This document shows positions 1-64,000 of a DNA stretch of 64,000 nt, piece by piece; positions within the stretch are counted from its first letter, which is position 1; every line of letters starts with the position of its first letter. The DNA is from Paraburkholderia aromaticivorans. GTDB lineage: Bacteria > Pseudomonadota > Gammaproteobacteria > Burkholderiales > Burkholderiaceae. Location: assembly GCF_012689525.1 (NCBI RefSeq), contig NZ_CP051515.1, forward strand, positions 744,001 through 808,000. The letters are read 5' to 3'. The position numbers and the translations under genes were made by a program. A model generated the notes under the pieces. It did no database searches and was not told the origin of the DNA. It was given only the letters and a program-made list of their open reading frames with translations.

Positions 1-509
<509 letters not shown>

Positions 510-514
510 TGGGA

Positions 515-1195
515 ATGCGGATTCTGTTGGTGGAAGATGAGCCGAAGACCGGCGCTTATTTGCGAAAAGGCTTATCGGAGGCGGGATACGTCGTTGATTG
601 GGCGGAAGACGGTGTGACGGGCCAGCATCAGGCGGAGACGGAAGACTACGACCTGCTGATTCTCGACGTGATGCTGCCGGGACAGGACGGTTGGACGCTG
701 CTGCAAAACCTTCGCCGCACACGGCCCACGCCCGTGCTGTTTCTCACCGCGCGCGACGACGTGGGGGACCGCGTCAAGGGACTGGAACTCGGCGCCGACG
801 ACTACCTCGCGAAGCCGTTCGACTTCGTCGAGCTGATCGCGCGCGTGAGGTCGATCCTGAGACGCGGCAAGCCGCGCGAATCCGCGTCGCTGAAGGTCGC
901 CGATCTCGAACTGGACCTGACGCGGCGCAAGGCGACCCGGCAGGGCGACGTGATCCTGCTCACCGCCAAGGAATTCACGCTGCTGTGGCTGCTGATGCGT
1001 AAGGAAGGGGAAATCCTGCCGCGCGCGACGATCGCGTCGCAAGTGTGGGACATGAACTTCAACAGCGATACGAACGTGGTCGATTCGGCAATCAGGCGGC
1101 TGCGCTCCAAGATCGACGACGCCTACGAATCCAAGCTCATTCACACCGTGAGAGGCATGGGGTATGTGCTGGAAAACCGGGGCGGCGGCAATTGA
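515..1195 (+). CDS. Heavy-metal two-component response regulator (OmpR/PhoB type, CusR/IrlR-like)
   Basis: A 226-residue DNA-binding response regulator. The N-terminal receiver has the acidic pocket (VEDE), phosphoacceptor Asp51 in LDVMLPG, and the conserved Lys in YLAKPFDF. The C-terminal half is a winged-helix OmpR-type domain ending in [12 protein letters not shown]. The ATG at 515 is chosen because the receiver begins there (MRILLVEDE); an in-frame start further upstream would overlap the pump gene. Its stop overlaps the proposed TTG start of the kinase. By family knowledge it would activate the adjacent metal efflux genes after phosphorylation by the kinase. Confidence 0.93.
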
Positions 1196-2637
1196 TCGGG
1201 CGCGCGGTGCCACGTACGCTGCGTGCAAGGCTCACGGCTCTCATCATCCTGTCCACGTCGGCGATCCTCGCGCTCAGCGGGCTTGCGCTATATCAGGCGC
1301 TTCGCAGCCGCCTCGAGTCGACCTCGATCGAGCAGATGTCCAGCACGATGGCGGCGTTGCGCACGCATCTGGCGGGGATTCCGACTGTGGAGGGCATTGC
1401 CGGCGATGCGCAGACGTTGATCGACCACCTGCATGGGCATCCGCACATGGCGCTTGCCATCTACGGTACGGCGGGGCAGCGCCTGTTGAGCACCGCGGGG
1501 TTTAAGCCCTCTGCGCCGATTCTCGCAACCGGGGTGAGCGGTTCGCCTGTAGCTCTCACGCGCGCCCGCTCGAATCTTCGATACCTGGCGGAGAGCGCGC
1601 CGCTCAATGGCGGGATTGGACCGCGGGTGCGCGTCGTCGTTCAGTACGATCGAACCAGTGATCAGGCTCTGTTGCACGCATACGTGTATACCGCGCTGGT
1701 CATTGAAGTGTTGGGTGTGCTTCTGGCCGCCGCGTTCGCCTACGGCATCGCCATGCTCGGCCTGCTCCCGCTGCGCAGGCTGGTGGCCCGGGCAGAGGAG
1801 ATGTCGACGAGCGGCCTGGCGCAGCCGCTACCGGAATTGGATGTGTCGTGCGAGTTGAGGGAACTGGAGCAGGCCTTTAACGGCATGCTGGCGCGGCTCG
1901 ACGAATCGTTCACCCGGCTGAGCCAGTTCTCCGCCAATCTCGCGCACGATATGCGCACGCCGCTCACCAATCTGCTTGCCGCTGCTCAGGTGGCGTTGTC
2001 ACAGCGTCGGAGCGCGGAGGACTACCGGGACGTGATCGAGTCGAGCGTGGACGAGTATCAGCGGCTGTCGCGCATGATCGAAGACATGCTTTTCCTCGCG
2101 CGCTCCGATCAGGCTGACGCGCTGCTGTCCTTCCGTTCATTCGACGCGGTCGCGGAAGCCGAACGCGTCGCCGGCTACTACGAGACCGTAGCCGAAGATG
2201 CGCAGGTCAAGATCGAGGTGATGGGCGAGGGCAAGGTGCGGGCCGATCTGCTGCTCTTTCAACGCGCGCTCAGCAACCTGCTGTCGAACGCGCTCGTGCA
2301 GGCGCCGCAAGGCAGCACCATAGCCATCGACTGCAAGGAAGAGCCGGACTCGACCACGCTGAGCGTGTCGGACTCAGGAGCGGGAATCGAAGCTCGCCAT
2401 CTTGAACGCATATTCGAGCGGTTCTATCGTGTGGACCCTGCGCGGCACCGTTCGGCATCGGGCACGGGGCTGGGTCTTGCCATCGTGAAGTCGATCTTGA
2501 ACAGCCATGGAGGACAGTGTGGCTGCGAAAGCCGGCCTCACGTCCGCACCCGTTTCTGGCTGCGCTTTCCCAACCACGGCGGTTCACGTAACGGCATGAC
2601 GACGTCCCCGACACGCGACGCCGTGCGCAAAGCGTGA
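1192..2637 (+). CDS. Heavy-metal sensor histidine kinase (CusS/IrlS-like)
   Basis: A membrane sensor kinase of about 481 residues. There is a transmembrane helix near residues 15-35, a periplasmic sensor region, a second helix near 165-190, a HAMP segment, and a HisKA box with His252 in LAHDMRTPL. The HATPase domain follows, with N-box [15 protein letters not shown] and GTGLGLAI motifs. The start is set at TTG 1192, which overlaps the response regulator stop (TTGA); GTG 1207 is an alternative. An upstream ATG at 1045 is in frame but lies inside the regulator gene and encodes no family sequence. It is the phosphodonor for the preceding regulator. Confidence 0.9.
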
Positions 2638-2706
2638 GGGCGCCCCGGTCATTGGCAACAGGTGCACGCATGCCGCCGGACATGTTGTTCCCGGCGGCAC
2701 GTGCCG

Positions 2707-2979
2707 TTACTTCGCGGCGAGCTTGTCATGCTGGTCCATTGAAGCCGCCGTTTCGCCGCCATGCGACGAAATTGCGTGCGTCTGCTTGTTGCGGGCAATC
2801 GTGTTGGCGTCTGCCGGGTATCGTGTCTTGCTGGTTGGAATCACGCCATCGTGTTGCGCTTGAACCAATTCCTGTTTCACCTCCGCGCGAGACTTGCCTT
2901 GTGCCTGCGCAACTGGCGAGGCCGCGCCGAATATCGTCAGGACAGCGACGGACAGGGTGAAGAGTCTTGCAGTAGTCAT
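2707..2979 (-). CDS. DUF4148-type small secreted protein
   Basis: A 90-residue protein with a signal peptide (roughly residues 1-28, cut after AQAQ) followed by the DUF4148 pattern SRAEVKQELVQAQHDGVIP...YPADANTIARN. Function is unknown; DUF4148 proteins are numerous in Burkholderiaceae and predicted periplasmic. The start is decided by a strong ribosome site, AGGAGG, about 7 bases upstream of ATG. It points toward the two-component operon (convergent). A second DUF4148 gene lies at 3625, so this neighbourhood carries two paralogues beside metal-response genes. Confidence 0.8.
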   Translation of the reverse strand: MTTARLFTLSVAVLTIFGAASPVAQAQGKSRAEVKQELVQAQHDGVIPTSKTRYPADANTIARNKQTHAISSHGGETAASMDQHDKLAAK

Positions 2980-3212
2980 GTTGAAACCTCCTGTGTGACG
3001 ACCGCCGTTTGGCGATTCGTGAGCCCAGTATGAATCGCAGGTGGTGTGCCATCGTGACCGAAACATGAGAAAAATGTCAGGACATACGGTATCGACGAAA
3101 CGGCAATCGGGCGGCCGCCTGCATGAGATTTTTGTCATATTGGCGTGATGCTGGCAGCGACCTTCGCGGAGCAGGATGGCTCATCTTTTTCCACGAATGA
3201 TGAGGCGGCGAT

Positions 3213-3440
3213 ATGCGCGCGTTACTGCAAAAATCTGCCTTGACGGCGATCCTTGCCGCAAGCCTTGCGGGATGTGCAAGCAGCGGTGGCAAGCCGGCGG
3301 CTTCCGTTAATCCACCGACGTCCACGCATAAGGCGCCGACGGACCTTGCACCAGGCGAGCAGATCGACTACGCCGGCCATCGCTGCGGAAATCCGAATCT
3401 CCATGTGAAGACGCATCTGTGTCTTTTCCCGCGTCGATAG
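3213..3440 (+). CDS. Small putative lipoprotein
   Basis: A 75-residue protein with a lipoprotein signal: basic N-terminus, hydrophobic stretch, and lipobox LAGC near residue 21. The mature part is short, Pro/Thr-rich, and contains two further cysteines near the end (HRCGNPN and HLCLF), which could form a disulfide in the periplasm. No family is recognised. It lies between two DUF4148 genes and diverges from the one at 2707. Confidence 0.6.
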   Translation: MRALLQKSALTAILAASLAGCASSGGKPAASVNPPTSTHKAPTDLAPGEQIDYAGHRCGNPNLHVKTHLCLFPRR

Positions 3441-3624
3441 TGCTGCCTACGTGCCGACCTTCGCTTCGAGATAGGGCGGCCCGGCCGCGGTTTATCCACA
3501 TTTGAGAACAATCCTCTCCACGCACGGCCCTTATTCTCAAGCACCGACCTTTCTAGACTGTCGTCACTGAATTACGAACAGGGCTGTTCGTAGCAGAACA
3601 AAGCGAAGTCTGGAGGTCGTCATC

Positions 3625-3933
3625 ATGAAGTCCCTTATTCAAGCCGTTGTGGTTGCCGCTGCCCTTGCCGCGCCGGTTGCCGTGTTCGCTCAATCGAACT
3701 CGCCTGTCACTCGTGCGCAAGTGCGAGCCGAACTGATCGAACTCGAACAGGCCGGCTATAACCCGGGCCGCGGTGAAGACCCGAACTATCCGGCCGATAT
3801 TCAGGCTGCCGAAGCACGGGTGGCGGCACGGCATGCCGCGACGGGTTTCGGTGGCACCGCGAGCGGTTCGTCGGACGCGGGACGCGCGCCGGTCTCCCGC
3901 TCGGATTGGAATGCGATGTACAACCATCCGTGA
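3625..3933 (+). CDS. DUF4148-type small secreted protein
   Basis: A 102-residue protein. A signal peptide covers about residues 1-22 (cut after VFA), followed by the DUF4148 signature VTRAQVRAELIELEQAGYNP and YPADIQAAEARVAA. It is the second paralogue in this region. A GGAGGT sequence about 7 bases before the ATG supports the start. Predicted periplasmic; function unknown. Confidence 0.82.
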   Translation: MKSLIQAVVVAAALAAPVAVFAQSNSPVTRAQVRAELIELEQAGYNPGRGEDPNYPADIQAAEARVAARHAATGFGGTASGSSDAGRAPVSRSDWNAMYNHP

Positions 3934-3939
3934 TGGAAG

Positions 3940-4368
3940 GTGCGGCGCAAGGCGCCCTGTCAAAGGTGGAGCGCCCGTGAGATCCGGGTATTGCACGAAT
4001 TGCCGCGCGTGCTGGTCGTCGACGACAACGTCGGCGCCGCCGAAGCGCTCGCCACGTATCTCTCCTATGAAGGCGTCGACGCCCGCGCCGCCGACGGCTG
4101 CGAGCAGGCGCTGCGCTGCGTGCGGGACTGGGTGCCCGACGTGGTGGTGCTCGACATCATGATGCCGGAGCGCGACGGCTATGAAACCGCGAGCGCGCTA
4201 CGCAGCTATCTGCCGACGCAGAGTCTGGGCATTGTCGCGTTCACGTCGCTCGACGAGGATCACGTGAAAGAAACCGGCAAGGCACGTCACAATTTCGACG
4301 GCTATTGTCAAAAAGGCACGGCCCCGACGGCGTTGCTCGCGCTGATGCGAAAGCTTTGGCGGGAATAG
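3940..4368 (+). CDS. Stand-alone receiver-domain response regulator
   Basis: A single receiver domain with no output domain: acidic pair in VLVVDDN, phosphoacceptor Asp in VVVLDIMMPERDGYE, the Thr/Ser switch in VAFTS, and the conserved Lys in YCQKG. The start is uncertain. GTG 3940 is the longest choice, but the domain begins only at about TTG 3991 or 4000, and no clear ribosome site separates them. No kinase is adjacent, so the partner is unknown; such proteins act by protein-protein contacts or as phosphate sinks. Confidence 0.78.
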   Translation: MRRKAPCQRWSAREIRVLHELPRVLVVDDNVGAAEALATYLSYEGVDARAADGCEQALRCVRDWVPDVVVLDIMMPERDGYETASALRSYLPTQSLGIVAFTSLDEDHVKETGKARHNFDGYCQKGTAPTALLALMRKLWRE

Positions 4369-4422
4369 AAGCGCGGGATCGCGTCGCGCGCGTCACGTTG
4401 GCGTCAACTTCAAGCCCCAACT

Positions 4423-4752
4423 TCAAGCCGGCTCGCTCTCCACCGGTTCCGCGACGATCTGCTTGAGAATCGCCTCCATCAAGCCCGGAAACCGGGCGTC
4501 CAGGTCCGCGCGCCGCAGCGAATTCTGATGCACGGTGCCGGCCACGCGCGTGCGCACGAGGCCCGCCTCGCGCAGGATCCGGAAGTGATGCGACACGCTC
4601 GACTTCGGACGGCCGCCGTCGAGTTCGCCACAGGTGGCCTCGTCGACCGACGCGAGGCGCCGCACGATCTCCAGGCGGACCGGGTCGCTCAGGGCATGAA
4701 AGAGCCGCCCGAGCGCGAAATCCTCGGCGGTGGGGTGGTTATAAGTGCGCAT
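4423..4752 (-). CDS. ArsR-family transcriptional regulator
   Basis: A 109-residue winged-helix regulator. LFHALSDPVRLEIVRRLAS and the recognition segment KSSVSHHFRILREAGLV are typical of ArsR. The classical metal-binding ELCVCDL box is replaced by ATCGELDGG with a single Cys, so metal sensing is not evident. It is divergent from the Old Yellow Enzyme gene at 4840, with about 90 bp between them, and probably represses that gene and itself. Confidence 0.85.
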   Translation of the reverse strand: MRTYNHPTAEDFALGRLFHALSDPVRLEIVRRLASVDEATCGELDGGRPKSSVSHHFRILREAGLVRTRVAGTVHQNSLRRADLDARFPGLMEAILKQIVAEPVESEPA

Positions 4753-4839
4753 CCTGCAAATGATAAAGGTTTCTGCGATACTTCGTTATTCGATGTTTAT
4801 CGAACTACCGTACAAGCAAGTCCAGAGGAGTTTAGCCTG

Positions 4840-5937
4840 ATGTCCGCATTGTTCCAGCCCTACAAGCTCAAAGACGTTTCCCTGCGCAACCGGATCGCCA
4901 TTCCGCCGATGTGCCAGTACACCGCCGAAGACGGCCTGGTCAACGACTGGCACCGCATCCATCTGGCCGGTCTGGCGCGCGGCGGCGCGGGGCTGGTGAT
5001 CGTCGAGGCGACGGCCGTGTCGCCTGAAGGCCGCATCACGCCGGGCTGCGCCGGCATCTGGACGGACGAGCAGGCGCAGGCCTTCGCGCCGGTCGTGGCC
5101 TCAATCAAGGCTGCCGGCTCGGTGCCGGGCATCCAGATCGGCCACGCGGGCCGTAAAGCCAGCGCCAACCGTCCGTGGGAAGGCGACGATCACATCGCCG
5201 ACGACGACAGCCGCGGCTGGCAAACCATCGCGCCGTCGGCGATCGCGTTCGGCGGCAATCTGCCGAAGGTGCCGAAAGCCATGACGCTCGACGACATCGC
5301 GCGCGTTCGCGAAGATTTCGTCGCCGCCGCGAAGCGTGCGCGTGACGCGGGCTTCGAATGGCTCGAACTGCATTTCGCGCATGGCTATCTCGGCCAGAGC
5401 TTCTTCTCGACGCACTCCAACCAGCGCGACGACGCCTACGGCGGCAACCTGAAGAACCGCAGCCGCTTCATGCTCGAAACGCTGGCGGCGGTGCGTAAGG
5501 TGTGGCCGGAGCATCTGCCGTTGACGGCGCGTTTCGGCGTGATCGAGTACGACGGCCGCGACGAGGAAACCCTGGTCGAATCGATCGAACTGGCGAAGAA
5601 TTTCAAGCGCGAAGGCCTCGACATGCTGAGCGTCAGCGTCGGCTTCTCCACGCCGACGGCGGCGATTCCGTGGGCGCCGGCGTTTCTCGCGCCGATCGCC
5701 GAGCGCGTGCGCCGCGAGGCTGGGATTCCGGTTTCGTCGGCGTGGGGTATCGACACGCCGGAACTGGCGGACCGTTCGGTGAAGGACGGGCAACTGGATC
5801 TGGTGATGGTCGGCCGCGCGCATCTGGCCGATCCGCACTGGCCGTATCATGCGGCGAAAAAGCTCGGCATCGAGCGTCCGTCGTGGACGTTGCCGGCGCC
5901 GTACGCGCATTGGCTGGAACGCTATAAGGTCGCTTAA
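4840..5937 (+). CDS. NADH:flavin oxidoreductase, Old Yellow Enzyme family (YqjM/XenA-type)
   Basis: A 365-residue FMN-dependent ene-reductase. It starts LFQPYKLKDVSLRNRIAIPPM with Cys25 in the MCQY segment, the redox-tuning cysteine position of the YqjM/XenA subgroup. It also contains HFAHGYLGQSFFS followed by SNQRDDAYGG and the late VGRAHLADPHW flavin-phosphate motif. The ATG at 4840 follows AGAGGAG closely. Known relatives reduce activated C=C bonds in enals, enones and nitro compounds using NAD(P)H; the natural substrate is unknown. The divergent ArsR gene suggests induction by an electrophile or oxidant. Confidence 0.92.
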   Translation: MSALFQPYKLKDVSLRNRIAIPPMCQYTAEDGLVNDWHRIHLAGLARGGAGLVIVEATAVSPEGRITPGCAGIWTDEQAQAFAPVVASIKAAGSVPGIQIGHAGRKASANRPWEGDDHIADDDSRGWQTIAPSAIAFGGNLPKVPKAMTLDDIARVREDFVAAAKRARDAGFEWLELHFAHGYLGQSFFSTHSNQRDDAYGGNLKNRSRFMLETLAAVRKVWPEHLPLTARFGVIEYDGRDEETLVESIELAKNFKREGLDMLSVSVGFSTPTAAIPWAPAFLAPIAERVRREAGIPVSSAWGIDTPELADRSVKDGQLDLVMVGRAHLADPHWPYHAAKKLGIERPSWTLPAPYAHWLERYKVA

Positions 5938-6072
5938 GCGCCTGAGTTTTCGCGTCGAGTTGGTGGTGCCAATCGTGTCGCCTGCTCCGCCGCTTTATGC
6001 GCCGGGGCGGGCGGTACATTTCATTTCGGCCTCCACGCGAGCGCCCGGCGCCTCGTGCACCAACACGCGCTC

Positions 6073-6186
6073 GATCGACTGCAGCGCCCGCAGCAGTTCG
6101 CGCCGAGTGCTCTGCCCTTCGGCGCCGCGTCTCCAATCGCTACACCGATTGCAGCGCTCGCAGCATCTCATGCCCGAGCGCTCTGC
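6073..6186. repeat. Imperfect direct repeat (two ~44-bp copies) at the 3' end of the FAD oxidoreductase gene
   Basis: Positions 6143-6186 encode the last residues of the oxidoreductase (GRALGHEMLRALQSV). Positions 6073-6116, just beyond its stop, carry a similar block with the same order of bases, differing at a few sites and by one indel. The two copies are about 70 bp apart. The second copy lies outside the reading frame, so it looks like a decayed tandem duplication of the gene end. Confidence 0.55.
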
Positions 6187-7147
6187 CACTCAGCCACGCG
6201 CCTTCCACTCGTCCACCGTTCAGCCAGTCGCCGCACAGACCCAGGCCATCGACGTCGCGCCATACATAACCCGGCGCGGGATCGCCGTCCGGTGCGACAT
6301 CCGCGTGACGCCAGCGGTGCGCGGTCCACGCCGCCGGCCTCGGTCCGCCGCAACGCTGGAAGGCTTCCAGCATGGCGGCCGCCACCTGCTCGGCCGGCGT
6401 GTCAAGGTGTGCTTCGCTCCACTCCGCCGTCGCGTGCAGCAGCCAGGTTTCCGGACCGCCGCGGCCGGGCTTGCTGCTGTCGCGCGCCATCCAGCGAAGC
6501 GGCCCGTGATTGACGAAGGCGGCGTCGAACGCCAGCGGCACACGACCGTCGAAGCGCAGCATCAGCGCCCAGCACGCGCGCATCACCGTGCTGCGTGCCA
6601 TCATCGCGAGCTCGGGCGCCGGCGCGTGCAGCAGCGGCGCGACTTGCGGCGCCGGCATGGCGAGCACGACCGCATCGAATTTGTCGTCGATGGCGCCGTG
6701 CTCAGCCGACCAGAGCTGCCAGCCTTGCGGCTCGCACTGCACTTTCTCGATCGTGCACCGAGTGGTGAGCGGCAGCGTCTCGGCGAGGAGCCGCGCCGGC
6801 GCGCTCATGCGCGGCGTGCCGACGAAGCGCTCGATACGCGTGGTGTGCGCCGTCGAACCGGGCGCGCCCAGCACGGCGAGGCGCGCGGGCCATGCCGCCG
6901 CCGCGCCGGCTTTCTGCCAGCGCGCGACTTCGGCCCGAAACGCGCGGTCGCGGGCGGTGAAATATTGCGCGCCGTGGTCGCACTGCCAGTCGCCGTCGCG
7001 CCGCGCGCTCATGCGGCCGGCCGGCCCGCGGCTGCGGTCGAACAGGCGCAGCCGGCAACCGGCCGCGCGCAGGGTCGTGGCGCATGACAGACCGGCAATG
7101 CCTGCGCCGACGACCGCGATGCGGGGGCGGGAGTCAGAAGTCTTCAC
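6140..7147 (-). CDS. FAD-dependent NAD(P)-binding oxidoreductase (renalase/amine oxidase-like)
   Basis: A 335-residue flavoprotein. The N-terminal Rossmann motif is IAVVGAGIAGLSCATTLRAAG, followed by an acidic residue in RLFDRSRGPAGRMSARR and a CDHGAQYFTAR segment typical of renalase-like proteins. A C-terminal FAD contact occurs in GLGLCGDWLNGGRVEGAWLSG. The start is taken as GTG 7147, shortly before the Rossmann motif. An upstream ATG at 7216 would add 23 residues unlike the family. It is divergent from the MerR gene at 7385. Substrate is unknown. Confidence 0.85.
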   Translation of the reverse strand: MKTSDSRPRIAVVGAGIAGLSCATTLRAAGCRLRLFDRSRGPAGRMSARRDGDWQCDHGAQYFTARDRAFRAEVARWQKAGAAAAWPARLAVLGAPGSTAHTTRIERFVGTPRMSAPARLLAETLPLTTRCTIEKVQCEPQGWQLWSAEHGAIDDKFDAVVLAMPAPQVAPLLHAPAPELAMMARSTVMRACWALMLRFDGRVPLAFDAAFVNHGPLRWMARDSSKPGRGGPETWLLHATAEWSEAHLDTPAEQVAAAMLEAFQRCGGPRPAAWTAHRWRHADVAPDGDPAPGYVWRDVDGLGLCGDWLNGGRVEGAWLSGRALGHEMLRALQSV

Positions 7148-7384
7148 GATGCATTGACCTAGGTGGCTGGAATGGCTGTCCGGCGTCGGACGGGGTGGCC
7201 GCTGGCCGCGCCGCACGGGCGTCCTGGGGAGTCTTCGGGCCGCGGAGTTGAACGGTGGGAGTGACGTTAAAAATCATAGTGCATCAAAAATACCGTTTCA
7301 ATGATGGATTGTGAGTCGCTAAATCGTTTCGTATCGTCGGAAATGCAGTATGCTTGAATCGAAAACTGAATCACTTAGGGTTTC

Positions 7385-8416
7385 ATGATGACTTCGTATG
7401 ACGAGCAACAACCGGCTCAACAGGGCTACAGAAGCGGCGAGGCGGCGCGCCTGGCCAAGATGCCGGTCACGACCTTGCGAATCTGGGAGCGCCGTTACGG
7501 CGTGGTCGGGCCGGCCAAAACCGCGTCAGGCCAGCGTCTCTACACAGAAGACGACGTCAGGCGACTCAGTTTGATCAAACTGCTGGTGAGCCGCGGCCAC
7601 GCGATCGGTGCCATCGCGCGGCTGGATCGCGAGCAATTGCAGTTTCTGGCCGCGCGCAGCGGACGCGAAAGCGGCGGCGCGGCTGACCTGCCGCTGGTCG
7701 AGTCCGTCGATCTCCGTCTCGCCCTGGTCGGCGGCAGCCTTGCGCAGCGTTTTCGGGCGTCGGGCGTCGATCTGCGGCCCTATGGCGTGAACGAACTGAT
7801 CACGTTTGCCGATCTCTCCATCGCCGAGGCCGGCAGCGGCACGAGCGGAGAACGCGGCGCGCCGATCGACGCCTTGCTGGTCAGCGTCGACTCACTGCAA
7901 GAGGACATCGCGTCGCAGATCATCGCGCTCGGCGACGCAGTCCGCGCGAAAGCGATCGCGGTCGTCTACAGCTTCGGCACCGGCCCGGCGGCGGAGATTC
8001 TGCGCGTGGCCGGCGTGCGTCTTTATCGCGAGCCCGACAGCCGGACGGAATTCCGTCAGATGCTCGGCGACCTGTGCGAACGCGTCCGCATTCAGGAACG
8101 CATCGGCGACGACGCCGTGTGGTCGCGCGTGCGCCGTCGCTACGACGACCGCGAACTGGAAGTTATTGCCAGCCGCTCTTCGACGATCGCGTGCGAATGT
8201 CCGCGCCACCTGGCGGAGCTGGTCATGAAGCTCTCGGCGTTCGAACGCTACAGCGACGCGTGCACGTCGCGCTCGGCGCAGGACGCCGCGCTGCACCGCT
8301 ATCTGGGCGACGTCAGCAACCGGGCTTGCGCGATGGTCGAGGCGGCGCTCGAGCGCGTCGCGCGGGAAGAGGGCTGGTTCGCCGGACCGCAGTCGCCGCA
8401 GGCCGGTCAGGAATAA
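7385..8416 (+). CDS. MerR-family transcriptional regulator with long C-terminal domain
   Basis: A 343-residue regulator. Residues about 15-80 form the MerR helix-turn-helix (YRSGEAARLAKMPVTTLRIWERRYGVV...GQRLYTEDDVRRL). The rest is a large sensor region with an alternating beta/alpha pattern similar to a cobalamin-binding-type fold, but without an obvious DxHxxG motif. Near residues 265-275 there is a CECPRH segment that could bind metal or a cofactor. It is divergent from the flavoprotein gene and followed after 29 bp by the ECF sigma factor gene, which suggests a shared regulatory circuit. Confidence 0.85.
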   Translation: MMTSYDEQQPAQQGYRSGEAARLAKMPVTTLRIWERRYGVVGPAKTASGQRLYTEDDVRRLSLIKLLVSRGHAIGAIARLDREQLQFLAARSGRESGGAADLPLVESVDLRLALVGGSLAQRFRASGVDLRPYGVNELITFADLSIAEAGSGTSGERGAPIDALLVSVDSLQEDIASQIIALGDAVRAKAIAVVYSFGTGPAAEILRVAGVRLYREPDSRTEFRQMLGDLCERVRIQERIGDDAVWSRVRRRYDDRELEVIASRSSTIACECPRHLAELVMKLSAFERYSDACTSRSAQDAALHRYLGDVSNRACAMVEAALERVAREEGWFAGPQSPQAGQE

Positions 8417-8445
8417 CACGCGCGCACCGTCTCGGAGGATGTGCA

Positions 8446-9069
8446 ATGTCACATGATGCTTCGACCGACGCGACCATCAGCGCGTCCGCACTGGATCAGA
8501 AGAGCGCGTATCTCGCGGCGCTGCTCGAGCGCGTTTCAAGGCACGAGGCCGGCGCGTTCGAAGCGCTGTACCGGGCGTCGGCGCCGTCGCTGTTCGGCCT
8601 CGCGGTGCGCGTCACCCGCACCAGCGAATCGGCCGAAGAAGTGGTGCAGGACGGCTTCATCAAGATCTGGCGCTTCGCCGGTTCGTACGACCCGGGCAAG
8701 GCTTCGCCGTCCACGTGGATGTCGACCATCGTGAAGAACCAGGCGCTCGATTATTTGCGGCGCAATCCGTACTCGGGCGTGTATATCGACGACCTGGACG
8801 AGCGCATCGCCGCGAGCGACGCCGACGTGAACTTCTGGCAGGAGTTCGCGCTGGACGCCGAACGTCTGTCCTCCTATCTCGGCCGGTTGGCTCCGGTTCA
8901 GCGTCAGGCGATCGCGCTCGCCTATTTCCGGGGCCAGTCGCAATCGGAGATCGCGCATACGCTCGATGCACCGGTCGGCACGGTCAAGAGCTGGATCAGC
9001 CGTGGACTGGAGTCGCTACGCGCCATGGCCGACGCACGACCTGCGCCGCATCACGGCGGCCTTTACTGA
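8446..9069 (+). CDS. ECF-type RNA polymerase sigma factor
   Basis: A 207-residue sigma-70 family factor. Region 2 is recognisable around FEALYRASAPSLFGLAVRVT...VVQDGFIKIWRFAGSYDPGKASPSTWMSTI. Region 4 carries the helix-turn-helix APVQRQAIALAYFRGQSQSEIAHTL followed by PVGTVKSWISRGL. ATG 8446 is preceded by GGAGG with good spacing. It lies 29 bp behind the MerR gene and is probably co-transcribed. No anti-sigma factor gene follows; the next gene is a RibD-domain reductase after 170 bp. Closest in feel to SigK-like ECF factors. Confidence 0.9.
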   Translation: MSHDASTDATISASALDQKSAYLAALLERVSRHEAGAFEALYRASAPSLFGLAVRVTRTSESAEEVVQDGFIKIWRFAGSYDPGKASPSTWMSTIVKNQALDYLRRNPYSGVYIDDLDERIAASDADVNFWQEFALDAERLSSYLGRLAPVQRQAIALAYFRGQSQSEIAHTLDAPVGTVKSWISRGLESLRAMADARPAPHHGGLY

Positions 9070-9239
9070 TCCGCCGGTCGCGCCGCGCTTTCGCTGCGGC
9101 TTGTCTCGCATAGTCACGGATAAATTGCGCGCTTGCCGCGCGACCGAGTTCACGCGCATTGCCAGGAAGGAATCATCGCGGTTGCGGAACGGCCCTTGCT
9201 GCAAGGTCTTTTCATTGACCTGACACGGAGGCTTGACGC

Positions 9240-9917
9240 ATGAACCCTTATATCGTCGCTCACATGATGTCCTCGCTCGACGGCCGCAGCCTGACGGACG
9301 GCTGGCACCTCGACTACGCCTCGGACCTGTACGAAAGCACGGCAGCCACTTTCGAAGCCGACGGCTGGATCTGCGGGCGCGTCACCATGCAGGAGATTGC
9401 GCACGGCACGGATTATCCGAAAGGGCTCGCCAAGGGCGCCGTGCCTCGCACCGATCACTTTGTCGAGCGCAAAGCGGATCAGTACGCGATTTCAATCGAT
9501 CCGCAGGGCCGTGTGGCGTGGAAGAGCAACGCCGCGCTCAAGTCGCACGTGATCGAAGCGCTGACCGAACAGGTTGCCGACGACTACCTCGCTTATCTGC
9601 AATCGATCGGCGTGTCATATGTATTCGGTGACAAGACCGAGATCGATCTCGACAAGGTGGTGCAAACACTGGCGCGTGAACTCGGTGTGAAGAAGCTGAT
9701 CGTGGAGGGCGGTTCGCATGTGAGCGGCGCGTTCGTGAACGCGGGTCTCGTCGACGAAGTGAGCGTGCTGATTTTGCCGCTAGTGGATGGCCGCAGCGAA
9801 CATGCTTCCTCGTTCGAAGTGGCGATGGAGAAGTGGCAAGCGCCCGCGTATCTGAAGCTCACGTCCGTTGAACAAAAGGAACAGGGTGCAGTGTGGCTGC
9901 GTTATACGAAGGCCTGA
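9240..9917 (+). CDS. Dihydrofolate reductase/RibD C-terminal-domain family reductase
   Basis: A 225-residue protein with the fold of the reductase half of RibD. It has an N-terminal strand with MMSSLDGRSLTDGW, a middle WICGRVTMQE segment, and the NADPH-site region LGVKKLIVEGGSHVSGAFVNAGLVDEVSVLILPLV. It would be a cytoplasmic NADPH-dependent reductase. No riboflavin genes are nearby, so it is more likely a detoxifying or general reductase than a vitamin enzyme. AGGAGG-like GGAGG upstream supports the start. Confidence 0.82.
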   Translation: MNPYIVAHMMSSLDGRSLTDGWHLDYASDLYESTAATFEADGWICGRVTMQEIAHGTDYPKGLAKGAVPRTDHFVERKADQYAISIDPQGRVAWKSNAALKSHVIEALTEQVADDYLAYLQSIGVSYVFGDKTEIDLDKVVQTLARELGVKKLIVEGGSHVSGAFVNAGLVDEVSVLILPLVDGRSEHASSFEVAMEKWQAPAYLKLTSVEQKEQGAVWLRYTKA

Positions 9918-9925
9918 AAAGCAAA

Positions 9926-9957
9926 CGGCAGAGTGGGATCGAATTCCAACTCTGCCG
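9926..9957 (-). terminator. Hairpin between two convergent genes
   Basis: A 9-bp stem (CGGCAGAGT pairing with ACTCTGCCG) extended by a few inner pairs. On the minus strand it is followed by a T-rich stretch (TTTGCTTTTC), so it fits an intrinsic terminator for the DUF4410 gene. It may also stop the plus-strand gene ending at 9917. Confidence 0.6.
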
Positions 9958-10003
9958 CGCGCTGTTCACGACCGCTGCGGTTCAACGAACCGGCGATGCG
10001 TTA

Positions 10004-10771
10004 TCAGCCTTTGGTGTGCTCCGTCGAGAGCCAGCCGCCGCTTACGCCGATCTCGCCAACCTGCTTGGCCACCGCATCGGCGAGGCGCTTCGCGTCCGCT
10101 GACACACCGGCGCGTTTGGTTTCGGATACGGCGTGCAAGCCGCCACCCAGCGCCGCCGAGGTCGCGATACTGCCGGCCGCCGCGCCCACGCCCGCCGTCT
10201 CGGCCATTCCCGGCGCCTTGCCGCTGTCGGCGTTGGCGGTGAAGGTTTGCACCAGACGCGGCGTGCCGCCCGCAGGCTTATACAGAATCTGCACCGAGCT
10301 GCTTACCTGACTCTTGCCCGCACCGAGGCCGATCAACATGCGGCGACGGCGATTGCCCGAGTCGATCGTATCGAAGCTGCCTTGCACGAGTAGCACATTC
10401 TGATCGGCGGGTGCGGGGATGTCCGAGCGGATCGCACGCAGACCCATCGACTGCAATTGATGCACGATTTCGTTGGCGACCTGTTCGCGGACTTCGGCGG
10501 CATCGGCGGCCTGCTTTTGCGCGGCGGACGAACCTTCGAGTTGCGTCTTCACTTTCTGCATCATGCCGCCGTCCAGTTTGACCTGGTCCGGATTGGCGTC
10601 GAAGGTGTAGACATAGATGTTGTCCGGGCGCACCTGGACCGGCGTGCTCGCCGTGCTTGCATCCTTGATGCTGCTACCGGCGCAACCGGTCAGCAGCGCG
10701 CTGCAGCAGACCATCGTCACGCAGGCCAAACGGGCGGCATTTTTCCTGAGGAATTTCACTGAAGTCAACAT
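10004..10771 (-). CDS. DUF4410-type lipoprotein
   Basis: A 255-residue predicted outer-membrane or periplasmic lipoprotein. A long basic N-terminus leads into a hydrophobic stretch and lipobox LTGC around residue 30. The mature part has the DUF4410 pattern: DNIYVYTFD near the start, EVREQVANEIVHQLQSMGLRA, then VQGSFDTIDSGNRRRRMLIGLGAG. A Gly/Ala-rich segment near residues 200-225 may be membrane-associated. The start is set at ATG 10771 behind an AGGATC ribosome site. Function unknown. Confidence 0.8.
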   Translation of the reverse strand: MLTSVKFLRKNAARLACVTMVCCSALLTGCAGSSIKDASTASTPVQVRPDNIYVYTFDANPDQVKLDGGMMQKVKTQLEGSSAAQKQAADAAEVREQVANEIVHQLQSMGLRAIRSDIPAPADQNVLLVQGSFDTIDSGNRRRRMLIGLGAGKSQVSSSVQILYKPAGGTPRLVQTFTANADSGKAPGMAETAGVGAAAGSIATSAALGGGLHAVSETKRAGVSADAKRLADAVAKQVGEIGVSGGWLSTEHTKG

Positions 10772-11132
10772 GTTGATCCTGTCGTCGGCACGCGGTGCCG
10801 GAATGTTCGAACGGTTCTCTCGATGATCGGGCAACCGGAGGATCGTTGATCATCGGCGAAACGTCTCGCACGTAAAGCACCCTTGATCTCATGCGTTCTG
10901 TTTCGTACGCACCGGCAGCGAAACGAAGTATGGGCGCGTGACTTTCCGAACTCCATTCAACAATTATTTCGTCCTATGTCATGGCGCGAAGCGGCGTCGC
11001 GTGGGGCTTTCGCGTGTCGCGAAAGTCAGCGGACGTGGCGGGAAAAGGGCGGATGTGCGGAAGGGGATCGACCGCGTCGGCAAGCGGCGTAAGGTTGTGC
11101 AACAGCGCGTGTGACGCCGTGTATATCGGCCA
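10772..11132. other. Gap without recognised gene
   Basis: It holds the presumed promoter of the DUF4410 lipoprotein gene. I see no convincing coding sequence, RNA or repeat in the rest. Confidence 0.5.
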
Positions 11133-11216
11133 TCAGTTCAAGGCGAGCCTAATGATGCAGCCAAGGACAAAAACCAATAGGACGGCGGCAACGGCCATGT
11201 TCAGCGGGTAGCGCAT
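11133..11216 (-). CDS. Candidate 27-residue hydrophobic membrane peptide
   Basis: A small open frame reading MRYPLN followed by about 16 hydrophobic residues (MAVAAVLLVFVLGCIIRLAL) and a stop. It would form one transmembrane helix with a positive N-terminus. A weak GGTGAAG ribosome-site-like sequence precedes the ATG. It sits in a roughly 780-bp gap with no other gene. No family is recognised and there is no expression evidence, so this is a candidate only. Confidence 0.3.
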   Translation of the reverse strand: MRYPLNMAVAAVLLVFVLGCIIRLALN

Positions 11217-11555
11217 TCTTCACCAGGGCACCAGTGTTGCAGTGCTCATATCCTAATCACCTGACGGAAGATGAGAAGTGGTCAGTGAAGCGGCAATGTG
11301 GGAAAGCTAACGCAGCATGCTGAATGGTTAGACAGGGTGCAAGCGGGAGCGCTTCCAATCGGAAACGCCTCCGTAGAAGTTGCCACGCGCTTGTTGTCCG
11401 GCGGAAAAAACGCCCGCGCGCGAAGCGCACCAGCGTGCGTGTCGAGGGGTCACTCGGCTGGCGAGCCACGCGACGGTGAAGCACGGCATAGACCGATCAC
11501 GTCGTACATGTGCCGGCGTGCCGGCGAGACTTGCGCCGCGCCGCCATCGCGAGAA
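11217..11555. other. Gap without recognised gene
   Basis: Nothing recognisable: no convincing coding sequence, no tRNA fold, no repeat array. Confidence 0.45.
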
Positions 11556-12005
11556 TTACTGCGCCTGAGCCGGCGGCGGCATCCCGTCCGGGCCGCCGTG
11601 CGGTGCCTTGTTCGCGGCGGCGAGATCTTCCGACAGACTGGTGCGCAGCGTCGCGATCGCCTGATCGGGATTGGCGGGCTTCAACTGCTCGCGAGCCAGA
11701 GAGTCATACACGTAGTGACGCAGCATCGGATCCTGGGTCTTGTTCAGCACGTCGTGATACACGGCGATGATTTCGCCTTGATGTCCGCTCATGGCATACA
11801 GACGGCGCAACTGTTCCAGATCGTTGATCACCGCGAAGCCGGGGCCCATCGGCCCCATCCGGGCATGCGGCGACGGCCCGTCGCCGCGTGGCGGCTCGCC
11901 GTGCGACTGAGGGCCCGCGGGCGGCGGTGCTTCCTGGGCAAACGCGGCCGTCGCGGCCAGAGTCAGAACGGCGCTCAGCGCCGCGCTCAAGATTGATTTT
12001 TTCAT
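11556..12005 (-). CDS. Secreted hypothetical protein
   Basis: A 149-residue protein with a clear signal peptide (MKKSILSAALSAVLTLAATAAFA, cut about residue 23). A Pro/Gly/His/Met-rich low-complexity stretch follows (about residues 25-57), then a helical region with VINDLEQLRRLYAMSGHQGEIIAVYHDVLNKTQDP...REQLKPANPDQAIATLR. The Met/His-rich stretch resembles that of some periplasmic metal-handling proteins, but this is only compositional. Family not recognised. Confidence 0.68.
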   Translation of the reverse strand: MKKSILSAALSAVLTLAATAAFAQEAPPPAGPQSHGEPPRGDGPSPHARMGPMGPGFAVINDLEQLRRLYAMSGHQGEIIAVYHDVLNKTQDPMLRHYVYDSLAREQLKPANPDQAIATLRTSLSEDLAAANKAPHGGPDGMPPPAQAQ

Positions 12006-12356
12006 GAACTCGCTCCCATCGAGACAGGGCCGGCGCTACAGCGCGCCGGCACATGAGCAACGATAGTCGACATGCCGGTTCGTAGGGTTACTGATGCCGC
12101 CTTGTAACTTACCGCGCCTTCCATGTTGCGCGGCCGGTGCCCGACAAGCGCCGTCGAGGGCGCCGCGTGAGCCAGGGTGTGCCCGCTGGCGCATTGTTTC
12201 CGGATGGCGCATGATTAAGCGATGTGCCGTCCGACCCCAGAACCAGCGCGTTCCTGCGGACGCACGGCGCACGCGACGCCGCCAGTGCATGCGTCACCGA
12301 AACACAACGCGGCGATGCACCGCCGGCGAGTATTCAACCGTTAAGGAGGATTTCGC
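12006..12356. other. Divergent promoter region, no recognised gene
   Basis: It separates two divergent genes and must hold both promoters. A clear AAGGAGG ribosome site lies at its right end, before the phasin-like gene. Nothing else is recognised. Confidence 0.5.
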
Positions 12357-12782
12357 ATGGACCGACCTGACGCCGCCAATCCGTTTGGCGATTTCACCAA
12401 AATGCTGGAGCAGTTCAAGCTCCCCGGCTTCGACGTACCCGCCATCATGGAAGCGCGACGCAAGGACGTGGAAGCACTGGTTCAGGCGAATCAGACTGCT
12501 TTCCAGGGGATGCAGTCGCTTGCGCAGAAACAGGCCGACATGTTGCGCTCGACCTTGGGCGAATTGCAGTCACTGACGGGCCAGTTGTCGGCCGGCGGTG
12601 CCGCGCCTTCGGGCAAAGCTGCCGAGTTGATCCAGCAAAGTCTGCACAAGTCGCTTGCCGATATGCAGCAACTGGCGCAAGCGGCGTATCAGACGCAAGC
12701 TGAGTCGTATGCGGTGATCGCAAAACGCGTAGAGGAAAACGTGCAGGAGCTTAAATCGCTTTTGCAGCAGCAGAAAAAGTAA
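12357..12782 (+). CDS. Phasin-family-like protein
   Basis: A 141-residue, almost wholly helical protein without a signal peptide: NPFGDFTKMLEQFKLPGFDVPAIMEARRKDVEALVQANQTAFQGMQ is the typical opening of phasin-type proteins, and Gln/Ala-rich amphipathic helices follow to the end. Phasins coat polyhydroxyalkanoate granules. No PHA synthase is near, so function is inferred from the pattern alone. AAGGAGG upstream supports the start, and a strong terminator follows. Confidence 0.78.
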   Translation: MDRPDAANPFGDFTKMLEQFKLPGFDVPAIMEARRKDVEALVQANQTAFQGMQSLAQKQADMLRSTLGELQSLTGQLSAGGAAPSGKAAELIQQSLHKSLADMQQLAQAAYQTQAESYAVIAKRVEENVQELKSLLQQQKK

Positions 12783-12830
12783 CGGGCGTTGATGCGTTGA
12801 ATCGCTAACGCGTTACGTTCAGAAGACCGA

Positions 12831-12869
12831 TGCCGCGGATGACCTTCGAGTTATCCGCGGCATTTTTTT
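12831..12869 (+). terminator. Intrinsic terminator of the phasin-like gene
   Basis: Ten-base-pair stem TGCCGCGGAT / ATCCGCGGCA with a 12-base loop followed by seven T residues. Confidence 0.88.
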
Positions 12870-13354
12870 GTTCTGCGAATCACGATTACCGCATCGATTA
12901 TCTCTTCATACGAAAAGTCTTTTAGGGTGTTGTATTGTCGGACAAAAACCCGCATTTTCCTTGATCTTTTCAGCGTCTGCTTACATTCACTGCGCAATGC
13001 TGCGCGCATGAATTTTTTTCTGCTTCGGCCTTGGGCGGTGCGCTTCACTGTTCGCTTTAAACGAGCCGCGAAGCAAAAACGCGCGCTCAAGCGCCGCCCC
13101 TTGGTGATCTGGTCCTGAAATATCAAACAGACCCAAACGACGCCGCGCGGCGTAAGGGTTTAAATCCCTCCGCAAACGATTGGCGCGCATCGTCGCGACG
13201 GCTAAAGTTTCGCGTCACCACTCCGTAGACGCATTCACGCAGCCCGACCAGTGTGAATGCAGCACGGCACCACCGGCGAAGCGTGCGCCCCTAGTTTCCC
13301 GTTCGTGATCGGCTCGATGCCAGGTCACGAGCGTTTCACCTCGAAGGAACTCAC
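12870..13354. other. Relatively AT-rich gap without recognised gene
   Basis: The left half (about 12870-13130) is visibly richer in A/T than its surroundings. A palindrome ACGCCGCGCGGCGT lies near 13139-13153. Open frames here are short, basic and lack ribosome sites. An sRNA is possible but not shown. Confidence 0.4.
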
Positions 13355-13813
13355 TTGAAACCGATGCTCTATTCCCGCATTGCTCGCGCAATGCTCGGGG
13401 CAAGCTGCGCGCTGACGTTTGCCGCGCACGCGACGCTCGGCCAGAACGTCAGCACCGTTGACGGCGATCAGTCCCGCTTGCGCGCGGTGGCCCACACGGC
13501 CACTACGCAAAGCGCGTATTCGGTACACCTGATGACGCTGCCGTCCGGCACGCTGGTGCGCGAGTACGTCGCGCCCAACGGCATCGTGTTCGGCGTCGCG
13601 TGGGAAGGGCCGACGCTGCCGGATCTGAAATCCGTGCTGGGGACTTCATTCGACGTGTATGTCGCCGCCACCGCGACGCGCCGCGGTACGCCGCTCGCGG
13701 TTTCCAGCAGCGACCTGGTCGTGTACTCCGGCGGGCATCTGCGTGCGTTCTCCGGTCATGCCTATCTGCCGCAAGCGGTGCCCGCGGGCGTCGATGTCAG
13801 CGTCATTCAATAA
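13355..13813 (+). CDS. DUF2844-type secreted protein
   Basis: A 152-residue exported protein with a signal peptide (about residues 1-29). The mature part carries the DUF2844 pattern: YSVHLMTLPSGTLVREYVAPNGIVFGVAWEGPTLPDL and later FSGHAYLPQAVP. The start is decided by the ribosome site AAGGAA at 13344-13349: TTG 13355 is spaced 5 bases from it, whereas ATG 13364 is 14 bases away. It is followed after 11 bp by the DUF3443 gene; the two families occur as a pair in Burkholderiaceae. Function unknown. Confidence 0.82.
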   Translation: MKPMLYSRIARAMLGASCALTFAAHATLGQNVSTVDGDQSRLRAVAHTATTQSAYSVHLMTLPSGTLVREYVAPNGIVFGVAWEGPTLPDLKSVLGTSFDVYVAATATRRGTPLAVSSSDLVVYSGGHLRAFSGHAYLPQAVPAGVDVSVIQ

Positions 13814-13824
13814 CGGAGCGCACC

Positions 13825-15102
13825 ATGCGCCTTACGTCTTCGTTCAAAAGTTTGCTGTGCGCGGCGCTGCTCGCGTTGCTTGTCAGTGCCTGCGGCGGCG
13901 GGGGCGGCGGCTCTAGCGGTTCGGGCAGCGCGGCCGGCACCAACGGTTCGACCAGTGCCTCGTCCGGTCCCTCCGTGGTCAACACCTCGCCGCTGTCGCA
14001 GGCGCTGGCCGCGAACGCGGTGCGCGTGACGGTCGATTCCGGCGTGAGCAATGTGCCGAACATGCCGTTCGTCAGCCTCACGATCTGCGTGCCGGGCACG
14101 ACGCAATGTCAAACCGTCGACCATGTGCTGGTCGATACCGGATCGTGGGGCGTGCGCCTCTTCGCGTCCCAACTGCCTGCTTCGATGGCGCTGCCGCAAC
14201 AGAAAGACGCATCGGGCCATCTGGTGGCCGAATGCATGCAGTTTTTCGACGGCTACACGTGGGGCCCGGTCAAGCTCGCCGACTTGCAGATTGCCGGCGA
14301 AAAAGCCGCGTCGCTGCCGATCCAGATGATCGACCCGAACTACGCAACGCTGCCCGCCGATTGCGCGAACTTCGGCGCGGCGCGCAACACGCCGGCCACG
14401 TTGCAGGCCAACGGCGTTCTCGGCATCGGCGTATTCAAGCACGATTGCGGCGCGAACTGCGTGCAGCAGGCGCTGGCCGGCACGTACTACGGCTGCAGCG
14501 GCGCGACATGCACGTCGATTCCACTCGCCGAAGAACTGCAGGTGGCCAATCCGATTCCCTACTTCACCACCGACAACAACGGTTCGATGCTGAGCCTGCC
14601 GACGGTATCAGGCGCCGCGCAGTCGGTCGCCGGGCAACTGATATTCGGCATCGGCACGCAGACCAACAATACGCTGGGCGGCGCGCAGGTGATCGGCGTG
14701 AGTCCGTCGAATGGCACCTTCACGACCGTGCAGAACGGCACCACGTATTCGCGCAGTATTCTGGACAGCGGCTCGACCGGCCTGTTCTTCCAGACCAGCG
14801 CATTGCCGGTCTGCGCGAGTCCGAACAGTTCGTACTACTGCCCGGTATCGACTGAGCAACTGAGCGCGATGATCGAGGGCGTGAACGGCACCACGAGCGC
14901 GGTGAATTTCAGCGTCGGCAATGCCACGACGATTGCCCAGACGTATAGCGGCGATTCGGCGTTGCCGCTGCTGGCGGGACCGGCTTTTGTCCAGTCCGCG
15001 ATCTTCGACTGGGGTTTGCCGTTTTTCTACGGCCGCAATGTGTACGCCGCCGTCGAGCAGCAGCCGACGCCCGGCGGCATGGGACCTTACGTCGCGTATT
15101 GA
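13825..15102 (+). CDS. DUF3443-type lipoprotein with aspartic-protease-like motifs
   Basis: A 425-residue protein with a lipoprotein signal (lipobox VSAC near residue 24) and a Gly/Ser-rich linker. Two motifs look like the paired active-site loops of pepsin-like aspartic proteases: VDTGSWGVR with Asp104 and LDSGSTGLF with Asp314. Cysteines are numerous and probably form disulfides. DUF3443 is the family I assign; protease activity is inferred from the motifs, not established. It probably acts at the outer membrane together with the DUF2844 partner upstream. Confidence 0.82.
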   Translation: MRLTSSFKSLLCAALLALLVSACGGGGGGSSGSGSAAGTNGSTSASSGPSVVNTSPLSQALAANAVRVTVDSGVSNVPNMPFVSLTICVPGTTQCQTVDHVLVDTGSWGVRLFASQLPASMALPQQKDASGHLVAECMQFFDGYTWGPVKLADLQIAGEKAASLPIQMIDPNYATLPADCANFGAARNTPATLQANGVLGIGVFKHDCGANCVQQALAGTYYGCSGATCTSIPLAEELQVANPIPYFTTDNNGSMLSLPTVSGAAQSVAGQLIFGIGTQTNNTLGGAQVIGVSPSNGTFTTVQNGTTYSRSILDSGSTGLFFQTSALPVCASPNSSYYCPVSTEQLSAMIEGVNGTTSAVNFSVGNATTIAQTYSGDSALPLLAGPAFVQSAIFDWGLPFFYGRNVYAAVEQQPTPGGMGPYVAY

Positions 15103-15144
15103 GCGGGACAACCGACGCTGGCGGGATTCGCCGGATGTGACAAC

Positions 15145-15176
15145 GGGCCGCGACGGAACATCTTCCGTCGCGGCCC
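15145..15176. terminator. Hairpin between convergent genes
   Basis: A 13-bp stem (GGGCCGCGACGGA / TCCGTCGCGGCCC) with a 6-base loop, between the DUF3443 and glycosyltransferase genes. No good T run on either side, so it may work as a bidirectional, non-canonical terminator. Confidence 0.5.
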
Positions 15177-15200
15177 GTCCGTTTGATGCGGTCGAATGGC

Positions 15201-17042
15201 TTACTTTTTGCCGAGACCGTTCAGCAACGTCAACACGCCTTCGCCGAATGCTTCGGGGCGTCCCTCGAAGATACGTTCGACCGCTTTCCCGTCGATGAGG
15301 CGCCGGCGCAGCGCTTCGCGCTCGTCGTGCTGTTCGGCGAGCCGGGCGGCGGCGCGCACGTAGTCGTCGGTCGAGTGAGCCGTCAGCCATGACGGCAGAC
15401 CAGCGCGTTCGAAGAGGCCGCTGTCAATATGCTCGAACACTTCACGCCCGCACAGGTTGACGCCGGGCAGGCCCATCGTGAACGAATCGACGATACCGTT
15501 GGTGTTGCCGAACGGGAACGGGCTCACGAACATGTCCATCGTGTTGAGGATCTTCAGATAATCGGGGTAGCTGAGCGAGCCGTAGACATCCACGTTCGAT
15601 TCCGGCAGCGTCACGTAGATCGACTTTCTGACGTACGCGAGATCGATGCTTTCGCTCCAGCATGTCATGAAATGGAATTTGACCGGCACGCGCGCGGTGT
15701 GAACGATCGCCTTGCACGTCTCGAGAAAGTGCGGATTGATCTTCATCGCGCTGGCCGTCACGCCGATGTTGATGACGTCGCCGCGCTCGGGAACGGACGG
15801 CACCACGTTGGTAAGCAGTTTCGACGGCACGTACGGTTGGCCGTCCTTCGGCAGACGCAGCATTTTTTCGCTGAAGCATGCCGGGTCGCCGACGAAATCG
15901 TCCTCGACGCTCACGTAGTCCATATGCGCCGCGTGCATCGTGGCAGGATGGCCGAGGCCCGCGATCTGCAGCGGCGCGACCCGCAGGTTCGACAGAAAGA
16001 TCGTGTGCGAGAACATGCCGACGCTCGGCATATAGAGCACGTCCGGCTTTTCGCGCGTGGCGAATTCCTGGATCTGACGGATGCAGTCGCCGACATATTC
16101 CGGATGCTCGAATTCGACTAAGCGGTCGAAAATCGCGCGTCCCGCTTCGTCCACGTGCTGCGCCTCGCCGAACGCGACGACTTCGAAATGCTGGCGCGCG
16201 GCGAGCAGGGTGCGTGAATGGGTTCGATAGATCGAGTGACCGCCCGAGAACCATTCGAGCACCACGAGCATCACCGGTTTGCGTCCTTTGATTCGCTTGC
16301 GGGCGACCCCAGCCTCGTGGCCCAGCAGGCCGAGCGTGTCCAGCTTCTTGCGCACCAGCCTGTTGATGCTGCGCTTGATCGCATGCCGGTTGGGCGATGT
16401 CGAATAACTGCAATGCATGTAGGCGCCGCATACGGCGGCGGTCGGCAAGTCGTCGAGGTCTTCGATGGTGTCGAGCGCGCCCGGCAACCATTCCAGCAGA
16501 CGTTCGCGCTTTTCGTGCGCGGCGGGCGAGATGTGCACGGCCGCGCTGACCATGGAAACGCCGAGGCTCGTCGCAAGCACCGGGTCGCGCCGATGCAGGT
16601 CGGCGAAATCGATATCGTATTGCGAGCCCGAGGTGTAGAGCACGAGTTGCTTGCGGGTCAATATAGCGCGCGCGTCATCGCTGTCCTGCACGGTTTCGAG
16701 GAGCTTGCGCACGATGTGATCCGTCGATCCATACGATGTCACGGCGAAGATCATGTCGATCCACGGGCGCCCCCAGAACATGATGTTCATCTTTTCCGCT
16801 TCGAGCGGATACTCGGGGGCGGAAAGGAGCGTTGTGAAACCGTCGGCGATGCGCTGCAAGGTGTCCAGCGATTTTTCGTCGCTGGGTGAGTTCGGCGTGC
16901 TGCGGGCGAAATATTCAGCGCCGAGCCTGCCGCGCTTGCCGGAAAGCGTCTTGAGTAGTGTGCAGAATTCCTCGTGCGCGGCATCGTAGTCACGGGACTG
17001 GATCTGGGATTCGAAACGATCGAGGGAAAATTCGGTGCTCAT
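15201..17042 (-). CDS. HMW1C-family cytoplasmic N-glycosyltransferase (GT41-like)
   Basis: A 613-residue soluble protein, close to the roughly 620 residues of the Actinobacillus/Haemophilus HMW1C enzymes. It matches that family along its length: an all-helical N-terminal domain, GHSIYRTHS, GHPATMHAAHMDYVSVEDDFVGDPACFSE, VINIGVTASAMKINPHFLE with a conserved Lys, and NPFPFGNTNG-like SPFPFGNTNGIVDSFTMGLPGV. Known members transfer glucose or galactose from UDP-sugar to Asn in NX(S/T) sites of adhesins in the cytoplasm. No two-partner adhesin or other substrate is adjacent. ATG 17042 is chosen by family length; an ATG 14 codons upstream is an alternative. Confidence 0.88.
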   Translation of the reverse strand: MSTEFSLDRFESQIQSRDYDAAHEEFCTLLKTLSGKRGRLGAEYFARSTPNSPSDEKSLDTLQRIADGFTTLLSAPEYPLEAEKMNIMFWGRPWIDMIFAVTSYGSTDHIVRKLLETVQDSDDARAILTRKQLVLYTSGSQYDIDFADLHRRDPVLATSLGVSMVSAAVHISPAAHEKRERLLEWLPGALDTIEDLDDLPTAAVCGAYMHCSYSTSPNRHAIKRSINRLVRKKLDTLGLLGHEAGVARKRIKGRKPVMLVVLEWFSGGHSIYRTHSRTLLAARQHFEVVAFGEAQHVDEAGRAIFDRLVEFEHPEYVGDCIRQIQEFATREKPDVLYMPSVGMFSHTIFLSNLRVAPLQIAGLGHPATMHAAHMDYVSVEDDFVGDPACFSEKMLRLPKDGQPYVPSKLLTNVVPSVPERGDVINIGVTASAMKINPHFLETCKAIVHTARVPVKFHFMTCWSESIDLAYVRKSIYVTLPESNVDVYGSLSYPDYLKILNTMDMFVSPFPFGNTNGIVDSFTMGLPGVNLCGREVFEHIDSGLFERAGLPSWLTAHSTDDYVRAAARLAEQHDEREALRRRLIDGKAVERIFEGRPEAFGEGVLTLLNGLGKK

Positions 17043-17392
17043 GGCTTGGGTCGATGGTGAACGGCTTGCGGTGTTCCGCATGCGCGTTATGTTCAATGAC
17101 AGGGAGGCGGGCGGCGGGGCGTTTGCAACCCGTGGCGGGTTGTGACGCGTGATTCGAAGCACGGCGCGCCGACTGAGGGCGATGTGCGCGTGCTGCGTGT
17201 GTCGCCAACGGAATCCGATTGTCAAAGAATTCGACCGGGCTGCATCTAGGAAGAGTCTTATTTTGAGAAAGGGTTTTGCGAGAAATCGCGAGGGGGATCG
17301 TTCGGAGACCGGTAATCACGCGCGCTGAACATGTCAGGGATGCGGTTTTACGAGCCGATCCCAACCATGCCGGTTTGCTTCCGAAATACCGG

Positions 17393-18787
17393 TTAGCGTC
17401 GCCTCGTGGCCCGTTTGGCCGGGGCTGCCTGAGTAGCAACAGGCGCGGGCTGCAACGGCGGCTCGGACGCCACGGGTTGCAGCGGCGGGGGCGGAGCCTC
17501 GATCGGCGCCGCCGGCTGCCCGCCGGCCTGCGTTGCCGGCGCTGTGGCCGACACCGCGACCTCAGCGGCCGGCGGCTCAGCCTGCGCGGCCGACGCGTCA
17601 ATCGCATCCACCGGTGCCGCGCCCGCCGCCTGCACTGTTTGCGCCACGCCAGCTTGCGCCGCTGGCTCTTGCAGCGGCACCACCGCCGCCTGACCCGGCG
17701 GCGTCGCCGCTTCTCTCGGCTGCGACTTATCGCCGGCCCCTTCGATCACCCGATGTACGAAGCGCAGCTTCTCCACCACCGGCCCGGCCAGCGTGAACGG
17801 ATACCCGTCCGGCATGCCGAGACTACGATTCAGGCTGTTCAGCGCATAGGTGAGCGGAAACCAGCGCTTCATCAAATTCTCGAAGCTCGCGTCTTCCACC
17901 GGCGTGCGATCGGTCAGCGTCGGCTCACTCGGGTCGTCGGGCAAGAGCGCCACGCCATACGACGTCGACGTATCCAGCACGTCGACGATCAGCATGTAAT
18001 GCGCCCACGTCTCGGCCCAATCTTCCCAGGGATGCATCGTCGCATACGCGCTGATAAACGATGCCTGCCACTCGGCCGGGGCGCCGTCGCGATAATAGGC
18101 GCTCAGCGCCTCGCCGTAGTCGACGCTTTCGTCGCCGAACAGTTTGCGGAACGGCTCGAGCCAGCGCGGATTGTTCTCCACCAACTGGCTGAAGTAGTAG
18201 TGCCCGGTCTCGTGCCGGAAATGGCCGAGCAGCGTCCGGTAGGGCTCGCCCATCGCGGTACGGACTTTCTCGCGGTAGGCGTCGTCGGCTTCTGCGATGT
18301 TCAGCGTGATGAGCCCGTTATCATGACCGGTCATGACGCGCGAACCGTCGCCGCCGTCCTCGAGGAATTCGAACGCGAGGCCGTGCTCGGGATCGGCCTG
18401 GCGGGACTTCACGTCGAGACCGAGTTCGGCCAGCGTGTATAGGAGACGGCGCTTGGCCATTTCCAGCCGATACCAGTAGAGCCGGTTGTCCGGCGCGCTC
18501 AGATTCGGAATTGTGAGGGTCAACTGGCAGGCGCGGCACAGCACGTCCGGCGAGTCGGCGGGGATCATCCAGTTGCAGACGTTTTCGACGGCATAGTTGT
18601 GGCATTGACGGAACAACGCGCCTTCGGCGCTTGGATGCAGGCTGCGCCAGCGTGCTTCGCCGGCATCTTCGAACGCGCTGATTTCCGCCAGTTCAGGCAC
18701 ATAGCCGAGCAATGACTCGCAACGTTCACAACGAACGTTTTCGTAGAACACGATGTGCGAGCAGTGATTGCAGTGGAAGGTTTTCAT
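17393..18787 (-). CDS. Putative zinc-binding metallopeptidase with N-terminal zinc ribbon
   Basis: A 464-residue protein. An N-terminal zinc ribbon (CNHCSH...CERCESLLGY) is followed by two more Cys pairs (QCHNYAVENVCNW, LCRACQ). The peptidase core has a HETGH zincin motif in LLGHFRHETGHYYF and a downstream acidic region with WEDWAETWAHYM. The last 115 residues are a Pro/Ala/Gln-rich low-complexity tail ending RRR. Peptidases of this family often neighbour the transglutaminase/ATP-grasp/alpha-E genes, as here (divergent across 335 bp). ATG 18787 is chosen because the zinc ribbon begins there. Confidence 0.83.
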   Translation of the reverse strand: MKTFHCNHCSHIVFYENVRCERCESLLGYVPELAEISAFEDAGEARWRSLHPSAEGALFRQCHNYAVENVCNWMIPADSPDVLCRACQLTLTIPNLSAPDNRLYWYRLEMAKRRLLYTLAELGLDVKSRQADPEHGLAFEFLEDGGDGSRVMTGHDNGLITLNIAEADDAYREKVRTAMGEPYRTLLGHFRHETGHYYFSQLVENNPRWLEPFRKLFGDESVDYGEALSAYYRDGAPAEWQASFISAYATMHPWEDWAETWAHYMLIVDVLDTSTSYGVALLPDDPSEPTLTDRTPVEDASFENLMKRWFPLTYALNSLNRSLGMPDGYPFTLAGPVVEKLRFVHRVIEGAGDKSQPREAATPPGQAAVVPLQEPAAQAGVAQTVQAAGAAPVDAIDASAAQAEPPAAEVAVSATAPATQAGGQPAAPIEAPPPPLQPVASEPPLQPAPVATQAAPAKRATRRR

Positions 18788-19122
18788 CGGTCGAGTTTGG
18801 GAGGTGGGAGGGCAGCCATAAGCGAACACCTGCCGCAATCTTCATGCCGCATTTGCCAGACGTCACTGGTTTAACGCACATTACGTGCATGATCGTGCAT
18901 CAGCGCTGCGCCGCTTTGGTGCGCGGCCTTGAAAACAGTAGTGAAAGGGCGCTTGGTTCGATCGACCGGACGGTCGGCGAAGCGCGGCAAGTCTCACAGC
19001 AGGCGATGATCCGGGCAGTGCAGGCAGTTCACGCGGTTTTTCGCACTTGTTCAACAAGCGTTCAACAAACGGCATGAAGCTTGCTTTTTGGCGGGCTGCC
19101 ATCCTTCGTCCAGGAGTCCGGT
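18788..19122. other. Divergent promoter region
   Basis: It lies between the metallopeptidase and the transglutaminase operon. A short direct repeat CGTGCAT occurs twice near 18884-18900 and could be a regulator site. An AGGAG ribosome site at 19112-19116 decides the GTG start of the next gene. Confidence 0.4.
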
Positions 19123-22100
19123 GTGTCCATACGCGTCGCGTTGCATCATGTCACACATTACCGTTACGACAGGCTGGTTTCACTGTCGCCCCAGGTCGTG
19201 CGTCTCAGACCTGCGCCGCATTGCCGAACCCCGATCCTGTCGTATTCGATGCGGGTCGAACCAGCGGAACACTTCATCAACTGGCAGCAGGACGCGTTCG
19301 CCAACTACCAGGCCCGGCTCGTCTTCCCCGAGAAGACGCGCGAATTCAAGGTGACCGTCGATCTGGTCGCCGAAATGGCCGTCTACAACCCGTTCGACTT
19401 CTTTCTCGAACCCTCGGCCGAGCAGTTTCCCTTCGAATATTCGCCCGGCCTCGCGCTGGAACTCGCGCCGTACCGCGTCAAGCGGCCGATGACGCCGCGC
19501 TTCGCCGAGTTCGTCGCGAGCATCGACCGCACGCCGGCCGCCACCGCCGACTTTCTCGTCGGCCTGAACCAGCGGCTGCAACGCGAGATCCGCTACCTGA
19601 TCCGCATGGAGCCGGGCGTGCAGACGCCCGAGGAAACGCTCGTGAGCGCTGCGGGCTCGTGCCGCGATTCCGGCTGGCTACTGGTCGAGACCTTGCGGCA
19701 GCTGGGGCTAGCGGCGCGCTTCGTCTCCGGCTATCTGCTGCAACTGGCGCCCGACGTCAAATCGATCGACGGCCCCAGCGGCACCGAAGTCGACTTCACC
19801 GACCTGCACGCGTGGTGCGAGGTCTATCTGCCGGGCGCGGGCTGGATCGGCTTCGATCCGACCTCCGGGCTGCTGGCGGGTGAGGGGCATATCCCCGTCG
19901 CCTGCACGCCCGAACCGGGCAGCGCGGCGCCGATCTCCGGCGCCGTCGACGAATCCGAGGTCGAGTTCGAACACACGATGTCGATCGAGCGGGTGCTGGA
20001 GACGCCGCGCGTCACTAAGCCGTTCAGCGAAGCGGTCTGGGCCGACGTGCTGAAAATGGGCGCGCAGGTCGACGGGCAACTCGCCGACATGGACGTGCGT
20101 CTGACGATGGGCGGCGAGCCGACCTTCGTCTCGGTGCGCGACCGCGACGCCGACGAATGGAACACCGACGCGCTCGGCCCGACCAAACGCGGCTACGCGG
20201 TCGCGCTGATGGACAAACTGCGCTCGCGCTACGGCGCGAACGGTTTCCTGCATATCGGCCAGGGCAAGTGGTATCCGGGCGAGCAATTGCCGCGCTGGGC
20301 GATGTCGCTGTACTGGCGCGCCGACGGCGAGCCCTGCTGGCACGATCCGTCGCTGTTCGCGGACGAACGCGAGCCCGGCACCTACACCGCCGCCGACGCG
20401 CAACGCTTCCTCGCGCATCTGGCGGGCAAGCTCTCGCTCGACACGGACGGCATCCAGCCCGGTTTCGAGGACGTCTGGTACTACCTGTGGCGCGAGCGCC
20501 GTCTGCCGGTCAACGTCGATCCCCTCGACGCGCGGCTGGACGACGAACTGGAGCGCGTGCGCCTGCGCCGCGTGTTCGACGCGGGGCTGGGCGGCGCGAC
20601 CGGTTACGTACTGCCGCTCGCGCGCGAACGCGAAGTGCCCGACGAGGCGCCGCAATGGGTCAGCGGCCGCTGGTTTTTCCGCGACGAGCGCATGTTCCTG
20701 ATTCCAGGCGATTCGCCGATGGGTTACCGCTTGCCGCTCGATTCGCTGCCGTGGGTGTCGAAGACCGACTATCCGTACCAGCACGCGCACGATCCGTTCG
20801 CGCCGCCGGTGCCGTTGCGTCCGGCCGCGCAGTTGCGCATGCAATACGACGGCGAGCAGCGCAGCATGAGCCCCGCCGATGCGCGGCGCGCGGCGGCGTT
20901 GTCGTCCTCGGCGGCGGAGTTGCTGAGCGGCATGCCCGGCAGCGGCGTGCTCGCCTATGCGGGCCAGCCCGGCGACGCAGAGGCACCTAAGCGTGGCCAG
21001 TCGTCGAAGGAAACGATTCGCACGGCGATTTGCGTCGAAGCGCGCGACCCGAAACGCGCGGCCGGCCCGAAGGCCGAAACCGAGGCGTTCGGCAGCGGCC
21101 GTACGCTGCTGCACGTGTTCATGCCGCCGCTCACCGAACTCGACGACTATCTCGATCTGCTCGCCGCCGTCGAGGCGACCGCAGCCGAGTTGCGCATGCA
21201 GGTGGTGCTCGAAGGCTATCCGCCGCCGCGCGACGCGCGCCTGAAAGTACTGCAGGTCACGCCGGACCCCGGCGTGATCGAAGTGAACATTCATCCCGCG
21301 GCGAACTGGGATCAACTGGTCGATCACACGGAGTATCTGTATCAGTCGGCGGCTGAAAGCTATCTCAGCAGCGAGAAGTTCATGACCGACGGCCGGCACA
21401 CGGGGACCGGCGGTGGCAATCACTTCGTGCTCGGCGGCGCGACGCCCGCCGACAGTCCGTTCCTGCGCCGTCCCGATCTGCTGGCGAGCCTGATCGCTTA
21501 CTGGCACAACCATCCGTCGCTGTCGTATCTGTTTTCCGGGCTGTTCATCGGGCCGACCAGCCAGGCGCCGCGTATCGACGAAGCGCGCAACGATCAGGTC
21601 TACGAGCTCGAAGTGGCGTTCCGCGAATTGCAGCGGCAGATCGACATGCTCGGCGGCCGCAACAGCGCGAGCCTGCCGGCGTGGATGATCGACCGGTCGC
21701 TGCGCAACATCCTGATCGACGTGACAGGCAACACGCATCGCGCCGAGTTCTGCATCGACAAACTGTATTCGCCCGATGGCCCGACCGGCCGTCTGGGCCT
21801 GCTCGAACTGCGCGGCTTTGAAATGCCGCCGCACGCGCGCATGAGCCTGGTGCAGCAACTGCTGCTGCGCGCGCTGGTGGCGCGTTTCTGGCACACGCCG
21901 TACACGCAGCAGCTCACGCGCTGGGGCACGGAGTTGCACGACCGCTTCCTGCTCGGCACCTTCGTGAAGATGGATTTCGACGACGTGCTCGGCGAGCTGA
22001 ACCGCGCCGGCTTCGCCTTCGACAGCAGCTGGTTCGCGCCGCACTTCGAATTCCGCTTCCCGCTGGTCGGCGAAACGACGGTGAACGGCGTCTCGCTGAC

Positions 22101-22596
22101 CATCCGCAACGCGCTCGAACCGTGGCACGTGATGGGCGAAGAGGGCTCGCCGGGCGGCACGGTGCGTTACGTGGATTCGTCGGTGGAGCGGCTCGAAGTG
22201 CGCGCGTTGGGGCTGAACGACAACCGCCATGTGCTGACCGTCAACGGCGTGCCGGTGCCCTTGCAACCGACCGGCCGCGTCAGCGAATACGTGGCCGGCG
22301 TGCGCTTTCGCGCGTGGTCGCAGCCGTCGGCGCTGCATCCGACCATCGGCGTGGATGCGCCGCTCACTTTCGATCTGGTCGACACATGGGCTGGCCGCTC
22401 GGTGGGTGGATGCCAGTATCATGTCGCTCATCCGGGCGGGCGCAATTACCAGACCTTCCCGGTCAACGCCTATGAGGCGGAAAGCCGGCGGCGCGCGCGC
22501 TTCTTCGCGTCGGGACATACGCCGGGGCCGCTCAAGGTCGATGCACCGCACCGCAGTCTGGAGTTTCCATTCACACTGGACCTGCGCTACTGGTGA
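19123..22596 (+). CDS. Transglutaminase-like protein fused to DUF2126
   Basis: A 1157-residue cytoplasmic protein. Residues about 1-290 are a bacterial transglutaminase-like domain with an N-terminal beta region (ALHHVTHYRYDRLVSLSPQVVRLRP) and a papain-like triad: Cys180 (GSCRDSGWL), His229 (DLHAWCEVY), Asp245 (GFDPTSG). The remainder is DUF2126, with DVRLTMGGEPTFVSVRD, HIGQGKWYPGEQLPRWA, IEVNIHPAANWDQL and TGTGGGNHFVLGG as landmarks. GTG 19123 is chosen by the AGGAG 6 bases upstream. It is first in an operon of three. Comparative work has linked such gene sets to peptide ligation or modification; the substrate is unknown. Confidence 0.9.
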   Translation: MSIRVALHHVTHYRYDRLVSLSPQVVRLRPAPHCRTPILSYSMRVEPAEHFINWQQDAFANYQARLVFPEKTREFKVTVDLVAEMAVYNPFDFFLEPSAEQFPFEYSPGLALELAPYRVKRPMTPRFAEFVASIDRTPAATADFLVGLNQRLQREIRYLIRMEPGVQTPEETLVSAAGSCRDSGWLLVETLRQLGLAARFVSGYLLQLAPDVKSIDGPSGTEVDFTDLHAWCEVYLPGAGWIGFDPTSGLLAGEGHIPVACTPEPGSAAPISGAVDESEVEFEHTMSIERVLETPRVTKPFSEAVWADVLKMGAQVDGQLADMDVRLTMGGEPTFVSVRDRDADEWNTDALGPTKRGYAVALMDKLRSRYGANGFLHIGQGKWYPGEQLPRWAMSLYWRADGEPCWHDPSLFADEREPGTYTAADAQRFLAHLAGKLSLDTDGIQPGFEDVWYYLWRERRLPVNVDPLDARLDDELERVRLRRVFDAGLGGATGYVLPLAREREVPDEAPQWVSGRWFFRDERMFLIPGDSPMGYRLPLDSLPWVSKTDYPYQHAHDPFAPPVPLRPAAQLRMQYDGEQRSMSPADARRAAALSSSAAELLSGMPGSGVLAYAGQPGDAEAPKRGQSSKETIRTAICVEARDPKRAAGPKAETEAFGSGRTLLHVFMPPLTELDDYLDLLAAVEATAAELRMQVVLEGYPPPRDARLKVLQVTPDPGVIEVNIHPAANWDQLVDHTEYLYQSAAESYLSSEKFMTDGRHTGTGGGNHFVLGGATPADSPFLRRPDLLASLIAYWHNHPSLSYLFSGLFIGPTSQAPRIDEARNDQVYELEVAFRELQRQIDMLGGRNSASLPAWMIDRSLRNILIDVTGNTHRAEFCIDKLYSPDGPTGRLGLLELRGFEMPPHARMSLVQQLLLRALVARFWHTPYTQQLTRWGTELHDRFLLGTFVKMDFDDVLGELNRAGFAFDSSWFAPHFEFRFPLVGETTVNGVSLTIRNALEPWHVMGEEGSPGGTVRYVDSSVERLEVRALGLNDNRHVLTVNGVPVPLQPTGRVSEYVAGVRFRAWSQPSALHPTIGVDAPLTFDLVDTWAGRSVGGCQYHVAHPGGRNYQTFPVNAYEAESRRRARFFASGHTPGPLKVDAPHRSLEFPFTLDLRYW

Positions 22597-22625
22597 AACC
22601 AGCACACTCTTAAAACGACACGACC

Positions 22626-25298
22626 TTGGCCTTTCAATCGACTTTTCCCTTCGAAGCGTCCGCGGCGCGCGCGGACGCTTCGTCCCTGTTGCGCCTGCTG
22701 CCGGCCCACGAGGGACATTGGGACGAGTTGCGCGACACCTCCGGCGCGCTGCGTGAACCGTGGCGGCAATTCTTCGAACGGCTCGGCGAAGACGGCATCG
22801 CGCGGCTCGACGATCACCTCGCCTCGGTCGCGCAGCAGATCCGCGACAACGACATCAGCTACAACGTCTACGCGGATAACGGCGAGCCGAGGCCGTGGGC
22901 GCTCGACCTGCTGCCGTTCCTGATCAGCGAGGACGAGTGGGCGCATATCGAGCACGGCGTGACGCAGCGCGCGCATCTGCTCAACGCGATCGTCGCCGAT
23001 ATCTATGGGCCGCAAACCTTGCTGGAGCGCGGACAATTGCCGCCTGCGCTGGTCTTCGGCCATCCAGGTTATCTGCGCTCGGTGAAGGGCTACGCGCCGC
23101 CGGGCGGCCAGTTTCTGCACGTGGTCGCGGTCGATCTGGCGCGCACGCCCAACGGCGACTGGACCGTGATGGCGCATCGCACCGAGGTGCCGTCCGGTCT
23201 CGGCTACGCGCTGGAAAACCGCCTGATCGTCTCGACGCTGTTCGCCGATCCGTTCCGCGCCCTGCGCGTGAGCCGGCTCGCGCCGACCTACTCGCAGCTG
23301 ATCTCGACACTCGTGCAGGCGGCGCAGGCCACGATGCTGCACGACAGCGAAAACGCCGAACATTCGCCGCATATCGCGTTGCTCACGCCGGGGCCGTTCA
23401 GCGAAACCTATTTCGAGCACGTGTTTCTGGCGCGCTACCTCGGCGTGACGCTGGTCGAGGGCAAAGACCTGACCGTGCGCGACGACAAGCTCTATCTGAA
23501 GACGCTCGCCGGTCTCGAACGCGTGCACGTGGTGCTGCGGCGTCTGGACGATGCGTTCTGCGACCCGGTCGAACTGCGCGCCGATTCGAGCATCGGCGTG
23601 CCCGGCTTGTTGCAGGTGATGCGCGCGGGCAATGTGATCGTCTCGAACGTGCCGGGGTCGGGCTTTGTCGAATCGCCGGCTTTGCACGGTTTTCTGCCCG
23701 GCATCGCCGAAGTGCTGCTCGACGAAGACCTCGTGTTGCCGAGCGTGGCGACGTGGTGGTGCGGCGAGGAGGCGGCGCGCGACCATGCGTTCGGGCGTCT
23801 GGACGAAGCATTCATCGTGCCGACATGGCCGGTCACCGGGCGCGACGCGCCGCCCGGCGTGGAGCAGGGCCGACAGCGCCTGTCGACGTGGCGCGAGCGG
23901 ATCGAAGCCATGCCCGACACCTACACGATCCAGCAGGCGCAGCGCTTTTCCTGCACGCCGCGTTACGAAGACGGCACCGTCGGCCGCCGTCCGTCGGTGC
24001 TGCGGGTCTATGCGATTGCGGACGTCAACGGCGGCTGGCATGTGATGCCGGGCGGCTTCACCCGCATGGCTGCCGAACGCCAGGCCACCGTGTCCATGCA
24101 GTACGGTGGCAGCAGTGTCGATACGTGGGTGCTGTCGAGCCAGCCGACTTCGACCTTCACGCTGCTGCCTTCGCCGATGCAGCCCGCCGACCTCGCACGC
24201 AAGCATCGCACCGTGTCGAGTCGCGCGGCGGAAAACCTGTTTTGGGCCGGACGTTACGGCGAACGCGCTGAAAACAACGTGCGGCTGTTGCGCCTGATCC
24301 TCGGCTCGCTGGAAGGCAACGATGCCGACGCGATGTTTCCGACCCTGGTCGAACTCGCCTTGCATTGCGGGCTCGTGCAATCCGGCGACATGTTCGCGCC
24401 GCATTCGCCGCAAGCTTTCGAGCGAGCGCTGGTCGCCAATCTGATCGAGAGCACTGGCGCCTCGAGCATCGGCCAGAACCTGACTTCGCAGGCGCGATCC
24501 AATGGCGAGGTACGCGGGCGTCTGTCGAACGATCACTGGCGCACGATTCTCGCGGCGCGCAACGACTTTCGTGATGCGTTACAGATGTTGATGCCGACGC
24601 CGGGTTATGGCGGTGGTTCATCTTCATCTTCATCGCAAACCAACGGCGACGGGAATGGCAACGGGAGTGGCGGCGCGAACGGCCGCGGCGAACGCTACGA
24701 CCGTTACGACCGCGTCACGCTGATGAACGCGCTCGAACACCTGTCCGTGCAGTTGTCGGCAATCAGCGGCGCACAGGGCGACCGCATGACACGCGACGAA
24801 GCGTGGCGTCTGTTATTCGTAGGCCGTCACATCGAACGCGTATCGGCGATGAGCTCGTTCCTGCGCGTGGTTGCCGACAAAGGTCAGCTCTCGACACCCG
24901 CCGGTTTCGATTTGCTGCTGCAGTTGTTCGACAGCACGCTGACCTATCGCTCGCTCTATCCGGGCCGCTTCGAAGTGCCGGCCTTGCTCGACCTGCTGGT
25001 CATCGAGCCGACCAATCCGCGCGGCATTTACGGCGTGTATGAGCGTCTGCGTAAAAAGCTCGACGAGATCGCGGTGGCGGCGGGCAGCACGCGGCATCGT
25101 CCCTTTGCCGAACTGATGGCGCCTGCCGCTTCGTTGCCGACGCTCGAATCGCTGTGCGCCGTCGACGAGGACGGCGCCTACGGCAATCTGATTGCGGTGT
25201 GCGATCAGATCGGCGGATTCGTCGGCGCGGCCGCGCATGAAATCAGCGCGCGCTATTTCAGTCACGCCAGCACGGTCGCCTCGCAGGTGTGGTCATGA
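22626..25298 (+). CDS. Circularly permuted ATP-grasp protein fused to alpha-E domain
   Basis: An 890-residue protein. Residues about 60-510 match the circularly permuted ATP-grasp family (YNVYAD, LLPFLISEDEW, FGHPGYLRSVKG, LENRLIVSTLF, LTPGPFSETYFEHVFLARYLGVTLVEG). Residues about 520-880 form the all-helical alpha-E domain (RAAENLFWAGRYGERAENNVRLLRLI, WRLLFVGRHIERVSAM). A Ser/Gly/Asn-rich insert (about residues 659-685) lies inside the alpha-E part. The motif with the ATP-contacting Lys and Gly-rich loop seen in the separate paralogue at 61731 is not visible here. TTG 22626 is the likely start; it lacks a clear ribosome site. Confidence 0.87.
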   Translation: MAFQSTFPFEASAARADASSLLRLLPAHEGHWDELRDTSGALREPWRQFFERLGEDGIARLDDHLASVAQQIRDNDISYNVYADNGEPRPWALDLLPFLISEDEWAHIEHGVTQRAHLLNAIVADIYGPQTLLERGQLPPALVFGHPGYLRSVKGYAPPGGQFLHVVAVDLARTPNGDWTVMAHRTEVPSGLGYALENRLIVSTLFADPFRALRVSRLAPTYSQLISTLVQAAQATMLHDSENAEHSPHIALLTPGPFSETYFEHVFLARYLGVTLVEGKDLTVRDDKLYLKTLAGLERVHVVLRRLDDAFCDPVELRADSSIGVPGLLQVMRAGNVIVSNVPGSGFVESPALHGFLPGIAEVLLDEDLVLPSVATWWCGEEAARDHAFGRLDEAFIVPTWPVTGRDAPPGVEQGRQRLSTWRERIEAMPDTYTIQQAQRFSCTPRYEDGTVGRRPSVLRVYAIADVNGGWHVMPGGFTRMAAERQATVSMQYGGSSVDTWVLSSQPTSTFTLLPSPMQPADLARKHRTVSSRAAENLFWAGRYGERAENNVRLLRLILGSLEGNDADAMFPTLVELALHCGLVQSGDMFAPHSPQAFERALVANLIESTGASSIGQNLTSQARSNGEVRGRLSNDHWRTILAARNDFRDALQMLMPTPGYGGGSSSSSSQTNGDGNGNGSGGANGRGERYDRYDRVTLMNALEHLSVQLSAISGAQGDRMTRDEAWRLLFVGRHIERVSAMSSFLRVVADKGQLSTPAGFDLLLQLFDSTLTYRSLYPGRFEVPALLDLLVIEPTNPRGIYGVYERLRKKLDEIAVAAGSTRHRPFAELMAPAASLPTLESLCAVDEDGAYGNLIAVCDQIGGFVGAAAHEISARYFSHASTVASQVWS

Positions 25299-26185
25299 AG
25301 CACACGCCGACCGTGTTGTCCGTCTCGCATCGCACGACCTATCGCTACTCCACCTATGTGGAGACCGCGCAGCATCTTGCGACAATCCGGCCGATCGCCT
25401 GTTCGTGGCAACGCGTGGTCTCGCACAGCGAAAAGATTGAACCCGAACCGTCGTATCTGAACAGCCGTATCGACGCATTCGGCAACGACGTTCTGTATTT
25501 CGCGCTCGACGCGCCGCACGAGCGCTTGCAACTCGTCAGCGAAACCACGGTGGCGCTCATGCCGCGCTGGACCGATCTCGATCCCGAGGCGACGCCCGAA
25601 TGGGACGACGTGGCCGATGCGCTGCGCTTTCGCGTCGGCGGCCAGTTCCGGCCCGAGGCGGAGTTCTGTTTCGCATCGCCGAATATCGTGCCGCGGCCGT
25701 CGTTGCGCGACTATGCATTGCCGAGTTTTCCGCCCGGCATGCCCGTCGCCGCGGGCGCGATCGATCTGATGCACCGCATTCACGAAGACTTCGCCTACAA
25801 GCCATCCGCGACAATGTTCGATACGCCCGCTGAACGCGCCTTCGAATTGAAGAGCGGCGTGTGTCAGGACTTCGCGCAGGTGATGATCGGCTGCTTGCGC
25901 TCGCTGGGCTTGCCGGCGCGTTATGTGAGCGGCTATCTGCGCAACGATCCGCCGCCGGGGCAGCCGCGGTTGATCGGAGCCGACGCGTCCCACGCGTGGG
26001 TGTCGGTGTATTGCCCGGGCAGCGGCTGGATCGATCTCGATCCGACCAATGACGTACTCGCCGATATGGATCACGTGACGCTCGCCATCGGCCGCGATTA
26101 CAGCGACGTGTCCTTGCTGCGCGGCATGATTCTCGGCGGCGGTGCGCATCGGGTGGAAGTGGGTGTGACGGTTCTTGCGCTTTAG
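25295..26185 (+). CDS. Transglutaminase-like cysteine peptidase-fold protein
   Basis: A 296-residue protein with an N-terminal beta region (VSHRTTYRYSTYVETAQHLATIRP) and a C-terminal transglutaminase core with Cys190 (SGVCQDFAQ), His233 (ASHAWVSVY) and Asp249 (DLDPTND). The ATG overlaps the stop of the ATP-grasp/alpha-E gene (ATGA), so translation is probably coupled. A GTG two codons earlier is an alternative start. It completes the three-gene operon. Whether it forms or cuts amide bonds cannot be told. Confidence 0.9.
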   Translation: MKHTPTVLSVSHRTTYRYSTYVETAQHLATIRPIACSWQRVVSHSEKIEPEPSYLNSRIDAFGNDVLYFALDAPHERLQLVSETTVALMPRWTDLDPEATPEWDDVADALRFRVGGQFRPEAEFCFASPNIVPRPSLRDYALPSFPPGMPVAAGAIDLMHRIHEDFAYKPSATMFDTPAERAFELKSGVCQDFAQVMIGCLRSLGLPARYVSGYLRNDPPPGQPRLIGADASHAWVSVYCPGSGWIDLDPTNDVLADMDHVTLAIGRDYSDVSLLRGMILGGGAHRVEVGVTVLAL

Positions 26186-26524
26186 GCGCCGCGCCGCGCA
26201 TTCCCGATCTATTTAACATCGCTTTTCAGGACCCAGGTAGGGTTCAGACCGCGACCCATGTGTTGTGGCCGTCAAGGTCACGGCTATCCTCCCTTTGCCG
26301 CATTCGCGGCTCTCTCCTTCAGGCGTCTGCACTCGGCAATGCAGCAATCCTGCCCAATGCCTATGCCGCGAGTAAAACTTGTGGCCCTGTTGGGAAAATT
26401 CCGGCCTTCTCTCAGTGAAATCGTCTAGCGGGCGCGAGCGCCAGCGCCGATACTTTTGATCGAAACGCGGCCATACAGAGTCACGTGCACATTGCCACAC
26501 GCATAACGAACAATAACGGTTGAA
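26186..26524. other. Gap without recognised gene
   Basis: It separates the transglutaminase operon from the usher-like gene and marks a change toward less extreme GC and more mixed codon use. No convincing coding sequence on either strand; short readings near 26430-26520 have no start or ribosome site. Confidence 0.4.
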
Positions 26525-28681
26525 ATGGCGGGAAAAAGACAGTCCGAATTCGCACGGGGATTGAATGGGCGTGCGCTTTGGCACACCCAGGCGCTGATGT
26601 TCGGTGCGCTCGGCGCTTGCGTGTCGGCGTCCGGGCACGCGCAGGCGCTTGCCGGCGGCAGTAGCCTGTTCAGCGGCCAGCGCAACAATGACGGCGTCGA
26701 TGCTTCGGCAATGGTGCGGGATATGTCGGCGTCCACAAGCGAACCTGTTGTGAATCCGTACGCGGAAAGTCCGTCGGCGACGCTCGGCTACGCTTTCAAT
26801 ACGTTCCATACGTCGGGGCAAGGAGCAGCGGACACACAGCGTTATCTTGGCTTGACTGCCGGCGTCAATATCGGCAACTGGCAAGTGCGCGAACGGGGTG
26901 CGTTGCAGTCCAGTACGGGCCGGGGCACGTCATACCAGAATATCGCGGCTTACCTGCAGCATGACATTCCCTCCTTGACGAGCCGGCTCGTGCTCGGGGA
27001 CCAGTTCACGGACGGCGCTGTGTTCGACAGCATCGGCGTGCGCGGCGTAAAGATGGAGAGTGTCGATAGCGCGGAGTCTGAGTCGGTGCCCGGTTACGCA
27101 CCTTTGGTGCGCGGCGTGGCGATGTCGAATGCGCTGGTCACTGTTACGCAGAACGGCAACCGTGTATACGAAGCGACAGTCGCGCCAGGGCCGTTTGAGA
27201 TTAATGACGTTGCAGCAACAGGTTATGGCGGCAATCTGCTCGTCACCGTGACGGAAGCGGACGGCAGTCGGCACAGCTTCACTGTGCCGTATGCATCCGT
27301 CGTGCCACTGGTGCGTCCGGCCTCGACGCGCTTCAGCATCGTCGGTGGCGTGAGCCGTGACCCGCAGATCAGGCATCACAGCGCTTTGCTGCAAGGCGCG
27401 GTTCAGCATGGTTTCAACAGCGTGGTGACGGGCTATGGCGGGGCGATTGTCGCGGACGGTTACCTGTCCGGCCTGATCGGTGCGGCGCTCCGTACGCCGA
27501 TCGGCGCACTGTCGGCCGACGTCTCGGAGGCTCAGGCCGATGTGTCGCATGCGCGGAGTACGCGCGGCACAAGCCTGCGCATCGGCTACAGCAAGTTCGT
27601 CGAGCAGACGGATACGAACGTGTCGATCGCGGCAATTGGCTACTCATCCGGTGGCTTCCTCACGCTGCGCGACGCGATGCTCGGGCGCGACGCGATGCTC
27701 GGGCGGGACGCAGTGCAAATGGGTTGTGGCGCAGATCGCATCGGACGCCGGCGCAACCAGATGCAGATCACGCTGAACCAGCGCGCGGGCGCCGATGGCG
27801 GCGCGCTTTACGTGGTCGGCTCGACATCGAACTATTGGAATCGTTCGGGCTCCGACACGCAGTTCCAGATTGGCTATGCCGGCGCGTTGCGTGTGGCGGA
27901 AGCGAATCTGAACTACACCGTATCGGTTTCCCGTCAGCGCAACGGGTTGGCAGGGCCAATGAGCAATCAGGTGTTCGCAAGCGTCTCGATGCCGCTCGGC
28001 AAGGTGGAGCACGCTTCGACGCTTTCGGCGGGCCTGATGGATGACAGTCGCGCCGGCTGGTCCGAACAGGCCATGCTCGCGGGCTCCGCAGGCGCTGCGG
28101 ATGAACTGCGTTACGGCATGTACGGGACGCACTCAGAGCGGTCGACGACAGGTGGTGGCAATGCGCAGTATCACAGTCCTTACGCGACCTTCGGTGGGAG
28201 CGCGAGCGGCGGTTCCGGCTACTCGCAGGAGTCGGCGAACATTCGGGGCTCGGTGTTTGTTCGCAGGGGAGGCATCACGCTGGGCAACGCGCCTGAAGTC
28301 ACAGCGGATATCGTCCCGCCGAAAAGTGGCGTAGCCGTCAGCTCATCAGACTCTGTTGGCCCGAACGCCGGCAGTCCCGGCTATGTACCCGTGCCGCATC
28401 TGGTGCCGGGCAGTGCGGATCCGATTGAAATCGACGTCCGGCATGACCTGCAAGACGGCAACGCCGGGCCGACGAGTCTGGGGACTGCGTCGCGGTGGAA
28501 TGCGTGGGTCGTCAAGCATGAGTCGGTTGGCGATAACGTTGCTGAGAATGTCGCCACTGCGGACCAGACGGAAGGCGCCGAGCGTTTGATGCTGTTCATG
28601 AACACCGTGCCGATGAAAGTGTATGCCCGTAATTCAGTCGTCTTGTGGTCGGATGTCGAGCGCGGGAACGGGCATCACTGA
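26525..28681 (+). CDS. Usher-like outer-membrane protein lacking the N-terminal chaperone-binding domain
   Basis: A 718-residue protein with a signal peptide (about residues 1-40, cut near ASGHAQA). It then enters the usher beta-barrel directly: GYAFNTFHTSG, YLQHDIPSLTSRLVLGDQFTDGAVFDSIGVRG, the plug-region-like APLVRGVAMSNALVTVTQNGNRVYE and PGPFEINDVAATGYGGNLLVTVTEADGS. Normal fimbrial ushers have about 120 more residues before the barrel for chaperone-subunit binding; these are absent. The C-terminal region is short and degenerate after GYVPVPHLVP. No chaperone or pilin gene is near. It may be a decayed or repurposed usher. Confidence 0.78.
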   Translation: MAGKRQSEFARGLNGRALWHTQALMFGALGACVSASGHAQALAGGSSLFSGQRNNDGVDASAMVRDMSASTSEPVVNPYAESPSATLGYAFNTFHTSGQGAADTQRYLGLTAGVNIGNWQVRERGALQSSTGRGTSYQNIAAYLQHDIPSLTSRLVLGDQFTDGAVFDSIGVRGVKMESVDSAESESVPGYAPLVRGVAMSNALVTVTQNGNRVYEATVAPGPFEINDVAATGYGGNLLVTVTEADGSRHSFTVPYASVVPLVRPASTRFSIVGGVSRDPQIRHHSALLQGAVQHGFNSVVTGYGGAIVADGYLSGLIGAALRTPIGALSADVSEAQADVSHARSTRGTSLRIGYSKFVEQTDTNVSIAAIGYSSGGFLTLRDAMLGRDAMLGRDAVQMGCGADRIGRRRNQMQITLNQRAGADGGALYVVGSTSNYWNRSGSDTQFQIGYAGALRVAEANLNYTVSVSRQRNGLAGPMSNQVFASVSMPLGKVEHASTLSAGLMDDSRAGWSEQAMLAGSAGAADELRYGMYGTHSERSTTGGGNAQYHSPYATFGGSASGGSGYSQESANIRGSVFVRRGGITLGNAPEVTADIVPPKSGVAVSSSDSVGPNAGSPGYVPVPHLVPGSADPIEIDVRHDLQDGNAGPTSLGTASRWNAWVVKHESVGDNVAENVATADQTEGAERLMLFMNTVPMKVYARNSVVLWSDVERGNGHH
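27672..27714 (+). repeat. In-frame 18-bp tandem duplication inside the usher-like gene
   Basis: The six-codon unit encoding DAMLGR occurs twice in a row, with nearly identical bases, followed by a partial third unit (DAV). It falls in a barrel region where related proteins have a loop. Confidence 0.75.
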
Positions 28682-28861
28682 AATTGCCTGGGGCGCTCAC
28701 GCGGAAAGTCGTGACTCGGGGCTGTCATTAAATTGGCGTCGCCTGGTAGCTAAAGATTCGAGAATTGGCCGAGCTTCACTAGAAGCAAAGCCATGTTTTG
28801 TAGGTCGTAGTCTGTAGCTGTAGCTGTACTAACTTTATTTCACCCAAAAAAGGCAAGAAAA

Positions 28862-28981
28862 ATGCAAAAGATCGATCGTAACGCACTGGCTCAATCGAAA
28901 ATCGCTGGTGGCTGCTGCAAGTCCAGCTGTGCACCGGCACCGAAGTGCGCTCCGGCACCGGCACCGAAGTCGAAGGCTTAA
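28862..28981 (+). CDS. Cys-rich Gly-Gly leader peptide (candidate precursor of an exported peptide)
   Basis: A 39-residue gene. Residues 1-17 look like a double-glycine leader ending KIAGG (Ile at -4, Gly at -2 and -1), though the upstream hydrophobic spacing is not the textbook one. Residues 18-39 would be the mature part: it begins CCKSSC, has four Cys (18, 19, 23, 29), two Ala-Pro-Ala-Pro-type runs ending in Lys, and a basic tail. A purine-rich AGGCAAG precedes the ATG. Downstream come an HlyD adaptor, a C39-peptidase ABC exporter and a TolC-type channel, the set that cleaves and exports Gly-Gly peptides. A bacteriocin/microcin is the first guess; a metal-binding or signalling peptide is possible. 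Confidence 0.75.
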   Translation: MQKIDRNALAQSKIAGGCCKSSCAPAPKCAPAPAPKSKA

Positions 28982-29032
28982 GCAGTTTCGCAATAACGGT
29001 GTAAGGGCGGGCTGATTATCCGCCCGCAGTCT

Positions 29033-29066
29033 CGCGAAGCCCAGTCGATCACGACTGGGCTTCGCG
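29033..29066 (+). terminator. Perfect 15-bp hairpin after the peptide gene
   Basis: Perfect stem CGCGAAGCCCAGTCG / CGACTGGGCTTCGCG with an ATCA tetraloop, 51 bases behind the peptide stop. A smaller stem (GGGCGG/CCGCCC) lies just before it. There is no proper T run, so it may be a partial terminator or an mRNA-stabilising structure that sets peptide expression above that of the export genes. Confidence 0.65.
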
Positions 29067-29128
29067 TTCAGATGACGAATGATGGCGTTCCTGCGGAACG
29101 GCTGTGTCACCGTGACGAAGGAACCCGC

Positions 29129-30082
29129 ATGGAGTTGTTAAAAGCGTTGCGCGCGCTGCCCGTTGCCTTCAGGCGCGGTGCGAGGCGGAGCCGCGCCTGG
29201 GTGCAAGGCGCCTGTCTCGCGCGCATTCCGCTCCGTGCGATCGAGCCGCTTGCAATTTCCGCATGGTATGTGGGGAGTCGTTTCAACGCCCGGCTCCGCT
29301 GGAGCGGTATTGAGCGGCGGGATGTCGGGCGCGACGTGTTGAAGCTCGAACGTATTGATGACCATCGCGTGCTGTCGGGCAGGGTGCTCGAGAAACTGAT
29401 CGATCAGCGGCTTCATTTCGGCCGCCAGCGCAATCGCGCCGAAGCCTGGCCGGATTTGCAACGCGCCGCGAGCGTCCTGGCGCAGATCATCAGGAAAGTG
29501 AAAACAGCGACGCCGGAGCGGGCGGTCATCGTTTCGCCGTTTCATTACCTTTCGCAATACGCAAATATTTATTTGATTGACGAACTGCGCAAGCAACTCG
29601 GTCTCGCGTCCATCGGTGTCGTATCGGGCGTGCCGCAAGACATCTACGGAAGCGATGACGCGATGATTCCGCACATCGACATCCTTCACACCTATAGCGA
29701 AACGAACCGCAGCGGATTGGGTTTGCGCGCGGCGCGCTCGCTTAGACGCAACGGTGTCGTCGTGCTGTTTTCCGATGCGCCGCCGTTCACGTTGAGCGGC
29801 TATCCCATGGAGACGGTCGGCGTGTCCATTTTCGGCCGTTCAGCGCGTATTCATAACGGCGTATTCCGCATGGGCGCGCCGCTTGACGCGCTGCTGCTGC
29901 CGTTCTATCTGCGCTTCGAGTGTGGGCGTTTCAGTGCCGTCGTGCTCGAGCCGATCGAACTCGCGCAAAGCGACGCGCCTCAACGTGTCGCCGACTGCAT
30001 CGAGAAAGCGCTGAGAGACAACTATGCGCGCTCGCTGGCCGCCGGACATCCTTCAATGTACGCGTTTGCGCCCGCCAGATAA
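29129..30082 (+). CDS. Acyltransferase-like protein (LpxL/HtrB superfamily, divergent)
   Basis: A 317-residue protein whose second half follows the lysophospholipid/lipid A acyltransferase fold: VIVSPFHYLSQYANIYLIDELRKQLGL, then NGVVVLFSDAPPF, IFGRSARIHNGVFRMGAPLDALLLPFYLR. In active family members a His is followed four residues later by Asp or Glu; here the His in PFHYLSQY has Tyr at that position. It may therefore be inactive or use another residue. ATG 29129 follows AAGGAA. Being between the peptide gene and the exporter, it could modify the peptide or membrane, or give immunity; none is shown. Confidence 0.65.
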   Translation: MELLKALRALPVAFRRGARRSRAWVQGACLARIPLRAIEPLAISAWYVGSRFNARLRWSGIERRDVGRDVLKLERIDDHRVLSGRVLEKLIDQRLHFGRQRNRAEAWPDLQRAASVLAQIIRKVKTATPERAVIVSPFHYLSQYANIYLIDELRKQLGLASIGVVSGVPQDIYGSDDAMIPHIDILHTYSETNRSGLGLRAARSLRRNGVVVLFSDAPPFTLSGYPMETVGVSIFGRSARIHNGVFRMGAPLDALLLPFYLRFECGRFSAVVLEPIELAQSDAPQRVADCIEKALRDNYARSLAAGHPSMYAFAPAR

Positions 30083-30143
30083 CCCACGCAACCGGCGTTA
30101 GAAAGACCCATCTCGTCTCCAGAAGAGAGGCGGCAGGACAGTA

Positions 30144-31349
30144 ATGGAACCAACCAGTATTCCGCAGTTCAAGGACATTTCCTGGCGATGGATCGCCTAT
30201 GTCGCATCGGCAATCGTGATGGTTGCAATTGGCTTCGGCTTCCTGCATGAAGTCGAGCTCAAGCAGGATGTGCAGTGCGAAATCGTGTCGCCGTCTGAAG
30301 TGAAGGTACGGGGTTTGAGCGGACTCGTGACGTCGGTGTACGTGCACCCGTCGGAACGCGTGGCGTCGGGTGCGCCCTTGTTCACACTGCAGCGCGATCT
30401 ATCGTTGTCGAGCGACGGCCGCCAGCGCAATGTGTTCGACTCGCAAATGCGAGACGAGCAGATTCGTGTCGCAGACGAGCAGTACGCGCAGCGCAAGGCG
30501 CAGCTCACCGCGCAGCGAGATGCTTCATCGCTGACCGGCTCGAGCCGTCGAGCGGAACTCAGCGCGCTGGATGAACAGATCACCCAGAACCGCCAGCTTT
30601 CGGAGGAATCACAGCAGAAGCTCGTGCGCCTCAAGTCGGTGTCGGACTACGTTACAGCCGATCGTATCGAGCAGGCCAGCGCCGACGAGCATCAGGTCAA
30701 GGTCTCCATTGCCCAGGGCCGGGCACGCCGCGAACAGTTGCTCGGTGAGATCTCGACGTTAAGCGGCACGCTGATCGACCTCAATGCGCAACTGAAAGAG
30801 AACGACGCCCGGCACGAACAAAGCATTCAGGAAATCCAGATGCGCTTCGAGCAGTCGCGCCTCGACGCAACGATCTCGGCACCGCAGGCGGGAGTCGTCA
30901 CGTTTTCGAAACTCGTGCCGGGCCACATGCTGGAGGCATCCGACGTCGCGCTCGTCATCGCGACGGACGACAAGGGCGCATTGCGGGCGGCGCTACGCAT
31001 TCCGTCGCGACGTCGTGGGTTCGTCGAAAAAGGTCAGACCGTACGGCTTAAATTCGATGCGTTTCCGTACGCGAAATTCGGCAGCTACGAAGCCCGCATC
31101 GACGTTATTTCCGACACGACGATGCAGGCATCCGCATTGCCTCCTGGCGTTCCTGCCTCGCTGGCCGCTCAAGGCGGCGGAGACGGCGACTACCTGGCGT
31201 GGGCAACGCTGCGGGGCAAGACGTTCGACTACGGCAGGCAGCACTTTGACATATTGCCGGGCATGCGAGCGACGGCGAGCATCGTCGTCGAGCGTAGGAC
31301 GATCGCCGAATGGGTGCTGGCGCCGCTTTTCCGCATGATCAGAGGCTAA
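30144..31349 (+). CDS. HlyD-family periplasmic adaptor of the peptide exporter
   Basis: A 401-residue membrane fusion protein. One N-terminal transmembrane helix (about residues 13-33) is followed by a lipoyl-like half-motif (VKVRGLSGLVTSVYVHPSERVASGAPLF), a long coiled-coil hairpin (about residues 95-240), the second lipoyl half (ISAPQAGVVTFSKLVPGHMLEASD) and a beta-barrel domain. It resembles the CvaA/HlyD group working with bacteriocin exporters. Twelve bp separate it from the ABC exporter gene. It would bridge the inner-membrane exporter and the TolC-type channel. Confidence 0.9.
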   Translation: MEPTSIPQFKDISWRWIAYVASAIVMVAIGFGFLHEVELKQDVQCEIVSPSEVKVRGLSGLVTSVYVHPSERVASGAPLFTLQRDLSLSSDGRQRNVFDSQMRDEQIRVADEQYAQRKAQLTAQRDASSLTGSSRRAELSALDEQITQNRQLSEESQQKLVRLKSVSDYVTADRIEQASADEHQVKVSIAQGRARREQLLGEISTLSGTLIDLNAQLKENDARHEQSIQEIQMRFEQSRLDATISAPQAGVVTFSKLVPGHMLEASDVALVIATDDKGALRAALRIPSRRRGFVEKGQTVRLKFDAFPYAKFGSYEARIDVISDTTMQASALPPGVPASLAAQGGGDGDYLAWATLRGKTFDYGRQHFDILPGMRATASIVVERRTIAEWVLAPLFRMIRG

Positions 31350-31361
31350 TCAGGAGGCCCA

Positions 31362-33479
31362 GTGCGAACGATCTATCAGAACGAAGTCGCGGAATGCGGC
31401 TATGCCTGCCTGGCCATGGTGCTTTCCCATCTCGGCCGCGCGACTGAAGTGCGCGAATTGTCCGCGTTCAGGCCAATATCGGCAAATGGTCTGACTTTGA
31501 TGGACCTCTACGACATGGCGACTGACTTCGGCCTGGCGGTACAGGCCTACCGGTTCGACATGGCGGATCTGCCGTCGGCCAAACGCGGCTCGATTCTTCA
31601 CTTCGGTGGCGCGCATTTCGTGGTGTTCGAGAAATGCGGTCGTGGCTACGTGCAGGTCCTCGATCCCGCCAGTGGGCGGCGGCGGGTCTCCATGGATACG
31701 TTCATGGCGAGCGTGTCCGGCTATCTGCTTGAATGCTCGGCTACGCCTTCAATGCCGCGTATTCGCGCGAAATCGCCGGTGCCCGGCGCGCTTGCACGCG
31801 TGCGAGCATTGAATCCCGCGCTACGCAGACAACTGGCGAAAGTCATGTTCGTCGCACTGGGAAGCCAATTCGCGATCCTCGCCATGCCTTATCTCGGTAA
31901 CCTCGTGCTCGACTACGTGGTCTCCGCGGACAACCTGAATTTGCTGAGCGTGCTCGTACTGACATTTGCGGGCATATTCGCGGTCGGGGCGCTGAGCCAG
32001 TATGTGGAGGCCCGCCTCGTCGAACTGCTGCATCAGCTTACGCAGATCAACATGACCGAGGGATTGCTCGGTCATCTCCTGCGTAATCCGATGTCGTGGT
32101 TCGAGAAGCGCCATGTCGGCGACGTTTTCGCACGCGTCAAGGCGCAGGACGAGATTAGCGTCTATGCGACCCGAACCGTGACGTCGATGTGCATCGACAT
32201 CGCGGTGGGATCTCTCGCCCTTGGTCTAATGGTGGTGCAAAGCCCGATGCTGACGGCTGTCGCGGTAGGCATGTTCGTTCTTTACCTCGCCGTCGCGCTG
32301 GGCATGTTCGCGCGCATGCGGGACAACCACGCGCTTGTGCTGGAGACGTCGGCGCGCTGCGACGACGCATTGATCGAAACGATCCGGGCTGCAAGCCTGA
32401 TCAAGCTCGCCCAGGGCGAGACGCGCCGTACGGCGCTCTTCATGATCAAGTACAAAGAATATGTGGGCGCGCTGCTTACGAGTAACCGGTTGAACAGCGC
32501 GCGCGACGCGATCCTCAAACTGGTCCAGTACGCGGACACGATTGCGATCACGTGGTTTGCCGCGCGGCTGATGTTGGCCGGCAGCGTTTCCGTGGGCGTG
32601 TTCTATTCGTTTCTGATCTACAAGTCGTTGATGTCCGAGCGCTTTGCCCATGCCGTCAATGGTGCGTTCGCCTACTTCATGCTGAGCGTGCCGACCGCAC
32701 GCGTGGCGGACATCGTCGAGTGCGAAGAAGAGCGGTATACGCCGCTTGCCGACCGCAACCGCGTGACGGAGATACGTATGTTCGAGCGTATCGAGGTGCG
32801 CAACGTCACGTTTCGTTACGGCGTTTCCGACCAGCCGGTTCTGCGAGACGTGAGCATCGATATCCGGCATGGCGACAAGATCGCCATTACGGGGCCGTCG
32901 GGTGCGGGGAAATCGACATTATTCAAACTGCTGTCGGCTGCCGAGCCGCTGCAGGAAGGCCAGATCATGCTCAACGGCATCGCATGGCCCAATCTGACTA
33001 TCGACGAGATCCGGCGGCATGCGGCCCATATGCGTCAGGGCGACCTGATTCTGCACGGCTCGATTGCCGAAAACATCACGTTATTTGCAGCCAGTATCGA
33101 CGAAGACCGCGTGCATGCGCTGCTCGAAGACGTGGGATTGATGCAGGACGTCATGCGTCTGCCGATGCGCACGCGAACCGTGATTAGCGACACGATTGCG
33201 AACATCTCCGCTGGCCAGCGGCAACGCCTGCTGTTGGCGCGCGCGCTCTATCAGGGCCGAAGTCTGCTGCTGCTCGACGAGCCTACGTCCAATCTGGATC
33301 CGGCTTCGGTGCAACACGTGGCCGCCTTGCTGCGCCGGCTCGACTGCACGGTTGTCGTGATCACCCACGACCGGTCACTGGCAGCCTCGTTCGACGTTCG
33401 ATACCGCCTGATAGACGGCGCGCTGGTGCCCGAGACGCTTGAGCACTTACATCCTCTATCGGAGCCGTTTCATGTTTAA
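31362..33479 (+). CDS. Peptidase-containing ABC exporter (C39 peptidase + ABC)
   Basis: A 705-residue bifunctional exporter. Residues 1-135 are a C39 cysteine peptidase: Cys12 in AECGYACLAMVLSHLG, His85 in GGAHFVVFE and Asp101 in VLDPASG. Six transmembrane helices follow (about 160-430). The ATPase domain has Walker A GPSGAGKS (511-518), a variant signature ISAGQRQRLLLARAL, Walker B LLLLDEPTSNLDP and the VVVITHD switch His. GTG 31362 is chosen by CAGGAGG just upstream. Relatives such as CvaB cut after Gly-Gly and export the released peptide; the neighbouring 39-residue peptide is the natural candidate substrate. Confidence 0.94.
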   Translation: MRTIYQNEVAECGYACLAMVLSHLGRATEVRELSAFRPISANGLTLMDLYDMATDFGLAVQAYRFDMADLPSAKRGSILHFGGAHFVVFEKCGRGYVQVLDPASGRRRVSMDTFMASVSGYLLECSATPSMPRIRAKSPVPGALARVRALNPALRRQLAKVMFVALGSQFAILAMPYLGNLVLDYVVSADNLNLLSVLVLTFAGIFAVGALSQYVEARLVELLHQLTQINMTEGLLGHLLRNPMSWFEKRHVGDVFARVKAQDEISVYATRTVTSMCIDIAVGSLALGLMVVQSPMLTAVAVGMFVLYLAVALGMFARMRDNHALVLETSARCDDALIETIRAASLIKLAQGETRRTALFMIKYKEYVGALLTSNRLNSARDAILKLVQYADTIAITWFAARLMLAGSVSVGVFYSFLIYKSLMSERFAHAVNGAFAYFMLSVPTARVADIVECEEERYTPLADRNRVTEIRMFERIEVRNVTFRYGVSDQPVLRDVSIDIRHGDKIAITGPSGAGKSTLFKLLSAAEPLQEGQIMLNGIAWPNLTIDEIRRHAAHMRQGDLILHGSIAENITLFAASIDEDRVHALLEDVGLMQDVMRLPMRTRTVISDTIANISAGQRQRLLLARALYQGRSLLLLDEPTSNLDPASVQHVAALLRRLDCTVVVITHDRSLAASFDVRYRLIDGALVPETLEHLHPLSEPFHV

Positions 33480-34776
33480 GTTCCGGATGGCGCGCGTTGC
33501 AGTGAGCCTCTTTTGCGCCATTGCGAGTCCCGCGTTTGCGACCGACCTTCTCACGGTTACACAGCAGACGCTCGGCCGCGACTCCGGCCTCGCGCAGGCA
33601 CGCGCCGGCTACGCGGCCGCGCAGCAGGCCGTTCCGCAGGCGCGTGCAGGATTACTGCCGCAAATTTCCGCTGGCTGGGGGCGCACCTACAATCGCCTGG
33701 CGACAGATGGTTTTCCGACGACGTCGTACTGGCAATCGGGCTGGACCGTCAATATCGCGCAGCCCTTGTTCGACTGGACGAAATGGAGCAACTACAAGCA
33801 GGCGGATTCTGTCGAAGCGCGCGGCGCTGTCGAATTGAATGCTGCGCAACAGGCGGTGATTCTGCGGGCCGTGCGCGTATATTTCGAAGCGCTCGTCGCC
33901 GAGGATGAGTTGAGGCGCGTCAGCGATTACGCGGCCGCGGTCGATCAGCACCTGCAATTGATCAATCGAGGCAAAACGGCGGGTGAAGCAACGCTGATCG
34001 ATCTGCGCGACGCACAGACCGCGCGTGAGAAGGTCGCGATCGAGCGGATGGATGCGGAAAACACGTTGCTTGCGAAGCGCCGCGCGTTCGAGCAAGCTAC
34101 AGGCGTGCCGTTCGAGACGCTCGCGCGATTACCTGAGTCGTTGCCCATGCCGCGACTACAACCTGAGGACATCGATGCGTGGGCCGCGCAGGCGAAGAAT
34201 CACGCGTTCGACGTACAACTGAAACAACTGGACTGGGAGATCGCCCGGACGGAAGTGAGCAAGGCGCAGTCGGCGCATTTTCCCTCGGTTTACCTGACCG
34301 GAAGCTATACCCCGGCCGGCGCGGCCTCCGGCTACTCGCGGCCCACAACCACGACAACGGGCATGCTGGCCGTCTCGATACCGATTTTTTCAGGCGGTGA
34401 GACACAGGCAAAGGTGAAGGCGTCATCGGCTCTGGAAGACAAGGCGCAAGAGGGCTTCACGGGCGCAACGCGAGACGCCGAAGCCGCCGCCCGCGACGAT
34501 TACAGTCGCTATCAGTACGGGCGCACGCGGATCGACTTGCTTACCCATCTTGTGGCGTCATCGCAAGAAGTGCTGGCGGCAACTCGGGTCGGTTTTCGCG
34601 TGGGCAGCCGGACGGCTAGCGACGTGCTCAGAGCGATCGACGCGCTCTATGCTTCGCAACGCGATCTGCTGGCGGCTCGTTATGGCGCAATTGTTGCGCT
34701 GATGCAACTCAAGGGCGACACAGCTGCCTTGAGCATGACCGACGTGGTCCAGATCAACAATGTGCTGGTGCACTGA
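33472..34776 (+). CDS. TolC-type outer-membrane efflux channel
   Basis: A 434-residue outer-membrane factor with a signal peptide (about residues 1-23, cut after PAFA) and two repeats of long helices with short barrel strands. Landmarks include ARAGLLPQISAGWG, NIAQPLFDWTKWSNY, the RGKTAGEATLIDLRDAQ segment and VGSRTASDVLRAIDALYASQRDL. ATG 33472 overlaps the end of the exporter gene and has GGAG seven bases upstream. It completes the export line and is dedicated, since a separate NodT-type channel belongs to the EmrAB operon. Confidence 0.92.
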   Translation: MFKFRMARVAVSLFCAIASPAFATDLLTVTQQTLGRDSGLAQARAGYAAAQQAVPQARAGLLPQISAGWGRTYNRLATDGFPTTSYWQSGWTVNIAQPLFDWTKWSNYKQADSVEARGAVELNAAQQAVILRAVRVYFEALVAEDELRRVSDYAAAVDQHLQLINRGKTAGEATLIDLRDAQTAREKVAIERMDAENTLLAKRRAFEQATGVPFETLARLPESLPMPRLQPEDIDAWAAQAKNHAFDVQLKQLDWEIARTEVSKAQSAHFPSVYLTGSYTPAGAASGYSRPTTTTTGMLAVSIPIFSGGETQAKVKASSALEDKAQEGFTGATRDAEAAARDDYSRYQYGRTRIDLLTHLVASSQEVLAATRVGFRVGSRTASDVLRAIDALYASQRDLLAARYGAIVALMQLKGDTAALSMTDVVQINNVLVH

Positions 34777-34911
34777 AGCAACAGTGATTTGGCCGCGCTG
34801 ATATGGCATGAATGCTTAAAATGCACTCCGCGTAGACAACCACATATCGGGAAGCAGCATCGATGAGCCAGTTGAGCAGATTCCGCAACACTCTGTTCAA
34901 CCTAGCCAAAC

Positions 34912-34940
34912 TTGACGCTGTGCGTATGCACATATAGACT
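34912..34940 (+). promoter_or_regulatory. marR1 promoter with GTGC-N4-GCAC operator in the spacer
   Basis: TTGACG at 34912-34917 and TAGACT at 34935-34940 are separated by 17 bases. The palindrome GTGCGTATGCAC at 34920-34931 fills the spacer, so a bound regulator would block RNA polymerase. The same motif (other orientation) occurs at 35418 and 35936. Confidence 0.65.
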
Positions 34941-34947
34941 CCACACC

Positions 34948-35370
34948 ATGAACCGCCCCATCTCTTACGACGAATGCAACTGCTTCGCGCTGCGCCAGGC
35001 GGCCCGGCACGTCACGCAAATCTACGAACGCCACCTCGGCGAGGTAGGACTGACGGCTGCGCAGTTCACGATTCTCGCCAAGCTCGCGCGCATGCCGAAT
35101 CTGCCCATGGTGGATCTGGCGGACGCGATGGTGATGGAGCGCACCACGCTGGTCCGCGCGATGAAACCCTTGCAGCGCGACGGGCTGGTGGTGGCCGAAT
35201 CGGCGGAGCATGACGGCCGCACGTTTCTGTTCAGCCTGACCGAGAAGGGCGAAGCCACGTTCGATCAGGCCGCCGTTGCGTGGCGCGCCGCGCAGGACGA
35301 GTTCGAAAAGAAGTTCGGCCATGCGCGCGCCAAAACGCTGCGCGCCGAACTCTTCAGCATCACTGGCTAG
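34948..35370 (+). CDS. MarR-family transcriptional regulator (first copy)
   Basis: A 140-residue winged-helix regulator. Helical ends form the dimer interface; the DNA-binding core is MVDLADAMVMERTTLVRAMKPLQRDGLVV with the beta wing SAEHDGRTFLFSLTEKG. It has Cys in YDECNCFALRQAARHV near the N-terminus, which could sense oxidants. ATG 34948 is chosen because the family sequence begins there. It precedes a second MarR gene by 81 bp. Its promoter carries the motif shared with the efflux operon, so self-repression and control of efflux are likely. Confidence 0.88.
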   Translation: MNRPISYDECNCFALRQAARHVTQIYERHLGEVGLTAAQFTILAKLARMPNLPMVDLADAMVMERTTLVRAMKPLQRDGLVVAESAEHDGRTFLFSLTEKGEATFDQAAVAWRAAQDEFEKKFGHARAKTLRAELFSITG

Positions 35371-35417
35371 TTGAGGCGCACCCGCTCGTTCCGGCGAGCA
35401 TCGGTCCGCCTCTCTAT

Positions 35418-35429
35418 GTGCATACGCAC
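35418..35429. promoter_or_regulatory. Operator-like palindrome before marR2
   Basis: GTGCATACGCAC, the reverse complement of the site at 34920-34931. It lies 22 bases upstream of the second MarR gene start. Confidence 0.6.
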
Positions 35430-35451
35430 TCACTAACGAGGAAGTGCAGCA

Positions 35452-35874
35452 ATGGAAGGGCTCTTCGACGACGACTGCTTTGCCATCCGCCAGGCCGCGC
35501 GTTATGTCTCGCAGATATACGACCGGCACCTGGTGAATGTCGGGCTGACCATCACGCAATTTTCGCTGCTCGGGCGGCTCAAACGCACCGGCCCCATGAC
35601 GATGAAGCAAATGGCTGAAGCCATGCGCGTGGAACGCACCACATTGGTCCGCACGATCCAGCCGCTGCGCCGCAACGGTTTGGTGTCGAGCGAGGCGCTC
35701 GCTGCCGACGCGCGCGCCCTGACGATCACGCTCACGGCGGCAGGCGAAGAGCGTCTCAAGGCAGGGGGTGAACATTGGCATGCCGCGCAAGCCGAATTCG
35801 AGCATCGTTTCGGCGAACGGCGCGCGGCGGCATTGCGAGGCGAATTGTTCGCCATCACACGGGATTCAATCTGA
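35452..35874 (+). CDS. MarR-family transcriptional regulator (second copy)
   Basis: A 140-residue MarR protein similar to the preceding one: DDDCFAIRQAARYVSQIYDRHLVNVGLTITQFSLLGRL, then MKQMAEAMRVERTTLVRTIQPLRRNGLVS. The two look like a tandem duplication that has diverged. GAGGAAG lies before the ATG. It is followed after 84 bp by the EmrA-type gene, whose upstream region carries the same operator motif. Confidence 0.88.
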   Translation: MEGLFDDDCFAIRQAARYVSQIYDRHLVNVGLTITQFSLLGRLKRTGPMTMKQMAEAMRVERTTLVRTIQPLRRNGLVSSEALAADARALTITLTAAGEERLKAGGEHWHAAQAEFEHRFGERRAAALRGELFAITRDSI

Positions 35875-35935
35875 AGTCGCGGCTACGGCGACGCACGGCC
35901 GGCGCAATCCACGCGCTTTTTTTTCAACGTAACGA

Positions 35936-35947
35936 GTGCATACGCAC
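35936..35947. promoter_or_regulatory. Operator-like palindrome before the EmrA-type gene
   Basis: GTGCATACGCAC again, 11 bases before the ATG at 35959 and between a TTCAAC (-35-like) and a CATATC (-10-like) element. Confidence 0.6.
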
Positions 35948-35958
35948 ATATCGACATC

Positions 35959-37059
35959 ATGTCCACTACTCCATCGACTATCGCCCCGCCGAGCGCGGCG
36001 CAGACCGCCAAACCGGCGCGTCGCATTCCGTGGATGCTGCTCGCGGTCATCACGGTGCTCGCCGTGCTGGCGCTTGCGGCGTCGTACTGGTTCTTCGTCG
36101 GCCGCTTCGTCGAAACGACTGACGATGCCTACGTGGGCGGTGATGTCACCGTGATGGCGCCGAAGGTGAACGGCTTCGTCACGGACGTGCTCGTGCACGA
36201 CAACCAGTTTGTCCACGCGAACGAGGTGCTGATCCGCCTCGACGCGCGTGATTACGACGCGCGGCTCGCGCAGGCCACGGCGGAAGTGCAGAGCGCGCAA
36301 GCCTCCGTGACTGAACTGCAGGCGAAAAAGTCCTTGCAACTCGCCACCATCAACGAGCAGGCCGCCGAGGTCCGCGCGTCCGGCGCCGAATTGACGCGCA
36401 GCGCCGCGGACCAGACGCGCTACCGCGAACTGGTGAAGGACGACGCGGTATCGAATCAGGTCGTCGAACGCGCGGATGCCGATCTGACCAAAGCGCACGC
36501 GGCGGTCGATCGCAGCAGCGCGGCGCTGATCGCGGCGCAACGCCAGATCGCCGTGCTCGACGCGCAGATTGGCGATGCCGAGGCGCGCATCGCGACGGCG
36601 CAAGCCGCCCAGCGTGTCGCGGCCCTGAATGTGGAGTACACGACGATTCGCTCGCCGATCGACGGCTATGTCGGCAATCGCACGGCGCGTGTCGGCCTGC
36701 TGGCGAACACTGGCGTGTCGCTGCTGACCGTGGTGCCGTCGAGCGGATTGTGGATCGACGCCAACTTCAAGGAAGACCAGTTGAAGAAGATGCGCGTCGG
36801 CGACACCGTCGATGTCGACCTCGACGCCTCGAGCACGCCTATTCACGGCGTGGTGGAGAGTCTCGCGCCGGCCACTGGCGCTACGTTCAGCGTGTTGCCC
36901 GCCGAAAACGCCACGGGCAACTTCACGAAGATCGTGCAGCGTGTGCCGGTGCGTGTGCGGCTGGATGTGCCGAAGGCCATGCAAGGCGTGCTGCGTCCCG
37001 GCCTGTCAGCCACGGTGAAGGTGCATGTCGACGCTGGCGACACGCCGGCGCGCGGATGA
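35959..37059 (+). CDS. emrA: EmrA-type membrane fusion protein of a multidrug efflux pump
   Basis: A 366-residue adaptor with one N-terminal transmembrane helix (about residues 26-47). The EmrA signature ETTDDAYVGGDVTVMAPKVNGFV follows, then a coiled-coil hairpin (about residues 100-220), the second lipoyl half (TTIRSPIDGYVGNR) and a beta-barrel (SGLWIDANFKEDQLKKMRVGD). It links the EmrB-type transporter to an outer-membrane channel. First gene of an efflux operon with emrB (7 bp further) and a NodT-type channel. Confidence 0.92.
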   Translation: MSTTPSTIAPPSAAQTAKPARRIPWMLLAVITVLAVLALAASYWFFVGRFVETTDDAYVGGDVTVMAPKVNGFVTDVLVHDNQFVHANEVLIRLDARDYDARLAQATAEVQSAQASVTELQAKKSLQLATINEQAAEVRASGAELTRSAADQTRYRELVKDDAVSNQVVERADADLTKAHAAVDRSSAALIAAQRQIAVLDAQIGDAEARIATAQAAQRVAALNVEYTTIRSPIDGYVGNRTARVGLLANTGVSLLTVVPSSGLWIDANFKEDQLKKMRVGDTVDVDLDASSTPIHGVVESLAPATGATFSVLPAENATGNFTKIVQRVPVRVRLDVPKAMQGVLRPGLSATVKVHVDAGDTPARG

Positions 37060-37066
37060 GCCGATC

Positions 37067-38638
37067 ATGACTCAAGTTCTCGCCAACCCCGCCGACCTGC
37101 CGACGCGAATCAAAGTCCTGGCGTTCACGTTGATGTGCGTCGGGTTTTTCATGGCGACGCTCGATATTCAGATCGTGGCGTCGTCGCTCAAGGACATCGG
37201 CGGCGGCTTGTCCGCGAGCCAGGACGAACTCTCGTGGGTGCAGACCTCGTATCTGATCGCTGAAATTCTGGTGATCCCGATGTCCGGCTGGCTCACCCGA
37301 GTGTTCTCCACGCGCTGGGTGTTCGCGTTTTCCGCGCTCGGTTTTACGGTCACCAGCATGTTGTGCGGTCTCGCGTGGGACATCAACTCGATGATCCTGT
37401 TCCGCGGTTTGCAGGGCGCGCTCGGCGCCGCGATGATCCCGACGGTGTTCACCACGGCGTTCGTGCTGTTCCCCGGGAAGCAGCGCCTGATCGCCTCCAC
37501 CACCATCAGCGCGCTCGCCACGCTCGCGCCGACCATTGGTCCGGTGATCGGCGGCTGGATCACGTCGCAATGGTCGTGGCACTGGCTGTTCTATCTGAAC
37601 CTGGTGCCGGGCCTCGCCGTCACGCTGATGGTGCCGAAGTACGTGCACTTCGACGAGGTCGATCTGTCGCTGCTGAAGAAAGGCGATTACCTCGGCATCC
37701 TGCTGATGTCCGGCTTTCTCGGTTGCCTCGAATACGTGCTGGAGGAAGGGCCGCGTAAGAACTGGTTCGGCGACGACGTGATCCTGACGTGCGCGTGGAT
37801 CACGGCGATTTGCGGATTCCTGTTCCTCGTGCATGCGTTCACCGCGAAAGAGCCGATCGTCGATTTGCGCGCGTTGGCGATTCGTAACTTCGGTATTGGC
37901 AGTCTGCTGTCGTTCATCACCGGGATCGGGATTTTCTGCGCGGTGTTTCTGACGCCGGTGTTCCTGTCTCGTGTGCGTGGCTTTGATTCGCTGCAGATCG
38001 GCGTGGCGTTGCTGTCGGTCGGCTGTTTTCAGCTGGTCGCGATGGTGGTGTATTCGGTGGTCGCGCGCTTTATTGACATGCGGATCCTGCTGGTGTTCGG
38101 CCTGGTGCTGTTCGGCGTCGGCTGTTATCTGTATGTGCCGCTGACCAGTCAATGGGGCTGGCACGAGTTGCTGATCCCGCAGGCGTTGCGCGGCATCGGC
38201 CAGCAGTTCTGCATTCCACCCATCGTCACGATGGCGCTGGGTTCATTGCCGATGTCGAGGCTTCGTTCCGCCAGCGGCCTGTTCAACCTGATGCGTAACC
38301 TCGGCGGCGCGATCGGCATTGCGGTGAGCAGCACGATGCTCAACGACCGCCTGAACCTGCACTACGAGCGGCTCGATGAACATCTGAACGTGGGCCGTCC
38401 GGTGGTCGAATCGATCTTGCAGCAGCAAAGCGCGCATTTCGCGGCAGTGGGCGGCAACGTGCTGAACGCGGCCAACGCCGGCCTCGGTGAACTGCATGCG
38501 CTGCTGATGCGCGAAGCACTCGTGCTGACGTTCTCCGACACGTTTTACGCCCTGTCGCTGTGTTTCGTGGTCGGCCTGTTGAGCGTGCTGTTCTCACGCC
38601 CGTTCGGCAATACCGCGCCGCCGCCCGATGCCCATTGA
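37067..38638 (+). CDS. emrB: EmrB-type MFS multidrug transporter (DHA2, 14 TM)
   Basis: A 523-residue major facilitator with 14 predicted helices. The DHA2 landmarks are visible: GFFMATLDIQIVASSLKDIGGGLSASQDELSWVQTSYLIAEI, SGWLTRVFSTR, RGLQGALGAAMIP and LAPTIGPVIGGWI. ATG 37067 follows the emrA stop by 7 bases. It would export hydrophobic drugs or acids by proton antiport through EmrA and the following outer-membrane protein. Confidence 0.93.
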   Translation: MTQVLANPADLPTRIKVLAFTLMCVGFFMATLDIQIVASSLKDIGGGLSASQDELSWVQTSYLIAEILVIPMSGWLTRVFSTRWVFAFSALGFTVTSMLCGLAWDINSMILFRGLQGALGAAMIPTVFTTAFVLFPGKQRLIASTTISALATLAPTIGPVIGGWITSQWSWHWLFYLNLVPGLAVTLMVPKYVHFDEVDLSLLKKGDYLGILLMSGFLGCLEYVLEEGPRKNWFGDDVILTCAWITAICGFLFLVHAFTAKEPIVDLRALAIRNFGIGSLLSFITGIGIFCAVFLTPVFLSRVRGFDSLQIGVALLSVGCFQLVAMVVYSVVARFIDMRILLVFGLVLFGVGCYLYVPLTSQWGWHELLIPQALRGIGQQFCIPPIVTMALGSLPMSRLRSASGLFNLMRNLGGAIGIAVSSTMLNDRLNLHYERLDEHLNVGRPVVESILQQQSAHFAAVGGNVLNAANAGLGELHALLMREALVLTFSDTFYALSLCFVVGLLSVLFSRPFGNTAPPPDAH

Positions 38639-38648
38639 GGAATTCAAC

Positions 38649-40082
38649 ATGAAACCGATCCTTGTCAAAGTACTGGCGAGCGCCGCCTTGCTGACGCTCG
38701 CGGCGTGTGCGGTGCAACCGGAAACGCACGCCGATTTGCCGCAAACCGTGAAGACCGTCGCGCCTGCCGCGTGGAATGTCGACGCACCGCAAGACAGCGT
38801 CAGCGCCAATGCATGGTGGGCGCAATTCGGCGACCCCGTCATGCATCAACTGGTCGAATCCGTGTTGACCGGCAACCTTGATGTGCAGGCGGCAGTGGAG
38901 CGCGTCAAGCAGGCGCAGGATCTGGCGAAGCAGAATCGCGCGGCCCTGCTGCCTGAGTTGAACGCGAGCGCGACCGCGTCCGACTCGCGTCAGAACACGC
39001 CGCCGCCGCTCGGCTATGTGCGTCAGGCCGGCGTCGGCTTGACGGCGAGCTGGACGCCCGATGTATTCGGTGGCGAACGTCTCGCCGTGCTGGCGGCGCA
39101 GGCGCAGGTGTCGGGACGCCAGTCGGCATTGAACGAGGTGCGCCTCGCGCTCGCCGCGAATACCGCGGCAGCGTATATCGATCTGCGCTGGGCGCAATCG
39201 CAGTTGCAGATTCTGAGCGACAACGAGCAGATCCGCGCACGCGCGTTGAAGCTCACGCAGCAGCGTCTGCACTACGGACTGTCGACGCAACTCGACGTCG
39301 CGCGCGCACAGAACCAGCTCCAGGATCTGCAGGCGCAGATTCCGCGTGTGCAATCGGTGGTGCAGCATCAATTGAGTCTGATCGCGGTGTATTCGGGGCG
39401 CACGCCGGAGAGCGTCGACGGCTTGCTGCTCGCCAACGCACGCGATATGCCGGTGCCCGCGCAAAGCGTGCCGCAGATGCTGCCCTCGGAAGCGCTTCTG
39501 CAGCGTCCCGACGTGCGCACCGCGTACGCGACGGTCGAGCAGCGCGCGGCGGAAGTGGGCGTGTCGAAAGCGCAGCGCTATCCGCAGTTCCGGCTCAATC
39601 TTGCCGACGGCTTGCTGGCCTCGTCCTACCTCGGCTTGCCGACGCTGACCGACAACCTCTTTAGCGCCGCCTTGAACGCGACGAGCCCGATCTTCAACGC
39701 CGGCCGCATCACCGCGAATATCGACGCGAGCGAAAGCCGCATGCGCGAATCGCAACTCGGTTTGCAGCAGACCATGCTGCAAGCGCTGAAGGAAATCGAG
39801 GACAACCGCAGCGATCTGGTGAGCGGCGCAGTGCAGGTGCAACGTCTTGGCGGCGCGCTCGATGCGTCGAACCAGGCGCTGCGTCTGTCGAGCGAATTGT
39901 ACAAGGGCGGCGCGACGGATTTTCTCGATGTGCTCGCCGCGCAGGAGGCGTATCTGCGTGACTCGGAGTCGTTGAACCAGGCCAAACGCGAGCATGCGCT
40001 TTCGGCGGTCGCGTTGTACCGGTCGCTCGGCGGCGGCTGGGATGTGCCTGACGCGGTCACGGCGGTATCGGCGAACAACTGA
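38649..40082 (+). CDS. NodT-family outer-membrane efflux lipoprotein
   Basis: A 477-residue outer-membrane factor with a lipoprotein signal (lipobox LAAC near residue 20). The NodT pattern is clear: WWAQFGDPVMHQLVESVLTGNLDVQAAVERVKQAQ, TASWTPDVFGG, LRWAQSQLQILSDN, LPSEALLQRPDVRTAYATVEQ and KGGATDFLDVLAAQEAYL. It starts 10 bp after emrB with AGGA upstream of the ATG. It provides the outer-membrane exit for the EmrAB pump. Confidence 0.93.
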   Translation: MKPILVKVLASAALLTLAACAVQPETHADLPQTVKTVAPAAWNVDAPQDSVSANAWWAQFGDPVMHQLVESVLTGNLDVQAAVERVKQAQDLAKQNRAALLPELNASATASDSRQNTPPPLGYVRQAGVGLTASWTPDVFGGERLAVLAAQAQVSGRQSALNEVRLALAANTAAAYIDLRWAQSQLQILSDNEQIRARALKLTQQRLHYGLSTQLDVARAQNQLQDLQAQIPRVQSVVQHQLSLIAVYSGRTPESVDGLLLANARDMPVPAQSVPQMLPSEALLQRPDVRTAYATVEQRAAEVGVSKAQRYPQFRLNLADGLLASSYLGLPTLTDNLFSAALNATSPIFNAGRITANIDASESRMRESQLGLQQTMLQALKEIEDNRSDLVSGAVQVQRLGGALDASNQALRLSSELYKGGATDFLDVLAAQEAYLRDSESLNQAKREHALSAVALYRSLGGGWDVPDAVTAVSANN

Positions 40083-40133
40083 TCGACTGATGCACGGGCG
40101 TGGCCAATGAGGTGTTGAACCAACTGGAGTGAA

Positions 40134-41324
40134 ATGATGGCGAATCAGCGAGAAGTGGTGATCTGCAATCCGGTGAGAACGCCGATCGGCGCATTCGGCG
40201 GAGCGTTGAAGGACGTGCCCGCAACCGAACTCGGCGCGGTCGCCGTGCGTGAGACGTTGCGCCGCAGCGGGCTCGACGCGGCTGAGTTGGCGTCGGTCGT
40301 CATGGGCAATGTGATTCAAGCCGGCAACAAGATGAATCCGGCGCGCCAGGCGTCGATCGGCGGCGGCGTGCCGGTGGCCGTGCCGGCGTTGACGGTCAAT
40401 CGCGTGTGCGGCTCGGGCGCGCAAGCGATCGCATCGGCGGCCCAGGAAATTCTGCTGGGTCTCGGCGATGCCGCCGTGGCCGGCGGCATGGAGAACATGG
40501 ACCGCGCGCCGTATCTGCTCGACGGCGGCCGCTGGGGCTACCGCATGGGCAACGCGCAAATCCACGACAGCCTGCTACGCGACGGCCTGAACGATGCGTT
40601 CTCCGGCGAGCATTCCGGCTGGCACACAGAAGACCTCGTCGCGCAATTCGACATCACGCGCGAAGCTCAGGACCGCTGGGCCGCGCGTTCGCAGCAGCGA
40701 TTCAGCGAAGCCCAGGCGCGCGGCGATTTCGACGCCGAACTGGTTGCAGTGGAAATAGCAGGGCGCAAAGGCCCGCAGCATTTCACGCGCGATGAACAAC
40801 CGCGTCCCGACAGCACAGTGGACACGCTGGCGAGACTGCGTCCGGCATTCCGCCCCGACGGCACGATCACCGCGGGCAACGCGCCCGGATTGAACAGCGG
40901 CGCGGCCGCGATGCTGGTGGCCGAGCGGGGTTTCGCGGAAGCACGCGGCATCGCGCCGCTCGCGCGTCTCGTGTCTTATGGCGTCGCCGCGGTCGAGCCC
41001 GGGATGTTCGGGCTCGGTCCCGTGCCGGCCGTGGAGATGGCGTTGGCGCGAGCCGGTTGGCAATTGCACGATGTCGAGCGCTTCGAGATCAACGAGGCAT
41101 TCGCTGCTGTGCCAATCGCGGTCGCGCGCAGACTCGGCATTGCGGACGAATTGATCAACGTGCAAGGCGGCGCGATCGCGCATGGCCATCCGATCGGCGC
41201 GACGGGCGCCGTGCTGACCACCCGCCTGCTTCATTCGATGCAACGCGATGGCCTCAAACGCGGCATCGTGACGCTGTGTATTGGCGGCGGTCAGGGCATT
41301 GCGTTGGCATTGGAAATGCTGTGA
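40134..41324 (+). CDS. Acetyl-CoA acyltransferase (thiolase)
   Basis: A 396-residue thiolase. The nucleophile Cys92 sits in [11 protein letters not shown], the His in the [10 protein letters not shown] loop, and the second catalytic Cys in [10 protein letters not shown]. Other landmarks are [15 protein letters not shown] and [11 protein letters not shown]. It is a biosynthetic or degradative type that condenses or cleaves acyl-CoA. Two adjacent ATG codons exist (40134 and 40137); the second is better spaced from GGAG. It follows the NodT-type gene by 51 bp on the same strand, but a functional link is not evident. Confidence 0.93.
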
Positions 41325-41517
41325 GTTTGAATCGATAGCAGCAGTGCGTCGGCATGCGAAATACATGTCGATGCACGTTGTCGAAATCTCGCAAATGCGC
41401 GGCGCATCAACTGTGATGCATTCTTCGGCACTAGAGTGCCGTCCCATATTTAAAGTTTTTCCTCCAGCATTACTTTCGTTTAGCATCATTGCCACTTTCA
41501 CAAGAACATCACGAGAC

Positions 41518-42795
41518 ATGGCACTGATCGCTCGAAACATCCTCGGTATTGCAGTACTGCTACTCATCGCGTTCATCTTTTCCACCAACCGTCGTGCCAT
41601 CCGCTTACGGACTGTAATCAGCGCGCTGCTCGCGCAGGTTGGAATCGGCGCATTCATTCTGTTCGTGCCGGTCGGCAAGTCGATCCTTTCGGGCGCGGCG
41701 TCCGCTGTCAATCATGTGCTCGGCTACGGTAACGCGGGCATCGAGTTCCTGTTCGGCGGCCTCGTGCAAGCAAAGATGTTCCAGGTTTTCGGCGACGGCG
41801 GTTTCGTGTTCGCCGTGCGCGTGCTGCCGGCCATCATCTTCGTCACGGCGTTGATCTCCGTGCTGTACTACCTCGGCGTAATGCGCTGGATCGTGATCGT
41901 GCTCGGCACGGTGTTTCAGAAACTGCTCGGCGTGTCGAAGATCGAATCGTTTTCCGCGGTCACCACGATCTTCCTGGGGCAAAGCGAAATGCCCGCCGTG
42001 GTCAAACCGTTCACGCCCGACATGACCGGCGCCGAATTGTTCGCGGTGATGTCGAGCGGCATGGCGGCCGTCGCCGGGTCGGTGCTGGCGGGTTATGCAG
42101 GGCTTGGCGTGCGCATCGAGTATCTGCTGGCGGCGTCGTTCATGGCGGTGCCGGGCGGCTTGCTGTTCGCGAAGATCATTCACCCGTCCACCGAACCGAG
42201 CCGGGTGCATCTGGATAACCTCAACTTCGACGAGAAGCGTCCCACCAATATCATCGAAGCCGCGAGTTCCGGCGCGACCGTGGGCCTGAAAATCGCGGTG
42301 ATGGTCGGCGCGATGCTGATCGCGTTCGTTGGGCTGATTGCGTTGCTCAACGGAATCGTGGGCGGCGTGGGCGGCTGGTTCGGCCATCCGCAACTGTCGA
42401 TGCAATCGGTACTCGGCGTGGTATTCGCGCCGCTTGCCTATCTGATCGGCGTGCCCTGGAACGAGGCCTCGATTGCCGGCAATTTCCTCGGGCAGAAGGT
42501 CATTCTCAACGAGTTCGTCGCGTATGCGTCGCTGTCGCCGTATCTGAAAGACGCCGCGAGCGTGACCGCGGCCGGTCTGCAGGCGCTCGATCCGCGTACC
42601 ATTGCTATCCTGTCGTTTGCGTTGTGCGGCTTCGCGAACTTTTCGTCGATCGCGGTGCTGACGGGCGGCTTTAGCGCCGTCGCGCCGGGACGCCGTGCCG
42701 AAGTCGCGCGTTACGGCCTGCGTGTCGTGCTCGCCGCGACGCTCTCGAACCTGATGAGCGCCACGATTGCGGGCATGTTCATTACGCTGAATTGA
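41518..42795 (+). CDS. nupC: NupC/CNT-family concentrative nucleoside transporter
   Basis: A 425-residue membrane protein with about 9-10 helices. CNT landmarks: GIEFLFGGLVQ, FVFAVRVLPAIIFVTALISVLYYLGVM, FLGQSEMPAVVKPF, VMSSGMAAVAGSVLAGY and CGFANFSSIAVLTGGFSAVAP. It imports nucleosides with protons or sodium. ATG 41518 is chosen by family start; the 193 bp upstream would hold the promoter. Followed by cytidine deaminase and nucleoside hydrolase genes, forming a salvage operon. Confidence 0.93.
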   Translation: MALIARNILGIAVLLLIAFIFSTNRRAIRLRTVISALLAQVGIGAFILFVPVGKSILSGAASAVNHVLGYGNAGIEFLFGGLVQAKMFQVFGDGGFVFAVRVLPAIIFVTALISVLYYLGVMRWIVIVLGTVFQKLLGVSKIESFSAVTTIFLGQSEMPAVVKPFTPDMTGAELFAVMSSGMAAVAGSVLAGYAGLGVRIEYLLAASFMAVPGGLLFAKIIHPSTEPSRVHLDNLNFDEKRPTNIIEAASSGATVGLKIAVMVGAMLIAFVGLIALLNGIVGGVGGWFGHPQLSMQSVLGVVFAPLAYLIGVPWNEASIAGNFLGQKVILNEFVAYASLSPYLKDAASVTAAGLQALDPRTIAILSFALCGFANFSSIAVLTGGFSAVAPGRRAEVARYGLRVVLAATLSNLMSATIAGMFITLN

Positions 42796-42810
42796 ATCGA
42801 GGATTGCTGG

Positions 42811-43200
42811 ATGAATATGGAACAGTTGTTGGAACGCGCGGGCATCGCGCGAGAAAAGGCCTATGCGCCTTATTCGAAATTCAAGGTCGGCGCGGCGCTG
42901 CTGACCAAAAACGGGCAGGTCTTCGACGGCTGCAATGTCGAGAACGCTTCGTATGGTTTGTGCAATTGCGCGGAACGTACCGCGTTTTTCAGCGCCATTG
43001 CGGCGGGTTATCAGCGTGACCAGTTTGCCGCGCTCGCCGTGATCGGCGATACGGACGGCCCGATCGCGCCGTGCGGCGCGTGCCGCCAGGTGATCATCGA
43101 ACTGGGCGGCCCTGAACTGCCGATTCGCCTCGGCAATCTGCGTGGCGCGACGCGCGATACCACCGCACGCGAACAATTGCCGGACGCGTTCTATCTATGA
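42811..43200 (+). CDS. cdd: Cytidine deaminase
   Basis: A 129-residue zinc enzyme. The zinc site is complete: CAERTAFF (Cys and catalytic Glu) and PCGACRQV (two Cys). Substrate contacts appear in SKFKVGAALL and DGCNVENASYG. It deaminates cytidine and deoxycytidine to uridine forms, acting on nucleosides brought in by the upstream transporter. Its stop overlaps the start of the nucleoside hydrolase gene. Confidence 0.96.
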   Translation: MNMEQLLERAGIAREKAYAPYSKFKVGAALLTKNGQVFDGCNVENASYGLCNCAERTAFFSAIAAGYQRDQFAALAVIGDTDGPIAPCGACRQVIIELGGPELPIRLGNLRGATRDTTAREQLPDAFYL

Positions 43201-44162
43201 GCAAGCACAAGGTTATCTACGACACCGACCCAGGTGTGGACGATGCAATGGCGCTCGTGTTTCAGGCGCTGCATCCGGATATCGAACTGCTTGGTCTGAC
43301 AAGCGTATTCGGCAACGCGACGATCGCAACGACCACGCGCAACGCGCGCTTCCTCGCTGGACGGTTCGCCGCCGGCGTGCCGGTCGCGCAGGGCGCGGCA
43401 GCGCCGCTCAAGCGCATCGCGCCCAAGCCGCTCGCATGGATTCACGGCGACAACGGTCTTGGCAATATCGCGTTGGATACAACGGACGAGGCCGCACTCG
43501 ACACGCGTCCCGCGCACCGCTTCATCATCGACACGGTGCGCGCCCATCCCGGCGAAGTGACGCTGCTCGCGGTGGGCCCACTCACGAACCTTGCGCTAGC
43601 GCTCGCCGACGATCCGCAGATCGCCTCGCTCGTCAAACAGGTGGTCATCATGGGCGGCGCGTTCGGCACGGACGGCGTGCTCGGCAACGTCACGCCCGCG
43701 GCGGAAGCCAATATCCTGGGCGACCCGGATGCCGCCGACATCGTGCTCGGCGCGGCGTGGCCGGTCACGATCGTCGGGCTGGACGTCACGCAGCGCACTA
43801 TCATGAGCCACGAGTATCTGGCCTCGCTGCGCGAGCGCGGCGGCGTGGCCGGTCAGTTCGTATGGGAAGTGTCGCGGCACTACGAGGCGTTTCACGAGCA
43901 AAGCGCGCAACTGGCGGGCATCTATGTGCACGATTCGTCGGCGGTGGCCTATGTCGTGGCGCCGCATCTCTATACGACGCGCAGCGGTCCCGTGCGTGTG
44001 CTGACTGACGGCATCGCGGTGGGTCAGACCATCCAGAAGCCGTCGACCATGCCCGTGCCCGCCCCGGCGTGGGATAGCCGGCCCGATTGCCAAGTGTGTA
44101 TCGAGGTGGATGTGCCGGGTATGCTGGCGCTTTACGAGCGCACCCTTTGCGGCACGCTGTGA
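43197..44162 (+). CDS. Inosine-uridine preferring nucleoside hydrolase
   Basis: A 321-residue enzyme. The calcium-binding DTDPGVDDAMAL motif is near residue 9, followed by GLTSVFGNATIATTTRNA, HGDNGLGNI, LLAVGPLTNLALAL and EANILGDPDAADIVL. It splits nucleosides into base and ribose. The ATG overlaps the cytidine deaminase stop (ATGA), so translation is probably coupled. It is the last gene of the salvage operon. Confidence 0.94.
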   Translation: MSKHKVIYDTDPGVDDAMALVFQALHPDIELLGLTSVFGNATIATTTRNARFLAGRFAAGVPVAQGAAAPLKRIAPKPLAWIHGDNGLGNIALDTTDEAALDTRPAHRFIIDTVRAHPGEVTLLAVGPLTNLALALADDPQIASLVKQVVIMGGAFGTDGVLGNVTPAAEANILGDPDAADIVLGAAWPVTIVGLDVTQRTIMSHEYLASLRERGGVAGQFVWEVSRHYEAFHEQSAQLAGIYVHDSSAVAYVVAPHLYTTRSGPVRVLTDGIAVGQTIQKPSTMPVPAPAWDSRPDCQVCIEVDVPGMLALYERTLCGTL

Positions 44163-44369
44163 AAGAGACGCTTACCTGACGCACTGACGGCGTTGCCTGA
44201 TTTGATCTGAAGTAAGCCGCTGTGCAATGCAACACGCCGGTTCACGGCAATCCTGGCCGGTGCCGATCTTCAATCTTTGCTACATTTCTGCACACGCACT
44301 GCATTCGCGCCCCCTGAAGCCTTGGCTCGTGGACGCAAGCGCGTGATCGACACTATCAAGAGGCCAAAG

Positions 44370-45305
44370 ATGCGAATTCTAGTAGTGGGGGCGGGCGCCG
44401 TCGGCGGCTATTTCGGCGGGCGTCTCGCAGCGGCGGGCCAGGACGTGACCTTCCTCGTGCGTCCCGGCCGGGCGGAAAAGCTCAAGCGTGACGGGCTCGT
44501 CATCAGCAGCGTGCGCGGTGATCTCAAGTTGCCCGATCCCCAAACGATTCTCGCCGGCGTCGGCGCCGAGCCGTTCGATCTGGTGCTGCTGAGCTGCAAA
44601 GCCTACAGTCTCGACGACGCCATCGATTCCTTCGCGCCGCTCGTCGGCGAGTCGACGCTGATTCTGCCGATGCTCAACGGCATGCGCCATATCGACGTGC
44701 TCAACGAAAAGTTCGGCGCGGCGCGCGTGCTGGGCGGCCAATGCGTGATCGCCGCTACGCTCAACGCCGAGCAGCATATCGTGCATCTGAACGATAGCCA
44801 CGCGATCACCTTCGGCGAACAGGCCGGCGGCGCGTCGGAACGTGTTCAGGCAATCGCCGAAGCCATGGGCGGCGCGAATTTCGACGCGCTGGTCAGCGAA
44901 AACATTTTGCTGCGCATGTGGGAGAAGTGGGTGTTCCTGGCCACATTGGCGGCCGGCACGTGCTTGATGCGCGGTTCGGTCGGCGATATTCTGGCTGCGC
45001 CGGACGGCAAGCGCGTGATCGAGAATCTGCTGGGCGAGTGCCGCGCGGTGGCCGAGCACAACGGTTTTACCATGGGCCCGGACTTCGACGCACGCGCCAC
45101 GCAAACGCTCTTCACGCCTTCGCCGCTCACCGCGTCCATGTTGCGCGATGTGGAAAACCACTCGCATACCGAGGCGGATCATATTCTCGGCGATCTGATT
45201 TCGCGCGGCGGCGACGCGCAAAAGGGCGAGCACGGCTTGTCGTTGCTGCGTATCGCCTATAGTCATCTGAAGACGTATGAAGCGAGGCAGGCCCGCACGT
45301 CCTGA
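44370..45305 (+). CDS. panE: 2-dehydropantoate 2-reductase family protein
   Basis: A 311-residue NADPH-dependent reductase. N-terminal Rossmann motif VVGAGAVGGYFGGRLAAAG; then LLSCKAYSLDDAI, PMLNGMRHID, LGGQCVIAATLN and the C-terminal helical domain with MWEKWVFLATLAAGTCLMRGS. It reduces ketopantoate in the pantothenate (CoA) pathway, but genomes of this group carry several paralogues of this family, so the exact substrate is uncertain. ATG 44370 is chosen by the Rossmann start and AGAGG upstream. Confidence 0.88.
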   Translation: MRILVVGAGAVGGYFGGRLAAAGQDVTFLVRPGRAEKLKRDGLVISSVRGDLKLPDPQTILAGVGAEPFDLVLLSCKAYSLDDAIDSFAPLVGESTLILPMLNGMRHIDVLNEKFGAARVLGGQCVIAATLNAEQHIVHLNDSHAITFGEQAGGASERVQAIAEAMGGANFDALVSENILLRMWEKWVFLATLAAGTCLMRGSVGDILAAPDGKRVIENLLGECRAVAEHNGFTMGPDFDARATQTLFTPSPLTASMLRDVENHSHTEADHILGDLISRGGDAQKGEHGLSLLRIAYSHLKTYEARQARTS

Positions 45306-45372
45306 ACGATGCCACGGTGCGAGCTGGCACTCGGCGGGCAGGCCATGACAGCCTAACGATCAGAGGTGAAGC

Positions 45373-45672
45373 ATGCCGAGTCCAATCGGATCAGTGCCCG
45401 CACTCAGCGCCGCTTCGGCGACGATCTTCTCGATCGGTATCGTCTTTCTCGGCTACTGGGGTTTGTATGAGCCGACACACTGGCGGGTCGCCGACGTCTT
45501 CGTGTTCGTGTCCGCGCTGATCGGCTTCGGTTGCCTCGGGCTCGTGCCGTGGGTTGCCACGAGTCCCGTCGAACCCGAATCCAGCGACGCCCGAATTCGC
45601 ATTGCGCGGCATCTGTTTCTCGTCGGTGTGGCGGGGATCTGGCTGGCGGTGGCGATGTCGGTGATTTTCTGA
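45373..45672 (+). CDS. Small membrane protein, unknown function
   Basis: A 99-residue protein with three hydrophobic segments: about residues 14-30, 42-62 and 80-99. It has no recognised motif. It follows the ketopantoate reductase-type gene by 67 bp with GAGGTG upstream, and is convergent with the porin gene at 45785. Confidence 0.6.
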   Translation: MPSPIGSVPALSAASATIFSIGIVFLGYWGLYEPTHWRVADVFVFVSALIGFGCLGLVPWVATSPVEPESSDARIRIARHLFLVGVAGIWLAVAMSVIF

Positions 45673-45740
45673 CCAGCGTGCATCGGTTAGAACGCGTGCA
45701 AACGGTGCGTCATGGCCAATCAGCAGCCGTGACGCCCTCT

Positions 45741-45767
45741 GAGGCAGCGCGCAAACCGCGCCGCCTC
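45741..45767. terminator. Hairpin between convergent genes
   Basis: Eleven-base stem arms GAGGCAGCGCG and CGCGCCGCCTC with one mismatch and a 5-base loop. No T run; a non-canonical, possibly bidirectional terminator. Confidence 0.4.
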
Positions 45768-45784
45768 GAACTGTTCGCAACGGC

Positions 45785-47374
45785 TTAGAACACCTTCACC
45801 GGCACATTCACCACCAGCCGGTATTCCATGTTGTTGCCGTCGGAGTAGTGGTACTGGCTGTTGTGCCACATCGCGATGAACGTGATCTTCGTGTCCTTGA
45901 AGCGTCCGCTTTGCAGCGTGTAGCTCGGAATGAAACCGAACTCGTGATGATGGCCATGCACCGGCTCGCCGTTCTTCCAGTACAGATCATGCAGCGGTGC
46001 CGATGGCGAGGCATTCTCCGTCGCGCCCGCCGACGCATCCGCGCCCCAGCCGTATTGCCCCCAGAACATCGCCTTGAGCCCCGGCACGCCGGCGTATTTG
46101 CCGTCGAACGTATAGCGCAATTGCAGCGACTGTTCGTGTGGCGCGTTGTAGTCCACGTCCATCGAGTTGGTCAGGTAAATACCGTTGGTCTCGTTGACGT
46201 AGTCGAAGAACTGGTCGCCGAGCACCTGCTGGTAGCCGAGCAGCAGCGCATGCGGGCCGTGCTGCGCGGAGACCGACACGCTGTACGCATTGCTGTTGAT
46301 GTGCCCCTGACGCGACGCGCCGGTGTCGTGCGTCGAGTAGATGTTCGCGAGACCGCTCCACTTGATGGTGGTCGGATCGCCGAACGACTGCGCGACCGAG
46401 CCGTAGTACTGACGCCAGACGTCGTCGGCCTGATCGACATACAGGGCCATCTCGCCGTTCTGCGCGTAGTGCCACGTGCCGCCCACATAAGTCAGGCGAT
46501 CGATCCGCGTGCCGCCGTACGAGGTGGTGAGATTGGTCAGGTTGGTGTGGCCGCGCGCGTCGACCTTGGTGAAGCTGCCGGCCTGGAGTTCGGTGTGCGC
46601 GAGATCGTTGCTGACCATCGAGACGCCGAGGAAGGTCGGCGGCAGCGCGCGGTTGTCGTGCGGTTCGAGGAACGGGTTCGTCACGTCCTGCAAGCCGTAC
46701 TTCACGACCGTTTCCGAAATGCGCCCCTTGATGTCGTACATGCCGGGGTACGCCCACGCGAGCTGCTGCGAACCGCCGCCGTCCTTGCCCACGTGCACCA
46801 TGTTGCCCGCGCCATTGCCGCCGTCGAGCTTGAGCGCGCCGAATAGCGACGCATCGACGCCGAAGCCGACCAGCCCTTGCGTGTAGCCGGATTCATAGTT
46901 GGCCTGCACGCCCTGGACCCACGCGTGACGGTAGATCGTGTTGGGCGCCTGGAAGTAGTCGGAGTAATTGCGAAACTGCAGATTCAGATGGCTGTCGGCG
47001 ATAAAGCCCTTGCTCGCCGCCTGGCTCGACAGCGGCGCGGGCGGCGTGACTGTCTGACTGGCCTCGGCGTTGACGACGGCGTTGGTGGTGTCGGGTTGGT
47101 CGTTGCGCACCTGGCCACCTTGCTCCGCCCGGCGCTTGCCGGACGTATCGTTTTGCTGCGTCGGCGCGGTTTGCGCGAGTTGCGCGGGGGACGACAACGT
47201 TTGCGCGACCGTTTGAGCTTTAGGCGCTTCGGAGGTGGGCTCCGTGACGCCGTCGTCGGCATACGCGTTAGCGGCTAGTGTCAGTGCGGGAAGCGTGAAT
47301 GCGCAGTAAAAGAACGTTGCTGCTCCGGTTTTTTTTGACCGGGTTTTTGATCGGGTATCTTTCATTGAGTACAT
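45785..47374 (-). CDS. OprD-family outer-membrane porin
   Basis: A 529-residue precursor with a signal peptide (about residues 1-40, ending near NAYA). An unusual 75-residue Gln/Thr/Pro-rich stretch follows, then an OprD-type barrel beginning GFIADSHLNLQFRNYSDYFQ, with GVQANYESGYTQGLVGFGVDASLFGALKLDGG and ending in a terminal Phe (VPVKVF), as required for barrel insertion. It lies downstream of the Opp genes on the same strand with a 168-bp gap; it probably admits the peptides they import. The start could also be at the ATG three codons downstream. Confidence 0.87.
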   Translation of the reverse strand: MYSMKDTRSKTRSKKTGAATFFYCAFTLPALTLAANAYADDGVTEPTSEAPKAQTVAQTLSSPAQLAQTAPTQQNDTSGKRRAEQGGQVRNDQPDTTNAVVNAEASQTVTPPAPLSSQAASKGFIADSHLNLQFRNYSDYFQAPNTIYRHAWVQGVQANYESGYTQGLVGFGVDASLFGALKLDGGNGAGNMVHVGKDGGGSQQLAWAYPGMYDIKGRISETVVKYGLQDVTNPFLEPHDNRALPPTFLGVSMVSNDLAHTELQAGSFTKVDARGHTNLTNLTTSYGGTRIDRLTYVGGTWHYAQNGEMALYVDQADDVWRQYYGSVAQSFGDPTTIKWSGLANIYSTHDTGASRQGHINSNAYSVSVSAQHGPHALLLGYQQVLGDQFFDYVNETNGIYLTNSMDVDYNAPHEQSLQLRYTFDGKYAGVPGLKAMFWGQYGWGADASAGATENASPSAPLHDLYWKNGEPVHGHHHEFGFIPSYTLQSGRFKDTKITFIAMWHNSQYHYSDGNNMEYRLVVNVPVKVF

Positions 47375-47542
47375 CTCTGATTATTGTGGTGAATCTTTGG
47401 CTGGCGGTTAGCCAGTCCACGCTTATCGTTCCTCCTACGGTTGGCAGGACGAACGAATCCAACGGCGCGACGGCCCGCCGCGCCGGGAATACGGTTTTAA
47501 TTTCTCAGGTTCTTCGGTGTTCTGGCGGTGCGCCAGCGGCAC

Positions 47543-48570
<1,028 letters not shown>

Positions 48571-48574
<4 letters not shown>

Positions 48575-49569
48575 ACGTGTTGTGCCTCGAGAATTTCCCC
48601 GACCGGGCGATGGCACGCGCGCAGCGCGTCGGCGAGATCAGCGACGGCGGCAAGGGGCGGGCGCGATTCGCGGCAGCGCTCGGTGCAATACCCGCAGCGC
48701 GGCGCGAATGCGCAGCCCGCGCCGACTTCGCCGGGCAGCGGCGGATTACCTGGAATGGTTTGCAACGGACGGTCGTCGTCATCGTCAGTGAGACGCGGCA
48801 GCGCGTTCAGCAGGCCGAGCGTGTACGGATGCGTCGGCGCGGCGAACAGCGCGGCGGCGCTCGCCTGCTCGACGGTCTGGCCGGCGTACATCACCATCAC
48901 GTCGTCGCACAGGCCGGCCACCACGCCCATGTCGTGCGTGATCAGAATGATCGCCGTGCCGCGCTCGCGATTCAGCTCGCGCAGCAGCTCGATGATCTGC
49001 GCCTGGACGGTCACGTCGAGCGCGGTGGTGGGTTCGTCGGCGATCAGGATTTCGGGCTCGGAGAGCAGCGCCATCGCGATCATCACGCGCTGCCGCATGC
49101 CGCCGGAAAACTCGTGCGGATACATGCCGATGCGGCGCGCGGCATCGGGAATGCGCACCAACTCCAGCGTTTCAATGGCGCGGCGGCGCGCTTCGCGGCG
49201 CGACATCTTGCGATGCAACTGCAGCGTCTCGGTCATCTGCCGTTCGATTGTCAGGAACGGATTGAGCGAGGTCATCGGATCCTGGAAGATCATGCCGATG
49301 CGATCGCCGCGAATCCGGTTCAGCGCCGCTTCGTTCATGGTCAGCAGGTTCTCGCCGCGATAGGTCGCGGCGCCCGATACCTTGCCGTTGCCGGCCAGCA
49401 AGCCCAACAACGCCATCACGGTTTGACTCTTGCCGGAGCCCGATTCGCCGACGATACCCAACGTGCGGCCCGCCTCGAGCGAAAACGACACGCCTTGCAC
49501 CGCGTCGACGGGTGCGCCTTCGCGACGCGTAAAGCGCACGCTGAGGTCTTTGACTTCGAGTAGCGGCAT
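48571..49569 (-). CDS. oppD: Oligopeptide ABC importer ATP-binding protein OppD-type
   Basis: A 332-residue ATPase: Walker A GESGSGKSQ, Q-loop MIFQDPMTSLNP, signature FSGGMRQRVMIAMAL, Walker B ILIADEPTTALD, switch His in ILITHD, C-terminal CAFAPRCGYC cluster motif. ATG 49569 is chosen because the family begins there and it directly adjoins the oppC stop (49571). Confidence 0.95.
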
Positions 49570-49570
49570 G

Positions 49571-50485
49571 TCAGCGGTCCTTCGGATCGAATGCGTCGCG
49601 CAAACCATCGCCGACGAAATTCACGCAATACAGCGTCACGCACAGCATCACGGCCGGGCACAGCAGCAGCCAGGGCATCGATTCGAGCTTTTGCGCGCCG
49701 TCCTGAATCAGCACGCCCCAGCTCGTCATCGGCTCCTGCACGCCGAGGCCGAGAAACGACAGCACCGATTCGGTCAGCACGATGTTCGGCACGGTCACGC
49801 TGGCGTACACCACGACCACGCCGAACAGATTCGGCACGATGTGACGCGCGATGATCGAACGCGAACTCACGCCGATCGCTCTCGCTGCGTCGATGAATTC
49901 GCGCGAGCGCAGCGACAGCGTCTGGCCGCGCACCACGCGCGCCATGTCGAGCCACGAAAACGCGCTGATGGTGAGCACGACCAGATAGAAAGCGCGGCCG
50001 AACATGGTCATCATCAGGATGGCGATCAGCATGTAGGGAATCGCGTACATCATGTCGACGATACGCATCATGACGGCGTCGACGCGTCCGCCCAGATAGC
50101 CCGCGGTCGCGCCATACGCGACGCCGATCAGCCCAGACACCAGCGTGCCGAGCAGGCCGACTTCGAGCGACACGCGGCCGCCTTGCAGCGTACGCGCGAG
50201 CAGATCGCGGCCGAGTTCGTCGGTGCCGAACCAGTGCATGTTTTGCAAGGTCGGCGGCAGGCTGATCGCGCTCCAGTCGCTATCGATCGGATTGTTCGGC
50301 AGGAACCACGGACCGGCCACGCAGGCGACCACGATCAGCATCAGCACGACGAAGCCGGTGAAAGCGGCGCGGTTGCGCACGAAGCGCCACGCGGCGGTGG
50401 CGAGCGGGCCACGCGAACGCGGCGCCTTCGCGATGGCCGCGAGCGGATCGAGCGCCGCGGCAGTCGATTGAAGAGAGCGGGGCAT
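49571..50485 (-). CDS. oppC: Oligopeptide ABC importer permease OppC-type
   Basis: A 304-residue permease with six helices and the N-terminal OppC-type segment. The binding-protein-dependent transport signature lies in EFIDAARAIGVSSRSIIARHIVPNLF. Relatives of this family pass dipeptides or oligopeptides. Three bases separate it from oppB. Confidence 0.94.
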   Translation of the reverse strand: MPRSLQSTAAALDPLAAIAKAPRSRGPLATAAWRFVRNRAAFTGFVVLMLIVVACVAGPWFLPNNPIDSDWSAISLPPTLQNMHWFGTDELGRDLLARTLQGGRVSLEVGLLGTLVSGLIGVAYGATAGYLGGRVDAVMMRIVDMMYAIPYMLIAILMMTMFGRAFYLVVLTISAFSWLDMARVVRGQTLSLRSREFIDAARAIGVSSRSIIARHIVPNLFGVVVVYASVTVPNIVLTESVLSFLGLGVQEPMTSWGVLIQDGAQKLESMPWLLLCPAVMLCVTLYCVNFVGDGLRDAFDPKDR

Positions 50486-50488
50486 GGA

Positions 50489-51427
50489 TCAGTACCGGAT
50501 GCGCGGATCGAGCCACGCATACGCGAGGTCGACCAGCAGATTGAACAGCACGGCGACAGCGGTCGTCAGCACGACGAGGCCGAGCACGAGGGTGTAGTCG
50601 CGATTGATCGCGCCGTTGACGACCAGCTGGCCGAGGCCCGGCAGCGCGAACACCGATTCGGTCACCACCGCCGCCGTGATCGACGAGATGCAGATCGAGC
50701 CGAGCAGCGAGACGACCGGCATCAGCGCCGGTTTCATCGCGTGGCGCAAGACGATCGTGCGGCCCGGCAAACCCTTGGCGCGCGCCGTGCGGATGAAGTT
50801 GCCCGACAGCACTTCGATCATGCTGCCGCGCATCACGCGGGCAATCGCCGCGACGTTGATGATGGTGAGCAGGACGATCGGCAGCACGCGATAGCGCCAT
50901 TCGCCGTCGCCCCAGCCGCCGGCCGGCAGCCAGCCGTGTCCTTCGGAAGTTTTCAGCAGGATCGCGAAGATCCACACCAGCACCGGACCCAGCACGAAGG
51001 GCGGCACCACGTTGCCGAGATTGCCGAGCACCATCACGAAGTGATCGACGAAGCGGTCGCGCCGCACCGCGGCCACCGTGCCGAGCGCGACGCCGATCAC
51101 GAGCGCGATCGGCACCGACACGCCGCCCACGCCGAGGCTTACCGGCAGCGCCTTCCACACCAGATCGTTGACCGACCAGTCGGCGTAGCGGAACGACGGC
51201 CCGAGGTCGCCGTGCAGCAGTGAGCCGAGGTAGTGGAGGTACTGCAGCCACAACGGCTCGTCGAGGTGATACTTGGCGTTGAGGTTCGCGAGCACGGCCG
51301 CCGAGAGTTGTTTCTCGGTGTCGAACGGGCCGCCCGGGGTGAGATGCAGCAGCAGATAGCACGCGGTGATCACGGCGAGAATCGTCGGGATCGCCCAGAG
51401 CGTGCGACGCAGCGTATAGGCCAGCAT
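50489..51427 (-). CDS. oppB: Oligopeptide ABC importer permease OppB-type
   Basis: A 312-residue permease with six helices. It starts AYTLRRTLWAIPTILAVITACYLLLHLTPGGPF, the typical OppB opening, and carries the EAA-like loop NFIRTARAKGLPGRTIVLRHAMK. It partners OppC. It follows oppA by 16 bp. Confidence 0.94.
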   Translation of the reverse strand: MLAYTLRRTLWAIPTILAVITACYLLLHLTPGGPFDTEKQLSAAVLANLNAKYHLDEPLWLQYLHYLGSLLHGDLGPSFRYADWSVNDLVWKALPVSLGVGGVSVPIALVIGVALGTVAAVRRDRFVDHFVMVLGNLGNVVPPFVLGPVLVWIFAILLKTSEGHGWLPAGGWGDGEWRYRVLPIVLLTIINVAAIARVMRGSMIEVLSGNFIRTARAKGLPGRTIVLRHAMKPALMPVVSLLGSICISSITAAVVTESVFALPGLGQLVVNGAINRDYTLVLGLVVLTTAVAVLFNLLVDLAYAWLDPRIRY

Positions 51428-51443
51428 GACGGTGCTCCCGCGT

Positions 51444-53060
51444 TTAGTGCTTGGTCAGATACATGTCTTGCGTGGCGCGCATGTCGAGGTAGTTGGTCGG
51501 CTTATAGCCGCCTACATACGACTTGACCAGCCGGTCGGCCGAATACTGGAAGAGCGATACCACGGGGTAATCGTTCATGGCCAGATCGTGCGCCTGCGTG
51601 AACAGCGCGGTGCGCTTCGCGTCGTCGATCTGCTGGTTGCCTTCATCGATCAGCTTGTCGACTTGCGGGTTGCAGTAGTGCTGGTCGTTCTGCACGCTGT
51701 TGCAGCGGATCAGATCGAAAAACGAGTTGGCGTCGTTGTAGTCGACGAACCAGCCGTCGCGCGAGGCCTGCACCTTGCCGTCGTGGCGTTGCTTGAGCAG
51801 CACCTTGTATTCGACGTTTTCCAGCTTGGCGGTCACGCCGAGCTTGGTGCGCCATTCCGAGGTGGCGAACAGCGCGACCTTCTTGTGCAGGTCGTTGGTG
51901 TTGTAGGTGAGCGTGAACGTCAGCGGTTTCGCGTCCGAATAGCCCGCGGTCTTCAGCAGGTTGCGCGCGTAGTCGATGCGCTTGGGCATCGGCCAGTTTG
52001 CCCACTCCGGCGTGAAGACACTTGAGCCTTCGGTGCCCTTGGCGATCAGGCCGTACATCGGCACTTCGCCGTCGGCCGTCAAACGTTTGGTCAGCAGGTC
52101 GCGGTCCAGCACCATCGTCAGTGCCTGGCGTACGCGCTTGTCCTTGAAGGCCGGGTCGTCGTTATTCAGGCTGTAGTAGTACGTCGCGATCTGCAGGCCG
52201 GTTTTTAGCTCGGGACCAAACTGCTTGCTGACCTGCGCATAGATGCCCGAAGGCACCGAGTAGGTGTAGTCGAACTGGCCGGCCTGATACATGCGCATCG
52301 CCGTTTCGTCGTTTTCGATCGGCAGGTAGGTCACTTTCGAGATCACGACCTTGCCGTTATTCCAGTAGGTCGGGCTTTTGGTGGCCACCAGGCGGTTACT
52401 CGGCTGCCAGTCGGTCAGCGCATACGGGCCATTGCCGACGAAGTTGCCCGGACGGGTCCAGTCGCCGCCGAACTTCGTCACGACCGCGCGATTCACCGGG
52501 GTCATCGTCGCCATGGCCGTCAGCTGCGGGAAAAACGTGGCGGGCACTTCGGTCGTGACTTCGAGCGTGTACGGATCGACCGCGCGCACGCCGAGGCTCG
52601 CGAGCGGCGCCTTGCCGGCGAGAATCGCCTTGGCGTTCTTCACGAATTCAACCAGCACCGTGTATTTCGAACCCGTCTTCGGATCGAGCACGCGTTGCCA
52701 CGAGTAGACGAAGTCGGCCGCCGTGACCGGCTGCCCGTTGCTCCAGCGCGCATCGTGGCGCAGCTTGAAGACCCAGGTAGTCGGCCCGCTGCGCGACCAC
52801 GACTCGGCGACGCCCGGCACGATCGCGCCGCTCGCGTCCATGCGCGTCAGGCCTTCGAACAGGTCGAGCCCGATCGTGTTGCCGGTCCATGATTCGATAT
52901 GCGCGGGGTCGAGCGATTCCGTTTCGCCCGGCACCTGGCGGGTCATCTCCTGGCTGGCGGCGAGCGTGACGCCGGCCGGCACCGAGACGGCGAAAGCGGA
53001 AGGGGCAAACGTGAGGACGAGCGCGGTCAGCGCCGTCGCGTAGACGAACGGGGTTTTCAT
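51444..53060 (-). CDS. oppA: Periplasmic oligopeptide-binding protein OppA-type
   Basis: A 538-residue solute-binding protein with a signal peptide (about residues 1-24, cut after SAFA). Family 5 landmarks: TESLDPAHIESWTGNTIGLDLFEGLTR, VAESWSRSGPTTWVFKLRHDARWSNGQPVTAADFVYSWQRVLDP, and GWFVDYNDANSFFDLI near the end. It delivers oligopeptides (probably including cell-wall peptides) to OppBCDF. A small upstream frame at 53117-53173 and a GC-rich hairpin lie in its leader. Confidence 0.93.
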   Translation of the reverse strand: MKTPFVYATALTALVLTFAPSAFAVSVPAGVTLAASQEMTRQVPGETESLDPAHIESWTGNTIGLDLFEGLTRMDASGAIVPGVAESWSRSGPTTWVFKLRHDARWSNGQPVTAADFVYSWQRVLDPKTGSKYTVLVEFVKNAKAILAGKAPLASLGVRAVDPYTLEVTTEVPATFFPQLTAMATMTPVNRAVVTKFGGDWTRPGNFVGNGPYALTDWQPSNRLVATKSPTYWNNGKVVISKVTYLPIENDETAMRMYQAGQFDYTYSVPSGIYAQVSKQFGPELKTGLQIATYYYSLNNDDPAFKDKRVRQALTMVLDRDLLTKRLTADGEVPMYGLIAKGTEGSSVFTPEWANWPMPKRIDYARNLLKTAGYSDAKPLTFTLTYNTNDLHKKVALFATSEWRTKLGVTAKLENVEYKVLLKQRHDGKVQASRDGWFVDYNDANSFFDLIRCNSVQNDQHYCNPQVDKLIDEGNQQIDDAKRTALFTQAHDLAMNDYPVVSLFQYSADRLVKSYVGGYKPTNYLDMRATQDMYLTKH

Positions 53061-53116
53061 CGGTTGAGATCGCAGGAAAGGTCGAGAGAGAAACGCGCTG
53101 GCGCCGGGGCGCCCGT

Positions 53117-53173
53117 TTAGCTGCGTTGCTCGGGCCAGGGCGGCCCTTGTTGCTCGTGGTGGTAGCGCGACAT
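53117..53173 (-). CDS. Candidate 18-residue leader peptide upstream of oppA
   Basis: A short frame starting MSRYHHEQQGPP and ending EQRS, with a good AAGGA ribosome site 7 bases before its ATG. It ends 56 bases before the oppA start, and a GGCGCC/GGCGCC hairpin follows its stop. It may be translated and couple oppA expression to translation, but coding constraint cannot be seen from one sequence. Confidence 0.3.
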   Translation of the reverse strand: MSRYHHEQQGPPWPEQRS

Positions 53174-53241
53174 GCAGGATTCCTTACATTTCGTAATGCA
53201 GGCAATCCCGGGCCGGCTCAACCGGCTAAGGTGCCTGCTCT

Positions 53242-53814
53242 TTAGAACAGTCTTGGTGTGCCCACCCAGACGACCACCGACTCGATGCGCGCGGTGTTCA
53301 CCCAGCTGTGCGGCACCGTCGATTCGTAATGCGCGCTGTCTCCCGCGTGCAACGCGAACGTCTTGCCTTCCAGCGTCAACGACACTTCGCCGTCGATCAC
53401 ATAAACAAACTCTTCCCCGGCATGCGTGGTGACTTCGGAGCGCTTCTGCCCGGGTGGCATCCTCACCAGGATCGCTTCGAGCTGACGGCCGCCCGTCACG
53501 TTGGTCAGCCGCGCAAACAGATTGGCCGAGTCCGCAAAACCGAAAAACTTCAACTGGTCGCCCCGACTCACGCAGCGCTCCTCGCTGGGCGTGTCGACGA
53601 AATACTGCACCGTGACCCCGAGTGCGTGGGCGATACCGGCCAACGAAGTGATGGACGGTGACGCCAGCCCGCGCTCGACTTGCGACAGGAACGGCTTGGA
53701 AATTCCCGCCGCAGTTGCCGTGTCATCCAGCGTGCGCTTGAGCCGTTGCCGCAGCGCGCGGATCTTGCTGCCGATTTCTAGTGCCGGATTGCTTTTTTGA
53801 ATTGTCGTGACCAT
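53242..53814 (-). CDS. XRE-cupin transcriptional regulator
   Basis: A 190-residue regulator: an N-terminal XRE helix-turn-helix (IGSKIRALRQRLKRTLDDTATAAGISKPFLSQVERGLASPSITSLAGIAHALGV) and a C-terminal cupin sensor (THAGEEFVYVIDGEVSLTLEGKTFALHAGDSAHYESTVPHSWVN). It lies upstream of oppA on the same strand, so it probably regulates the Opp operon. Two direct repeats GTTTGATA at 53844 and 53864, in its own upstream region, are candidate binding sites. Confidence 0.9.
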   Translation of the reverse strand: MVTTIQKSNPALEIGSKIRALRQRLKRTLDDTATAAGISKPFLSQVERGLASPSITSLAGIAHALGVTVQYFVDTPSEERCVSRGDQLKFFGFADSANLFARLTNVTGGRQLEAILVRMPPGQKRSEVTTHAGEEFVYVIDGEVSLTLEGKTFALHAGDSAHYESTVPHSWVNTARIESVVVWVGTPRLF

Positions 53815-54236
53815 AGCAGGAGGAAATTAGCCCGTCAAAATTTGTTTGATATAAGTAAATATGGTTTGATACCGTCCAAGCCGGGCTTCAGGTCTTTTCA
53901 GCCCCGGCGGTTGCGAGAGACCACATTTTGAGACAGCACTCTATGTTGCCAGAACTGAAACGAAGCTCGGCTAAATCGACTGTTTATTTCCAAAAACGGC
54001 GGACAAGCGCTGTAACGGCCGCAGTATGCAGGCGGATAAGCGCAGTTATGCAATATGAATATCAGAAGGATCAAACGTATGACACCCAGGACGCTTTAGC
54101 GCCGATGAGCGTTTGTGCCCGCGCCAACGCATCCGCGTGACGGCGCACGCTTCGCCGACTGTCTTTCCAGATTCCGTTTCACGCGCCGCGCGGCCAGTTC
54201 GCGCGACGCCGCAACCGTTTGAACAAGAGGTACACG
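53815..54236. other. Divergent promoter region with direct repeats
   Basis: It separates the XRE-cupin gene from the POT transporter gene. GTTTGATA occurs at 53844-53851 and 53864-53871, 20 bp apart (two helical turns). No coding sequence is convincing. Confidence 0.5.
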
Positions 54237-55778
54237 ATGAATTCATCCAATCCGGCGGGCGCGCGCGTCTCGCAGACCCGTTCGTTTTCGACGGTCTTTC
54301 TGATCGAGATGTGGGAACGCTTCGGCTATTACGGCATGGCCGCGCTGCTCGTGCTGTTCATGATCGACAAGCTGCAGTTCACCGACAGCCACGCCACGCT
54401 CACGTGGGGCGCATTCACGGCGCTGGTGTACGCGTCGCCCTCGATCGGCGGCTGGATCGGTGACAAGGTTCTCGGCGCGCGGCGCACGATGATCTTCGGC
54501 GCCGGCGTGCTGTCGATCGGCTATTTCATGCTGGCGCTGCCCAATGACCAGCTCGCCTATATGTACGCGTCGCTCGGCGTGATCGTGGTCGGCAACGGTC
54601 TGTTCAAGGCCAACGCCGCGAATCTCGTGCGCCGTATCTATGAAGGCGACGACGCGCGTATCGACAGCGCGTTCACCATCTACTACATGGCGGTCAACAT
54701 CGGCTCGACGGTGTCGATGCTCGCCACGCCGTGGATCAAGGACCATTGGGGCTGGCATACGGCCTTCGCGGTCTGCTGCGCGGGGATGCTGTTGTCGGTG
54801 CTGAACTACTTCATCATGTTCCGCACGCTCGCGCATATCGGCTCCGCGCCGGACGCCGAACCGGTGCGCTGGAAGCGCGTCGGCGCGGTGGCGCTGGGCG
54901 GCCTCGCGCTCGGCGCGGCGACCATGTTCGTGCTGCAGCACAAGGCCATCGCGGTGGCCTGCGTGTACACGGCGGGCGTCGCGATTCTCGCGATCTTCGG
55001 CTACATGCTGATGAAGTGCGAACGCTCGGAGCGCTCCGGGCTGGTCGCCGCGCTGATCCTGACCGCGCAGGTGATCCTGTTCTTCGTGTTCTACGTGCAG
55101 ATGTCGACGTCGCTCACGCTGTTCGCGCTGCGCAACGTCGATCCGCGTTTCATTCTGTTCGGCCAGACGTGGTTCACCTGGAGCGCCGCGCAATTCCAGG
55201 CGCTCAACCCGATCTGGATCATGTTGCTGAGCCCGCTGCTCGCGCTGCTTTATACAAAGCTCGCGAAGAGCGGCAAGGACGTGCCGGTGGCGGTGAAGTA
55301 TGCGTTCGGCTTCGCGGTGGTCGCGGCCGGTTTCTTCGTCTACGCGGCGAGCGGTAACTACGCGGTGAACGGGCGCGTGTCGTCGTGGTTCATGGTGGGC
55401 GGCTACGGTCTGTATTCGCTCGGCGAACTGCTGGTGAGCGGCCTCGGGCTCGCGATGATCGCGCGTTACGTACCGGCGCGCATGAGCGGATTCATGATGG
55501 GCGCTTACTTCGTGGCGACCGGCGTGTCGCAATATCTGGGCAGCGTGGTGGCGAATTTCGCGCAGATGCCGGCGGGCGATATGGATCCGCTGGAATCGTT
55601 GCCGCTCTATGCCAAGCTGTTTACCGGGCTCGGCTGGCTCGCGGCGGTGGGCGCGCTGGTGGCGGTTCTGTTGTTGCCGTTGATGCGCAAGCTCTCGCGC
55701 GAACATCAGCGTTGCAGCGACGAGGCGCGTGAGAGCGCGCGGCAAACGGCGGCATTGAATGGGGCGGTGGTGGAGTAA
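54237..55778 (+). CDS. POT-family proton-dependent peptide transporter
   Basis: A 513-residue MFS protein of the POT/PTR type with 12-14 helices. The family motif IEMWERFGYYGMAALLVLFM is near residue 20. NGLFKANAANLVRRIYEGDD and TIYYMAVNIGSTVSMLATPWIKDHWGWHTAF follow. It imports di- or tripeptides with protons. ATG 54237 is preceded by AAGAGG. Being divergent from the XRE-cupin/Opp operon, it completes a peptide uptake cluster. Confidence 0.92.
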   Translation: MNSSNPAGARVSQTRSFSTVFLIEMWERFGYYGMAALLVLFMIDKLQFTDSHATLTWGAFTALVYASPSIGGWIGDKVLGARRTMIFGAGVLSIGYFMLALPNDQLAYMYASLGVIVVGNGLFKANAANLVRRIYEGDDARIDSAFTIYYMAVNIGSTVSMLATPWIKDHWGWHTAFAVCCAGMLLSVLNYFIMFRTLAHIGSAPDAEPVRWKRVGAVALGGLALGAATMFVLQHKAIAVACVYTAGVAILAIFGYMLMKCERSERSGLVAALILTAQVILFFVFYVQMSTSLTLFALRNVDPRFILFGQTWFTWSAAQFQALNPIWIMLLSPLLALLYTKLAKSGKDVPVAVKYAFGFAVVAAGFFVYAASGNYAVNGRVSSWFMVGGYGLYSLGELLVSGLGLAMIARYVPARMSGFMMGAYFVATGVSQYLGSVVANFAQMPAGDMDPLESLPLYAKLFTGLGWLAAVGALVAVLLLPLMRKLSREHQRCSDEARESARQTAALNGAVVE

Positions 55779-55832
55779 TCACGCTTTAGTTGACCAACGC
55801 GGCGCACGCCATGACTTGCGCCGATAAACAAG

Positions 55833-55868
55833 AATGGCGCGCCGCGTAACGCAAGGCGCGCCATTTTT
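55833..55868 (+). terminator. Intrinsic terminator of the POT transporter gene
   Basis: Eleven-base-pair stem AATGGCGCGCC / GGCGCGCCATT with an 11-base loop followed by a T run. Confidence 0.85.
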
Positions 55869-55988
55869 GTATCTGGAAGCGCCGCGCGCGCTCAAGTGTC
55901 CATCGGATAGTACTGGCAGAGGTAAGCTAACGGTTGCCATTGGTCTTTTCAAAGAACCGTTTCCCAGACGCTCAAGGTAGCCACCCGG

Positions 55989-57461
55989 ATGGAAATCCAT
56001 ATCGCGGTCGAAGGTCATCACGATCTGTCTGGCCAGATCTATCGCCAGTTGCGCGCGGGCATTCTCGAAGGACGCCTCGCCGGCGGCACGCGTCTGCCGT
56101 CCACGCGCGATCTCGCCACGCAACTGGGCGTGTCGCGCAAGACCACGCTCGACGTGTTCGAGCGGCTGCTCTCCGAAGGCTATCTGAGCGCCCGCGGCGG
56201 CTCGGGCACCTTCGTCGCTGACGGCTTGGAGCGTCTGCCGGTGGAGCGCTCCGCGCATGCGCGGGCTGCGGAGTCGTCGCGCGAGCGGGCCAAGGCGAAG
56301 GCCGCCGCGCGCGCCCAGCCGCTGTGGGACGAGATGCCCGAGAGCTTGCCCATGCCCAAGCCTTCGGTGGCGTCGCCGCAGGACTTCGTCGGCGGCGCGA
56401 CCGACAAGACGCTGTTTCCCTTCGACGTCTGGCGTCGCTGCGTGAACCACGCGTTGCGTGCGCAGGCACGCGGCCCCGGCATCTATCGCGACACGGCCGG
56501 CGAGCAGGAGTTGCGTCTCGCGATCTCGCGCTACCTCGCATTCAACCGCGCCGTCGCCAGCAACTGGGAAGACGTGATCGTCACGCAAGGCGCGCAGCAC
56601 GCGCTCGATCTGCTGGCGCGCATCACCTTGCGCGCCGGCGAAGTCGCGGCGATCGAGGACCCCGGTTATACGCCGGCGCATGCGTGCCTGAAGGCCACCG
56701 GCGCGCGCGTGGTGCCCGTGCCGGTGGATGCGGAAGGCCTGATCGTCAGCAAGCTGCCGGACACGGCGCGGCTCGTCTACGTGACGCCTTCGCACCAGTT
56801 TCCGCTCGGCATGCCGATGAGCCTCGAGCGCCGCGTCGAGTTGCTCGAATGGGCGCAGAAACGCGGCGCGGTGATCATCGAGGACGACTACGACTGCGAG
56901 TACCGTTTCGAAGGACGGCCGATGGAGCCGCTGAAGAGTCTCGACCGCGCCGGACTCGTCGCTTACGTCGGCACGTTTTCGAAAACAATCTTTCCGGAGC
57001 TGCGAGTGGGCTATGTGGTGCCGCCGGCTTCGCTCTACAGTCCGCTCACCAAGGCGCGCCAGATCGCCGACTGGCACGGCTGCACGCTCACGCAAACGGC
57101 GCTCGCGTCGTTCATGCTCAACGGCGAATTCGCCAAGCATCTGCGGCGCATGCACAAGACCTACGCGGCGCGCCGCGCGATGCTGCTCGATCATCTGCAC
57201 GGCGATCTCGCGCCCTGGTTCGAACCGATCGTGCCGACGGCCGGCATCCACATGGCGGCGCGTCTGAAAGCGCCGCTGACGGAAGAAGCGGTGGTGAGCG
57301 CGGCGCGTGAAGCATCGATCGGCTTGTATGGACTCGCGCCGTTTCATGTGCGCGCGAAGGCGCAGCCGGGCCTGATGTTCGGCTACGGCAATATCGCGGT
57401 CGAGCATATCGATGCCGCGCTCACGAAGCTCGCCGCCATCCTGCCGCGGCTCGCGCAATAA
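55989..57461 (+). CDS. MocR/PdxR-type regulator (GntR HTH fused to aminotransferase fold)
   Basis: A 490-residue protein. Residues about 10-75 are a GntR winged helix (LSGQIYRQLRAGILEGRLAGGTRLPSTRDLATQLGVSRKTTLDVFERLLSEGYLSARGGSGTFVAD). Residues about 120-490 are a type I aminotransferase-like domain with EDDYDCEYRF and the PLP-binding Lys in GTFSKTIFPELRVGYV. Such proteins use PLP or amino adducts as effectors, often for vitamin B6 (PdxR) or GABA/taurine genes. No target gene is obvious next to it. Confidence 0.92.
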   Translation: MEIHIAVEGHHDLSGQIYRQLRAGILEGRLAGGTRLPSTRDLATQLGVSRKTTLDVFERLLSEGYLSARGGSGTFVADGLERLPVERSAHARAAESSRERAKAKAAARAQPLWDEMPESLPMPKPSVASPQDFVGGATDKTLFPFDVWRRCVNHALRAQARGPGIYRDTAGEQELRLAISRYLAFNRAVASNWEDVIVTQGAQHALDLLARITLRAGEVAAIEDPGYTPAHACLKATGARVVPVPVDAEGLIVSKLPDTARLVYVTPSHQFPLGMPMSLERRVELLEWAQKRGAVIIEDDYDCEYRFEGRPMEPLKSLDRAGLVAYVGTFSKTIFPELRVGYVVPPASLYSPLTKARQIADWHGCTLTQTALASFMLNGEFAKHLRRMHKTYAARRAMLLDHLHGDLAPWFEPIVPTAGIHMAARLKAPLTEEAVVSAAREASIGLYGLAPFHVRAKAQPGLMFGYGNIAVEHIDAALTKLAAILPRLAQ

Positions 57462-57618
57462 CCCCGCGATCCGCGCGTGCAGATTACTTATGCCTATCTA
57501 ATTCCATACAAATCAGTGTCATAAACGCACCGTACTCTTGCGCCTCTGTAATCGTTTGTAATGCAAAGCCGGCCCGATGGACCGGCGTGACAACACAACA
57601 AACCGGAGGGCGGTAAGG

Positions 57619-59700
57619 ATGCGAGTGACCTTGATGGCAGGCAAGCGGCTGCGCGCGCGTGGCGCGATCGGCGCATTGGGAACCTTGGGTGCGCTGAGCG
57701 CGATCGGCATCACGGTGGGTATCACGGCGTGCAGCAGCAGCGTCGACACGCCTGCGCCGCAGGTGGCGAACGGCACGACCGCGACGCTCGCGTTGCTGGA
57801 AACGACTGACATCCATACCAATCTGCTGAGCTACGACTACTACAAGCTGGCGGAAGACAAGTCGCTCGGCCTCGAACGCACGGCGACGCTGATCGCGGCG
57901 GCGCGCAAGGAATTTCCCAACACCCTGTTGCTCGACGACGGCGACACGATCCAGGGCACCGCGCTCGCCGACTATCAGGCGCAGGTCGCGCCGGTCGATT
58001 GCAAGACCACGCTCGGCGTCTACAAGGTCATGAATCTACTGAAGTACGACGCGGGCGCGATCGGCAATCACGAATTCAACTACGGCCTGCCGTTTCTCGC
58101 GCAAGTCACCGGCAGCGCGTTCGACGTGCCGAACATGAGTCCGGTCGCGTCGCAGCCGGCCTGCTCGGGGCCGAACTTTCCGCTGGTGCTCTCCAACGTG
58201 CTCGGCGCGAAATCGCAGCAGCCGATCTTCAAGCCGTACACGATCCTCGAACGCGCGATCACGGCCACGACGCCCGACGGCAAGACCGTCAGCGCGCCGG
58301 TGAAGATCGGCGTGATCGGCTTCACGCCGCCCGCCATCATGGCGTGGGACAAGCGCTGGCTTGACGGCAACGTCTATACGCAGGGGCTCGTGGAGAGCGC
58401 ATCGAAGTACGTGCCGGAAATGAAGGCGAAGGGCGCGCAGATCATCGTGGCGATGTCGCATGGCGGGCTCGACAACTCGACCTATTCGCCGTCGATGGAA
58501 AACGGCAGCTACTACCTCTCCAAAGTGGCCGGCATCGACGCGATGCTGATCGGCCACTCGCATCAGGTTTTCCCCGATAAAAACAGCACCGTCACGCAAT
58601 TCAACCTGCCGGGCGTCGACAAGGTGAAGGGCACCGTCAACGGCGTGCCGACCGTGATGGCGAATTTCTGGGGCAAGCATCTCGGCGTGATCAAGCTCGC
58701 GCTGAACTACACGAACGGCACGTGGACGGTGGACCGCAACGCGAGCAGCGCGGAAGCCCGCTCGATCCGGAACGCGGATAACAGCTACGTGGCAGTCGAT
58801 CCGGCGATCTCGCAGACCATCGCGGCCGAACACGCCGCGACCATCAACTACGTGAAAACACCGATCGGCACGACCGATTTCCGCATGACCACCTACTTTG
58901 CCGATGTGGGCGACGTGTCGGCCATCGAGATCGTGAACCAGGCGCAGGCGGCCTACACGCAGGACTACATCAACGCGAATCTGCCACAATATGCGGGCAT
59001 TCCGGTGCTGTCGGTGAGCGCGCCGTTCAAGAGCGGCTTCGGCGGCGGTAACGATTTCACCGACGTCGCACAAGGCAACGTGGCGATCAACAACGCCGCC
59101 GACCTCTACCTGTATCCGAACACGATCTACGCGGTGAAGGTGACCGGCGCCGATCTGAAGGCCTGGCTCGAAACCGCGGCGAAGCGTTTCAACACGATCG
59201 ATCCGGCCAACACGGCGGCGCAGGCACTCGTCAGCACCTATCCCGGCTATAACTTCGACATGATCACGTCGAAGGATTTCAGCTATGAAATCGACGTCAC
59301 GCAGGCCGTCGGCAGCCGGATTCGCAACCTGAAATACCAGGGCGCGGCGATCTCGGATACGCAGTCGTTCATCGTCGCGACCAACAACTATCGCGCGAGC
59401 GGCGGCGGAAATTTCCCAGGGCTCGACGGCAGCAAGACGATTTACGCGTCGCCGGATGCGAGCCGCGACGTGCTGATCGCCTACATCAAGAAAGCCCAGG
59501 CCATCAAGGCGGCGAGCAGCGGCAGCGATCGTAGCTGGCGCTTCACGAAGGTGTCGACGGCCGGTCTGGTGACTTTCCTGTCGGCGCCGAACCTGGCGAC
59601 ACTCGCGCAGGCCAACGGCATTACCAACGTCGCCCAGATCCGGGCCGACGACGGCACCGGCAAGGGTCTCGCGGTTTACTCCGTGAACCTCGGCCAATGA
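57619..59700 (+). CDS. cpdB: Bifunctional 2',3'-cyclic nucleotide 2'-phosphodiesterase/3'-nucleotidase-like (CpdB-like) exported enzyme
   Basis: A 693-residue exported metallophosphatase. The N-terminus has a long hydrophobic stretch with ITAC near residue 36, compatible with a lipoprotein signal. Residues about 55-330 carry the calcineurin-type phosphoesterase metal ligands: ETTDIHTNLLSYDYYK, DDGDTIQGT, GNHEFNYG, SHGGLDNS and GHSHQVFP. The 5'-nucleotidase C-terminal domain follows, with NDFTDVAQGN. By family it releases nucleosides from cyclic or 3' nucleotides outside the cytoplasm. ATG 57619 sits after a purine-rich AGGGCGGTAAGG. A 4-base overlap joins it to the next gene. Confidence 0.85.
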   Translation: MRVTLMAGKRLRARGAIGALGTLGALSAIGITVGITACSSSVDTPAPQVANGTTATLALLETTDIHTNLLSYDYYKLAEDKSLGLERTATLIAAARKEFPNTLLLDDGDTIQGTALADYQAQVAPVDCKTTLGVYKVMNLLKYDAGAIGNHEFNYGLPFLAQVTGSAFDVPNMSPVASQPACSGPNFPLVLSNVLGAKSQQPIFKPYTILERAITATTPDGKTVSAPVKIGVIGFTPPAIMAWDKRWLDGNVYTQGLVESASKYVPEMKAKGAQIIVAMSHGGLDNSTYSPSMENGSYYLSKVAGIDAMLIGHSHQVFPDKNSTVTQFNLPGVDKVKGTVNGVPTVMANFWGKHLGVIKLALNYTNGTWTVDRNASSAEARSIRNADNSYVAVDPAISQTIAAEHAATINYVKTPIGTTDFRMTTYFADVGDVSAIEIVNQAQAAYTQDYINANLPQYAGIPVLSVSAPFKSGFGGGNDFTDVAQGNVAINNAADLYLYPNTIYAVKVTGADLKAWLETAAKRFNTIDPANTAAQALVSTYPGYNFDMITSKDFSYEIDVTQAVGSRIRNLKYQGAAISDTQSFIVATNNYRASGGGNFPGLDGSKTIYASPDASRDVLIAYIKKAQAIKAASSGSDRSWRFTKVSTAGLVTFLSAPNLATLAQANGITNVAQIRADDGTGKGLAVYSVNLGQ

Positions 59701-60443
59701 ACGCGCGCGTCGCTTTGACGTTGGCGGCGGCCGTCGCCATCTGCGTCGGAACGTTCGCCACGGTGGCGGCCACGCGCGTGTCCAACGTGCAGATCGACGA
59801 CTGGCAAATGCAGGGCACGGCGACGCATGCGGCATGGCCGCTGTGGCAGTTGCGGCTGACGTCGGCGTTCGGCAACGCGGCGGCGCGCGAAGCGCTCGCG
59901 GACGTGCTGGTGAGTTCGCCACAGATCGACGAGCAACGCGAAGGCGTCGAGCTCTATCGCCGACTTGGGCTCGACGGCGCGCCGCGCGCGCAAGCCACGC
60001 TCGGGCACCTGCTGTTGCGCGGGCTGCCCGGCGTCGCGCCGGACTACGTGGAAAGCCGCCGTTGGCTGACGCTGGCGGCATCGCATGATTCACGCGATGC
60101 CCAGGCCGCCTACGATCTCGCGACGCTCTATCGCAACGGCTACGGCGTGGCGCGCGACTCCAGCCTGGCGATTCGCTGGCTCGAACAGGCGGCGCAAGCG
60201 GGCTTGCCGCTTGCGCAATTCCAGCTCGCCAACGAGTATCGCTTCGGCGCGACACTGCCGCACGACGACGCGTTGGCGTTGCAATGGCTCACGCGCGCGG
60301 CCAATGCGGAGTTACCCGAAGCCAACCTCGCGCTGGCGATGGCGTATCGCAACGGCGAACTCGGCATGGCGCGCGATGAAAACGAATATTGGGCTCACGT
60401 GAAGGAAAGCGAACACGATCTGAAACACGTCGACCGGCAGTAA
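59697..60443 (+). CDS. Sel1-repeat (tetratricopeptide-like) exported protein
   Basis: A 248-residue protein with an N-terminal signal or anchor helix (about residues 5-25) and at least four Sel1-like repeats: ARAQATLGHLLLRGLPGVAPDY, DAQAAYDLATLYRNGYGVARD, LAQFQLANEYRFGATLPHD and EANLALAMAYRNGELGMARD. Such repeats mediate protein contacts. The start overlaps the nucleotidase stop (ATGA), so the two are probably made together; the partner is unknown. Confidence 0.85.
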   Translation: MNARVALTLAAAVAICVGTFATVAATRVSNVQIDDWQMQGTATHAAWPLWQLRLTSAFGNAAAREALADVLVSSPQIDEQREGVELYRRLGLDGAPRAQATLGHLLLRGLPGVAPDYVESRRWLTLAASHDSRDAQAAYDLATLYRNGYGVARDSSLAIRWLEQAAQAGLPLAQFQLANEYRFGATLPHDDALALQWLTRAANAELPEANLALAMAYRNGELGMARDENEYWAHVKESEHDLKHVDRQ

Positions 60444-60492
60444 AAGTGTTTTGATTCCCGCCCGCGATTTTCTGTCGCAGGGCGAGATTGGC

Positions 60493-60533
60493 CGCCCCCT
60501 GCAGCGTTTATCGCTGCAGGGGGCGTGTTTTTT
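60493..60533 (+). terminator. Intrinsic terminator of the nucleotidase/Sel1 operon
   Basis: Fourteen-base-pair stem CGCCCCCTGCAGCG / CGCTGCAGGGGGCG with loop TTTAT, followed by TGTTTTTT. Confidence 0.9.
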
Positions 60534-60873
60534 CCGCCGCATGGAAGGCGACGACGAGCGAGCCGCGACCTGTTTTTTTACGATGATCGAGCGATCCTCC
60601 GGTCATCGTCCGCGCAGAAAGTGCCGTTATTCATGCATCGAAATGACCTGTAACGTACGTTACGTGTTCGTGTTGCCGAGCTCGCCGACGCACGTTTACC
60701 CGCTAAAACAAGCATCAAAATGTGTTGCGCAGTCTGCGCCGCGCAACAAACCTTCGCTGTTATACATAAAAGAGTCGCGCAAATCGTATTAGCGCTTGTA
60801 GAATCCGGCGTTGAAGCGTGCACATACGGTGTGCGCTTCGTGCAATTCACTGACCACAACAGGTAGGAGAAAC
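60534..60873. other. Promoter region of the HU-like gene
   Basis: No convincing coding sequence. AGGTAGGAG precedes the HU-like ATG; the AT-rich stretch near 60640-60790 should hold the promoter. Confidence 0.45.
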
Positions 60874-61326
60874 ATGCCGACTTCCGCAAAAAAGGTGGCC
60901 AAGAAGGCTGCTGCCCCGGTACCGACCAAGAAGGTTGCTGCAAAGAAAGTTCCTGCGAAGAAGGCCGTCGCAGCTAAGAAGGTCGCCGTGAAGGCTTCCA
61001 GCGCTCCGTCGCCGATCAAGGACACCTTCACGAAGGCCTCGCTGGCTGCACACGTCGCTGAACGCGCTGCTGTGGAACCGAAGACCGCCAAGGCTGTTCT
61101 GGCCGCGCTCGAAGACACGATCCTCGGCGCCGTGCACAAGAAGGGCGCTGGCGAATTCACGCTGTCGGGTCTTCTGAAGATCGTCGTGCAAGCTGTCCCG
61201 GCGAAGAAGAAGCGCTTCGGCAAAGACCCGTTCTCGGGCGAAGAGCGTTGGTTCCCGGCCAAGCCGGCTAGCGTGCGCATCAAGGCACGTCCGCTGAAGA
61301 AGCTGAAAGACGCAGCTGCAGGCTGA
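60874..61326 (+). CDS. HU-family DNA-binding protein with Lys/Ala-rich N-terminal tail
   Basis: A 150-residue nucleoid protein. Residues 1-45 are a histone H1-like tail with many KKA/KKV repeats. Residues about 48-130 resemble the HU/IHF core: IKDTFTKASLAAHVAERAAVEPKTAKAVLAALEDTILGAVHKKGAGEFTLSGLLKIVVQAVPAKKKRFGKDPFSGEERWFPAKPA. It binds and compacts DNA. Related tailed HU proteins occur in Burkholderiaceae and Deinococcus. ATG 60874 has GTAGGAG upstream. It stands alone between two terminators. Confidence 0.92.
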   Translation: MPTSAKKVAKKAAAPVPTKKVAAKKVPAKKAVAAKKVAVKASSAPSPIKDTFTKASLAAHVAERAAVEPKTAKAVLAALEDTILGAVHKKGAGEFTLSGLLKIVVQAVPAKKKRFGKDPFSGEERWFPAKPASVRIKARPLKKLKDAAAG

Positions 61327-61730
61327 CCGAGCTTCACGCGTTGCCCCTGTTTTAACAGTGGTTGACGCTTGAGACGACCCGAGGGACATTCCCTTGGGAC
61401 GATCCGCAGTACACGTTGTCTGAATCCCCGTGGGTGTGAATCCACGGGGATTTTTTATGCGCGTTCGTAGCGTATTGCGATTTCGCTGCGCGCCTCACGT
61501 GGACTGCTCTGCCGACGCACCGCGGTGCCGCATATGCACCGTACTAGCGCATCATGGGCCGCCGCAGTACGATGGCATCGAAGCCGTGCCGGCCGGGATG
61601 CGCTATTCGCGTGCATGCAAGCGGTTTAGTACGCGGAAAGCTCAATGGCATAGCGCTTGCTTGATCGATTGTCGAACACCGAATGCGCAGCGCATTCGCC
61701 TTCTATCCGACAACAAGAGCGGGGCGTGAC
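61327..61730. other. Gap holding a terminator, otherwise unrecognised
   Basis: Contains an imperfect hairpin near 61375-61400 and the strong terminator at 61423-61456. The remaining 270 bases up to the ATP-grasp gene show no recognisable feature. Confidence 0.45.
61423..61456 (+). terminator. Intrinsic terminator of the HU-like gene
   Basis: Eleven-base-pair stem AATCCCCGTGG / CCACGGGGATT with an 8-base loop and a run of six T residues. Confidence 0.85.
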
Positions 61731-63140
61731 ATGCGATGCTATGACGAGATGCGTCATCATGACGATGCCGTGCGGCCACACTACGCGCGCTTTGAGCGGT
61801 GGCTGGTGAAGCAGGGCAACGAGGCAATCGCGCGCAAGCGTGCGGAAGCAGACCTGCTGTTTCGCCGGGTCGGCATCACCTTCGCGGTGAACGGCGACCT
61901 GTCCGGCACCGAGCGGTTAATCCCATTCGACCTGATTCCGCGCATCATTCCACGCGGTGAATGGCAGACGCTCGAGGCGGGTTTGCGCCAGCGCGTGCAG
62001 GCGCTCAATCTGTTCATCCACGACGTCTATCACGACCGCAATATCGTGCGCGCCGGTATCGTGCCGGCCGAGCAGGTCTATACCAACGCGCAATACCGGC
62101 CTGAAATGCAGGGCGTGAATGTGCCGCTCGGTGTTTACGCGCATATCGCCGGCGTCGACGTGGTGCGCGCGGGGGACGAGGGCGAGTTCTACGTGCTCGA
62201 AGACAACTTGCGGGTGCCGTCGGGCGTCTCCTACATGTTGGAAAACCGCAAGATGATGATGCGGCTTTTCCCCGAGCTGTTCGTGCAGAACCGCATTGCG
62301 CCGGTCGCGCATTATCCCGATCTGTTGCTCGATACGCTGCGTTCGGTCGCGCCCGAAGGTGTCGACGATCCGGTCGTGGTGGTGCTCACGCCGGGCATGT
62401 ACAACTCCGCGTATTTCGAGCACACGTTCCTTGCGCAGCAGATGGGCGTGGAACTGGTAGAAGGCAAGGACCTGTTCGTCGACGACAACTATGTGTTCAT
62501 GCGCACCACGCAAGGGCCGAAGCGCGTCGACGTGATCTACCGCCGCGTCGACGACGATTTTCTCGATCCGCTTGCCTTCCGTAACGACTCGGCGCTCGGC
62601 GTGCCGGGTTTGCTGACCTCGTATCGCGCCGGTCGCGTGGCGCTCGCGAACGCGATGGGCACCGGCATTGCCGACGACAAATCGATCTACCCGTACGTGC
62701 CGGAAATGATCGAGTTTTACCTCGGCGAGAAGCCGATCCTCAACAACGTGCCCACGTTCCAGTGCCGCAAACCCGACGATCTGGCGTACACGCTCGCCCA
62801 TCTGCCGGAACTGGTCGTCAAGGAAGTGCACGGCGCGGGTGGCTACGGCATGCTCGTCGGACCGGCTTCGACGAAAGCCGAAATCGAATCGTTCCGTGAG
62901 CGTTTGATCGCGCGTCCGGCGGGGTACATCGCGCAGCCCACGCTCGCGCTCTCCGCATGTCCGACGTTCGTCGAAGCCGGCATCGCGCCGCGCCATATCG
63001 ACTTGCGTCCGTTCGTGCTGTCCGGCAAGACCGTCACGATGGTTGCCGGCGGACTGACGCGCGTGGCGTTGCAGGAGGGCTCGCTCGTCGTCAATTCGTC
63101 GCAGGGAGGCGGGACCAAAGATACGTGGATGGTCGACTGA
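61731..63140 (+). CDS. Circularly permuted ATP-grasp protein (second locus)
   Basis: A 469-residue protein that starts with RCYDEMRHHDDAVRPHY. ATP-grasp landmarks: GITFAVNGDLSGTERLIPFDLIPRIIP, LNLFIHDVYHDRNIVRAG, GEFYVLEDNLRVPSGVSYMLENR, TPGMYNSAYFEHTFLAQQMGVELVEGKDL, and the ATP-site motif VVKEVHGAGGYGMLVGP with intact Lys and Gly-rich loop. Compared with the fused paralogue at 22626 it has no alpha-E domain, which is instead encoded by the next gene. The reaction is unknown; an amide-bond-forming step is suspected by family. Confidence 0.9.
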   Translation: MRCYDEMRHHDDAVRPHYARFERWLVKQGNEAIARKRAEADLLFRRVGITFAVNGDLSGTERLIPFDLIPRIIPRGEWQTLEAGLRQRVQALNLFIHDVYHDRNIVRAGIVPAEQVYTNAQYRPEMQGVNVPLGVYAHIAGVDVVRAGDEGEFYVLEDNLRVPSGVSYMLENRKMMMRLFPELFVQNRIAPVAHYPDLLLDTLRSVAPEGVDDPVVVVLTPGMYNSAYFEHTFLAQQMGVELVEGKDLFVDDNYVFMRTTQGPKRVDVIYRRVDDDFLDPLAFRNDSALGVPGLLTSYRAGRVALANAMGTGIADDKSIYPYVPEMIEFYLGEKPILNNVPTFQCRKPDDLAYTLAHLPELVVKEVHGAGGYGMLVGPASTKAEIESFRERLIARPAGYIAQPTLALSACPTFVEAGIAPRHIDLRPFVLSGKTVTMVAGGLTRVALQEGSLVVNSSQGGGTKDTWMVD

Positions 63141-63304
63141 CGCGGTTGCCAATGCGGTCGCACAGTCTTCACGCAACCGCGCCTGCAACCCAACGCGCCG
63201 GGCAGCACGTGATACGCAACACGCGCGCCGCCGGCGCACACGGATAACCAGCGCGGGCCTTTTACCTCGACGAGGCCTCGCGTCATCAGATACGGAACGC
63301 CGTC

Positions 63305-64000
63305 ATGCTAAGCCGAACCGCCGATCACCTTTTCTGGATGGCCCGCTACATGGAGCGCGCGGAGAACACCGCCCGCATGCTCGATATCAACCTGAAGGCG
63401 CTGCTGTTGCCGCAGACGCCTGAGCAGGAGGCGCGCGCGCAACGCTCGGTGCTGCGCATCTCCGAACTCGAAACCGCGTTCGCGCAGCGTTACGACGAAC
63501 CGACCCGCGAACACGTGCTCGATTTCATGGTGGCCGATGCGACCAATCCGTCGAGTATTCATTCGTGTCTGCAGGCCGCGCGCGAAAACGCCCGCGCTGT
63601 GCGCGGCACGTTGACGACCGAGTGGTGGGAAACCATTAACGACACGTGGCTCGAATTCAACGAGCGCGCCTCGGCGGGACAAGCCGCGAGCAATCCGGGC
63701 GCGCTGTTCGAATGGGTCAAGTTCCGCTCGCATCTGTCGCGCGGCGTGACGATCGGCACCGCGCTGCAGGACGACGCGTTCTTCTTCACGCAACTCGGCA
63801 CTTTCCTCGAACGCGCCGACAACACCGCGCGGATTCTCGACGTGCGCTTTGCCGACGTCGAACCGAATTCACGCGACGCCGCGCGCCAGCTCGAAGACTT
63901 CTATTACTGGACCTCGATCCTGAGTTCGGTGTCAGCGCTGGAGATTTACCGCAAGGTGTATCGCGACGTCGTCACGCCGGCGCGCGTGGTCGAACTGATG
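63305..64000 (+). CDS. Alpha-E domain protein (second locus), truncated by window end
   Basis: The first 232 residues of an all-helical alpha-E protein: MLSRTADHLFWMARYMERAENTARMLDINLKALLLP, then WVKFRSHLSRGVTIGTALQDDAFFFTQLGTFLERADNTARILDVRF. It lies 164 bp behind the ATP-grasp gene. Similar loci continue with a transglutaminase gene, expected just beyond the window. Alpha-E domains always occur with ATP-grasp proteins of this kind; the role is unknown. Confidence 0.92.
   Translation, partial: MLSRTADHLFWMARYMERAENTARMLDINLKALLLPQTPEQEARAQRSVLRISELETAFAQRYDEPTREHVLDFMVADATNPSSIHSCLQAARENARAVRGTLTTEWWETINDTWLEFNERASAGQAASNPGALFEWVKFRSHLSRGVTIGTALQDDAFFFTQLGTFLERADNTARILDVRFADVEPNSRDAARQLEDFYYWTSILSSVSALEIYRKVYRDVVTPARVVELM

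Follow-up and report, generated by a model that had tools for sequence, protein, structure and literature searches.

A conserved five-gene unit in Paraburkholderia that may make and export a fatty-acylated ribosomal peptide

Closest described systems

The closest described relatives of the system presented here are the selidamides and nostolysamides, RiPPs acylated on Lys or Orn. These arise from a Gly-Gly-leader precursor, an acyltransferase encoded in the cluster and a C39 exporter, and a Lys close to the start of the core bears the fatty acyl group (Lys1 for the npu product); their acyltransferase is a GNAT enzyme, the npu leader is of the Nif11 type and a lanthionine synthetase also acts (PMC13060382). 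The unit described below likewise combines a Gly-Gly leader, an acyltransferase and a C39 exporter, and has a conserved Lys at core position +3, but differs in its enzyme of predicted PatA/LpxM fold, its 17-residue leader type and its built-in TolC line. In place of a GNAT enzyme it has this linked acyltransferase, with no other widely shared enzyme among proteins of at least 90 aa and no lanthionine synthetase among the genes common to the loci. On the best reading it would work in the manner of the selidamides, though through a different family of enzyme and a different type of leader.

Class II microcins and colicin V leave the cell through lines of the CvaAB-TolC type. Gly-Gly leader, C39-ABC exporter, HlyD adaptor and export from a Gram-negative cell are common to both, whereas the unit here differs in leader spacing, in having a dedicated TolC, an acyltransferase and hydrophilic low-complexity cores, and in showing no immunity gene among proteins of at least 90 aa. 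The acyltransferase resembles PatA (a PIM acyltransferase whose catalytic His and block-3 acid are H126/E200) and LpxM/LpxL (lipid A secondary acyltransferases) in predicted fold and, putatively, in its catalytic His and an acidic residue further downstream, but at 9-17% identity, with a Tyr in the HX4D/E motif and a gene tied to a peptide exporter. Finally, the best solved relative of the exporter is PCAT1 (4ry2, listed as an ABC-type bacteriocin transporter); the two align from residue 5 to residue 690 of 705 (E 1.3e-60), yet the exporter here forms a distinct clade with its own leader type.

Organisation and distribution of the locus

The window is a stretch of 64,000 nucleotides from Paraburkholderia aromaticivorans. 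An ORF and domain check recovered the gene set of a preliminary description in place and on one strand, including the short frame with a leader ending AGG and a core starting CCKSSC:

28862-28981, + strand: 39-aa precursor frame, leader MQKIDRNALAQSKIAGG, core CCKSSCAPAPKCAPAPAPKSKA
28862..28912, + strand: 17-residue double-glycine leader MQKIDRNALAQSKIAGG, of the same length in 113/113 unique relatives
28913..28981, + strand: core peptide CCKSSCAPAPKCAPAPAPKSKA and stop; N-terminal Cys and Lys+3 conserved, tail variable
29033..29066, + strand: strong hairpin without a T-run, between the peptide and acyltransferase genes
29129..30082, + strand: 317-aa acyltransferase (start ATG 29129) with a predicted PatA/LpxM fold; ORF opens at 29072
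30144..31349, + strand: HlyD-type periplasmic adaptor (HlyD_3 in Pfam)
31362..33479, + strand: C39 peptidase-ABC exporter, PCAT-type, GTG start, C12/H85/D101 triad
33472..34776, + strand: TolC-type outer-membrane channel, likely ATG 33472; ORF from 33439

The acyltransferase start was placed at ATG 29129 because the alignment to many relatives begins only further inside the frame, and the likely TolC ATG falls inside the 3' end of the exporter gene. Pfam matches comprise Peptidase_C39 (E 3e-24), ABC_membrane and ABC_tran in the exporter, with OEP and HlyD_3 elsewhere in the unit; the TolC-type channel scores 242 bits against TIGR01844 (cut-off 225).

An exporter match occurs in 67 of 144 sampled genomes of the genus, nearly half of the sampled species. 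Paraburkholderia xenovorans LB400 has it on chromosome 2 (L181). Many related bacteria of soil and plants carry the unit, which is found again, at times with its genes in another order, in Caballeronia, Burkholderia, Cupriavidus and Pseudomonas, and in Rhodanobacter without a TolC match; outside the genus, 16 of the 21 close exporter places in the family were fetched. Many matches at E<=1 were due to chance, and locus counts were taken from the leader-pattern scan instead. A 32% paralogue in a group that is Burkholderia by its named members was set aside as a different system, its four loci (L175-L178) having neither an acyltransferase match nor a leader-pattern peptide. In one Rhodanobacter locus, two short frames whose leaders end in AAG were noticed by eye and left out of the counts.

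When proteins of at least 90 aa were clustered, only the acyltransferase, HlyD, exporter and TolC were widely common to the loci. No other protein of this size is present in more than 23 of 68 loci, and therefore no immunity gene of at least 90 aa is evident; a nearby one was dropped as a candidate on this basis, although a very small immunity peptide, below the size clustered, may exist.

The precursor and its leader

The leader-pattern scan gives the 17-residue consensus M-x-K-I-x-R-x-x-L-x4-[VIL]-A-G-G. A related leader frame lies beside the orthologous exporter in 68/68 loci of the genus (67 fetched plus the window), and the leader is always 17 residues long in the 67 fetched loci. Since the search pattern required R6, L9 and GG and accepted any leader of roughly 16-20 residues, conservation of R6, L9 and GG was imposed and that of I4 and A15 partly so; the pattern set neither K+3 nor the precise length of the leader. 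From 113 precursor rows three were removed, namely a frame of L073 that runs antisense and the duplicate starts of L130 and L163, and L187, L213 and L239 contributed five further peptides. The resulting set numbers 115, of which 113 are unique, with three orphans lying away from the unit. The leader has a pN/pS of 0.36 overall and 0.45 where the search pattern left the codons open, against 0.90 for core positions +4..+12, whose codons were not aligned for indels. Neither of the two outcomes that the preliminary description had named as refuting it was seen: the small frame is conserved upstream of the orthologous exporters, and synonymous-site bias is present. Because the leader frame occurs in all 67 other loci fetched, the precursor frame is not a chance one, and its sequence conservation confirms the 39-aa frame as a real gene for a putative secreted-peptide precursor.

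The atypical leader spacing reported earlier was borne out. The conserved hydrophobic residues lie at -4, -9 and -14, whereas a figure legend marks positions -4, -7 and -12 in double-glycine leaders (PMC10885120), a pattern that is usual rather than strictly defining.

The peptide has no Pfam match at E<=1, and Pfam, NCBIfam and PADLOC gave no meaningful family (one NCBIfam match, E 0.53). Over 72 peptide relatives, NCBIfam matches were few, scattered and weak; the best, to SCIFF (0.0006, in one) and listeriolysin S (0.0019, in three), were taken as composition effects like the rest. A lipoprotein-like lipobox was also discarded, since the precursor has no hydrophobic signal peptide and has Ala at -3. 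Database precursors that bear names are hypothetical or uncharacterised, except for one that an automatic label calls a 'six-cysteine peptide'. None of the paper texts searched contained any of five strings taken from leader and core, and the listings and abstract openings searched did not describe the five-gene unit.

The core peptide

Lys at +3 is the best-conserved core residue (104/113 unique peptides); Cys stands at +1 in 84/113. The preliminary description had treated four Cys as defining the core, which does not hold among relatives: only the N-terminal Cys is kept, 26 of 113 cores contain no Cys at all and 24 of the 66 peptides starting with CC have none after +2. Each of the 78 loci scored intact carries one peptide with Cys at +1/+2. 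These remain from 88 loci scored, the window, L187, L213 and L239 being scored intact by hand; ten were set aside as not intact, some only through contig ends or start-codon picking (e.g. L099, L112, L174), and Cys at +1/+2 is seen in six of those set aside as well. A separate database search gave 78 proteins, 59 of them not identical to any locus peptide; this set leans towards K+3 because the search profile contains it.

The tails are of low complexity and rich in Ser/Thr/Pro/Ala, and the predicted mature peptides span 16-57 residues. Among close relatives compared, the core is 42-59% identical, the leader 94-100% and the acyltransferase 74-96%. The fixed leader and freely variable core suggest a tolerant line.

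The export line

Cys12, His85 and Asp101, named earlier as an intact C39 triad, are invariant in 27/27 aligned exporters, as is Q6. The protein thus combines, as in PCATs, a C39 peptidase bearing a Cys-His-Asp triad with ABC membrane and ATPase domains. Its clade is distinct: in a 300-genome sample of the order, two genomes score above 1360 bits and the next 442. A linked short precursor with a leader ending GG (GA/GS) was found in 68/68 loci of the genus and in 14 of the 16 fetched elsewhere in the family. As proposed earlier, the peptide is the cargo of the C39-ABC exporter, now almost certainly so, and its export and cleavage are well supported. Along with the cargo, the leader spacing and the lack of a recognisable immunity gene among proteins of at least 90 aa also stood from that earlier interpretation, whereas the four-Cys core fell.

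The acyltransferase

No other member of the unit is as distinctive as the acyltransferase, which had been listed before with nothing drawn from it. By its predicted fold the enzyme belongs to a superfamily familiar for acylating lipids. Its predicted model (pLDDT 84.8) has the alpha/beta fold shared with the LpxL/PatA-type superfamily, at identities of 9-13% in one set of PatA/LpxM rows and 13-17% in another. The window protein has no Pfam match at E<=1; only 2 of 42 family members, the window's not among them, match Lip_A_acyltrans at that threshold (best E 0.0074), and the family profile has no match among PDB sequences at E<=10. A one-to-one hhalign comparison with an LpxL profile, for which 27 of 28 sequences were chosen by motif score, was weak (E 0.0034, probability 9.6%). 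Because of this weak match, superfamily membership rests on the predicted fold.

H139 and D216 are invariant in 42/42 sequences and fall, in the weak profile alignment, on the putatively equivalent His and Asp of the LpxL family. The HX4D/E motif reads H139-YLSQ-Y144 in the window, and Tyr144 is found in at least 90% of the 42 sequences.

Proposed pathway and alternatives

The data show conservation, linkage, a predicted fold and intact putative catalytic residues. We lean, if only slightly, towards a ribosomal peptide family whose members probably carry a fatty acyl group close to the N-terminus, are cleaved behind GG and leave via a TolC line of their own; jointly with this acylation reading, and as narrowly favoured, the best explanation of the five genes is a self-contained biosynthesis-and-export unit of peptide(s), acyltransferase, HlyD, C39-ABC and TolC. 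The short gene would make the precursor, and the downstream hairpin would probably let the peptide outexpress the machinery. The acyltransferase may then move a fatty acyl group onto the precursor, most likely onto Lys+3 or the N-terminal Cys. Given the intact triad and the strictly conserved leader, the C39 domain would read the 17-residue leader and cut after Gly-Gly, and the families of the ABC exporter, HlyD and dedicated TolC suggest that they carry the mature peptide out of the cell. The product would be a ribosomal lipopeptide that acts at surfaces, in signalling or in competition, its Cys-x-Lys N-terminus fixed and possibly lipid-bearing, its tail changing fast.

Peptide acylation itself is what we infer, and several points count against it. 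The acyl acceptor could be a lipid, Tyr replaces the HX4D/E acid of most relatives, and the LpxL profile match is weak. Lys+3 might instead have its role in cleavage or transport: it is missing from some of the additional peptides of L077, L079, L082 and L187, and in L120/L126 the first Lys comes only at +6 with the acyltransferase intact. Locus L169 has a complete exporter frame but lacks both acyltransferase and peptide. That the unit represents a new ribosomal lipopeptide class, in which a lipid-A/PIM-type acyltransferase was repurposed to fatty-acylate an N-terminal Cys-x-Lys before C39 cleavage and TolC export, with tails hypervariable by lineage and 2-4 peptides per line in some species, is plausible at a little under an even chance. 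If the enzyme does act on the peptide, a superfamily familiar for acylating lipids would gain a branch that modifies peptides, and an overlooked ribosomal lipopeptide would be present in nearly half of the species sampled in the genus.

Alternatively, and in our view unlikely, the peptide is exported unmodified in the manner of a microcin, and the acyltransferase is an immunity factor that acts on one of the producer's own membrane lipids, such as lipid A or an ornithine lipid, and so protects the cell or provides a membrane suited to export. The fold relatives do act on lipids (PatA on PIM; LpxM bears the name of lipid A acyltransferase), proteins of at least 90 aa offer no other candidate for immunity, and the rapid divergence of the core among close relatives fits an arms race. 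This leaves unexplained the near-invariant Lys+3/Cys+1 in otherwise hypervariable cores, however; the genome already holds three near-full-length Lip_A_acyltrans matches and one partial, and the low-complexity cores are unlike pore-forming class II microcins.

The regular Cys+1 could instead belong to a secreted metal-binding peptide, in which the N-terminal amine, Cys1 (with Cys2 and further Cys) and Lys3 form the metal site and the acyltransferase is auxiliary. One Cys +1/+2 peptide in every intact locus fits this reading, but the extra Cys are not conserved, many cores are Cys-less and no further transporter or receptor is common to the loci, which makes it quite unlikely. Very unlikely, too, is a fibre- or coat-forming role for the Ser/Thr-rich cores and beta-prone repeats, with the Cys1 peptide nucleating and Cys-less partners as bulk subunit. 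It is suggested by 19 loci that encode 2-4 peptides as tandem paralogues, in which one or more peptides have Cys1 and the remainder lack it, and that show alternating patterns such as TTVVVVKVG, TNTVNITIGS and NTITVVVKR; most loci of the genus, the window included, have a single peptide without such strands.

The spacer hairpin

The idea that conserved untranslated sequence just happens to contain the small frame, with the exporter's cargo elsewhere, is scarcely credible: the conserved spacer hairpin does show RNA features in the region, but the 17-residue leader stays in frame in 113 unique sequences at the low pN/pS given above, a ribosome-binding-like stretch precedes most precursor ATGs shown, and tandem paralogues occur. 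A terminator search at the hairpin gave no terminator-like match and, because it has no T-run, the hairpin is read as an attenuator or mRNA stabiliser rather than a simple terminator. The 147-nt spacer between peptide and acyltransferase genes in the window has a folding z of -4.37; for 10 of 87 spacers, nine z-scores were negative (-1.81 to -8.12) and one was +0.85. The stem covaries in 17 other hand-picked spacers, with compensatory changes in 8 of 12 pairs.

Genes of the unit

Five genes read from the window sequence run in the same direction, with a hairpin within the first intergenic spacer:

28862-34776, + strand: 39-residue frame, then an acyltransferase-like gene, an HlyD adaptor gene, a C39-ABC exporter gene and a TolC-type channel gene
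29033-29066: strong hairpin between the peptide gene and the acyltransferase gene (folding z-score, covariation)

Pfam matches within the unit are C39, ABC_membrane, ABC_tran, HlyD_3 and OEP; a Pfam search of the 39-residue peptide and the acyltransferase gave no match. For the acyltransferase the likelier start is 29129, not 29072, since the alignment with most relatives begins only further in, and the TolC gene probably starts at 33472, with a signal peptide (MFKFRMARVAVSLFCAIASPAFA) and an overlap with the exporter gene. The source assembly comprises 10.8 Mb in four contigs, and the closest named relatives, judged by this locus, are Paraburkholderia sp. BL9I2N2, BL25I1N1 and P. xenovorans LB400.

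Directly upstream lies an usher gene (26525-28681, 718 aa; PF00577, E 1.5e-114), whose protein appears short N-terminally against the usher profiles matched; an usher match occurs near the unit in some relatives only. Downstream, translations alone reveal two adjacent, similar MarR-like regulator frames (34912-35370 and 35452-35874), then an HlyD protein resembling EmrA, and an MFS transporter (35959-38638), apparently a separate efflux unit.

The small frame and its leader

The exporter was found in 67 of 144 genomes of the genus, own genome counted (E ≤ 1e-100), and 67 further loci were fetched for comparison from 66 other genomes, one of which carries two. In each of these loci (67/67) one or more short frames fit the leader pattern. 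The search pattern fixed R6, L9 and GG and left exact length, K3 and the core free; the leader is 17 residues long in all 113 unique peptides. At leader codons outside the pattern pN/pS is 0.45. The 39-residue frame is thus a gene, as the preliminary description had held, kept beside orthologous exporters and under synonymous bias. A database search led by a 44-residue relative returned 78 proteins at E ≤ 1; none has a Pfam domain, and their names, where given, are hypothetical or uncharacterised, save one automatic label.

The leader differs from usual Gly-Gly leaders, whose hydrophobic positions are -4, -7 and -12 according to a figure legend in PMC10885120, by having its hydrophobic residues at -4, -9 and -14. 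Orphan peptides of the 17-residue-leader type (cores GNKG..., SNKGG...) lie distant from the unit in genomes that also carry it (loci L136, L137, L138). In the Rhodanobacter unit (L227, 5152-5750), two short frames carry leaders that end in AAG, not AGG, and have cores CCDKCC... and ASIKDS....

By sequence comparison the exporter forms a clade of its own. Among 300 sampled genomes of the order, 16 match at E ≤ 1e-120; two of these, own genome and another from the genus, exceed 1360 bits, and the third-best scores 442. Nine more distant exporter loci gave no match to the unit's acyltransferase or TolC; three contain GG peptides with ordinary 15-residue leaders, e.g. MKELNQMELDNVAGG, and one a tandem peptide array of another kind. 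An unusual tandem Gly-Gly array adjoining a C39-ABC exporter is that of L296 (~5156-5965), with six copies, 139 bases apart, of a 38-residue frame ending ILIGG|GEAVG(T/S)TY. The solved structure closest to the exporter is 4ry2, PCAT1.

Composition and spread

Acyltransferase, HlyD and exporter matches occur in 67/67 fetched genus loci, the exporter match being broken or partial in L131, L133 and L134; TolC is matched in all but L099, at a contig end. A second scan of named genomes, with the acyltransferase alone as query, gave 67 loci, largely from the species already represented in the first set, all with adjacent exporter and HlyD matches and 65 with a TolC match. Hosts include Caballeronia, Burkholderia seminalis, Cupriavidus lacunae and Pseudomonas nitroreducens TX1, as well as Rhodanobacter sp. 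MP7CTX1, which lacks a TolC match. In six loci (L221, L227, L231, L234, L239, L244) the acyltransferase follows the exporter or TolC gene instead of preceding HlyD. When frames of at least 90 aa from 68 loci were clustered, only acyltransferase, HlyD, exporter and TolC, plus frames shadowing them, were widely shared; the next cluster reached 23/68 loci. Among 369 sampled genomes of the class, a match to the acyltransferase at E ≤ 1e-5 came from the window's genome only; the unit is therefore patchy, and it is centred on Paraburkholderia and Caballeronia.

One relative (locus L169, or L301 in its longer version) retains a whole exporter frame, but usher-like and HlyD-end matches abut there, and a scan for peptide and acyltransferase found neither; this state looks like a deletion. 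Ahead of the unit in many genus loci (L088, L092, L096-L100 and others), ~0.9-1.7 kb upstream of the acyltransferase, lies a conserved, apparently secreted protein of ~88 aa (MKALLHAC...NSPGVPGGILQ...CNLQCPKDE), probably a syntenic neighbour.

The core and its proposed acylation

The preliminary description had characterised the core as Cys-rich, with four Cys. As a defining trait this did not hold up: the 113 unique cores contain 0 to 5 Cys, 26 contain none, and the four Cys of the window core are, on this comparison, a local feature. The conserved part is instead the first three residues after cleavage, with Lys at +3 in 104/113 unique peptides (76/78 database proteins) and Cys at +1 in 84/113. 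Cys at +1 or +2 is present in one or more peptides of every locus scored as intact (78/78), and likewise in 6 of ten more loci left out of that set. Cys1 and Lys3 occur together in one peptide in 75/78 intact loci, the exceptions being L120 and L126, with CCG and no Lys before +6, and L162, where Lys stands at +2. Nineteen loci encode two to four peptides, each set with at least one bearing Cys1 and at least one without. pN/pS is 0.29 at +3, 0.60 over +1 to +3 and 0.90 over +4 to +12, where codons were not aligned for indels. The tails, rich in Ser, Thr, Ala and Pro, diverge rapidly: identity to seven close relatives is 94-100% for the leader, 74-96% for the acyltransferase and 42-59% for the core.

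The peptide is very probably the cargo of the unit's exporter, as the preliminary description proposed. The acyltransferase, merely listed there, is the interesting part of the unit. It stands beside peptide and exporter in every otherwise-whole copy read, even where gene order differs, and we lean slightly towards acylation of the peptide by this enzyme. It would acylate the Cys1/Lys3 element of the precursor, after which the C39 domain would remove the leader. This is the simplest reading because the acyltransferase is constantly linked and Cys1/Lys3 is the steadiest part of a drifting product. The enzyme may act on a lipid instead, as its fold relatives do; Lys3, for its part, might be needed for cleavage or transport, not acylation.

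Acylation of the peptide would resemble, in its proposed logic, the selidamides and nostolysamides, with acylation near the core N-terminus and C39 processing. In those, a GNAT attaches fatty acids to a Lys or ornithine side chain; the npu cluster includes a C39 transporter, and the residue acylated there is Lys1 of a peptide with a Gly-Gly leader (PMC13060382). We place the unit, as a variant, with the known acylated, C39-exported ribosomal peptides, and there is a fair chance that it represents a new lipopeptide class.

Hairpin and upstream DNA

The spacer between peptide and acyltransferase genes has a folding z-score of -4.37 in the window; among ten of 87 spacers scored, nine were negative and one was +0.85. 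Compensatory changes affect 8/12 pairs of the stem in 17 hand-picked spacers. Lacking a T-run, the hairpin resembles an attenuator or stabiliser, which would favour peptide over machinery. Upstream of the peptide gene, at 28764-28799, stretches around ATTGGCCGAG and GCCATGTTT are almost identical in the seven closest relatives, the flanking DNA differing among the same seven; they may form a regulatory site.
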